A stretch of 39,739 nt of DNA from Acetofilamentum sp. (GTDB taxonomy: Bacteria > Bacteroidota > Bacteroidia > Bacteroidales > DYOH01), in contig DYOH01000028.1 of the NCBI GenBank assembly GCA_020720625.1, positions 1 to 39,739 on the forward strand, given 5' to 3'. Positions 1 to 39,739 of the stretch are shown piece after piece. Positions within the stretch are counted from its first letter, which is position 1; each line of letters opens with the position of its first letter. Below the pieces are notes generated by a model. It was not told the DNA's origin and made no database searches. It was given only the letters and a program-made list of their open reading frames with translations. The position numbers and the translations under genes are program-made.

Positions 1-368
1 TGTAATAGGAATAAACGTAAACACCATAACACAATGAAAATAAAAAGGTTGCTAATCGAGTAGACTGCCGATAGACTAAAAGCCTATCAGTGAGCCTCTC
101 ACACATCAAAAGCAAGCGCTTTTGTAAACACGAGCACGCTCCCACCATTTCGGGAACATATACGGAGTATTCTGCAACAGGCTATTAAACAGAATTATTA
201 ACCCTAAAATTGGCTTTGGTTTTCGGGTAAGACTTATTGATAATTTTCCCAAGCGCACTCTTTTCGGCACCCAAACAAAAGATAAAACTAGCGTTGCCGT
301 AAGGATTGCAAGCCCAAATTCGCTTGTGACTGAGCTTGTCGAAGCCACCAGCATAATGGGCTGTTTTG
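1..368. other. Gene-poor left edge, no supported gene
   Basis: This stretch lies downstream of folE. The minus strand carries an open frame of 82 codons (354 down to 106) whose ATG is about 15 bases after the folE stop. Its first codons fall inside a REP-like repeat (326-348), and the product, one hydrophobic stretch followed by basic residues, resembles nothing I recognise, so I do not call it a gene. A weak bulged hairpin (GATAG at 70-74 paired with CTATC near 84-88) has no T-tract and is not a convincing terminator. The rest may belong to a feature outside the window. Confidence 0.5.
326..348. repeat. REP-like palindromic repeat, single copy
   Basis: The minus strand reads GTGGCTTCGACAAGCTCAGT followed by CAC. 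The core TTCGACAAGCTCAG is, from general knowledge, a very common dispersed intergenic palindromic (REP-type) repeat core in many bacterial genomes, including Bacteroidota. The ends GTGGCT and AGTCAC can pair with one G-T wobble, forming a short hairpin. Only one copy is seen in this window, so its repeated nature here is inferred from the motif and not shown. Confidence 0.55.
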
Positions 369-1004
369 TTAGCTCAACTTATGACCAATCAGACTCAAAA
401 ACTCGTTTCTGGTTTCCTGATGCATAAAAGCGCCGGAGAAATCGGATGTAGTAGTAACCGAGCTTTGCTTTTGCACTCCGCGCATGGCCATGCACAAATG
501 TTTGGCCTCTATTACTACCCCTACCCCTAGTGGGCGAAGTGTGCGTTGTAAAGTATCTTTTATCTGCGTGGTTAATCTTTCCTGAATTTGCAAACGGCGT
601 GCATAAGCATCTACAACACGAGCTATTTTACTCAAACCTGTAATGTGTTTATCAGGTATATAAGCTACATGTGCCTTGCCAATAAATGGAATCATGTGGT
701 GCTCGCACATACTAAACAGTTCAATGTCTTTTACAATTACCATTTGCTTGTAATCTTCTTCAAATATAGCACTTGTAACAATATCGTCCGGATTGAGCGA
801 ATAGCCGTGGGTTAAAAACTGCATGGCTTTTGCAACCCGCATGGGAGTATTTAATAATCCTTCTCTGTCTACATTTTCGCCAATTAATTTTAAAATTTCT
901 TTATAATGATAGGCCATTTTTTCCGTTGATTCAGCATTGTATCTTTCTACCTTCATAAATCCGCCGTCCGGGTCGGTTCCAATTCCGTTATTGAGTATTT
1001 CCAT
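369..1004 (-). CDS. folE: GTP cyclohydrolase I
   Basis: This 211-residue protein is a type I GTP cyclohydrolase, which converts GTP to 7,8-dihydroneopterin triphosphate, the first step of folate synthesis (and of some queuosine routes). The zinc ligands are visible as C100 and H103 in [10 protein letters not shown] and C171 in KHLCMAMRG. The family signatures [20 protein letters not shown] (residues 113-132) and [16 protein letters not shown] (178-193) are intact. The length fits the bacterial enzyme. The ATG at 1004 leaves a short leader behind a TACCTTTG promoter element (1025-1032). A second methionine at residue 17 is a less likely start. The gene is transcribed alone and diverges from hldD. 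Confidence 0.97.
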
Positions 1005-1024
1005 CGTCTTTTTTTTTTGAAAAA

Positions 1025-1032
1025 CAAAGGTA
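1025..1032 (-). promoter_or_regulatory. Bacteroidota -7 element of folE
   Basis: The minus strand reads TACCTTTG, an exact match to the Bacteroidota sigma-ABfr -7 consensus TAnnTTTG, ending 20 bases before the folE ATG. No clear TTTG -33 element is seen at the expected 19-21 bp spacing, so the assignment rests on the -7 box and its position. Confidence 0.5.
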
Positions 1033-1312
1033 TATTTTTTTTCTAAATTTTCCCTTTATTTAGATTAATTCTATTCTATTTTGATTTTATGGAATTAGAG
1101 ACAAATGATTGCTAAATTGCCTTTTTTTTGTATCCCATTCAAACCAACATAATTATTGCAAAAATAGATTTTCTAAGCAAATTTTCTGCTAAAGCTAAAT
1201 ATAATCTTACATTTTCCTTTGCAAATTTTATATCTTTTCAAACAGATATTTTTTATCGAAATGCATATTTGATATCGATTCGTTTTTTTTTAGGCTCTTT
1301 GCATTAATTTTT

Positions 1313-1320
1313 TACTTTTG
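1313..1320 (+). promoter_or_regulatory. Bacteroidota -7 element of hldD
   Basis: TACTTTTG matches TAnnTTTG and lies 19 bases before the hldD ATG, giving a leader of about a dozen bases. A TTTG at 1298-1301 is too close to serve as the normal -33 element. Confidence 0.5.
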
Positions 1321-1339
1321 CATCAAAAGTTTTTTCAAA

Positions 1340-2305
1340 ATGATTGTAGTTACAGGAGCCGCGGGCTTTATTGGAAGTGCCTTTGTTGAGAAATTAAATC
1401 GTGAAGGATTTAATGATATTATTTTGGTGGACGATTTTTCTAAAACAGAAAAGCTACCAAATTATCAGCATAAAAAATATTCGGCATTGGTAGAGAGAAC
1501 ACAGTTTCTCGATTGGCTAGATAAAAATCAAAAATTGGTGCAATTTGTTGTACATTTAGGCGCAAGAACAGATACTACCGAGTTTAACAAGGCTATTTTC
1601 GATGAACTTAATTTGCATTATAGTCAGCAAATCTGGACAAAATGTGCCCGTTTCGGCATACCACTTTTGTATGCAAGTTCGGCGGCTACCTACGGAATGG
1701 GTGAGCATGGTTATGCAGATAAAGATGAGCTAATTGAGCAATTGAAACCGCTTAATCCTTATGGCGATTCTAAAAATGATTTTGATAAATGGGCGCTAAA
1801 ACAAGAAAAAAAACCATATTTCTGGGCCGGATTCAAGTTTTTTAATGTCTATGGCCCCAATGAGTACCACAAAAAAAGAATGGCCTCTGTGGTTTTTCAT
1901 ACTTACAATCAGATCAAAGAAACCGGAAAGATGAAACTTTTTCGTTCGCATCGACCCGATTTTGAAGATGGAAAACAAATGCGCGATTTTGTATATGTAA
2001 AAGATGTGGTTGAAGTTCTCTATTGGTTTATGCATCATCGTAAAAATTGCGGTATCTATAATTTGGGGAGCGGAAAGGCACGTTCCTTTCTCGATTTGGC
2101 CGAGAATACTTTTAGGGCACTCGGTCTGGAACCGACCATAGAGTACGTAGATACCCCTTTGGATATCAGAGATAAATACCAATATTTTACAGAAGCAGAT
2201 ATACATAAACTACGCTCGGTTGGATATCAAAAGGCATTTTATTCTTTAGAAGCTGGCGTTTTGGATTATGTGCAGAACTTTTTGTCCCAAAATAAAGTAT
2301 ATTAA
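1340..2305 (+). CDS. hldD: ADP-L-glycero-D-manno-heptose 6-epimerase
   Basis: This 321-residue short-chain dehydrogenase/epimerase converts ADP-D-glycero-D-manno-heptose to the L-glycero form used for the lipopolysaccharide inner core. It opens with the NAD-binding Rossmann motif TGAAGFIGS (residues 5-13). The catalytic Y141xxxK145 pair sits in NPYGDSKNDF. HldD-specific stretches are present: HLGARTDTTEF (72-82), LYASSAATYG (110-119), FFNVYGPNEYHKKRMASV (167-184) and RDFVYVKDV (215-223). The length is typical. The stop overlaps the next start by one base (TAATG), so the two genes are probably translationally coupled. No other LPS heptose gene is nearby. Confidence 0.93.
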   Translation: MIVVTGAAGFIGSAFVEKLNREGFNDIILVDDFSKTEKLPNYQHKKYSALVERTQFLDWLDKNQKLVQFVVHLGARTDTTEFNKAIFDELNLHYSQQIWTKCARFGIPLLYASSAATYGMGEHGYADKDELIEQLKPLNPYGDSKNDFDKWALKQEKKPYFWAGFKFFNVYGPNEYHKKRMASVVFHTYNQIKETGKMKLFRSHRPDFEDGKQMRDFVYVKDVVEVLYWFMHHRKNCGIYNLGSGKARSFLDLAENTFRALGLEPTIEYVDTPLDIRDKYQYFTEADIHKLRSVGYQKAFYSLEAGVLDYVQNFLSQNKVY

Positions 2306-3408
2306 TGGGTAAATTTGTTATTGAAAGACCAGTACTCCTGTTGAATGAGCAAATAATGCAGGCCAATATTGAGCGCATGTTCAACAAAGCCTCTTCATGG
2401 AGAGTAAATTTTCGACCGCATTTTAAAACCCATCAATCAGAATATATTGCCGGTTTTTTTCGACGTTTGGGAGTGGAAAGTATTGCTGTTTCTTCGCTAA
2501 AAATGGCCGAATATTTTGCAGATCATGGCTGGAAAAATATACTGCTGGCATTTCCTGTAAATTTGCTAGAAATCAATCTCATCAATAAATTACTCAAAAC
2601 AACTAATTTGTCTGTATTCCTAGAAGACCAATCGGTAGCAGAACAATTGAACGCCAAACTAAAAAATAAATTGAGCGTATATTTGAAGATTGATGCAGGA
2701 TATGGGCGTACCGGAATGAAAATTGAAAATACACCCCAAATTTTAGATCTGCTAGCGAAAATAAATAAACTTCGCATGTTGCATTGGATGGGATTTGGGA
2801 TACATGCAGGAAACAGTTATCATACATCTGGCAAAGAAAATATTAGTAAGCTTGCAGGCGATTTACAACTGAAAATGGTAGATTTTCGCAAAAAAATTGA
2901 GTCCGTGTATCCCAATTTCGAAATTACTTTTGGTGATACCCCAATTTTGAGCACCATAGAAAATTTAGCAGGGATTGATGAAATTCGTCCAGGCAATTTT
3001 GTTTTTTACGATGCCATGCAATGGAAAATGGGAACATGCAATTTTTCTGATATTGCCGTGGCTTTGGCAGCTCCTGTGGTATCTAAACACTGCTACAGAA
3101 ACGAAGTAGTAATATACGGTGGAGCCATTCATTTGTCTAAAGAGTTTATTCTAAACACCGATGGCTCAAAAAACTATGGTTATGTTAGTAAACTAAACGC
3201 TCAGGGGTGGTCGAGCCCCATTGATGGTGCTTATGTAAAATCACTTTCACAAGAGCACGGCATTGTGCATTTAGAAAATGATACTTGTAAACTGATTCAA
3301 CCTGGTGATGTTTTGGCCATAATTCCCATACATTCTTGCTTAACAGCTAATCTTTTAGGGAGATATACAAATCTACAAGGCTTGGAAATTAATATGTTTA
3401 GGTATTAG
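2305..3408 (+). CDS. D-threonine aldolase / D-serine dehydratase-like PLP enzyme
   Basis: This 367-residue protein belongs to the fold type III (alanine racemase-like N-terminal domain) PLP enzymes, the family of D-threonine aldolase and eukaryotic-type D-serine dehydratase. The PLP lysine is K41 in RPHFKTHQS. The C-terminal domain carries H343-x-C345 (IPIHSC), matching the HxC zinc pair of D-serine dehydratase. KIDAGYGRTGM (about 127-137) and FGIHAGNSY (about 164-172) are barrel motifs of the family. The substrate (a D-beta-hydroxy amino acid) is inferred. It starts on the last base of the hldD stop codon, which suggests co-expression, although a link to heptose metabolism is not obvious. 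A decayed mobile-type gene follows. Confidence 0.82.
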   Translation: MGKFVIERPVLLLNEQIMQANIERMFNKASSWRVNFRPHFKTHQSEYIAGFFRRLGVESIAVSSLKMAEYFADHGWKNILLAFPVNLLEINLINKLLKTTNLSVFLEDQSVAEQLNAKLKNKLSVYLKIDAGYGRTGMKIENTPQILDLLAKINKLRMLHWMGFGIHAGNSYHTSGKENISKLAGDLQLKMVDFRKKIESVYPNFEITFGDTPILSTIENLAGIDEIRPGNFVFYDAMQWKMGTCNFSDIAVALAAPVVSKHCYRNEVVIYGGAIHLSKEFILNTDGSKNYGYVSKLNAQGWSSPIDGAYVKSLSQEHGIVHLENDTCKLIQPGDVLAIIPIHSCLTANLLGRYTNLQGLEINMFRY

Positions 3409-3466
3409 CTACACCATTTTTCGATTGCAAATTGCACATTTTGTCAACGTAGACAAAAAGTTTACC

Positions 3467-3568
3467 ATGCAGATTGCTAATCCAATATACGATGTGGAAT
3501 TTAAATGTCTCATGGAAGTTTCTAAAATTGCCAAATTGATGATTTCGCCGATAATTGGCGAAAAATAA
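3467..3568 (+). pseudogene. Degraded Rpn/PD-(D/E)XK nuclease-family transposase, N-terminal remnant
   Basis: From the ATG at 3467 the frame reads 33 residues, including NPIYDVEFKCLMEV and then SKIAKLMISPIIGE, before a TAA at 3566-3568. This closely resembles the N-terminus of the Bacteroidota 'PD-(D/E)XK nuclease family transposase' (Rpn) proteins, typically NPIYDVVFKYLMED...IAK...IIGEE. Those proteins are normally several hundred residues long, so this is a truncated relic. The same frame is open upstream to the end of the preceding gene (VNVDKKFTM), so the original start may have been slightly earlier. Downstream, another frame (3595-3801) reads VYNEKLRKLLHNNKKQ and may be its continuation after indels, but I cannot confirm that. 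Confidence 0.7.
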
Positions 3569-3825
3569 CGCCTGATACCTTTATTTCTTAAGAATTTGTA
3601 AGCAATACTGGAGATGAACTTCCTGCCCAAAATAACAGAAACCGACGGAAAAGTTTACCTGTTTATAATGAAAAATTGCGGAAATTGCTCCATAATAATA
3701 AAAAACAAGCGTTTTTTTTTGCAATTTCTTTGTTTCGATCAATTGTAAGTATCGTTTCAGCAAAAGCTGATATATTGGCTGAACTATTTTTTTTATAGAG
3801 AAAACATATTTTTCCGAAAAGAATA

Positions 3826-3833
3826 TAACTTTG
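3826..3833 (+). promoter_or_regulatory. Bacteroidota -7 element
   Basis: TAACTTTG matches TAnnTTTG and lies 29 bases before the ATG of the endonuclease/exonuclease/phosphatase gene. No -33 TTTG is seen at the usual spacing. Confidence 0.5.
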
Positions 3834-3862
3834 GCGATTAATTTAAATCAAAATACTAGTTT

Positions 3863-4903
3863 ATGAAAAATTTGTTTTTAGTCTTTCTGCTCATTCTAAA
3901 TACTATTTCAAATTCCTTTTCCCAAAATCCGTATTACGACGCAGCTAAAGTTGCAACAATAGTTTCCTGGAATGTTGAAAATCTATTTGATACCATAGAT
4001 GCTCCCGATATTATAGACGAGGAATTTTTGCCTGGTTCAGACCTGAATTGGAACACCGAAAAATATTTACAAAAATTAAAAAATCTGGATTATGTGTTAA
4101 GCTCGATAAATAAAAATGAGTTGCCAGAATTAATAGCATTACAAGAAATTGAAAATATTGAAGTTTTAAAAGATTTGATAAAACAAGAAGGGCTATCCAA
4201 GGCTAAATATTCGATTTTGCACAAGGAAAGCCCTGATTTGAGAGGTATAGATGTAGCCCTGCTCTACCGGAGCGATGCATTTGTGCTTGTAAGCAGTGAA
4301 ATGTTGCGCATTCAAATTGAGCTCGAACCAGATTTTAAAACACGCGATATTATGTATGTTTTTGGAAAATTGCATGGCGATGAAATTCATATTTTTATTA
4401 ACCATTGGAGCTCCAGGAGAGGTGGCGAACAAGAATCTGAGCCCAAAAGGATGGCATCGGCCATTCTTGCCCGCAAAAAAATAGACGAAATTCAGAAAAT
4501 TGATAAAAATGCTAAAATTATACTGCTAGGCGATTTCAACGATACACCTTTCAATGCCAGCCTTAAATCGGAACTAAGAGCAGGCAATAATCTAACTCCC
4601 GAAAAAACCGGCGATTTATATAATCTCATGTACGATTTGGCCGCCAATGGCAAAGGCTCGCATAGTTTCGACGGTAAATGGAATATGCTTGATAATGTGG
4701 TGGTTTCGTATCCTTTACTTTTTGCTAAAAAGGGATTTTCTGTTAATTTTTCCACAATAGGCTTATTTTTCGACGAAAAAACTGTATTTTTAAACAATAA
4801 AACGGGTTTTTGGCAGCCCAACCGTACTTATAGCGGCAATCGCTATTACGCAGGGTTCAGCGATCATCTACCCGTTTTTGTACAATTAAAAACGAAGGAA
4901 TAA
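3863..4903 (+). CDS. Secreted endonuclease/exonuclease/phosphatase family protein
   Basis: This 346-residue protein has an N-terminal signal peptide (hydrophobic residues 3-14, likely cleavage after FSQ at 21) followed by one EEP (DNase I-like) metallohydrolase domain. Family motifs are all present: SWNVENLFD with N38, LQEIEN with metal-binding E95, FINHWSSRRGG with H181, GDFND with D224/N226, and the terminal SDH triad piece (D334, H335). The catalytic machinery therefore looks intact, with export to the periplasm or outside. The substrate (DNA, RNA, phosphoester or lipid) cannot be told from motifs. uvrB follows after 92 bp, but there is no functional reason to couple them. Confidence 0.85.
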   Translation: MKNLFLVFLLILNTISNSFSQNPYYDAAKVATIVSWNVENLFDTIDAPDIIDEEFLPGSDLNWNTEKYLQKLKNLDYVLSSINKNELPELIALQEIENIEVLKDLIKQEGLSKAKYSILHKESPDLRGIDVALLYRSDAFVLVSSEMLRIQIELEPDFKTRDIMYVFGKLHGDEIHIFINHWSSRRGGEQESEPKRMASAILARKKIDEIQKIDKNAKIILLGDFNDTPFNASLKSELRAGNNLTPEKTGDLYNLMYDLAANGKGSHSFDGKWNMLDNVVVSYPLLFAKKGFSVNFSTIGLFFDEKTVFLNNKTGFWQPNRTYSGNRYYAGFSDHLPVFVQLKTKE

Positions 4904-4995
4904 TTACAAATATGAAATCTGGTGGGAACTTTTTCCTAATTAATTTAGGTATTTCGCAGATTATATATCGTTTAATCAAATAATTTTTTTCCCAA

Positions 4996-7017
4996 ATGAT
5001 TTTTAAGTTAAAATCTGAATTTAAACCAACCGGAGACCAACCAACGGCTATTAAGCAGCTAACCGAAGGACTTTTGCGTGGAGATAGATTTCAGATTTTG
5101 CTCGGAGTAACAGGCTCGGGTAAAACTTTTAGCATGGCCAATGTGGTAGCCAACGTAAATAAGCCTACCTTGGTACTTAGCCATAACAAAACATTGGCAG
5201 CCCAGCTTTATGGCGAATTTAAGCAGTTCTTTCCCGAAAATAAAGTGGAGTATTTTGTTTCATATTACGATTATTATCAACCAGAAGCCTATTTGCCTGT
5301 TACAGATACATATATCGAAAAAGACCTGAATATCAACAAAGAGATTGAGAAGCTGCGTTTGAGTACAACATCTGCCCTTTTATCGGGACGTACAGATGTT
5401 ATTGTGGTTTCGTCTGTATCTTGCTTGTACGGTATTGGAAATCCCGAAGATTTTTATGCTAATACCATTCGATTAAATACAGGGCAGAAAATTAGTCGTA
5501 ATGTGTTTTTGAGGGAACTCGTTGCAGCCCTGTATAGCCGAAATCAGGTGGATTTACAGAGGGGCAATTTCAGGGTTCAAGGCGATACTGTAGATATTTT
5601 TGTGGCCTATGGTGATTTTGCTTACCGCATCATTTTTTTTGGTGATGAAATCGAAGAAATAGAATCTTTCGATCCAGTAAATAATATCCGTATCGAAAAG
5701 CTACAAAGTGTTACTATTTTCCCTGCGAACATTTTTATGACCACCCAGGCCAGAACAAATGCGGCTATTAGAGAAATTCAGGACGACATGGTAAAGCAAG
5801 TGGCTTTTTTTAAAGAAATAGGTAAGCATATTGAAGCCAAGCGTATTGAAGACAGAGTAAACAACGATTTAGAAATGATGCGTGAGCTGGGTCATTGTCC
5901 GGGAATTGAAAATTATTCCCGCTATTTCGATGGTCGTCAAACTGGAACCAGACCATTCTGTTTACTCGATTATTTTCCTAAAGATTATATTACCATTATA
6001 GACGAGAGTCATGTAACTCTGCCACAAATTAGAGCCATGTTTGGCGGCGATTATGCCAGAAAACAAACGCTGGTGGAGTATGGCTTTAGGCTGCCTGCGG
6101 CCATCGACAATCGACCGCTTAAATTTGACGAGTTTGAAACGCTTTGCAATCAGACTATTTACCTGAGTGCCACACCGGCTGATTACGAACTTGAAAAATG
6201 CGAAGGGATTATTGTAGAGCAGCTTATAAGGCCAACCGGACTGCTCGACCCCCCTATTGAGGTAAGGCCTACGCTTAATCAAATTGACGACTTGCTCAAT
6301 GAAGTGCAAAAGAGAATCAAAATTCAGGAAAGAATATTGATTACAACCCTTACCAAAAAAATGGCAGAAGAGTTATCAAAGTATTTGCTGAATATCAACA
6401 TAAAAACCAGATATATACACTCCGATGTGGATACCCTCGAAAGAGTTGAGATCATGGATCAATTGCGCCAGGGCATTATTGATGTTATTGTTGGCGTGAA
6501 TTTGTTGCGGGAAGGATTAGACTTGCCCGAGGTTTCCTTGGTGGCTATTTTAGATGCCGATAAAGAGGGTTTTTTGCGCAGCGAGCGTTCTTTAACCCAA
6601 ACGGCTGGCAGAGCTGCCCGAAACGTGAATGGTCTGGTTATTATGTATGCCGATATTATTACAAAATCTATGCAAAAAACCATTGACGAAACAAATCGCC
6701 GTAGAATTAAGCAAATGACTTATAATGAATTAAACAATATTACGCCTACCCAAATTAAAAAAGCTTTAGGCTCGGTAATGGGAAATAAATTACCATTGCA
6801 ACAGTCTTATGGTATGCAAGAAGATGAAAATGGAATTGATTTTGCAGCAGAACCAGTTGTTGCTTTTATGGGTGTGGATGCATTAAAAAAAGCCATTGAA
6901 AAATCGGAGAAGGATATGAAGAAAGCAGCTAAAGAACTGGATTTCTTATTGGCTGCTCAATATCGCGACGAGATGATGCGTTTAAAGAAAATATTGGAAC
7001 ATAAATCGAAGTTATAA
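4996..7017 (+). CDS. uvrB: Excinuclease ABC subunit B
   Basis: This 673-residue protein is the damage-verifying helicase-like subunit of the UvrABC nucleotide excision repair complex. The Walker A motif GVTGSGKT (37-44) includes K43. The damage-probing beta-hairpin lies in the SYYDYYQPEAYLP region. Walker B is IIDESHVTLPQ, and YLSATP is motif III. The C-terminal helicase half has GVNLLREGLDLPEVSLVAIL and TQTAGRAARN (motifs V and VI). The C-terminal UVR motif (roughly 630-670), which contacts UvrA/UvrC, is present. Length is typical. A small lipoprotein gene follows after 24 bp and may be cotranscribed. Confidence 0.98.
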   Translation: MIFKLKSEFKPTGDQPTAIKQLTEGLLRGDRFQILLGVTGSGKTFSMANVVANVNKPTLVLSHNKTLAAQLYGEFKQFFPENKVEYFVSYYDYYQPEAYLPVTDTYIEKDLNINKEIEKLRLSTTSALLSGRTDVIVVSSVSCLYGIGNPEDFYANTIRLNTGQKISRNVFLRELVAALYSRNQVDLQRGNFRVQGDTVDIFVAYGDFAYRIIFFGDEIEEIESFDPVNNIRIEKLQSVTIFPANIFMTTQARTNAAIREIQDDMVKQVAFFKEIGKHIEAKRIEDRVNNDLEMMRELGHCPGIENYSRYFDGRQTGTRPFCLLDYFPKDYITIIDESHVTLPQIRAMFGGDYARKQTLVEYGFRLPAAIDNRPLKFDEFETLCNQTIYLSATPADYELEKCEGIIVEQLIRPTGLLDPPIEVRPTLNQIDDLLNEVQKRIKIQERILITTLTKKMAEELSKYLLNINIKTRYIHSDVDTLERVEIMDQLRQGIIDVIVGVNLLREGLDLPEVSLVAILDADKEGFLRSERSLTQTAGRAARNVNGLVIMYADIITKSMQKTIDETNRRRIKQMTYNELNNITPTQIKKALGSVMGNKLPLQQSYGMQEDENGIDFAAEPVVAFMGVDALKKAIEKSEKDMKKAAKELDFLLAAQYRDEMMRLKKILEHKSKL

Positions 7018-7041
7018 TGATAGATTATAAATCATAAACTC

Positions 7042-7674
7042 ATGAAAAAAATAATTTACTTACTGTTTTTCATTATACTCACTCTAAGTGCCTGTTTTAC
7101 AGAGACAACAAATTCTGTAATTCCGCAAATGCATTCGGGAAAAAACTTTCCTCAAATGGATTTTCGTGATAATAATCTTAGCATTAATTATTATGGTACT
7201 ATAAACGATTTTCCGGCAAGCGCTCATCTTACAATTATCGAAGGTGGCCAGAAAATACGAACGGATATTAAATCTTTTGATGGGAATAAAACACAGGAAA
7301 TTAGCTATATTAAAATCAATGATGATATTTACATAATAGATCATCAGGCTAAAGTAAAAAGTATGCGTAAGATTACCGAAAACGATTTTATTCTTTTCTT
7401 TTACATCCCGATAGAAAAATTTTTAAGAAAATCACCAAAAGAAGAGCATCTTGAAATATTAGAAAATGCTTCTCACTTGCAACAGAAGTGTAATCATTTT
7501 CGCATTAATACCGACACCAGTCATGCCGAATTTCATGTATGGAATAATATTCTGCTGATAATGAATACAGAGATGAAATGGGAAAACGAATTAATTAAGA
7601 TGAATTTAGAGGCTATAAGTATCGAAAAAATAAATTTCCCGAACGATAGCCTCTTTAAAATCTCTTTACAATGA
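7042..7674 (+). CDS. Hypothetical lipoprotein, possibly LolA-like/DUF4412-type
   Basis: This 210-residue protein has a short basic start, a hydrophobic segment and a lipobox (LSAC, C18), so it should be a lipoprotein. The mature part is beta-rich, with sections such as ISYIKINDDIYIIDHQAKVK and MKWENELIKMNLEAISI. This arrangement of short strands reporting on a bound value is reminiscent of LolA/LolB-like or DUF4412 folds, but no diagnostic motif is present, so I give no function. It follows uvrB by 24 bp. Its last 9 bases overlap the end of the convergent DUF481 gene, leaving no room for a terminator between them. Confidence 0.7.
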   Translation: MKKIIYLLFFIILTLSACFTETTNSVIPQMHSGKNFPQMDFRDNNLSINYYGTINDFPASAHLTIIEGGQKIRTDIKSFDGNKTQEISYIKINDDIYIIDHQAKVKSMRKITENDFILFFYIPIEKFLRKSPKEEHLEILENASHLQQKCNHFRINTDTSHAEFHVWNNILLIMNTEMKWENELIKMNLEAISIEKINFPNDSLFKISLQ

Positions 7675-8373
7675 AAAGCTTAGGGTGGCCAGCATTACCT
7701 GGTCTGTTTTTAGCAAATCGGCCTTGGTAGGTTGGCTCACGTATTCTATTTCGTAGCTTAGTTTTAGTTTTATTTTATCTGTGATATTATTGCTTAGAGC
7801 AGAGCTCGACTCTATCATATAATCATTAAAATTACTTAGGTTTGGTTTAAAGAAAGTTACATGCTCAAAATAAACACCTTTTCCAATCTTTTGTTTTATT
7901 TTGGGACGAACGGAAAGCCTGTTTTTGTTTTCGTCGCTAGTTTCCTCTACATATTGCTCCGCATCAAACTGATAGGCTACACTTATGCTATAGGCCGCAT
8001 TATCTGATTTATACAATAAGTATTTTCCTCCCAAAATTCCGCTCAATCGCAGGTCTATGTTTTTAAACTGGTTTCTAAAGGCTGTAAATAATATAAAAGG
8101 CGAAAATCTGCTATGGGGTAAATAATCAAACTGAATGCCACCGCTTAGTTCTTCGTTGTTTTGAATGTTATCGGTTTCGGCATAAATGGCCTTATAGAAC
8201 GACGAAAACTCAAAAACACTGTCTTTGTGCGATAATCCGCCCGTAGAGCGAATGTCCATTTTTTTTACGTTGCCACTAAAATAAGAGAATCCTATATCCA
8301 TATTTCCTTTCCATTGAGCAAATAAGTATTGAGGACTTATTAATAGAATAAGTGCTAACCATGAATTTTTCAT
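7666..8373 (-). CDS. DUF481 (YdiY-like) outer membrane beta-barrel protein
   Basis: This 235-residue protein has a signal peptide (ending near LFAQ, residue 20) and alternating strands typical of DUF481 salt-induced outer membrane proteins. It begins with GNMDIGFSYFSGNVKKMDI, the family's characteristic opening strand (wild-type 'G..lg.s.tsGNt.' pattern), and ends in an aromatic-containing strand (ATLSFSL) suited to BAM insertion. Probably a small barrel in the outer membrane, with no known transport substrate. It lies 80 bp downstream of rlmB on the same strand, and its 3' end overlaps the convergent lipoprotein gene by 9 bp. Confidence 0.78.
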   Translation of the reverse strand: MKNSWLALILLISPQYLFAQWKGNMDIGFSYFSGNVKKMDIRSTGGLSHKDSVFEFSSFYKAIYAETDNIQNNEELSGGIQFDYLPHSRFSPFILFTAFRNQFKNIDLRLSGILGGKYLLYKSDNAAYSISVAYQFDAEQYVEETSDENKNRLSVRPKIKQKIGKGVYFEHVTFFKPNLSNFNDYMIESSSALSNNITDKIKLKLSYEIEYVSQPTKADLLKTDQVMLATLSFSL

Positions 8374-8453
8374 AACTTTTTTAGTTTTATAGTAGATTTT
8401 TCTTTGACCAAAATAAAAAAAATCTTTTTACTGTAAAACAAAAACTAAAAAAA

Positions 8454-9203
8454 TTATTGTTTTATTGAATTAAGCCTTTGTTTTACAGCTTCGTACATCA
8501 AAACCCCTGCTGCCACCGAAACATTGAGCGATGATATTTTTCCGGCAATGGGAATTTGCACCAAATAGTCGGCCTTACGAATTACCGGGTTAGAAATCCC
8601 TTCGTCTTCCGAGCCCAAAACGATGCAAACAGGCTTGGTAAAATCAATATCGTAATATTTGTTCTCGGTTTTTTCTGTAGCCGCCACCACTGTTATGCCT
8701 GATTGTTGCAAAAATTCAACCGTTTTGGCCAGATTGCTCTCTCTGCAAACGGGTATGCTATGTAGCGCTCCCGCCGATGTTTTAATACTATCGGGTGTTA
8801 CAGAAACACCTCCCTTAGTCGATATAATTATGCCATGAGCTCCCGCGCATTCTACAGTTCTGCCGATAGCACCAAAATTTCTTACATCACTTAGGCCGTC
8901 CAGCATGATCAAAAAAGGCGTTAATCCCTGTTCAAATAATTGCTGTACAAGCTCTTCCGTATTACTATAGCTTACCGGCGAAATAAAGGCTATTACTCCC
9001 TGATGATTTTTGGGTGATAAATAGTTAAGTTTTTGCTCGGGTACATACTGAAAAGGAATATCTCTTTCGCGGAGCAATTGTGTTAGTTCTTTGGCCAAAT
9101 CGTTGTTAAGCCCTGTTTTTACAAATACTTTATTTATTTCTTTATCGGCTTCAATTGCTTCAATAACGGCACGTGTGCCAAAAACCATGGTATTATTCGA
9201 CAT
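8454..9203 (-). CDS. rlmB: 23S rRNA (guanosine-2'-O-)-methyltransferase RlmB (TrmH family)
   Basis: This 249-residue SPOUT methyltransferase is expected to methylate the 2'-O of G2251 (E. coli numbering) in the peptidyltransferase loop of 23S rRNA. An N-terminal substrate-binding domain (residues 5-75, starting VFGTRAVIEAI) precedes the knotted catalytic domain. Motif 1 is LDGLSDVRNFGAIGRT with N109 and R115, motif 2 is IVLGSEDEGIS (194-204) and motif 3 is IPIAGKISSLNVSVAAGV (217-234). A TATCTTTG promoter element at 9220-9227 gives it its own start in addition to any readthrough from the GWxTD gene 27 bp upstream. TrmH-family members can act on tRNA, but the N-terminal domain favours RlmB. 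Confidence 0.92.
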   Translation of the reverse strand: MSNNTMVFGTRAVIEAIEADKEINKVFVKTGLNNDLAKELTQLLRERDIPFQYVPEQKLNYLSPKNHQGVIAFISPVSYSNTEELVQQLFEQGLTPFLIMLDGLSDVRNFGAIGRTVECAGAHGIIISTKGGVSVTPDSIKTSAGALHSIPVCRESNLAKTVEFLQQSGITVVAATEKTENKYYDIDFTKPVCIVLGSEDEGISNPVIRKADYLVQIPIAGKISSLNVSVAAGVLMYEAVKQRLNSIKQ

Positions 9204-9219
9204 GTAATTAATTTTGATG

Positions 9220-9227
9220 CAAAGATA
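9220..9227 (-). promoter_or_regulatory. Bacteroidota -7 element of rlmB
   Basis: The minus strand reads TATCTTTG followed by C, an exact TAnnTTTG match, 16 bases before the rlmB ATG. Its -33 region would lie inside the end of the GWxTD gene. Confidence 0.55.
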
Positions 9228-9230
9228 ATA

Positions 9231-10520
9231 TTAATTTGTGTATCTGTAAATATTTCCGGTTCGCCACGATTCAACGGCATCGTACCAAAGTGGCTTGTAG
9301 CTAATTTTCCTTTCGAGCAAGTAATGATTATCTGTAAATGGATTATCAATTTTCCAGAAAATAAATTCGTCGTATTTTAAGGATAATCTGGCTCCGTAGC
9401 GCCAAACCTCGCGGTCTTTATACATAAATACATTGGTAGGTGCACCCAGCATAATAAAAATCATGCCTCTATCGGTTCTCCAGCCTTCGGTAAATGATGT
9501 AAAGTACAAATTGGCTTTCTCCACACGACTATAATATTCTTTTATCATTGCCGCCGCCTGGTTCATTTCAGTATTGTGCGATAACCAAAAACTATCAACT
9601 GCCACTTTTAAATTCGATGCATTGATGATTTTCAGGTACTCATCCAGCGATGTCAAATATCTTAATGCACGGGCGAGGTCTGTTGGTGTTTTTACCAAAG
9701 GATAATAATCTGTAAATAAATACATACTAATGCCATCTTTGCGCAAAGAATCAGCCTGCAGATGGTAAATTCCTTTTTTTTCGGCAGATACAATAAACCC
9801 GTTATGATATTCCAGGGTTTTCGGTTTAAATGATTTTAGTGTTAAATCGGGTATTGGCTTTCCGTAAAACGGAGGATATGCTAATGGAACATCCTGTGGA
9901 ATATAATACAATAACCCATTTTCCGGTTTAAAATATTCGGATTGAATGCTGTATTTTTCTCCGGATTTAAGTACCGGAAGATAGCGTATTTGGCTTTCTT
10001 CAGCATTTTTAATGATAAAATCATTGTCGCTCCACAATTCATCTTTTTTAAGCTCCTGAAAAAATTCAGTACGTGAGTTTTTGTTCAAATCCCTGATTTC
10101 TATTTGAAAATAAAACGATTTATCAGCAGGCGTATTCAAAGAAAATTCAGATTGATAATACGCAGCAGCAGAGTCAGGCACAAATTTGAGCGTTTTCTGC
10201 ACAGAATCCAATAAGTTGGTTAAATTTAAGTTTTTATAAAAGCGTATCTGAATATCGAAAATTGCGCATACATTTCCCACTGTATCAGGCTCAAAGCCCA
10301 TATCTTTCGTATAAAACTTTACAAAAACAGATGTTTTTTCTTTTGATGTTTGATATATTTTTATCTCCGGCTGCAGTTCAGTCTGAACCGGATTATACTT
10401 CATAGCCATGTTCTTAGGCACTAATTCGGTATTTGTTTTGCACGAAATTAAAATTTGCAAAACAAGAAAAAGCAGCAAAAAATATTGAACTCCGTAATAT
10501 CCGGTAATCGAATTATGCAT
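9231..10520 (-). CDS. GWxTD domain-containing lipoprotein
   Basis: This 429-residue protein starts with a hydrophobic segment and a lipobox-like LISC (C27), so it is a probable lipoprotein. The C-terminal domain contains EGWRTDRGMIFIMLGAPTN with the GWxTD signature at 346-350, which defines a Bacteroidota/Acidobacteria domain of unknown function. The rest (about 40-330) is a long beta-rich region, including a segment that probably forms Ig-like folds. Function is not known. It is first in a minus-strand run with rlmB 27 bp downstream, and has a TACATTTG promoter element at 10547-10554. The ATG at 10520 is the only start that includes the complete signal sequence. Confidence 0.85.
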   Translation of the reverse strand: MHNSITGYYGVQYFLLLFLVLQILISCKTNTELVPKNMAMKYNPVQTELQPEIKIYQTSKEKTSVFVKFYTKDMGFEPDTVGNVCAIFDIQIRFYKNLNLTNLLDSVQKTLKFVPDSAAAYYQSEFSLNTPADKSFYFQIEIRDLNKNSRTEFFQELKKDELWSDNDFIIKNAEESQIRYLPVLKSGEKYSIQSEYFKPENGLLYYIPQDVPLAYPPFYGKPIPDLTLKSFKPKTLEYHNGFIVSAEKKGIYHLQADSLRKDGISMYLFTDYYPLVKTPTDLARALRYLTSLDEYLKIINASNLKVAVDSFWLSHNTEMNQAAAMIKEYYSRVEKANLYFTSFTEGWRTDRGMIFIMLGAPTNVFMYKDREVWRYGARLSLKYDEFIFWKIDNPFTDNHYLLERKISYKPLWYDAVESWRTGNIYRYTN

Positions 10521-10546
10521 ATTAAAAACAAATTTTAGAAATTTAT

Positions 10547-10554
10547 CAAATGTA
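10547..10554 (-). promoter_or_regulatory. Bacteroidota -7 element of GWxTD gene
   Basis: The minus strand reads TACATTTG, matching TAnnTTTG, 26 bases before the ATG. Confidence 0.45.
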
Positions 10555-10834
10555 AGTTAATTTTTGCTGAAACCCATTTGAAGTTCTAAAAAAAATGAAT
10601 AGTTAAAAAATCTGCACAAATTTGGCAAAAATAATCCATTTTGTTAAAAAATAGCAAAATTTATTAGGCTTGCATATATATTTTACAACATCTGTTCTTA
10701 AACTAAATCAGTCAAACAATCGATTGCATGACAAGTAATGCTAGATTTAACTTTCTGTAAATCTATTATTTAAACGATGAAATAGGCTAAAAAAAAAGCT
10801 TATTCATAATAATTCCAAATTGCTGTTTAACACC

Positions 10835-10863
10835 TAGTTTTGCTCAAAAAAGGATTAATTTTG
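10835..10863 (+). promoter_or_regulatory. Two candidate -7 elements of nifJ
   Basis: TAGTTTTG (10835-10842) and TAATTTTG (10856-10863) both match TAnnTTTG. The nearer one would give a leader of about 65 bases before the ATG at 10935. Both could be used, or only one; neither has a good TTTG at the normal -33 spacing. Confidence 0.45.
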
Positions 10864-10934
10864 TGTTTGCTTTTAGAGAAAGCATAGATTCGAATAAGAG
10901 TAAACAATATTTATAGATTAAATTTAATGCAATT

Positions 10935-13900
10935 ATGGCAGAGAATAAAAAGTTTTTAACGCTTGACGGGAACGGAGCAGCAGCACATATCGCCTATATC
11001 TTTAGCGAAGTAGCGGCTATCTATCCTATTACACCTTCATCAAATATGGCCGAGTATGCCGACGAATGGGCAGCAGCAGGCAGAAAAAATATATTTGGCG
11101 AAAAAGTAGAAGTTGTTGAAATGCAATCAGAAGGTGGTGCAGCCGGAGCCGTTCACGGTTCATTACAAGCAGGAGCACTTACCACAACATTTACGGCTTC
11201 TCAGGGTTTACTCCTGATGATACCCAATATGTATAAAATTGCCGGTGAATTACTTCCGGCCGTTTTTCATGTTAGTGCAAGAACGCTTGCCGCTCATGCA
11301 CTTTCTATCTTTGGCGACCATTCGGATATTTATTCAACCCGTCAAACCGGATTTGCGATGCTTGCCACCAGCAGCGTTCAGCAGGTTATGGATTTGGCCA
11401 GTGTTGCTCACCTGGCTGCAATCAAATCAAGAGTGCCATTTATGCACTTTTTCGATGGTTTCCGCACTTCTCACGAAATCCAGAAAATCGAAGCCCTCTA
11501 CAACGAAGATTTTATGGATTTAGTGGATTGGGACGCACTAAAAGCCTTCAGAGCTAAATCGCTTAACCCTGAAAACCCCGTTACCAGAGGCACTGCTCAA
11601 AATCCCGATATTTTCTTTCAGGCCAAAGAAGCTGTAAATCCATACTACGAAAATCTGGCAGATATTGTAGCAGATTATATGGATAAAATGAGCAAAAAAA
11701 CCGGACGCGAGTACAAACCATTTACCTATTACGGTGCTGCCGATGCAAAACACGTTATTGTGGCAATGGGAAGCGTTACCGACACCATCAAAGAAACGAT
11801 TGATTTATTGTTGGAAAAAGGAGAAAAAATTGGACTTGTAACCGTTCATTTATTCCGTCCGTTCTCGGCAAAACATGTATTGGCTGTTCTTCCCGAATCT
11901 GTCGAAATACTTACTGTGCTCGACAGAACAAAAGAAATTGGAGCTACCGGCGATCCACTATATCTCGATTTTAAAGAGATGTTCTACGATAAAGCCAAAC
12001 GCCCTGTTATTCTAGGCGGTAGATATGGATTAAGTTCTAAAGATACCACTCCTTCACAAATAATTTCTGTTTACGAAAATATGAAATTAGCCACACCTAA
12101 AAATAAATTTACGGTGGGTATTGTGGATGATGTTACTTTTACTTCACTTCCTTTACTACCCGAAGTTATTGCTGTGCCTAAAGGTACATACGAAGCTAAA
12201 TTTTATGGTTTAGGTTCTGATGGTACTGTAGGAGCCAACAAAAATTCTATCAAAATTATCGGCGATAATACAGATAAATATGCACAAGCCTATTTTTCTT
12301 ACGATTCTAAAAAATCGGGAGGTATCACCATTTCACACTTACGTTTTGGAGATAAAGAAATACGCGCTACTTACCTTGTAACTACTCCGGATTTTGTAGC
12401 TTGTCATGTACCATCTTATCTGGAAAAATATGATATGCTCAAAGGCCTTAAAAAAGGAGGTACTTTCTTATTAAACAGTATTTGGGAAGACGAAGAAACA
12501 ATAAACCGTTTGCCAAATCAGGTAAAAAAATATCTGGCCGAAAATCAAATTAAATTCTACACCATCAACGCTACTAAAATTGCAGCTGAAATTGGTTTAG
12601 GAAACCGCACCAATACCATTATGCAATCGGCATTTTTCAAAATTTCTAACGTAATTCCTTACGAATTAGCCGTTAAAGAAATGAAAAAAGCCATTATCAA
12701 AACTTTTGGACGCAAAGGCGAGGAAATTGTAAAAATGAATAATGCATCTGTTGACAGAGGCGGCGAATATTCAGAAATTCAGGTTCCGGTCGAATGGGCA
12801 AAGTTAGAAGGCCCAGTGGCAAGCATTAAACACGATTCTTCGGCTCCCGAGTTTATTCACAAAATTGTAGATCCAATAAACTCTCTAAAAGGCGACGACC
12901 TTCCGGTAAGTGCCTTTAAAGGCAGAGAAGACGGAACATTTCCTCAAGGGACTTCGGCATTCGAAAAACGTGGTATTGCTGTGGATATTCCCGAATGGAA
13001 TGCCGAAAACTGTATCCAATGTAATATTTGTTCGTATGTTTGTCCGCACGCTGCTATTCGTCCATTTTTGATTAATGCCGAAGAGGAAGCTGCTTTACCA
13101 GCAGGAACTGTTACTTTAGATGCCATTGGTAAAGATTTTAAAGGCTTAAAATACAGAATTCAAATATCGGCACTCGATTGTACCGGTTGCGGTGTTTGCG
13201 TGGAAGAATGCCCGGGCAGAAAAAGCCAAAAAGCATTGGTTATGCAACCACTCGAAAGCCAAATGATTGAAGCCGAACGATGGGAGCATTTCGACAAACA
13301 TGTTAGTTACAAAGAAGAGCTTGTCGACGTGAAATCTAACGTAAAAAACAGCCAGTTTGCGCAGCCATTATTCGAATTTTCCGGTGCATGCGCCGGTTGT
13401 GGAGAAACGCCTTACGTAAAATTAGTTACCCAATTATTCGGACAGCAAAGTATTATTTCCAATGCCACCGGTTGTTCTTCAATTTATGGAGGATCCGCAC
13501 CATCTACTCCTTATACATTAAACAAAAAATCGGGTTTTGGTCCGGCATGGGCAAACTCTTTGTTCGAAGATAATGCTGAGTATGGTTTTGGTATGGCAGT
13601 GGCAGTTAGTCAGTTGCGAAAACGTATTAAATTGCGTTTAGAAGCCAATATGAATAATTTTACTGCTCCAACGCAAGAAGCTGCAAAAGAATGGATTACA
13701 GGAATGAATAGCGACGTAGCATCTAAAGAAGCTGCCGATAAATTGATTCCACTTTTAGAGAAAGAAGCAAATCCAGCTGCGATAGAATTAATTGAACTAC
13801 GAAGATTCCTGGTAAAAAAATCCATGTGGATTGTTGGTGGCGACGGTTGGGCTTATGATATCGGTTATGGTGGATTAGATCACGTACTTGCATCCGGCGA

Positions 13901-14483
13901 AAATATCAATATTCTGGTTCTTGATACCGAAGTATATTCCAATACCGGCGGACAAGCATCAAAATCGAGCTTTACCGGACAGGTGGCCAAATTTGCAACC
14001 GCAGGTAAGAAAACCCGCAAAAAAGACCTTGGCGCTATGGCCATGACTTATGGTAATGTATATGTTGCCCAAATTGCCATGGGAGCAAATAATGCACAAA
14101 CCTTAAAAGCCATAAGAGAAGCAGAGGCTTTCAACGGTCCTTCACTAATAATTGCCTACTCTCCATGTATTGCACATGGTTTAAAAGGCGGTATGTCGGG
14201 ATCACAAAGCGAACAATCTTTGGCAGTAGAAGCCGGATATTGGCACATGTACAGATTTAATCCTGCATTGGCAGATCAGGGACAAAATCCGTTTACCCTC
14301 GATTCTAAAGAACCAGATTGGTCCAAATTCCAGGCTTATTTGAAAAGCGAAGTTCGTTTCTCATCGCTACTTAAAACATTCCCCGGGGCTGCCGAAGAAT
14401 TATTCGCACTTGCCGAAGAGAATGCTAAATGGCGCTACAACAGCTATTTGAGAATGGCTCAAATGGATTATTCAAATAATTAA
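10935..14483 (+). CDS. nifJ: Pyruvate:ferredoxin (flavodoxin) oxidoreductase, single-chain
   Basis: This 1182-residue enzyme oxidatively decarboxylates pyruvate to acetyl-CoA and CO2 while reducing ferredoxin or flavodoxin. It shows the full single-chain order: domain I with YPITPSSNMAEYADEW (pyruvate/TPP region, from about residue 35), the transketolase C-terminal-like and gamma domains, then a two-cluster ferredoxin domain (C693, C696, C699, C703 and C749, C752, C755, C759). The TPP-binding domain carries the third cluster (C819, C822, C847, C1078) and the TPP motif GGDGWAYDIGYGGLDH. The protein ends soon after the TPP domain and may lack the long C-terminal extension seen in Desulfovibrio. 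It implies anaerobic or oxygen-poor metabolism. A strong terminator follows. Confidence 0.97.
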   Translation: MAENKKFLTLDGNGAAAHIAYIFSEVAAIYPITPSSNMAEYADEWAAAGRKNIFGEKVEVVEMQSEGGAAGAVHGSLQAGALTTTFTASQGLLLMIPNMYKIAGELLPAVFHVSARTLAAHALSIFGDHSDIYSTRQTGFAMLATSSVQQVMDLASVAHLAAIKSRVPFMHFFDGFRTSHEIQKIEALYNEDFMDLVDWDALKAFRAKSLNPENPVTRGTAQNPDIFFQAKEAVNPYYENLADIVADYMDKMSKKTGREYKPFTYYGAADAKHVIVAMGSVTDTIKETIDLLLEKGEKIGLVTVHLFRPFSAKHVLAVLPESVEILTVLDRTKEIGATGDPLYLDFKEMFYDKAKRPVILGGRYGLSSKDTTPSQIISVYENMKLATPKNKFTVGIVDDVTFTSLPLLPEVIAVPKGTYEAKFYGLGSDGTVGANKNSIKIIGDNTDKYAQAYFSYDSKKSGGITISHLRFGDKEIRATYLVTTPDFVACHVPSYLEKYDMLKGLKKGGTFLLNSIWEDEETINRLPNQVKKYLAENQIKFYTINATKIAAEIGLGNRTNTIMQSAFFKISNVIPYELAVKEMKKAIIKTFGRKGEEIVKMNNASVDRGGEYSEIQVPVEWAKLEGPVASIKHDSSAPEFIHKIVDPINSLKGDDLPVSAFKGREDGTFPQGTSAFEKRGIAVDIPEWNAENCIQCNICSYVCPHAAIRPFLINAEEEAALPAGTVTLDAIGKDFKGLKYRIQISALDCTGCGVCVEECPGRKSQKALVMQPLESQMIEAERWEHFDKHVSYKEELVDVKSNVKNSQFAQPLFEFSGACAGCGETPYVKLVTQLFGQQSIISNATGCSSIYGGSAPSTPYTLNKKSGFGPAWANSLFEDNAEYGFGMAVAVSQLRKRIKLRLEANMNNFTAPTQEAAKEWITGMNSDVASKEAADKLIPLLEKEANPAAIELIELRRFLVKKSMWIVGGDGWAYDIGYGGLDHVLASGENINILVLDTEVYSNTGGQASKSSFTGQVAKFATAGKKTRKKDLGAMAMTYGNVYVAQIAMGANNAQTLKAIREAEAFNGPSLIIAYSPCIAHGLKGGMSGSQSEQSLAVEAGYWHMYRFNPALADQGQNPFTLDSKEPDWSKFQAYLKSEVRFSSLLKTFPGAAEELFALAEENAKWRYNSYLRMAQMDYSNN

Positions 14484-14513
14484 TTTATTTTAAAAAAAAG
14501 AATAATTATCTTT

Positions 14514-14543
14514 ACGGTGATGCATAAGTATCACCGTTTTTTT
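14514..14543 (+). terminator. Rho-independent terminator after nifJ
   Basis: Perfect stem ACGGTGAT (14514-14521) with ATCACCGT (14530-14537), an 8-base loop and a run of Ts to 14543. It separates nifJ from the next gene, so the latter needs readthrough or its own promoter. Confidence 0.88.
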
Positions 14544-14580
14544 GTTTATTGATTAAAAAATCTAAAATACAAATCAGTTT

Positions 14581-15594
14581 ATGGCAAATTTAAAAACAAC
14601 TTATTTAGGGCTGGAACTTAAAAATCCGGTAATTGTTGGTGCCAGCAATTTGGTTGCCGACCTTAATAATTTAATAAAATTAGAAGAAGCGGGCGCAGCT
14701 GCCGTTGTTTATAAATCGCTTTTCGAAGAGCAGATTCACCTGGAAAACTTCGAATTGGGCGAACAATTAACCCAATACGATGATCGTCATGCCGAAATGA
14801 CCAGCTTATTTCCAAACATGGAACATGCAGGCCCGGAATACCACGTGCTGCAAGTAAAAAAAGCCAAAGAAGCACTATCTATTCCATTAATAGCCAGTTT
14901 AAACGCTGTTTACGATTTAAGTTGGCCTGAATATGCCGAAGCTCTTGCCAATGCCGGTGTAGATGCTTTAGAACTCAACTTTTTCTCACAAGTGACTGAC
15001 CCCTCACTCAGTGCCGATGAAATTTTAAAACAACAACTCGAAATTCTAAAGGAAATCAAAAAAGTTGTAAAAATTCCGGTCTCCGTAAAACTTAGTCCTT
15101 TTTATACAAATATCCTTCAAGCTGTGCATCAATTCACCGAAGCCGGAGCAAGTGGGTTTGTTTTGTTTAACCGTTTTTTCGAACCTTCTATCGATATTGA
15201 AACTGAGAAGCATCATTTTCCTTGGAATTTGAGTTCCCCTGCCGACAAAGGCCTTGCATTGAGATATGCAGGTTTACTCCATGGCGAAATTTCGGCAGAT
15301 ATTTGCGCTTCAAACGGCATTCACTCCGGTAATGATGTAATAGAAATGATTCTGGCTGGTGCAAACACCGTTCAGGTGGTGAGCACGCTTTATAAAAACA
15401 AAATTCAATATTTGGCTACTATTTTAAGTGATTTAGATAGCTGGATGGATAAAAAAGGCTATGCTAATTTGTGTGATTTTAGGGCTAAACTCTCACGCAA
15501 AAATGTAAAAGATCCTTTTGCTTTCAAAAGAGCACAATACATTGATATTCTTTGGAATTCAGAAAAAATATTTAATAAATACAAACCTGTTTAA
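14581..15594 (+). CDS. Dihydroorotate dehydrogenase-like flavoprotein
   Basis: This 337-residue TIM-barrel protein is related to class 1 dihydroorotate dehydrogenase. It has the opening TYLGLELKNPVIVGASN, typical of the family, and IPVSVKLSPFY and GANTVQVVSTLYKN, the expected flavin phosphate and lysine areas. The class 1 catalytic motif ELN-x-SCPN reads instead ELNFFSQV (131-138): the first Asn (N133) is kept, the Cys becomes S136 and the following Pro-Asn is lost. It is therefore unlikely to be an ordinary PyrD, and pyrimidine synthesis should not be assigned to it. Proteins of this kind are recurrently found next to pyruvate:ferredoxin oxidoreductase genes in anaerobes (general knowledge), as here. 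FMN binding and electron transfer are plausible; the substrate is unknown. Confidence 0.85.
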   Translation: MANLKTTYLGLELKNPVIVGASNLVADLNNLIKLEEAGAAAVVYKSLFEEQIHLENFELGEQLTQYDDRHAEMTSLFPNMEHAGPEYHVLQVKKAKEALSIPLIASLNAVYDLSWPEYAEALANAGVDALELNFFSQVTDPSLSADEILKQQLEILKEIKKVVKIPVSVKLSPFYTNILQAVHQFTEAGASGFVLFNRFFEPSIDIETEKHHFPWNLSSPADKGLALRYAGLLHGEISADICASNGIHSGNDVIEMILAGANTVQVVSTLYKNKIQYLATILSDLDSWMDKKGYANLCDFRAKLSRKNVKDPFAFKRAQYIDILWNSEKIFNKYKPV

Positions 15595-15993
15595 GACTTA
15601 TTCTTCATCCCTGAATACATATTTCAGGGATTTTTTTTGCGTTTAATTCTGCCACAGATTTGGCCAATACTTTTAACCATCAAGCATAATTTCCTGTATA
15701 ACGATATTTTAGGAAAAAGTATTTCAAACTCATTTCGCTGTATAACTAAGCCCAATTTATCAGAAAGTTTATGCTTAAGTACCAAAATAAAGGAAAAAAC
15801 CTTCTCTGCCTTAGCTTACCCTATTTAGAATTTTCGCACCAAGCCAAATCTTATCACTAGCGCAATAGAAAAAAAAATTGAACATCGAAGTAACTATAAA
15901 AGATTATGTTCCGGGTTAAAATAATATGCAAAAATTTGAAAAATATGCATTTATTAGGCTTTTTTTTCTATATTTAGTTCAATTTTAAATCCA
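15595..15993. other. Gap with terminator and upstream region of acyl-CoA synthetase genes
   Basis: This 399-bp gap starts with a terminator (15607-15638). The rest is AT-rich. A 63-codon plus-strand open frame (15637-15828) begins at the terminator's edge, is not protein-like and is rejected. The nonamer CTGTATAAC occurs twice (15694 and 15738), and the 12-mer TTTATTAGGCTT at 15950-15961 is shared with the nifJ upstream region. TATATTTA at 15969-15976 is a one-mismatch -7 element. Confidence 0.5.
15607..15638 (+). terminator. Rho-independent terminator after DHOD-like gene
   Basis: Stem ATCCCTGAA (15607-15615) pairs with TTCAGGGAT (15623-15631), a 7-base loop, followed by a T-run to 15638. 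It starts 12 bases after the stop codon. Confidence 0.9.
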
Positions 15994-17766
15994 ATGGAAC
16001 TAAAAACAATTTATGATATTTTAATTTATTACGCCGAAGTAAACCCTACGAAACAGGATGCTCTTGTGCAAAAGGCTGAGGGACATTGGGTAAAATACAG
16101 CATTCAGGAGTATAAAAATATTGTAGATAATTTAGCTATAGGACTTTATGCATTAGGAATTGAAAAAGGTGATATTGTTGCCACCATGAGCAATAACTCC
16201 CCACAGTGGAATTTTGTGGATATGGCCACAGCCAAACTCGGAGCAATACATGTATCGGTTTACTCAAATCTGTCTGACGAGGATACAGCCTATATTTTAA
16301 ATCATTCCGAAGCGAAGATAATTTTTGCAGGTGAAAAAGAATTTTATCAAAAAATTAAACGTGTATATCCAAGTTTAGATATTATCCCCTTGATTTTTAC
16401 TTTCGATGAAATACCACAAGCGCATAATTTTGATGAAATTATTGCTCTAGGGACAAAACGTAGCATCAATTATGAAGATAAAGTTGAAAAAATATTTCAA
16501 AGCTTAAACGAAAATGACATACGGTCTATTATCTATACCTCTGGCACAACCGGCATGCCCAAAGGAGTTATGCTCAGCCATAAAAACTTTTTAAGCAATG
16601 TTAAAGCCGCATCATCCTTATTACCTTTAGAATCTGATGACAGAATAATTAGTTTCTTGCCCATCAGCCACGTGCTTGAGCGAATGCTCATTTATTTGTT
16701 TCAATATAAACAAGTATCTATCTATTATGCCGAGAGTGTAGAGAAATTGGTAAGTAACATACAAGAACTAGAACCATCGGGATTTGGCGCAGTGCCCCGC
16801 TTAATCGAAAAAGTGTATGGCAAAATCGAACAAAAGCAAGACGAATTAAAAGGCATAAAAAAAATATTGTACAAAAGGGCTTTAAAATTAGCCGAAAGAT
16901 ATGAAGAAAATGGATTAAAATCTTCTTTAGACAAGTTTTGGCATGCCATTTACGACAAGCTTATTTATTCCCAATGGCGAAAAGCACTTGGTGGCAATAT
17001 AAAACTTATTCTGGTGGGAGGCGCGGCACTGCAACCAAGGTTGGCAAGAGCTTTCAGAGCCGCCGGAATCAAACTTTCCGAAGGATACGGTCTTTCCGAA
17101 ACTTCGCCTGTTGTGGCCGTTAATGGGGAAAATTTTCCTGAAATAAAATTTGGTACCGTTGGTCCTATTTTACCCGGTGTGGAAGTTAAAATTGCCGAGG
17201 ATAAGGAAATTCTTATTAAAGGACCAAACGTAATGCTTGGATATTACAAAGACGAAAAAGCCACCAAGGCAGTTTTTACCCCCGATGGATGGTTTAAATC
17301 CGGCGATATTGGCGAAATGATTGAAAATAAGTTTCTTAAAATCACCGATAGGAAAAAAGAAATATTCAAACTATCTACCGGTTTGTATATTGCACCGCAA
17401 GTTATCGAAAATATTTGTAAAAAATCGGAACTTATTGATCAGATTATGATTTTGGGCGAAAACGAGAAATTTGTGGCAGCGCTTATTGTTCCCGATTTTA
17501 AAGTTTTAACAGAGAAAGCTATTGACCTGAAAATCCGCACGGGCGACCATTACCATTTGGTTCAACAACAAGAGATTATTCAACTATTTGACAGAGAAAT
17601 TGCTGCAATAAATATGGAATTGAGTAAAATTCAGCAAATTAAAAAATTCCGGATCACAGCAAACGAATGGTCGGTAGATAGCGGAGAGTTGTCGCCAACG
17701 CTTAAGTTAAAGCGCGAAGTTATTAAAAGCAAATACAATGATTTTATTAAAAAAATATACACTTAA
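15994..17766 (+). CDS. Long-chain acyl-CoA synthetase (AMP-forming), copy 1
   Basis: This 590-residue member of the ANL superfamily activates long-chain fatty acids to acyl-CoA via acyl-AMP, for degradation or membrane lipid assembly. Core motifs are intact: A3 IIYTSGTTGMPKGVMLSH (179-196), A5 GYGLSETSP, A7 DGWFKSGDIG, A8 ITDRKKEIFKLS, and the C-terminal lysine motif PTLKLK with K571. The family is the FadD15/ACSL-like bacterial group rather than acetyl-CoA synthetase, judging by ESVEKL and REALG-type linkers. A second, similar gene starts 12 bp after its stop, suggesting one transcript. Fatty-acid chain specificity cannot be read from motifs. Confidence 0.92.
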   Translation: MELKTIYDILIYYAEVNPTKQDALVQKAEGHWVKYSIQEYKNIVDNLAIGLYALGIEKGDIVATMSNNSPQWNFVDMATAKLGAIHVSVYSNLSDEDTAYILNHSEAKIIFAGEKEFYQKIKRVYPSLDIIPLIFTFDEIPQAHNFDEIIALGTKRSINYEDKVEKIFQSLNENDIRSIIYTSGTTGMPKGVMLSHKNFLSNVKAASSLLPLESDDRIISFLPISHVLERMLIYLFQYKQVSIYYAESVEKLVSNIQELEPSGFGAVPRLIEKVYGKIEQKQDELKGIKKILYKRALKLAERYEENGLKSSLDKFWHAIYDKLIYSQWRKALGGNIKLILVGGAALQPRLARAFRAAGIKLSEGYGLSETSPVVAVNGENFPEIKFGTVGPILPGVEVKIAEDKEILIKGPNVMLGYYKDEKATKAVFTPDGWFKSGDIGEMIENKFLKITDRKKEIFKLSTGLYIAPQVIENICKKSELIDQIMILGENEKFVAALIVPDFKVLTEKAIDLKIRTGDHYHLVQQQEIIQLFDREIAAINMELSKIQQIKKFRITANEWSVDSGELSPTLKLKREVIKSKYNDFIKKIYT

Positions 17767-17778
17767 CCTAGTTTAATT

Positions 17779-19578
17779 ATGGAAGTAACTCGATTTTTTG
17801 ATATTCTGGACAAGCTTAAAGCCGAAATTCCTTCGAAATTCGATATTTTGAATGCTAAAGAAGGAAATACGTGGAAACACTACAGCGTTGAAGATTTTTA
17901 CAATTATGCCAATTGGTTTAGTTTTGGTTTGATGAAAATGGGTCTGGAAAAAGGGGATAAAATTGCTACAGTAAGCGAAAATCGTCCGGAGTGGAATTTT
18001 ATCGATATGGGAATGTCGCAGCTCGGAATTATTCATACGCCAATTTATCCAACCATTAGCGACGATGATTATACCCATATTTTGAGTCATTCTGAATCGA
18101 AACTTATTTTTGTTTCAAATGCATCCTTATACATTAGATTGACCGAAATTACCAAAAAGATACCACAAAAACCTGAAATCTATACTTTTGATCAGCTAGA
18201 AGGGGCAAAAAACTGGATGGAAATTACCAATTTGGGCAAATCATCGGAGGATGTTTACATGCGGGGCAAACTCACCAATATCAAAAACAGTATTTCTAAG
18301 GATGATATTGCCACCATAATATACACCAGCGGAACCACAGGCATTTCAAAAGGTGTAATGCTTACTCACTGGAATTTCATTTATCAACTTTACCAGATTA
18401 AGAAGAAAATAAATCTTAATCACGAGCATACCAATTTTAGTTTCTTGCCGCTTTGCCATGTACTCGAAAGAATTGTTAACTATACATTTTTATTTCTCGG
18501 TTTAAGTATATATTATGCCGAAAGTAGCGAAAAAATTGCTGAAAACATAAAAGAAGTAAAACCTCACGTAATTGTTACTGTTCCAAGGTTATTGGAGCGT
18601 ATTTACGACAAAATTGTGCAAAAAGGCAAAGAGCTTGATGGCCCAAAACGTAATTTATTCTTCTGGGCGCTCGATTTAGCGCTTAAATATGAACTAAATG
18701 GAGCCAATGGCGTACTTTACGAGACCAAACTTGCACTTGCCAATAAGCTAATTTTTTCGAAATGGCGCGAAGCTTTAGGCAACAGAATGCAGTATATTAT
18801 TAGTGGAGGTGCTGCATTACAACCCCGCTTGGCACGCGTATTTTGGGCTGCCAAAGTGAAGGTGCTCGAAGGTTATGGTTTAACGGAAACGGCGCCTGTT
18901 ATTTCGGTAAACTTACCAGACCCAAAAGATACAATGTTTGGCACTGCCGGACCGATCTTAGGTATTGAGCAGCAAGTGATGATTGCCGAAGACGGCGAAA
19001 TTCTTTTCAAAGGACCAAATCTCATGCCCGGATATTATAAAAGTCCCGAAAAAACAGCCGAAGTTATTGATAGCAACGGTTGGTTTCATACCGGCGACAT
19101 TGGCGAGTTGGTAGACGGAAAATTCCTGAAAATTACCGATCGTAAGAAGGAAATTTTCAAACTTTCCACCGGAAAATATGTGATGCCTCAGTTAATCGAA
19201 AATGTGCTTAAAGAATCGCTTTTTATTGAACAAGCAATGGTGGTAGGAGATAACGAAAAATATACAGGTGCACTTGTTTCTCCTAATTTCGAATATCTGC
19301 ACGATTGGGCTTCGATTAAAAAATTGCATTACCGCGATAATCGCGAGCTGATTAGTTTGCCTGTGGTTGTGGAGCGCTTTACCGAAGAAATTGCCGAATT
19401 AAACAAACGATTGGGTAAAACACAGCAGATTAAAAAATTCCAACTGGTGTGCGAGCAATGGACTACCGACGGCGGCGAACTTTCGCCTACTTTAAAACTA
19501 AAACGACGTTTTGTAGCACAAAAATATGCCTGGCGAATAGATCAGGTTTACGATCGACATAAGGAATCCGGAAAATAA
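17779..19578 (+). CDS. Long-chain acyl-CoA synthetase (AMP-forming), copy 2
   Basis: This 599-residue paralogue of the preceding gene has the same ANL architecture, with A5 GYGLTETAP, A7 NGWFHTGDIG, A8 ITDRKKEIFKLS and the terminal PTLKLKR. The A3 loop is IIYTSGTTGISKGVMLTH (180-197), where the usual Pro of TGxPKG is Ser; this loop residue is well conserved but not catalytic. The two copies share many blocks but differ enough (for example KKINLNHEHTNFSF versus LLPLESDDRIISF) that they are older paralogues and not a recent duplication. They likely divide substrates. A long bidirectional hairpin terminator follows at 19601. Confidence 0.92.
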   Translation: MEVTRFFDILDKLKAEIPSKFDILNAKEGNTWKHYSVEDFYNYANWFSFGLMKMGLEKGDKIATVSENRPEWNFIDMGMSQLGIIHTPIYPTISDDDYTHILSHSESKLIFVSNASLYIRLTEITKKIPQKPEIYTFDQLEGAKNWMEITNLGKSSEDVYMRGKLTNIKNSISKDDIATIIYTSGTTGISKGVMLTHWNFIYQLYQIKKKINLNHEHTNFSFLPLCHVLERIVNYTFLFLGLSIYYAESSEKIAENIKEVKPHVIVTVPRLLERIYDKIVQKGKELDGPKRNLFFWALDLALKYELNGANGVLYETKLALANKLIFSKWREALGNRMQYIISGGAALQPRLARVFWAAKVKVLEGYGLTETAPVISVNLPDPKDTMFGTAGPILGIEQQVMIAEDGEILFKGPNLMPGYYKSPEKTAEVIDSNGWFHTGDIGELVDGKFLKITDRKKEIFKLSTGKYVMPQLIENVLKESLFIEQAMVVGDNEKYTGALVSPNFEYLHDWASIKKLHYRDNRELISLPVVVERFTEEIAELNKRLGKTQQIKKFQLVCEQWTTDGGELSPTLKLKRRFVAQKYAWRIDQVYDRHKESGK

Positions 19579-19600
19579 ACCGGCACTTAGATAAGTAATA

Positions 19601-19642
19601 AAAAAGCCTTGTCGCAGATCATCTGTGGCAAGGCTTTTTTTT
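19601..19642 (+). terminator. Long bidirectional terminator after acyl-CoA synthetases
   Basis: Perfect AAAAAGCCTTG (19601-19611) pairs with CAAGGCTTTTT (19629-19639), and the stem continues through TCGCAGA/TCTGTGG with wobbles to a 3-base loop. A T-run follows on the plus strand and an A-run precedes it, so it can also end transcription arriving from the minus-strand gene at 19876. Confidence 0.88.
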
Positions 19643-19875
19643 AGGGATTTTAATGATGTATTTTTTAGATGGTTTATGGCAATTTTGACAAAAGAGCATA
19701 AGCCGCAACAAAACAAAGAATTAAATGGTTTTTTAATCACACATTTTAGCTATCAAAATACCATTTTTTTCATTATCTCTTTTTTTGCCACAAAATCAAG
19801 AACCAGAGATTATCAGCATAATTAATCATTCGCAAATTGGTGGCAATTCTTATTTGCAAGCAAGCTTTTTGAAAA

Positions 19876-21033
19876 CTATCTTCGGATAAAAATAAAATCA
19901 CCCCCTTCGTCGCCAACATTGCTTATTTCGCCGTATTGTGGCACTACTTCGCTGTTGTTGATAACTGCAGAGCGAAAACTGGTAAATAATTGCTCGGTAG
20001 AGATGTATTTTTGCTCATTATTTTTTAATCGCCTAACCAAATAATGTAAAAAGGGACTTTCATCCGGCACTTGGGTGAGCGTACCACTCGTCATGGCTTT
20101 TCGGCTGGGCAACTCGTAAAGCTTGTTTATGGCATTTGTGGCATCGTTAAAGGCTGCGCGGGTTTTAAAAATACCGCCACCAAAACATGCATCGGCAATA
20201 AGCAAAGTGTGCTGTGAGTTTATTTCTTTGAGATAATCGCGCAAAGTGCTATTTCTAAACCATTGAGCTTTAGAGCTTTTTTTCGCATCGGCTGGCAACC
20301 AATAACCTAGCTGTGCAATAGAATCCCAATGACCGTGGCCGGCATAGAATATCAAAAAATTATCGTTAGGTTTTATTAATCGGGAGTATCGGTCCAATTC
20401 CTCTTCCATTTCCACACGAGAAGGATTTTCAAGGAAAGTAACATTCTCTTTATCAAAGGTATAATGCTCTATCAGCGCATTCATAAATTCTTTGGCATCG
20501 CGTACAGGTTTGTCTAAATCGTTAATTTCGATATCCTGGTATTCCGACACTCCAATTATCAAAGCATAATATTTGCCTGCTACAGATGGAGCTTCTTCGG
20601 ATGCTTCTGAGATGACTGCCGCTTGCAGAGGCTCGTACTCTATTGTATAGCTATGTTCAAACAGATATCCGGCATTATCTTTGGCTTGTACGAGCAGCGT
20701 TTGGCTTCCTTCGCTCAAAAATGTTTTGTGCTTAAAACTGCCATCTGGTTCTACTTTTACACTTTGGCCGGCAATTTTAAAATATTCCAAACCGGAGCGA
20801 TCGGTAATTATGCCGCTAATAAGAATTTCCTGCGAATTTACAACCGGCTTAAATGCGCGGCTTAAACGTGGCGAAATAAAGCTTACATCAGGAGGCACAG
20901 TATCCACAACGAGCTTAATTTTACTCGATTTTTCCGTTGTTTTTAAGCTGATTTTATTACTCGAAACCGTCTGTCCTGCAATGCTTCCCGCAAAAAAAGT
21001 GAGTAGCATTATCCATCCCACAAATTTTTTCAT
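19876..21033 (-). CDS. Secreted caspase-family (C14-like) peptidase with Ig-like domain
   Basis: This 385-residue protein starts with a signal peptide (hydrophobic 6-20, likely cleavage near IAGQ). Residues about 47-135 look like an Ig-like or bacterial 'stalk' domain: PPDVSFISPRL, ILISGIITDRSGLEYFKIAG, DGSFKHKTFLSEGSQTLLVQAKDNAG. The caspase fold follows: YYALIIGVSEYQD (155-167), catalytic His in IFYAGHG (H233) and catalytic Cys in ADACFGG (C283). Both dyad residues are present. In this family cleavage is often after Arg/Lys, but specificity is not visible here. It is the downstream partner of the 22286 gene (TAATG overlap), and both are exported, which suggests a joint extracytoplasmic role. 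Confidence 0.88.
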   Translation of the reverse strand: MKKFVGWIMLLTFFAGSIAGQTVSSNKISLKTTEKSSKIKLVVDTVPPDVSFISPRLSRAFKPVVNSQEILISGIITDRSGLEYFKIAGQSVKVEPDGSFKHKTFLSEGSQTLLVQAKDNAGYLFEHSYTIEYEPLQAAVISEASEEAPSVAGKYYALIIGVSEYQDIEINDLDKPVRDAKEFMNALIEHYTFDKENVTFLENPSRVEMEEELDRYSRLIKPNDNFLIFYAGHGHWDSIAQLGYWLPADAKKSSKAQWFRNSTLRDYLKEINSQHTLLIADACFGGGIFKTRAAFNDATNAINKLYELPSRKAMTSGTLTQVPDESPFLHYLVRRLKNNEQKYISTEQLFTSFRSAVINNSEVVPQYGEISNVGDEGGDFIFIRR

Positions 21034-22286
21034 TACTTTTCTATTTTAAATTTAGATGTATAGATAAAATTGGCATTATTCTCCTTATCTGTAAATTTGA
21101 GTTGATAGTCGTCGCCCTTTTCTTCACTTTCATTAATTTTCCAATTGTAAAAGCCTTTATTTTCAATGATGTCCAAAGTTTTTACAAGTTTTTCGTCCTT
21201 GTATAGTTCTACTATTAAATAACTTGCTTTTATCATGTTCTCGAAAATTACCGGAACGCTGGAGCCTCTTTTGTATGCTTCGCTCATTTTTAGTGTTGAA
21301 CTAACACCTGTTTCCTTTCTTATCAATTCCTCTCTAATTTCCGATTTTACTTTATATTTTCCGTTCAAAATAGTAAATATATTACTAATAATATAGTTTG
21401 CAGGATTTGATGCATCTTCTATTTTTAATTGTGCGTTAAACGACAGTTCTAAGGATTCAGGAATATCCCAAAGGTAAGATTGATTGCTTGTAACGTCAAT
21501 AACTCTATCGAATTTATTATTAAGGTATAGCGAAATTTTGTAATTTTCAGCCAATAGTGCATTTGTCCAGTTAATCACATTAGGAGATTTGGAAAATTGT
21601 GCCAAATCCACGTAAAAAGCATGTTTCCAATCAAAGTCTACAGAATTAACTTTACTTTTTGTAATTATAAAAGGGTTACTCAATACAAAATCATTGACAT
21701 TGTTTTTATTCACCATTTTAATTTGATAGTTTTTACCATCAATATTTTTGGGTTGCCAAGTGTATTCTTCTTTTTTTGTAATAAAATCAATCATCATTAA
21801 TTTTTCACCATTTTGATGCAGCTCAATAATCATTTCTGCATCGGGGTCGTTTAATCGGAAATAGAACGTATTTGGCGATTTATTGCTAAATTCGTTCGGA
21901 ACCCAAAAGAAATTATTATTGTGTGCAAAAACACTGCTGTATTTGGGTTTGATTTTTGTTAGCTTTATTTCAAATTCAATTTCTTCACTTAACTGCATTC
22001 CTTCTGCTTTATAATCCCAAATTAATTCATTGTTGCCGTTTTGAATATTTTCGCCAATGTTTCCGGTGGTTTTCTTCAAGGGTGTAACATAGTTATCAAG
22101 CGATGTGTATAATTTGGCGTCCAACTTTAGATTCGATGGATTATCGATGCTATACTTAATCAGGATTTTTCCTTGAGATACCTCCGCCGCATTTAACGAT
22201 ACTGTTTGGCCATAATGGCTAAAAAAAGCTGAGATTAAAATTACGCTAAGTAGTAGTTTTTCATTTTTCGATTGTATTTTGAACAC
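21033..22286 (-). CDS. Secreted three-repeat beta protein, partner of the caspase gene
   Basis: This 417-residue exported protein (signal peptide to about FSHYGQ, residue 27) starts with GTG: no in-frame ATG lies upstream before a TAA, and the next Met is too far inside. It has an N-terminal beta domain ending in ELIWDYKAEG (87-96). Three tandem units follow, each with a strand pattern Y/V..L..(x)K/N..., a Trp about 20 residues later (W177, W273, W382) and an ending such as SNPFIITK, SNIFTILN or SKFKIEK. This pattern resembles Kre9/Knh-like or fibronectin-like beta domains, a similarity I inferred from pattern and not from a search. It overlaps the caspase start by one base (TAATG), so the pair is likely translationally coupled. 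Function unknown. Confidence 0.75.
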   Translation of the reverse strand: MFKIQSKNEKLLLSVILISAFFSHYGQTVSLNAAEVSQGKILIKYSIDNPSNLKLDAKLYTSLDNYVTPLKKTTGNIGENIQNGNNELIWDYKAEGMQLSEEIEFEIKLTKIKPKYSSVFAHNNNFFWVPNEFSNKSPNTFYFRLNDPDAEMIIELHQNGEKLMMIDFITKKEEYTWQPKNIDGKNYQIKMVNKNNVNDFVLSNPFIITKSKVNSVDFDWKHAFYVDLAQFSKSPNVINWTNALLAENYKISLYLNNKFDRVIDVTSNQSYLWDIPESLELSFNAQLKIEDASNPANYIISNIFTILNGKYKVKSEIREELIRKETGVSSTLKMSEAYKRGSSVPVIFENMIKASYLIVELYKDEKLVKTLDIIENKGFYNWKINESEEKGDDYQLKFTDKENNANFIYTSKFKIEK

Positions 22287-22377
22287 AGATAATTCAGTAT
22301 AAATTTAAGACATTTTGGGTTGAAAATAAAAATGTTGAATGACATTTTTTTGTCATTTAAATATTATTCAATAAATT

Positions 22378-22412
22378 AAAAAAAACTATCCATGCTTGTT
22401 GATGGATAGTTT
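22378..22412 (-). terminator. Rho-independent terminator after the MGL-like gene
   Basis: Perfect 11-bp stem AAACTATCCAT (22383-22393) with ATGGATAGTTT (22402-22412) and an 8-base loop. On the minus strand it is followed by a T-run (A-run at 22378-22385 on plus), so it acts for the gene ending at 22500. Confidence 0.85.
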
Positions 22413-22499
22413 GTAAGAATTTCTTTTGAAAAATCAGAATAAAAAGGCGATAAGCTCCCAATTTCGTGGTAAGCGCTTTTGTTTAAAGGCCAAGCCAGT

Positions 22500-23702
22500 T
22501 TATTTAATAATTCCGGCTTCTTTCAAGGATTCGTGAATGGCTTTCCATGTTATTTCCATATTGTGGTCGAGGCCCATGCTAAAACGAACCAAGCCAGGCG
22601 ATAAGCCCATTTTGAGTTGTAAATCGGCCGGCACTTCGCTAGATGTACTTTGACCTGATGCACTAAAGAGAGTTTTAAAGTATCCAAGGCTAACAGCCAG
22701 GTATCCAACATCTTTGCTTTGCATAATTTCCATTGTTTCGGCAGCTTTTTGAGGTGTTTCCAAATCAATTGCAATCATACCGCCAAAACCGAAATCATCG
22801 TTCATCATTTTTTTCATTAGTTCGTGCTGCGGATGTTCCGGGTAACCGGGGTAAATAGTTCTAACACCTGCTTCTTTTAGTTTTTCGGCCAGAAACATAG
22901 CATTCTGACTGTGTTTTTGCATACGAATATGCAAAGTGTGCAGATTTTTTAAAATATTACTCGAGCGCAGTGGATCCAATACAGGACCTAAAAGCATGGC
23001 AGTTCCGGAATTAACATCAATGAGCGAGTTTATGAAACTTTGGTCGGCACAAATAGCACCGGCCACCATATCGTTTTTCCCATTGATAAATTTTGTCATA
23101 CTATATACCACAATATCAGCACCTAAAAGTTTTGGAGAGAAAATCATGGGGGTAAAAGTATTATCGACCACCAATTTTGCATTGGCAGCTTTGGCCAATT
23201 TGCTCAACTCCGGAATATCCGAAATTTGGAGCAATGGGTTGCTCATTGTTTCGGTGTAGATTAACTTCGTATTTGGTTTAATGGCCTCTTTAAAAGCATC
23301 AATATCTGTAGGATTTACGAATGTAACTTCGATGTTGTATTTGGGTAGCCAGTTTTTCATAAAGGCATAAGTTCCACCGTACACAACCGCCGAAGATACG
23401 ATGTGGTCGCCACTGTTGCATATTTGTAAAATAGTGGCACTAATGGCCGCCATGCCCGAACCTGTAACCCAGGCCGATTCTGTTTGTTCGAGTGATGCAA
23501 GGGCATCAGAAAGATATTTATTCATTGGGTTCCAATGCCTGGAGTATAAAAAGCAGCCTTCAGCTTCGCCATGAAATGCGGCTTCCATGGTTTTTTCGCC
23601 CAGAAATGTAAAAGTAGATGAATCTGTTATGGATGGATTTACACCACCAAATTCACCAAATTGATGGAGATTCTGTATCGCTCTTGCAGGATCAAATTTC
23701 AT
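22500..23702 (-). CDS. Methionine gamma-lyase / cystathionine-lyase-like PLP enzyme
   Basis: This 400-residue protein is a member of the Cys/Met metabolism PLP family (fold type I). The Schiff-base lysine is K204 in YSMTKFINGKND. Y53 and R55 (YSRHWNP) are the phosphate-binding pair from the neighbouring subunit, and D180 (VVDNTF) holds the pyridine nitrogen. The active-site YGCT of methionine gamma-lyase (Cys116) reads YGGT here (108-111), so the Cys that tunes methionine lyase activity is missing. It may therefore be a related lyase or synthase (cystathionine gamma-lyase, homocysteine or O-acetylhomoserine type) and not a true methionine gamma-lyase. An Lrp/AsnC regulator gene lies 21 bp upstream on the same strand. 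Confidence 0.85.
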   Translation of the reverse strand: MKFDPARAIQNLHQFGEFGGVNPSITDSSTFTFLGEKTMEAAFHGEAEGCFLYSRHWNPMNKYLSDALASLEQTESAWVTGSGMAAISATILQICNSGDHIVSSAVVYGGTYAFMKNWLPKYNIEVTFVNPTDIDAFKEAIKPNTKLIYTETMSNPLLQISDIPELSKLAKAANAKLVVDNTFTPMIFSPKLLGADIVVYSMTKFINGKNDMVAGAICADQSFINSLIDVNSGTAMLLGPVLDPLRSSNILKNLHTLHIRMQKHSQNAMFLAEKLKEAGVRTIYPGYPEHPQHELMKKMMNDDFGFGGMIAIDLETPQKAAETMEIMQSKDVGYLAVSLGYFKTLFSASGQSTSSEVPADLQLKMGLSPGLVRFSMGLDHNMEITWKAIHESLKEAGIIK

Positions 23703-23723
23703 ACTGTTTTATTTTTATGTTGA

Positions 23724-24200
23724 TTAAATGGCTATTCTCCTTGAAATGGGTTGATCTAATGAGATAAATGTTTCTGTTCTTTCAACTCCCGGTATATTTT
23801 GAATTGTATTTATGAGTATTTCCATAAGATGCGCATTGTTCTCACAGTAGAGCTTTACTAATATCGAGTAATGTCCGGTAAGAAAATGAGCTTCTACAAT
23901 TTCCGGAATCTCTTTCAACTTGGCTACTACTTTGCGGTATACTTGGGCGCTGTTTAGGTATATTCCAATAAAGGCGCAAAAATCGTATCCCAGCGATTGG
24001 GGGTTCACATCAAAAGATGATCCTTTAATTACTCCGGTTTCCTCTAATTTACGAACGCGCTGATGCACTGCTGCGCCTGATATTCCACATTTTTTTGCCA
24101 CCTCGAGAAAGGGCATTCTGGCATTTTCCTGTAAAAATGATAGTATTTTTTTATCGATTTCGTCCAAATTGATTACTTTGGAATGACCAGGTGTTTCCAT
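23724..24200 (-). CDS. Lrp/AsnC family transcriptional regulator
   Basis: This 158-residue protein has the N-terminal winged helix-turn-helix of Lrp/AsnC proteins, LDEIDKKILSFLQENARMPF then LEVAKKCGISGAAVHQRVRKL, followed by a RAM (AsnC ligand-binding) domain (about 75-155) with IPGVERTETFISLDQPI at the end. Such regulators sense amino acids and usually control genes next to them. It sits 21 bp upstream of the MGL-like gene, so sulfur amino acid control is the natural inference. A TATTTTTG promoter element is at 24234-24241, and a perfect palindrome about 100 bp upstream (24299-24320) may be its operator. The ligand is not known. Confidence 0.92.
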   Translation of the reverse strand: METPGHSKVINLDEIDKKILSFLQENARMPFLEVAKKCGISGAAVHQRVRKLEETGVIKGSSFDVNPQSLGYDFCAFIGIYLNSAQVYRKVVAKLKEIPEIVEAHFLTGHYSILVKLYCENNAHLMEILINTIQNIPGVERTETFISLDQPISRRIAI

Positions 24201-24233
24201 ATTAACTAGCTTAAGTTATTTATAAATTAATAC

Positions 24234-24241
24234 CAAAAATA
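24234..24241 (-). promoter_or_regulatory. Bacteroidota -7 element of the lrp gene
   Basis: The minus strand reads TATTTTTG (TAnnTTTG match), 33 bases before the ATG. Confidence 0.45.
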
Positions 24242-24298
24242 AGTAAATTATTTCAAAAACTAATATTTTTAAACCTAAAAATTACGATTAGTTGTTTT

Positions 24299-24320
24299 TA
24301 TTGTAATTTTAATTACAATA
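24299..24320. promoter_or_regulatory. Perfect AT-rich palindrome, candidate Lrp operator
   Basis: TATTGTAATT and AATTACAATA flank a TT centre, a 10+2+10 inverted repeat about 100 bp upstream of the Lrp/AsnC gene start. Lrp-type proteins bind AT-rich palindromes and commonly autoregulate (established for the family). Use as operator here is inference. Confidence 0.4.
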
Positions 24321-24493
24321 TGAATCATTTCTATCCACAAACGAAGGCGTGTTTTTTTAAAAAGCAACTTTTGTTTTTCGATAAGAAATTTGGGTGCATC
24401 CGCTAGCCATTTTTGTGTTTTTTGGGGGTGCATTTCACAGAATACTACCGAAGAATTATTCCGCTTTTTGGTTTTAATGGCCCTTTGATATTA

Positions 24494-24535
24494 TAAAAAA
24501 ACTTAGCCAAAGCTGGAAAAAAACTTTGGCCAAGT
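24494..24535 (-). terminator. Terminator after yidC
   Basis: ACTTAGCCAAAG (24501-24512) pairs with CTTTGGCCAAGT (24524-24535) apart from one mismatch. On the minus strand the hairpin is followed by a T-run (A-run at 24495-24501). The yidC stop is at 24582. Confidence 0.8.
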
Positions 24536-24581
24536 AAACTATTCGTTGTGAGTCTAATAATAGCGTATTTTTACTGAAAAA

Positions 24582-26579
24582 TTATTTGCGTTTTGTATTT
24601 TGCACTTGTTGTTTTTGCATGGCTTCTAATCTTTCCTGAAAACGCGATTTTTTTACGGGCTTTTTCTTATTCTCTTTTATTTTTGCCAGTATGGCGTTAT
24701 CATCAATAAAGTACCTGATAGCGTATGTTTGGCCAATTGTAATAACCGACGAAAGGAAATAGTACCAGCTTAATCCGGCAGAATAATTATTAAACCAAAC
24801 AACCATCATTACAGGCATTAGGTACATCACGGTTTTCATACCGGGCATCTGATTGGTATCGCCCATTTGAGCAGTATTCATCATGGTGCTGCCAAGCATG
24901 GCCAAGGCCATCAGCAAGGTAAATAAGCTTACATGGTCGCCATACATTGGGATGTTAAAAGGCAACTGTAAAATGGAGTCGTAGGTAGAAAGGTCGTCGG
25001 CCCATAAAAAACTTTTCTGCCGCAATTCGATGGATGCCGGGAAAAATAAATATAAAGCAATTAATATCGGAAACTGAAAAAGCATGGGCAAACATCCGCC
25101 CATTGGATTTACGCCGGCCTTTTTATAGAGCGCCATTGTAGCTTGTTGGCGTTCCATGGCTTTATCCTTTGGTATTTTGGCGTTTATTGCTTCGATTTCA
25201 GGTTTTAGAACCCGCATTCGGGCCGATGAAAGGTAAGATTTGTAGGTAAATGGAAATAAAACCATTTTTATTACAAAAGTCATAACCAAAATAATAAGAC
25301 CATAATTGGCCATATATTGCCCAAGAAAATCGAACAGCGGAATTATCACAAATCTATTTATCCAGCGAAATAAACTCCATCCAAGCGGCACCATTTGCTG
25401 CAATTGCACTTTGTCTTCTTTTGATGCAATAATTTCGTTGTATTCGTTGAGGGTGCTGAATTTGTTAGGACCGTAATAAAACTTAAAACCAAGACTCGTT
25501 TCTTGTTTAAAATCCACCGGAATACTTAATTCAGCAGAGAATTGAGTTAAAAACTCGTTATTATCTTCTTCATAATCCGTAAATTTTATTTTTGCTGATT
25601 CAAAATACTGATCTGCAAGCATAACAGAAGAGAAAAATTGCTGTTTAAACGAAATCCATTTTGTACTGGAAGTTAAATCTTCTTCTTCTTCGTCTGATGC
25701 TTCGGTAAGTTTATCTACTTCAGCGTCTAAAATCTGATAGTAAATGGTTGTATTTTGCGCTTCCCATTGCCTGCCTCTCTCGTGGCGCGGGGCATTTACG
25801 CTCCAATATAAATCTAAATAATTTGTGCTTTTGGGAATATAATTTTGCATTCCCACAAATTTTATGTCGAAATCAACCACATAATTGTCGGGCTCGAGGG
25901 TATAAATAAATTCCACAAAACTCGATGAATCGGCATACAAACGAAATACTGCCTTTTGCGCTTTTTCTCCGGCAAAGGCGCTATCCTGGGTTTCAACCGC
26001 TTCAAAATACAAATCTTCGGTTGAGATTGGCCTGTTTTGCATAAAGAAATTAAGTGTAAAAGCATCTCCATTGCCGGTAAGCAGGTATAAATCTTCCTGA
26101 AAATAGGTTTTAAACTCGCTTAATTCCACTTTGGCAGGTTTGGCACCTTTGTTTGTTAGGGTAAGTTTAATTTTGCTGTTTTCCAGTACGTAAAACGATT
26201 CATTTCCGCTGGCATTTTCGGCAAAAGCACCATAAGTTTGTTTGCTTTTCTCAGTAAACAGAGAATCCATTGGCGCTTTGTTTCCCTCTTCTTGTAATGT
26301 GGCATTTTGCTGCGGTTTTTCCACTTCTTTCACCTCAGTTTCGCCTAAAATTTGGGCAATCTTTATCAGCTGGTTCTTGGGATGTGCAGCTGTTGGCTGA
26401 TAATTGGCAGCTTTCTTGTATAAATCGCGAGCTTTTAAATAATCCTCCGCCTTAAAGAGAGAATCTGCTTCTACAATATTTTTTTCAAAATTCTTTTCAA
26501 TCTGAGAGGTGTTGTAATATTGAAAACCAATCAATATCAACCCTATCAACAATAAACCGATAATTGTATTCCTGTCCAT
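24582..26579 (-). CDS. yidC: Membrane protein insertase YidC with TPR-like insert
   Basis: This 665-residue inner-membrane insertase helps place membrane proteins with or without SecYEG. The first membrane segment is at 5-19, a large periplasmic beta-sandwich spans roughly 125-390, and the catalytic membrane domain (about 395-640) contains WINRFVIIPLFDFLG, LFPFTYKSYLSSARMRV (with the conserved groove Arg region) and CLPMLFQFPILIALYLFF. Unusually, residues 32-79 (FEKNIVEADSLFKAEDY then LKARDLYKKAANYQP) look like a TPR-type helical pair between the first membrane segment and the periplasmic domain. The tail is basic (KKPVKKSRFQ), as expected for ribosome contact. It follows pyrG by 3 bp. Confidence 0.96.
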   Translation of the reverse strand: MDRNTIIGLLLIGLILIGFQYYNTSQIEKNFEKNIVEADSLFKAEDYLKARDLYKKAANYQPTAAHPKNQLIKIAQILGETEVKEVEKPQQNATLQEEGNKAPMDSLFTEKSKQTYGAFAENASGNESFYVLENSKIKLTLTNKGAKPAKVELSEFKTYFQEDLYLLTGNGDAFTLNFFMQNRPISTEDLYFEAVETQDSAFAGEKAQKAVFRLYADSSSFVEFIYTLEPDNYVVDFDIKFVGMQNYIPKSTNYLDLYWSVNAPRHERGRQWEAQNTTIYYQILDAEVDKLTEASDEEEEDLTSSTKWISFKQQFFSSVMLADQYFESAKIKFTDYEEDNNEFLTQFSAELSIPVDFKQETSLGFKFYYGPNKFSTLNEYNEIIASKEDKVQLQQMVPLGWSLFRWINRFVIIPLFDFLGQYMANYGLIILVMTFVIKMVLFPFTYKSYLSSARMRVLKPEIEAINAKIPKDKAMERQQATMALYKKAGVNPMGGCLPMLFQFPILIALYLFFPASIELRQKSFLWADDLSTYDSILQLPFNIPMYGDHVSLFTLLMALAMLGSTMMNTAQMGDTNQMPGMKTVMYLMPVMMVVWFNNYSAGLSWYYFLSSVITIGQTYAIRYFIDDNAILAKIKENKKKPVKKSRFQERLEAMQKQQVQNTKRK

Positions 26580-26582
26580 TTT

Positions 26583-28238
<1,656 letters not shown>

Positions 28239-28252
28239 TCAGATTAAAAAAA

Positions 28253-28284
28253 ATCAAAAGCGAAACAGGATTTCTCTGTTTCGC
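28253..28284 (-). terminator. Terminator between the DUF349 gene and pyrG
   Basis: GCGAAACAG (28260-28268) pairs perfectly with CTGTTTCGC (28276-28284) across a 7-base loop. The minus strand continues TTTTGATTTTTTT, a good T-rich tail. It follows the DUF349 stop, so pyrG probably has its own start or relies on readthrough. Confidence 0.85.
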
Positions 28285-28309
28285 CTGATCTCTATTTTGC
28301 TTATGCTTG

Positions 28310-30337
28310 TTAGCTTTTACGCATCTCGTCAATCATTTTTAGCTGATCCATTAGCTCGTCGACACTTTTGCGGGCTTCTTCAATTTTTTGCTGAATATTT
28401 TTTATCATACTTTCCGCATTTTTCGATTGTGCGAAAAAGCCGATGTTGTTTTCCCAAACACTAATATCGCTGCGCAATTTTTGAATTTTTCCGGCTATTT
28501 TTTCTCTTTCTAATTTTAATTTTTCTTTTGATTTCGGATTATTTCCAATATCATCGAGTTTTGATTTATACTGGCCACTTTGTCTTTTAGAATCGCTCAT
28601 TTGAATTGATCCATAAAATTTATTAATCAAAACTTTGTATTTTTCGGCAATATCGTTTTTGCTATCTCTGGGTACAAACCCAATTTTCGACCATTCGTTT
28701 TGAATTTCTTGAACATGAGCGTGCAAATCGCCTTGTGATGATTCAGCATTTAGCAGATTTTCTAATTTCGATATGAGTTCTACTTTTTGCTTCAGATTAT
28801 CATCCTGCTCTTTTTCTATATCATTATAGTGGGCTTCTTTTCTTTCGAAGAAACGATTGCAAGCTGCTCTAAATCTTTGCCATATTTCGTCGGAGTATTT
28901 TCGGGGCACAGGGCCAATTTTTCTCCATTTTTTTTGCAAACCGATAAGTTCTTCGGTTGTTTTTTTCCAATCAGTACTTTCTTGCATGGCTTCGGCCTGC
29001 ATGCAAAGTTCTGTTTTTTGCTCCAGATTTTGGTTCTGAAGCTGACGATGTTGTGCAAAGAAATCGCGTTTCTTGTTAAAAAATACATCGCAGGCTCTTC
29101 TAAAGCGATTGTATATTCTGTTGTTGTCTTTTTTTGGTGCAAAACCTATGGCTCTCCACAAGTCTTGTAATTTTATCAACTCTTTGGATGTTTCGTCCCA
29201 ATCTTTGGGTGTTTTTAGCTCAATCTCGGATAATTTTTCGGCCTCTTCGCAAATCATCACTTTGGCTTTTAAATTGTTGAGCTGTTCATCTTTCAAAGAC
29301 TCAAAATAATCCTGATGCCTTTTATTTATCTTTGCGGAGGCATCTTTAAAGCGATCCCAAATTTCGTCTTTGTTCTCGTTTGGTACCGGTCCAATTTCGC
29401 GCCATTGCTGATGTAAAGACTGCAAATCTTTGTAAGCTTTTACAACTTTTTCTTCAACAATCAGTTCTTCGGCCAAAACACAGAGTTCTATTTTTACCTC
29501 AAGGTTTTTTCTTAAATCCAGATCCCTTAACTCTTTATTAATCTTTACATAATCGTAAAAACTTTGAACATGATGATGATAAGTTTCCCACAATGATTTA
29601 ACCCTGGATTGCGGTACTTGTCCTATCTCGTTCCATCTGTGCTGTATGTCTCTAAAATTACCAAAAGTATCGTTAAGCGATTCGGTTCCGTTTACCAGGT
29701 TTTTAAGCTCTTCTATTACCTGAATTTTTTTATGGTAATTTTGTTCTTTAACTTTTTCTAATTCTTCCAGTTTTTGTCTTCTTTTTTCTTTAAAAACAAA
29801 CTGTATGTCTTTAAATTCTTGCTCATATTTATCTTCGAACTGAAATTCTTCTTCAATACCACCATTATTTATAAATTCTTCTTTAGCTGCATTGTATTCT
29901 TCGTTGCGTTGTTTGTAAAAGAAGTTTTTTATTGTTTCCAGGTGCGCTCTTATGCTCTCTTCATCTTCCGAAGAAATTAATTCTTTATAGGCGGCTATTA
30001 AATCGGGTCGGCTAAGTAATTGGTATTTTTGCTTAACTTCTTCAATATCTTCGTGTTCCGTCAAACTTTCCAGATTGTCGGGGTCTTCGTTTTCGTCGTC
30101 TTCTTCAATTACTGCTTCGTTATGTGAAAAAACTTCTTCTACTTTTTCTTCTGTTTTTTCTACTTTTTTATCTTTCGATAATTTTTTTAAAATCTTTTCT
30201 GCAGCAGAAAGCGACTCTTCGTTGGATGGTTCCAAATTATTTTCGAGTTGTTGCTCGTTGACAGTCTCTTCATTCTGAACGTCTTTATTTTGCTCAAAAT
30301 TTTCTTCCGGATTCAAATTCTTTTCTAATTCGCTCAT
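28310..30337 (-). CDS. DUF349 protein with five tandem repeats
   Basis: This 675-residue acidic, helical protein has a low-complexity, Glu-rich N-terminus (1-110) and then five DUF349 repeats. Each is marked by a W-x-x-I-G motif about 77-82 residues apart: W235 (RWNEIGQVPQ), W312 (QWREIGPVPN), W394 (LWRAIGFAPK), W471 (KWRKIGPVPR) and W549 (EWSKIGFVPR). Residues about 600-675 form a coiled coil. There is no signal peptide, so it is cytoplasmic. DUF349 proteins are widespread in Bacteroidota with no established activity. A small hairpin-forming palindrome sits in its leader (30360-30376). Confidence 0.9.
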   Translation of the reverse strand: MSELEKNLNPEENFEQNKDVQNEETVNEQQLENNLEPSNEESLSAAEKILKKLSKDKKVEKTEEKVEEVFSHNEAVIEEDDENEDPDNLESLTEHEDIEEVKQKYQLLSRPDLIAAYKELISSEDEESIRAHLETIKNFFYKQRNEEYNAAKEEFINNGGIEEEFQFEDKYEQEFKDIQFVFKEKRRQKLEELEKVKEQNYHKKIQVIEELKNLVNGTESLNDTFGNFRDIQHRWNEIGQVPQSRVKSLWETYHHHVQSFYDYVKINKELRDLDLRKNLEVKIELCVLAEELIVEEKVVKAYKDLQSLHQQWREIGPVPNENKDEIWDRFKDASAKINKRHQDYFESLKDEQLNNLKAKVMICEEAEKLSEIELKTPKDWDETSKELIKLQDLWRAIGFAPKKDNNRIYNRFRRACDVFFNKKRDFFAQHRQLQNQNLEQKTELCMQAEAMQESTDWKKTTEELIGLQKKWRKIGPVPRKYSDEIWQRFRAACNRFFERKEAHYNDIEKEQDDNLKQKVELISKLENLLNAESSQGDLHAHVQEIQNEWSKIGFVPRDSKNDIAEKYKVLINKFYGSIQMSDSKRQSGQYKSKLDDIGNNPKSKEKLKLEREKIAGKIQKLRSDISVWENNIGFFAQSKNAESMIKNIQQKIEEARKSVDELMDQLKMIDEMRKS

Positions 30338-30708
30338 ATCAGCTTTGGTTTAAATCAGTAAACTCCTTTGGAGTTTTATTTACTCTAATTTTGATGACTA
30401 ATTTTCATAAAATTGTCAGGGCGAAAGTATAAACAATGAATGAATTTCACAAAAGCTTTTGTGTGTTTTTTAATTCGGCTTTATATCTGTTGGTTTATAA
30501 GATTTTATTTACGCTATTCTGCATTTTTTTTTTCAATTGCTTTTATATACCTATTATATATTACTTTAGCCAAATTTTATAAACAACACATTATCAGCAT
30601 CTTGCATTGTATTTCTTGCTAATCTACAAATTTTCTTGTTTATGCATTTTTTGCTTTATACTTCGCTCATTTCATTGATTATTAATATTCTATCGCCCAA
30701 ATATTTCT
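30338..30708. other. AT-rich gap between pepD and the DUF349 gene
   Basis: This 371-bp stretch is very AT-rich. Plus-strand open frames here (30440-30622, 30636-30938) run antisense or have no protein-like content and are rejected. Near the DUF349 start there is the palindrome AAACTCCTTTGGAGTTT (30360-30376). No TAnnTTTG element is seen in the part I scanned, and no pepD terminator is evident. Confidence 0.5.
30360..30376. repeat. Small palindrome in the DUF349 gene leader
   Basis: AAACTCC and GGAGTTT flank a 3-base centre, 23 bases upstream of the start codon. It could form a short hairpin in the mRNA leader or be a protein-binding site. Meaning unknown. Confidence 0.35.
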
Positions 30709-32166
30709 TCACGAAACGGGTGCATTTTCTAAAATATGCAGCAGTAATTTCCAAAATTTTTCAACACTTGGGATGTAAAGCCTTTCATCGGGACTATGTG
30801 CACCTTTCATACTTGGCCCAAAAGAAACCATATCCAATTGCGGAAATTTTGTCAGGAATAAGCCACACTCCAGGCCGGCATGAATGGCTTTTACTTCGGG
30901 AGTTTTGCCAAACAGGCTTTTATAAGATTGTTCTGTAATTTTCAGAATTTCGCTATCCGGATTTGGTTCCCAACCGGGGTATCCTCCATTTTGAATTATT
31001 TCGGCTCCTGCAAGTCTAAATGTGGAAGCAATGGTTTCGGCAATATGTTTTTTTGCTGACTCGAGAGAGCTTCTCTGACTAGTGCCCACGATAATTTGCA
31101 TGGCCATCTTTTTTACAGAAGCCAAATTCGATGATGTTTCTACCAAAGCGTCAATTGTTTGGCTCATAGCAAAAACGCCATGATGCAGGGCTTGCAAAGC
31201 CAAAAGCAAATTATTTTTTGTATTTTCGTCGATAGCCGTAAGCGGAATTTCGCAAGTCTCCATCTCAATTTTTAAATCTGGCTCAGTACGAATATACTCT
31301 CTTTCTGCATCGGCCAAAAATGTATTTAGGCAAAGTCTTATTTCTTCTTTTTTGTGCTGTGCTGTGCTTATAATGGCATAAGCTTCGCGGGGAATAGCAT
31401 TTCTGAGGTTTCCCCCGGAAATTTCTGTAATCTGAATATTGGTTTTTTTGTCAATTTGACTTAACAATCTAACAAGAAGTTTAATGGAATTGCCGAGCTT
31501 CTTATTGATTTCGTCGCCCGAATGGCCGCCTTTTAAACCGCTAACCATAATCTTACATGCGTAAGAGCCTTGTTTTACAGGCACTTCTTCAAAGTTAAAA
31601 CGTCCTTCGGTATCCATTCCGCCGGCACATCCCATAAATAATTGGCCTTCGTCTTCGGAGTCAAGATTAAGTAAAATGCTGTGCTCCAAAAAGCCGGGCT
31701 TTAACTCAATGGCTCCGGTCATGCCCGTTTCTTCGTCAGAAGTAAAAAGACATTCAATTGGGCCGTGCTTAAGTTCTTTGTCGGCCAGAACTGCCAGCGC
31801 AGCTGCCATACCAATTCCATCGTCGGCACCAAGTGTTGTTCCTTTTGATTTAATCCAGTCGCCATCGATAAATGCCGGAATGGGGTCGTTTTCGAAATCA
31901 TGCTTAAAATCAGCATTTTTCTCGCATACCATATCCGAGTGACTTTGAAGTATAATACCTTTTCGGTTTTCGAAACCCATGCTCGCTTTTTTCTTAATGA
32001 GCACATTTCCTGCATCGTCGGTTTTATATTCCAGCTGTTGTTCTTTGGCAAAATTTTCGAGATAGGCAATTATTTTTTGCTCCTGTTTAGAAGGCCTCGG
32101 AATTTGCAGTATTTCATCAAAATATTTGAATACTAGCTGCGGATGAAGATTTTTAATGCTATTCAT
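30709..32166 (-). CDS. pepD: Aminoacyl-histidine dipeptidase (M20, PepD family)
   Basis: This 485-residue metallopeptidase hydrolyses Xaa-His and other dipeptides (PepD/peptidase D, M20C). Zinc-binding and catalytic residues are in place: H76 and D78 in QSHSDMV, D115 in TLGADDGIG, E145/E146 in TSDEETG, D169 in NLDSED, and the late His in IHAGLECGLF. Length matches the family. No signal peptide, so cytoplasmic. It begins only 12 bp after the LacI-family gene on the same strand, so the two may share a transcript even though their jobs look unrelated; recycling of peptides is a general housekeeping role. Confidence 0.93.
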   Translation of the reverse strand: MNSIKNLHPQLVFKYFDEILQIPRPSKQEQKIIAYLENFAKEQQLEYKTDDAGNVLIKKKASMGFENRKGIILQSHSDMVCEKNADFKHDFENDPIPAFIDGDWIKSKGTTLGADDGIGMAAALAVLADKELKHGPIECLFTSDEETGMTGAIELKPGFLEHSILLNLDSEDEGQLFMGCAGGMDTEGRFNFEEVPVKQGSYACKIMVSGLKGGHSGDEINKKLGNSIKLLVRLLSQIDKKTNIQITEISGGNLRNAIPREAYAIISTAQHKKEEIRLCLNTFLADAEREYIRTEPDLKIEMETCEIPLTAIDENTKNNLLLALQALHHGVFAMSQTIDALVETSSNLASVKKMAMQIIVGTSQRSSLESAKKHIAETIASTFRLAGAEIIQNGGYPGWEPNPDSEILKITEQSYKSLFGKTPEVKAIHAGLECGLFLTKFPQLDMVSFGPSMKGAHSPDERLYIPSVEKFWKLLLHILENAPVS

Positions 32167-32178
32167 ATTTTTTTAGTT

Positions 32179-33207
32179 TCATTCAATTCGTTTTGCGGTA
32201 GATTCCCTGATAACCAATTCAGTTTTCAGCACGCGAGTTTCAGGAATATAAAATTCGTCCTGATTATCAATTCGGTTCAATAAAATCCGGGCGGAAATTT
32301 GTCCCATTTCAAATCCATGTTGTTCAATGGTTGTTAGCTGTGGTTCAGTCATCAGGCTAATGAGACCATTGGTGAAACCAACCACTTTAATATCTTCAGG
32401 AACGCTAAATCCCGCATTTTTAATACTACGCATGGCACCAATGGCAGTGGCATCATTTACAGCGAAAACGCCATCAAAGTCGAGTTCTTTATTCTTTATT
32501 AGGTTATAAACGCTAAAGATAGCACCATTGTAAGTATCGCACTGAACAATATAGTTTTCGTTAAACACTATTCCGGCTTTACTAAGCGCACGCCTGTATC
32601 CTTCGAGCCTGTTTTTGCTGATAAGTAAATGAGGGGGCGCCGAAAGAAAGAGTATCTTGCTGCAACTTTGCTCAATTAAATGAGTTACCGCCTGAAAAGC
32701 TCCGTTTACATCATCAACCACAACCTTATCGGTGCTAATGCTCTCAATGGCCCTGTCGAAAAATACAATGGGAATTCCGTTTTTTTCCAGATTTTTTAAA
32801 TGGTCGTAGTTAGTGGTTTCTTTCGAAACAGAAATTAAAACACCATCCACCCGGCTGGCAAGCAAAGCCTGAGCATCTGCCACTTCGCGCACATAAGATT
32901 CGTTGGATTGCGTAATCATAACCTTATATCCGCTTCCATAAGCCACATCGCTTACCCCGCTGATAATGGAGGAGAAAAAATGATGCACAATTTCCGGAAT
33001 AATCAATCCGATAGTAAAAGATTTGCTGTGTTTTAAGCTTAAGGCAATAGCATTTGGGCGATATTGCAACTGAGAAGCCAGTTTTTTTACTTTTTCCTTG
33101 GTCTTCGGACTAATATCCGGATGATCTTTGAGTGCTCTCGAAACAGTAGAAGGAGATATACCAAGTGCTTTGGCAATATCTTTAATAGTCGTTTGGTGTC
33201 CTTTCAT
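32179..33207 (-). CDS. LacI-family transcriptional regulator
   Basis: This is a 342-residue regulator when started at MKGHQTTIKDIAKALG. A longer frame beginning at 33285 adds a hydrophobic, unlikely stretch before the DNA-binding domain, so I chose 33207. The HTH is TTIKDIAKALGISPSTVSRA and continues into the hinge YRPNAIALSLK, where the Leu can wedge into a central CG step. The rest is a periplasmic-binding-like sugar domain (FTIGLIIPEIVHHFFSSI, FDGVFAVNDATAIGAM, VVGFTN). It diverges from susC across a spacer holding two CG-centred palindromes, so it probably controls the glycan locus and itself. The inducer sugar is not known. pepD follows 12 bp later. Confidence 0.93.
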   Translation of the reverse strand: MKGHQTTIKDIAKALGISPSTVSRALKDHPDISPKTKEKVKKLASQLQYRPNAIALSLKHSKSFTIGLIIPEIVHHFFSSIISGVSDVAYGSGYKVMITQSNESYVREVADAQALLASRVDGVLISVSKETTNYDHLKNLEKNGIPIVFFDRAIESISTDKVVVDDVNGAFQAVTHLIEQSCSKILFLSAPPHLLISKNRLEGYRRALSKAGIVFNENYIVQCDTYNGAIFSVYNLIKNKELDFDGVFAVNDATAIGAMRSIKNAGFSVPEDIKVVGFTNGLISLMTEPQLTTIEQHGFEMGQISARILLNRIDNQDEFYIPETRVLKTELVIRESTAKRIE

Positions 33208-33240
33208 ATAGCTACATAATAATGGAAGTAAAGATAATAC

Positions 33241-33248
33241 AAATTTAT
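33241..33248 (-). promoter_or_regulatory. Bacteroidota -7 element of the lacI-type gene
   Basis: The minus strand reads TAAATTTG (TAnnTTTG match), 33 bases upstream of the ATG at 33207. This supports the 33207 start, because the longer frame's start (33285) would lie upstream of the promoter. Confidence 0.5.
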
Positions 33249-33289
33249 AAATTTTAATGTAATAAATCTGCTGTAAAACATTCATGTTG

Positions 33290-33314
33290 CAAACGTTTGC
33301 GAATACGTTTTCGT
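33290..33314. promoter_or_regulatory. Tandem LacI-type operator candidates
   Basis: A perfect 12-bp palindrome GCAAACGTTTGC (33290-33301) is followed by an imperfect CG-centred palindrome CGAATACGTTTTCG (33301-33314; 6 of 7 base pairs). The centres are 12 bp apart. CG-centred palindromes with this half-site are typical LacI/GalR-family operators. The pair lies between the divergent lacI-type gene and susC, about 106-130 bp before the susC start. Confidence 0.75.
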
Positions 33315-33367
33315 TAATTGTTTGATAAATAATAGCATCAATAATTTATTTAAGTGTAAAAATTTAT

Positions 33368-33375
33368 TAATTTTG
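33368..33375 (+). promoter_or_regulatory. Bacteroidota -7 element of susC
   Basis: TAATTTTG matches TAnnTTTG, 44 bases before the susC ATG. The operator pair lies about 54-78 bp further upstream. Confidence 0.5.
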
Positions 33376-33419
33376 GTGTAATCTAATTCAATTAAATAAT
33401 ATTTATTAACTAAATAGAA

Positions 33420-36368
33420 ATGTGTAAACAAATAACAAAACTATTCATAATGCTGGTTTTACTGGGTTTTTCCGGTAATATTTGGGCGCAGCAGATGATA
33501 GTAAAGGGAAAGGTTAGCGACGCAGCTACCGGTGAAGGGCTTCCGGGCTCAACTATTCAGGTCAAGGGCACTACTTTGGGTACTATTACCGATTTAGACG
33601 GTAAATTTCAAATTCAGGTTAATTCCGGTAACGATATCCTTGTGGTTTCATTTATCGGATATCTGCCCATGGAAGTTAAAGTGGGCACTCAAACTGAGTT
33701 TGATGTAAAATTAAGCGTAATTAGTGAAGAAATTGAAGAGGTGGTGGTTATTGGTTACGGTGTGCAAAAGAAAACCGACAAAACCGGCGCCGTTTCAAAT
33801 ATTCAGGCCGACGAACTTAATGGAGGTGTGCTTACAGACCCAATTCAGGCCATGCAGGGCAAAGCGGCCGGTGTGGTAATTACCAAAAAAGGTGGCGACC
33901 CCAATGGCGGTTTTTCTGTTAAAATCCGTGGTGCATCTGGTTTAGCATCAGGTACAAATCCTTTGTATGTTGTTGATGGTGTACCCGGTGTGGATCCTAC
34001 AACCATTGCTCCCGAAGATATTGAATCTTTCAACATCTTGAAAGATGCTTCATCTACAGCCATTTACGGTTCGCGCGGTGCCAACGGTGTTATCATTATT
34101 ACTACCAAGAGAGGCCAGAATACCGGCGCTATCGTTAACTTTAATGCTTACACATCTTTAGATCAGGTAGCCAAAAGACTTGATTTAATGGATGCTGACC
34201 AAATCAGGGCTTATGCCACAGAGAATAACTTAAACCTGATTGACGGGGGTGCAAACACCGATTGGCAGGATGCCATATATCGCAATGGCATTACACAAAA
34301 TTACAATTTAGCCATTTCGGGTGGCAGCGAAAACACCACCGTGCGTTCGTCTGTTACTTTCTCCGATTTTATGGGTGTTGTTATAGGCACTGAAAAACAA
34401 CGTACCATTGCCCGTATCAATTTAACGCAAAAGGCGCTTAACAATAAGTTAACCGTTCAGACCAATCTGGCTGGAACTTTTGAGAAAAACGACTATATTT
34501 CTTACGGAAGCAACGGAACAAACGATATTTTTTATCAGGCTTTCCAACGTAATCCTACCGACCCTATTTACGACGAAGATGGCGAATTTTACGAAGTTCA
34601 GCGCGACTTTAACTACTATAACCCTGTGGCTTTGGTAGAACAAATTCAAAACGAGCGCGATGCCAAACGTTTCTTTGGAAATTTAAAAGCCGATTTAGAA
34701 TTGTTTAGTGGTTTTATTTTGGGTGTAAACTATGGCTATGTGCGCAATGATGACGAATCTTTCTATTTCGAACCCAGTTTTGTGAGAGGTGGCAATTCTT
34801 TAGGATATGGAAAAAGAGCTTATAATAGCTTTTCTTCTTCTGTTTTCGAAGGAACCGCATCCTATACAAAATCTTTCGGTGAGAATTTTATCAATGCAAT
34901 TGCAGGTTATTCTTTCCAGGAAGACTTTAGCGACGGATTATGGGCACAAGGTAGTCAACCGCTTTCCGATTTTGTGTTATCGCATAATCTGGGCGTTTTA
35001 AACGTAGTTAATGTGGGCGATATTGGTTCTTATAAAAACTCTAACCGCTTAATTTCTTTCTTTGGAAGGGCTACATATAATTTTGGTTCAAGATATTATG
35101 TAACCGGAACAATTCGTAGAGACGGTTCTTCGAAATTTGGCGCCAACAAGGAATGGGGTATTTTCCCATCCGGTTCTGTGGCCTGGAATATCAAAAACGA
35201 AAGTTTTCTCGAAAATGTTGATTTCGTAAGCTCATTAAAATTTCGCGTAGGTTATGGATTATCCGGTAATCAGGAAATTGCTTCTTATCTTGATACAAGA
35301 TATGTTTCGCCTGCCGGAACAGCTCCAAACCCCGAAACCGGCGAAGATGCCATTAACTTTGAAGCAAGCCACAATACCAACCCCGATTTGCAGTGGGAAG
35401 AAAATGCAGAATTAAATATTGGTATTGACTTTGGTTTTGCAAAAGACAAAATATCCGGTTCTATAGAATATTATGACAAAAGCACATACAATTTATTGGC
35501 TGAATACTCTGTTCCGGTACCACCAAATGCACTTGCTCGTACTTATGCCAATGTTGGAGACATCAGTAACAAAGGAGTTGAATTAAACATTCAAGCCTAT
35601 ATTATTGCACGACCAAATTTGGATTGGAAAACCGGATTTACTTTCTCACATAACAAAATGATGGTAAACTCCCTATCTAACGACAAATTCGAATGGTCGC
35701 CTATGAAAGAAGGTTGGTTATCGGGACGTGGTTTGGTTGGTGACCAAAACTGGACGCAAATTGTGGGAGAAGGTTACGAAATTGGTACTTTCTACATGCC
35801 CGAATATGCAGGATTATCTTCCAACGGAAAATTCTTATACTATACCGCTGCCGGTGGCGTAACACGCAATTTAGCAGCTGCCGAAAGAAGAGTAGTTGGT
35901 AATGCATTGCCCGACTTTGTAATGGGTTGGTCGAACTATTTCACTTTTTTCAAAAAATTTGATTTTAGATTCTCGCTACGCGGTGTTTACGGTTCGGATG
36001 TATTAAATGTTACCCGTTTAATATTCGGAAATCCAATCTGGTTACCCAATATCAATGTGCTTGAGTCGGCTCTGGAAGAGATAGAAAACGGATTGGATGA
36101 CTATCCACGCCCAAGCAGTTATTACCTTGAAGATGGCTCGTTTATCCGTTTGGATGAAGTTACTTTGGGATACAGCATTCCTACCGAAAAAATTGGGTTT
36201 ATTCAAAAATTTCGTGTATATTTCAGCTCTAACAATGTATTTACTTTAACAAAATACACTGGTATAGACCCTGAAGTTGCCTACGATGGTTTATCCTTTG
36301 GTTTGGATCAATACAATGTTTATCCAAAAACCAGAACTTTCACCTTTGGTGTTAATATGACATTTTAA
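33420..36368 (+). CDS. SusC/RagA-type TonB-dependent outer membrane transporter
   Basis: This 982-residue protein imports glycan fragments across the outer membrane using TonB energy. A signal peptide (ending near WAQ, residue 24) is followed by a carboxypeptidase-D-like regulatory domain (about 27-105: GKVSDAATGEGLPGSTIQVK, IVSFIGY-type end), the EEVVVIGYG linker, the plug (about 110-220, with LYVVDGVPG and ILKDASSTAIYGSRGANGV) and a long barrel ending in the aromatic FGVNMTF. It is at the lower end of SusC lengths. susD follows after 32 bp. The nature of the glycan is not readable, but the SusE/F-like protein downstream suggests an alpha-glucan. Two LacI-type operators lie upstream. Confidence 0.96.
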   Translation: MCKQITKLFIMLVLLGFSGNIWAQQMIVKGKVSDAATGEGLPGSTIQVKGTTLGTITDLDGKFQIQVNSGNDILVVSFIGYLPMEVKVGTQTEFDVKLSVISEEIEEVVVIGYGVQKKTDKTGAVSNIQADELNGGVLTDPIQAMQGKAAGVVITKKGGDPNGGFSVKIRGASGLASGTNPLYVVDGVPGVDPTTIAPEDIESFNILKDASSTAIYGSRGANGVIIITTKRGQNTGAIVNFNAYTSLDQVAKRLDLMDADQIRAYATENNLNLIDGGANTDWQDAIYRNGITQNYNLAISGGSENTTVRSSVTFSDFMGVVIGTEKQRTIARINLTQKALNNKLTVQTNLAGTFEKNDYISYGSNGTNDIFYQAFQRNPTDPIYDEDGEFYEVQRDFNYYNPVALVEQIQNERDAKRFFGNLKADLELFSGFILGVNYGYVRNDDESFYFEPSFVRGGNSLGYGKRAYNSFSSSVFEGTASYTKSFGENFINAIAGYSFQEDFSDGLWAQGSQPLSDFVLSHNLGVLNVVNVGDIGSYKNSNRLISFFGRATYNFGSRYYVTGTIRRDGSSKFGANKEWGIFPSGSVAWNIKNESFLENVDFVSSLKFRVGYGLSGNQEIASYLDTRYVSPAGTAPNPETGEDAINFEASHNTNPDLQWEENAELNIGIDFGFAKDKISGSIEYYDKSTYNLLAEYSVPVPPNALARTYANVGDISNKGVELNIQAYIIARPNLDWKTGFTFSHNKMMVNSLSNDKFEWSPMKEGWLSGRGLVGDQNWTQIVGEGYEIGTFYMPEYAGLSSNGKFLYYTAAGGVTRNLAAAERRVVGNALPDFVMGWSNYFTFFKKFDFRFSLRGVYGSDVLNVTRLIFGNPIWLPNINVLESALEEIENGLDDYPRPSSYYLEDGSFIRLDEVTLGYSIPTEKIGFIQKFRVYFSSNNVFTLTKYTGIDPEVAYDGLSFGLDQYNVYPKTRTFTFGVNMTF

Positions 36369-36400
36369 TTATATAATCCGTATTTGAAAAAGATATAGAG

Positions 36401-37870
36401 ATGAGAAAAATAATAGCTAGTTTCATTTTATTAGGGTTTTTATCTTCCTGCGTTGATTTGGAAGACAGACTTTACGATAAAATTCCTGCCGACCAGTTTC
36501 CCGAAAACGAAACTCAGGCAGCATTGATGATGATTCCACTTTACAAGCCCCTGCAAGACCATTTGGATTGGGGCGGATGGTGGTTTGCACAGGAAGTTCC
36601 TTCCGACGAAATGACCTGCCCTACCCGTTTAACCGACTGGGATGACGGAGGTAAATGGCGCGTTTTACATCAGCACACCTGGGATAACGAAACCGAAGCG
36701 GTGTCATCCATGTGGTCGAGATTCTACAGAGGAATTACCGAAGCTAATAAGTTAATTGAATTCCTTGAACCCAGCCGCAACACTGATGCCGGTGTGGCTT
36801 CAATTGCCAAAGCGGTTATTATGCGCTCCTACTATTATTATTTATTGATAGATAATTATGGCGATGTACCTTATGTTACTACTTTTGCAACTGCCGAAGA
36901 GTATCCATCTAAAGTGGCTCGTGCCGAAATTTTCCAGGCCATAGTTAGCGATGTGGAAGAACATATTCAGTATTTAGGTGCCAGCACATCCAAAACATCG
37001 GTAACAAAAGGCATGGCTTTCTCATTATTAGCCAAACTTTATCTGAATGCACAAATTTACAGCGGTACTGCTCAATGGGCCAAAGCCGAAGCGGCCACCG
37101 ACAGCGTAATTGCTTTAGGTGCATATTCCCTGGAAGCCGAGCCACTAGCTCCATTCATTACCGAAAACGAAAATTCTATCGAAAATATCTTTACCATTCC
37201 TTATGATGAAGATACCTACAAAGGATTTAACTTACACATGCGTACTTTGCATTATCAAAGCAACTTAACTTATAACATGAGCGTTGGACCATGGAATGGT
37301 TTTGCTACCGTTGAAGCCCACTACAACTCTTATGAAGCTGCCGATTTACGTAAAGCCGGTTTTCTTGTAGGACAACAATACGATGCAAACGGTGCTAAAA
37401 TCAGCGATGGTGTTACGGGTACTCCACTGATTATTAACCCGGTAATTCCGGCATTAAATATGGGAGCTACCTATACTTTTGACGAAGTTAGAATGTCGGG
37501 AGCAAGGGTGGTAAAATTCCAGGTAAAAAAAGCTGCCAAAGACAACCTTTCGAACGATTTTCCCATCTTTAGGTATGCAGACATATTGCTCATGAAAGCC
37601 GAAGCCATGATAAGACAAGGCAAAAATGGCGATGAGTATGTAAATATGATCAGAGCACGTGCAGGAGTATCTGATTTTACAAATACCACACTAGTGCAAT
37701 TGTTGGCCGAACGCGGTCGCGAAATGTTCTGGGAAGCACACCGCAGACAAGACCAAATTCGTTTTGGAACGTTTAATAACGCATGGTGGGAAAAACAGGC
37801 AAGCAGCCCCACAAGAAATACGTTCCCAATCCCGAAATGGGTGTTGGATGCAAATCCTAACTTAAATTAA
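36401..37870 (+). CDS. SusD/RagB-type outer membrane glycan-binding lipoprotein
   Basis: This 489-residue protein is an exported lipoprotein (lipobox LSSC, C17) of the SusD family, the lid of the SusCD 'pedal-bin' complex. The N-terminal region has the helical TPR-like pattern (for example AVIMRSYYYYLLIDNYGDVP, LLAKLYLNAQIYSG). The C-terminal part has the usual RYADILLMKAEAM (about 390-402), IRARAGV and LAERGREMFWEAHRRQDQIRF, which are strong family motifs. It is 32 bp after susC. Glycan specificity cannot be read. Confidence 0.95.
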   Translation: MRKIIASFILLGFLSSCVDLEDRLYDKIPADQFPENETQAALMMIPLYKPLQDHLDWGGWWFAQEVPSDEMTCPTRLTDWDDGGKWRVLHQHTWDNETEAVSSMWSRFYRGITEANKLIEFLEPSRNTDAGVASIAKAVIMRSYYYYLLIDNYGDVPYVTTFATAEEYPSKVARAEIFQAIVSDVEEHIQYLGASTSKTSVTKGMAFSLLAKLYLNAQIYSGTAQWAKAEAATDSVIALGAYSLEAEPLAPFITENENSIENIFTIPYDEDTYKGFNLHMRTLHYQSNLTYNMSVGPWNGFATVEAHYNSYEAADLRKAGFLVGQQYDANGAKISDGVTGTPLIINPVIPALNMGATYTFDEVRMSGARVVKFQVKKAAKDNLSNDFPIFRYADILLMKAEAMIRQGKNGDEYVNMIRARAGVSDFTNTTLVQLLAERGREMFWEAHRRQDQIRFGTFNNAWWEKQASSPTRNTFPIPKWVLDANPNLN

Positions 37871-37913
37871 ATTGTATTTTTTTTAATTTTTCAATAACTA
37901 AATATCAAGTAAT

Positions 37914-39494
37914 ATGAAAAGTAAATTGTTTTTATCTAGCTTATTAGTAGCTATTGCCTTTATGTTCACATTTACAGCTTGTGATCCTGATGAAGATCCT
38001 ATTGATGAACCCGTGTTGGTTGAAGATGGTATTTATGTATACGGTGCAGGAACTGCAAATACTGAGTATACTGCCGATGCGTTAATGAAATCAACCAGAA
38101 ATGAAGCAAATCAAACAGAACGCGCTCAATTATTAGAGTCTTTTGTTGCCGTTAAAGCAGGTGCCGATGGTTTCCACATTGTTATTGTTGAAGGTGGAAA
38201 ACCTAAATTATATGGCCCAGGTGATAATTTTGCGACTGTTGATGCTGCCGACAAAACTGGAGAAGAACCTACTTCTTGGTTTGCAAGAGGCGGTATAAAA
38301 GAATCTGCTACTCCATTTACTGTTACCGAAGATGGTTTGTACCACATTGTGTATGATACAGAAGTAGGCATAGCTGTAGTAGCCAAAGTTGAATGGGGAC
38401 TTATTGGTGCTGCAACTCCAGGTGGTTGGTCAACTAGTACTCAATTGACTCCTAGTGCATTTGACAACCAAAATATTACTTTTACGGGTTCCATGGACTT
38501 GAGAGCAGGTGAATATAAATTAAGATATTCTCATGGATGGAAAATTGTTATAGATAATGATTATGTTCTTGGCGATGGTGCTACTGGCCTTAGAGTTAAT
38601 ACTAATTTGGGAGGTACTGTTGACGCATTAGTTCCCGGTGGCGGAAATATAATGAATACTGCTCCTGGAAAATATGATTTTTCATTTGCTTGGACAAAAG
38701 CTAATGGTTATACATTTACATTGACCAAAACAGGTGATTTAGCATTTACTAATTGGACCAACGTTAAACTTGACGTATTTGGTACAGGTGTTGATGCAAC
38801 TAATACGAATGCTGTAGCAGACCCAAGTACATGGGCATGGGGTATGGCTGTTCCAGCAGATGCATTACCAACAGTTGAAGGTGATGTAAATAATGGCGCA
38901 AAATTTACTTATAAATGGACAGGTGTTAAACTAAATCCAGCTGCTAATGAAGGTTTCGCATTCCGTAGTGTGGCAGGTGATGTATACAACGGTTCAGTAT
39001 TTAGATATGCAGTTATTGACGAGGATAAATCGGATATGACTGTTGTAGAATCAACTACGAATGGTTTTGGAGATGTGAACTTTAACGTTAAAGAAGCTGG
39101 ATCCTTTGATGTTGTTCTTACAATAGATGCCGGAAGTGCTGATAAAGCTACGGTTGTTATAGTAAAATCTGGTACTGCGACATCTGAATTATATATGACT
39201 GGTGCAGGAGTTGGTGGTTGGGATTGGGAAACTAATTATGAAAAACTTGACTGGGTATCCGGTAATATTTTCACAAAAACTACTGAATTCATAAACGGTG
39301 GTGCCTTCCGTTTCTTTGCTCAGAAATATTGGGATCCAACATCATACAATTACCCTTGGTTTACAACTGTAGATGCAAATTTCGAAAATGCTGCTGATGA
39401 CGATAGCAATTTCAAATTTATTGGTACAACTGGTACTTACAAAGTAACTGTTGATTTAGATGCTAAAACTGTAACTTTAGTAGCTGCTAAATAA
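37914..39494 (+). CDS. SusE/SusF-like surface glycan-binding lipoprotein with four domains
   Basis: This 526-residue lipoprotein (lipobox FTAC, C23) has an acidic linker (DPDEDPIDEP) and then about four beta domains: about 38-158, 160-272, 280-420 and 424-526. Domain starts read YVYGAGTANT (41-50), WGLIGAATPGGW (161-172), VKLDVFGTG and LYMTGAGVGGWDW (426-438), the usual opening of SusE/F starch-binding modules. Aromatic residues suited to stack on sugars occur in each (W171-172, W281, W307/W309, W436/W438, W473). It is the third gene of the locus, as in susCDEF loci. The specificity for starch-like glucans is inferred from family and position; true SusE/F identity would need structure comparison. 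Confidence 0.85.
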   Translation: MKSKLFLSSLLVAIAFMFTFTACDPDEDPIDEPVLVEDGIYVYGAGTANTEYTADALMKSTRNEANQTERAQLLESFVAVKAGADGFHIVIVEGGKPKLYGPGDNFATVDAADKTGEEPTSWFARGGIKESATPFTVTEDGLYHIVYDTEVGIAVVAKVEWGLIGAATPGGWSTSTQLTPSAFDNQNITFTGSMDLRAGEYKLRYSHGWKIVIDNDYVLGDGATGLRVNTNLGGTVDALVPGGGNIMNTAPGKYDFSFAWTKANGYTFTLTKTGDLAFTNWTNVKLDVFGTGVDATNTNAVADPSTWAWGMAVPADALPTVEGDVNNGAKFTYKWTGVKLNPAANEGFAFRSVAGDVYNGSVFRYAVIDEDKSDMTVVESTTNGFGDVNFNVKEAGSFDVVLTIDAGSADKATVVIVKSGTATSELYMTGAGVGGWDWETNYEKLDWVSGNIFTKTTEFINGGAFRFFAQKYWDPTSYNYPWFTTVDANFENAADDDSNFKFIGTTGTYKVTVDLDAKTVTLVAAK

Positions 39495-39503
39495 TTTTAA
39501 GAG

Positions 39504-39695
39504 ATGAAAACGAATATTGTTTTATTGGTAAGTGTATTCGTTATTTCCCTAACTTCATGTGTTGATTTAATAGAAAACAAAGATGATTTAAAAATAGAAA
39601 CAGAATCAATACAGGATAATAAGTTGAAGCTAATCCCAGCGCCTATACATGATTTATCTGGATCTCAGCTTGTTGAATATAAAGAAAGAGTCTAG
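39504..39695 (+). CDS. Short lipoprotein ORF at the window edge, possibly truncated
   Basis: A 63-residue frame starts 9 bases after the SusE/F-like stop. It has a hydrophobic segment and a lipobox (TSC, C19), and then CVDLIENKDDLKIETESI and an end at a TAG (39693). The same frame reads on after the stop for 13 more protein-like codons (SKNPASVDFYKML) to a TAA, so a nonsense mutation, a sequence error or simply a short gene are all possible. In related loci the next gene is often a surface glycoside hydrolase lipoprotein, but there is no sequence sign of one here. I give no function. Confidence 0.45.
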   Translation: MKTNIVLLVSVFVISLTSCVDLIENKDDLKIETESIQDNKLKLIPAPIHDLSGSQLVEYKERV

Positions 39696-39739
39696 TCTAA
39701 AAACCCTGCCAGCGTTGATTTTTATAAAATGCTGTAACT

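Follow-up and report, generated by a model that had tools for sequence, protein, structure and literature searches.

Two adjacent genes in the window, the 39,739-nucleotide stretch of DNA analysed here, which comes from an uncultured Bacteroidales bacterium, are best explained as a protease system of the Bacteroidota envelope, with a partner protein that, through its N-terminal domain (NTD), anchors or positions an exported caspase. We assign this reading a probability of about 0.45. Fixed gene order, recurrent fusion, and co-divergence of the NTD with the caspase suggest, at the level of sequence, that the system is physically coupled. We infer physical contact within the pair, its cleavage specificity, its location, and its anchor role.

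Both genes lie on the minus strand, with the repeat protein first and the caspase second, and base 21033 is common to both. This one-base overlap and the GTG start of the first gene, which a first-pass annotation of the same DNA had pointed out, are both present. The annotation also held that both proteins are exported, and hydropathy agrees: each has one N-terminal hydrophobic stretch resembling a signal peptide.

21033..22286, minus strand: partner gene, GTG start, 417 amino acids, predicted to be exported; NTD and three Kre9/KNH-type Ig-like repeats
19876..21033, minus strand: caspase gene, ATG start, 385 amino acids, predicted to be exported; Glucodextran_B Ig-like domain and Peptidase_C14 domain
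22383..22412, minus strand: terminator-like stem-loop from a pattern match, 11 pairs and then a T run

The terminator-like stem (22412-22383) sits between the upstream gene for a PLP-dependent Cys/Met enzyme and the pair, so that partner and caspase probably form a separate two-gene unit, as judged from a scan whose count of such sites was no higher than in shuffles. Downstream of the pair lies a convergent acyl-CoA-ligase-type gene. Two tandem AMP-binding (acyl-CoA ligase-type) genes at 15994-17766 and 17779-19578, convergent with the pair, belong to ordinary metabolism.

The second gene encodes a metacaspase-like C14 protease that, judged by its residues, is probably catalytically active:

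20638..20841, minus strand: Glucodextran_B Ig-like domain, residues 65-132 (Pfam E 4e-8)
19879..20586, minus strand: C14 caspase domain, residues 150-385 (Peptidase_C14 profile match spanning 156-360)
20335..20337, minus strand: codon of catalytic His233, in AGHGHW
20185..20187, minus strand: codon of catalytic Cys283, in DACFGG

Peptidase_C14 (PF00656) matches the window caspase with an E-value of 1e-17 (64.7 bits vs. a cut-off of 21.4), and the intact His233/Cys283 dyad that had been reported behind an Ig-like domain is in place, the Ig-like domain being Glucodextran_B. H233, C283, D179, and D281 are invariant in 93/93 caspase relatives. D179 and D281 align with Asp residues of metacaspase-4 in the metacaspase acidic pocket, which we take to set Arg/Lys specificity at P1, so cleavage after Arg or Lys would be expected of this enzyme. 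Single-sequence searches found no solved-structure relatives for the partner or the caspase; through the caspase profile, the nearest solved structures are metacaspases (6w8s, 4f6o), followed by MALT1. The protein shares its C14 domain, His/Cys dyad, and invariant acidic residues with prokaryotic metacaspases and orthocaspases (MEROPS C14), but differs from prokaryotic metacaspases in its predicted export, its position behind a Glucodextran_B Ig-like domain, and its dedicated NTD partner. Among NCBIfam models, the caspase domain scores best against the EACC1-associated caspase (NF047832, E 5e-21), but at 75.2 bits it does not reach the curated cut-off of 140, and no EACC1 neighbour is present in the window. 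PADLOC matched the caspase to a generic caspase model (E 1e-9) and returned no match for the partner. An anti-phage defence role was not favoured: this generic match is all that points to it, and cytoplasmic defence would not be expected of two proteins that both appear to be exported.

The first gene encodes a chain of beta domains:

21948..22208, minus strand: NTD, an N-terminal beta domain of about residues 27-113, common to partners of, and fusions with, other exported caspases
21654..21941, minus strand: Ig-like repeat 1, about residues 116-211, with W177
21348..21605, minus strand: Ig-like repeat 2, about residues 228-313, with W273
21036..21290, minus strand: Ig-like repeat 3, about residues 333-417, with W382 and a Kre9_KNH stretch at 373-415

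The three tandem units that had been proposed around W177, W273, and W382 proved to be true repeats of Kre9/KNH Ig-like type, with these residues in place (W90, W128, W220, and W240 are the other tryptophans) and pairwise local alignments 7.4, 10.6, and 11.5 sd above shuffles. The Pfam Kre9_KNH model matches two stretches of the window partner (E 2e-9, 38.3 bits vs. a cut-off of 24.6). Compared with the known Kre9/KNH-like Ig domain proteins (PF10342) that the repeats match, the window adds the NTD and an exported caspase. Structure prediction, which had been suggested as a check on the repeat units, yielded an AlphaFold2 model (mean pLDDT 73, pTM 0.40) in which a beta domain at the N-terminus (strands 28-111) is followed by three others (116-209, 236-313, and 343-415). 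A fold comparison of the repeat protein, which barely covered the NTD, returned Ig, fn3, and macroglobulin-type beta domains with Z of about 8 or less, reflecting common arrangements only; a likeness to complement C3 and alpha-2-macroglobulin was not taken as meaningful. No C-terminal membrane helix is predicted in the window partner; anchoring by this protein would therefore be indirect.

The NTD, of about 85 residues, had no model in Pfam or NCBIfam scans; our own profile, of 13 rows with the window sequence among them, matches the window partner at E 7.6e-23. A first PF00656 family search of the window's own genome missed the window caspase, so relatives were sought with protein and alignment queries. 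Of 99 genomes, made up of the window's own and its order-level relatives, 35 contain caspase relatives, and the own genome has several paralogues. Searching public genomes with a caspase profile yielded 79 related loci with caspases, and the NTD profile, run over their 929 ORFs, gave 46 matches, 18 of them fused at the caspase N-terminus and 28 in separate genes. Among the separate genes, 27 are the immediate upstream neighbour of the caspase and share its strand, at spacings between -68 and 174 bp (P 5e-31 for 27/28 by the hypergeometric distribution, ignoring phylogeny), and the 28th (L142) has the same orientation but stands two genes ahead of the caspase. The pairing thus survives the neighbourhood comparison proposed in the first-pass annotation, which had put the two genes forward as a coupled pair: the pair is conserved and not a product of chance adjacency, but the conserved link is the NTD rather than the three repeats.

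Phylogeny and an independent search point the same way. When 93 caspase domains are placed on a tree, the window falls in a supported clade of 28 rows, all of them paired (28/28), and the paired and fused states change at least three times each, so that the NTD-caspase linkage sits in several separate branches; about 38 of the 93 caspases have neither an NTD neighbour nor a fusion. NTD and caspase distances correlate across 28 pairs (r 0.53, Mantel P 5e-4). When the NTD was sought independently of the caspase in 99 order-level genomes, 17 of 52 matches had a close-family caspase no more than 4 kb away, where 0.41 would be expected. With distant C14 caspases counted too, 35 of 61 NTDs were fused to one or within four genes of one (a hand-counted union), and many of the remaining NTDs sit at contig ends. 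Genomes of the window's order also hold more NTD-caspase fusions, beyond the 18 in the 79 loci. Reichenbachiella versicolor (L142) and Perlabentimonas gracilis (L138) are cultured relatives that have a paired or fused form.

The repeat protein as a whole was discarded as the conserved half, because wide recurrence is limited to its first ~110 residues: in 98 order-level genomes it has no full-length relative, its N-terminal part recurs, and its repeats are found in one genome. The only full-length orthologue pair found is in a Bacteroidales MAG (L065), where the partner (L065:2-1222; E 1e-97, 41% identity to the window partner) contains three Kre9_KNH stretches (E 1e-16, 61.5 bits) and is followed after 90 bp by a caspase 68% identical to that of the window.

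Several further arrangements were seen in caspase loci. Five caspase genes follow one another in Flavihumibacter soli (L134:8642-19629). Very large LamG/FG-GAP-like surface proteins (about 1,000-3,200 amino acids) are encoded upstream of the caspase in L119, L132, L104, and L085, and those genes overlap the caspase by 4 bases in L119 and L132. A recurrent secreted protein of ~300 amino acids with a motif like TxGxAQxELxxxxSR is found near distant NTD-caspase pairs (L174_3, L191_6, L064_1, L180_9, and L175_3). MAGs with Chlorobiota and Calditrichaceae labels (L076, L114, and L122) also contain close relatives of the caspase, which reflects either a wider range or misbinned contigs.

Among the pairs, the C-terminal part of the partner is exchanged while the NTD is retained, which is the pattern expected of an adaptor. 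The DUF5683 model (PF18935) picks out a similar membrane module in 20 of the 27 partners that lack the repeats, with weak scores (best E 1e-5); this module of most NTD partners is replaced in the window by Ig-like repeats, and three such units serve as the C-terminal module in both the window and L065. In a paralogue pair from the window's own genome (L046), a gene encoding the NTD with Fib_succ_major lies directly upstream of the caspase. FGE is the C-terminal module of the L062 partner, the L056 and L057 partners carry uncharacterised modules, and the L104 and L132 partners combine one Kre9/KNH-like unit (sub-threshold in Pfam) with a hydrophobic C-terminal stretch. In the main clade, one lipoprotein family directly follows the caspase in about 27 loci (e.g., L067_3 and L068_8), and a relative of it (L053:11511-13445) carries fn3 and Fib_succ_major; after the caspase of the window and of L065, this lipoprotein is absent.

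In the adaptor reading, the second gene would supply an exported metacaspase-like cysteine protease with a His/Cys dyad, and the first its dedicated adaptor, whose conserved NTD would dock the caspase, as fusion and adjacency lead us to propose. The exchangeable C-terminal part would decide where the protease is located or what it is brought to, and would itself lead to a membrane, a lipoprotein-like target, or an Ig-like one. In the window variant, a three-Ig rod would bind, or extend as far as, a structure at the surface or in the periplasm, and the partner would unite roles that its relatives divide between partner and downstream lipoprotein. The repeat protein had earlier been cast as a target, an anchor, or a sensor; an anchor or adaptor is favoured over a target because the NTD is recurrently fused to the protease and most separate partners bear the membrane module; the partner may instead be a sensor.

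Sensing is central to another account, conceivable though in our view unlikely, in which the NTD protein is a regulator, prodomain- or inhibitor-like, that silences the exported caspase until its C-terminal part meets a ligand. Such a sensor-regulator accounts for most of the same facts as an adaptor: many relatives carry the NTD at the N-terminus of the protease, which is the position of a prodomain, and a separate NTD is encoded upstream; the NTD diverges faster than the caspase (mean identity over pairs 38% vs. 65%), as a ligand-facing part might; and the C-terminal modules of the partners include domains often used for binding. In the fusions, however, the Glucodextran_B Ig-like domain separates the NTD from the protease, unlike a classic short prodomain, and many caspase relatives have no NTD at all. 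An AlphaFold2 model of a natural NTD-caspase fusion is too low in confidence (pTM 0.37, with a poor caspase part) to reveal how the two parts pack, and provides no structural evidence that the active site is blocked.

The NTD also occurs without a caspase, together with Trypsin_2, Fib_succ_major, or FGE, and is therefore not caspase-specific. Outside the order it is rarer, with a caspase next door in 4/14 phylum-level loci and no adjacent caspase in the other 10/14; in some of these loci large surface proteins adjoin it. In L181:4375-6714 and L212:5601-7856, the NTD forms a fusion with TPR repeats and a protease domain of the Trypsin_2 type, with a DUF5683-like stretch in L181, so that the same domain is coupled to another protease class. 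That the NTD accompanies trypsin-like, Fib_succ_major, FGE, and large surface proteins as well would suit a general surface-protein domain, the two window proteins then serving one envelope process from one operon without contact, yet recurrent NTD-caspase fusion and a fixed gene order across a deep clade make this improbable.

Pairing, fusion, and module exchange are worst explained if the repeat protein is a caspase substrate, released or remodelled by cuts at basic linkers (about residues 210-235 and 313-331). The linkers between the Ig-like domains are Lys/Arg-rich and of low model confidence, and they fit the cleavage after basic residues that passages of PMC6426788 describe for metacaspase-like enzymes. 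We nevertheless consider this distinctly improbable: conservation falls on the NTD, a domain that other lineages have fused to the protease, most pairs carry unrelated modules in place of the repeat part, and linker length and sequence differ in the sole orthologue (L065).

The first-pass annotation did not recognise the arrangement as described, and the open-access literature likewise yielded no description of a coupled NTD partner or of an NTD, DUF5683, or Fib_succ_major link to a caspase. A 2012 survey (Asplund-Samuelsson, PMC3501461) reports, in its passages on this subject, FGE(-sulfatase) domains in 4.9% of prokaryotic caspase homologues and diverse operons, and those passages make no mention of an NTD-type partner; its neighbour analysis was Pfam-based and therefore could not have named a domain for which Pfam has no model. 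The protease itself belongs to the known C14 metacaspase/orthocaspase kind, and it is the coupled partner that lacks a description in open-access papers. We tentatively propose, at somewhat less than even odds, an undescribed Bacteroidota envelope system in which an NTD adaptor brings exported metacaspases, and in some cases proteases of trypsin-like type, to exchangeable targeting or sensing modules, the window being its three-Ig-rod variant.

Bacterial caspase homologues are many, and most are without known function. A partner that recurs both as neighbour and as fusion offers a direct handle on that function, as it predicts a binding partner. It also defines, in the NTD, a domain that went unrecognised in the Pfam and NCBIfam scans. 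The pairing would assign the protease to the cell envelope and not to death or defence pathways of the cytoplasm.
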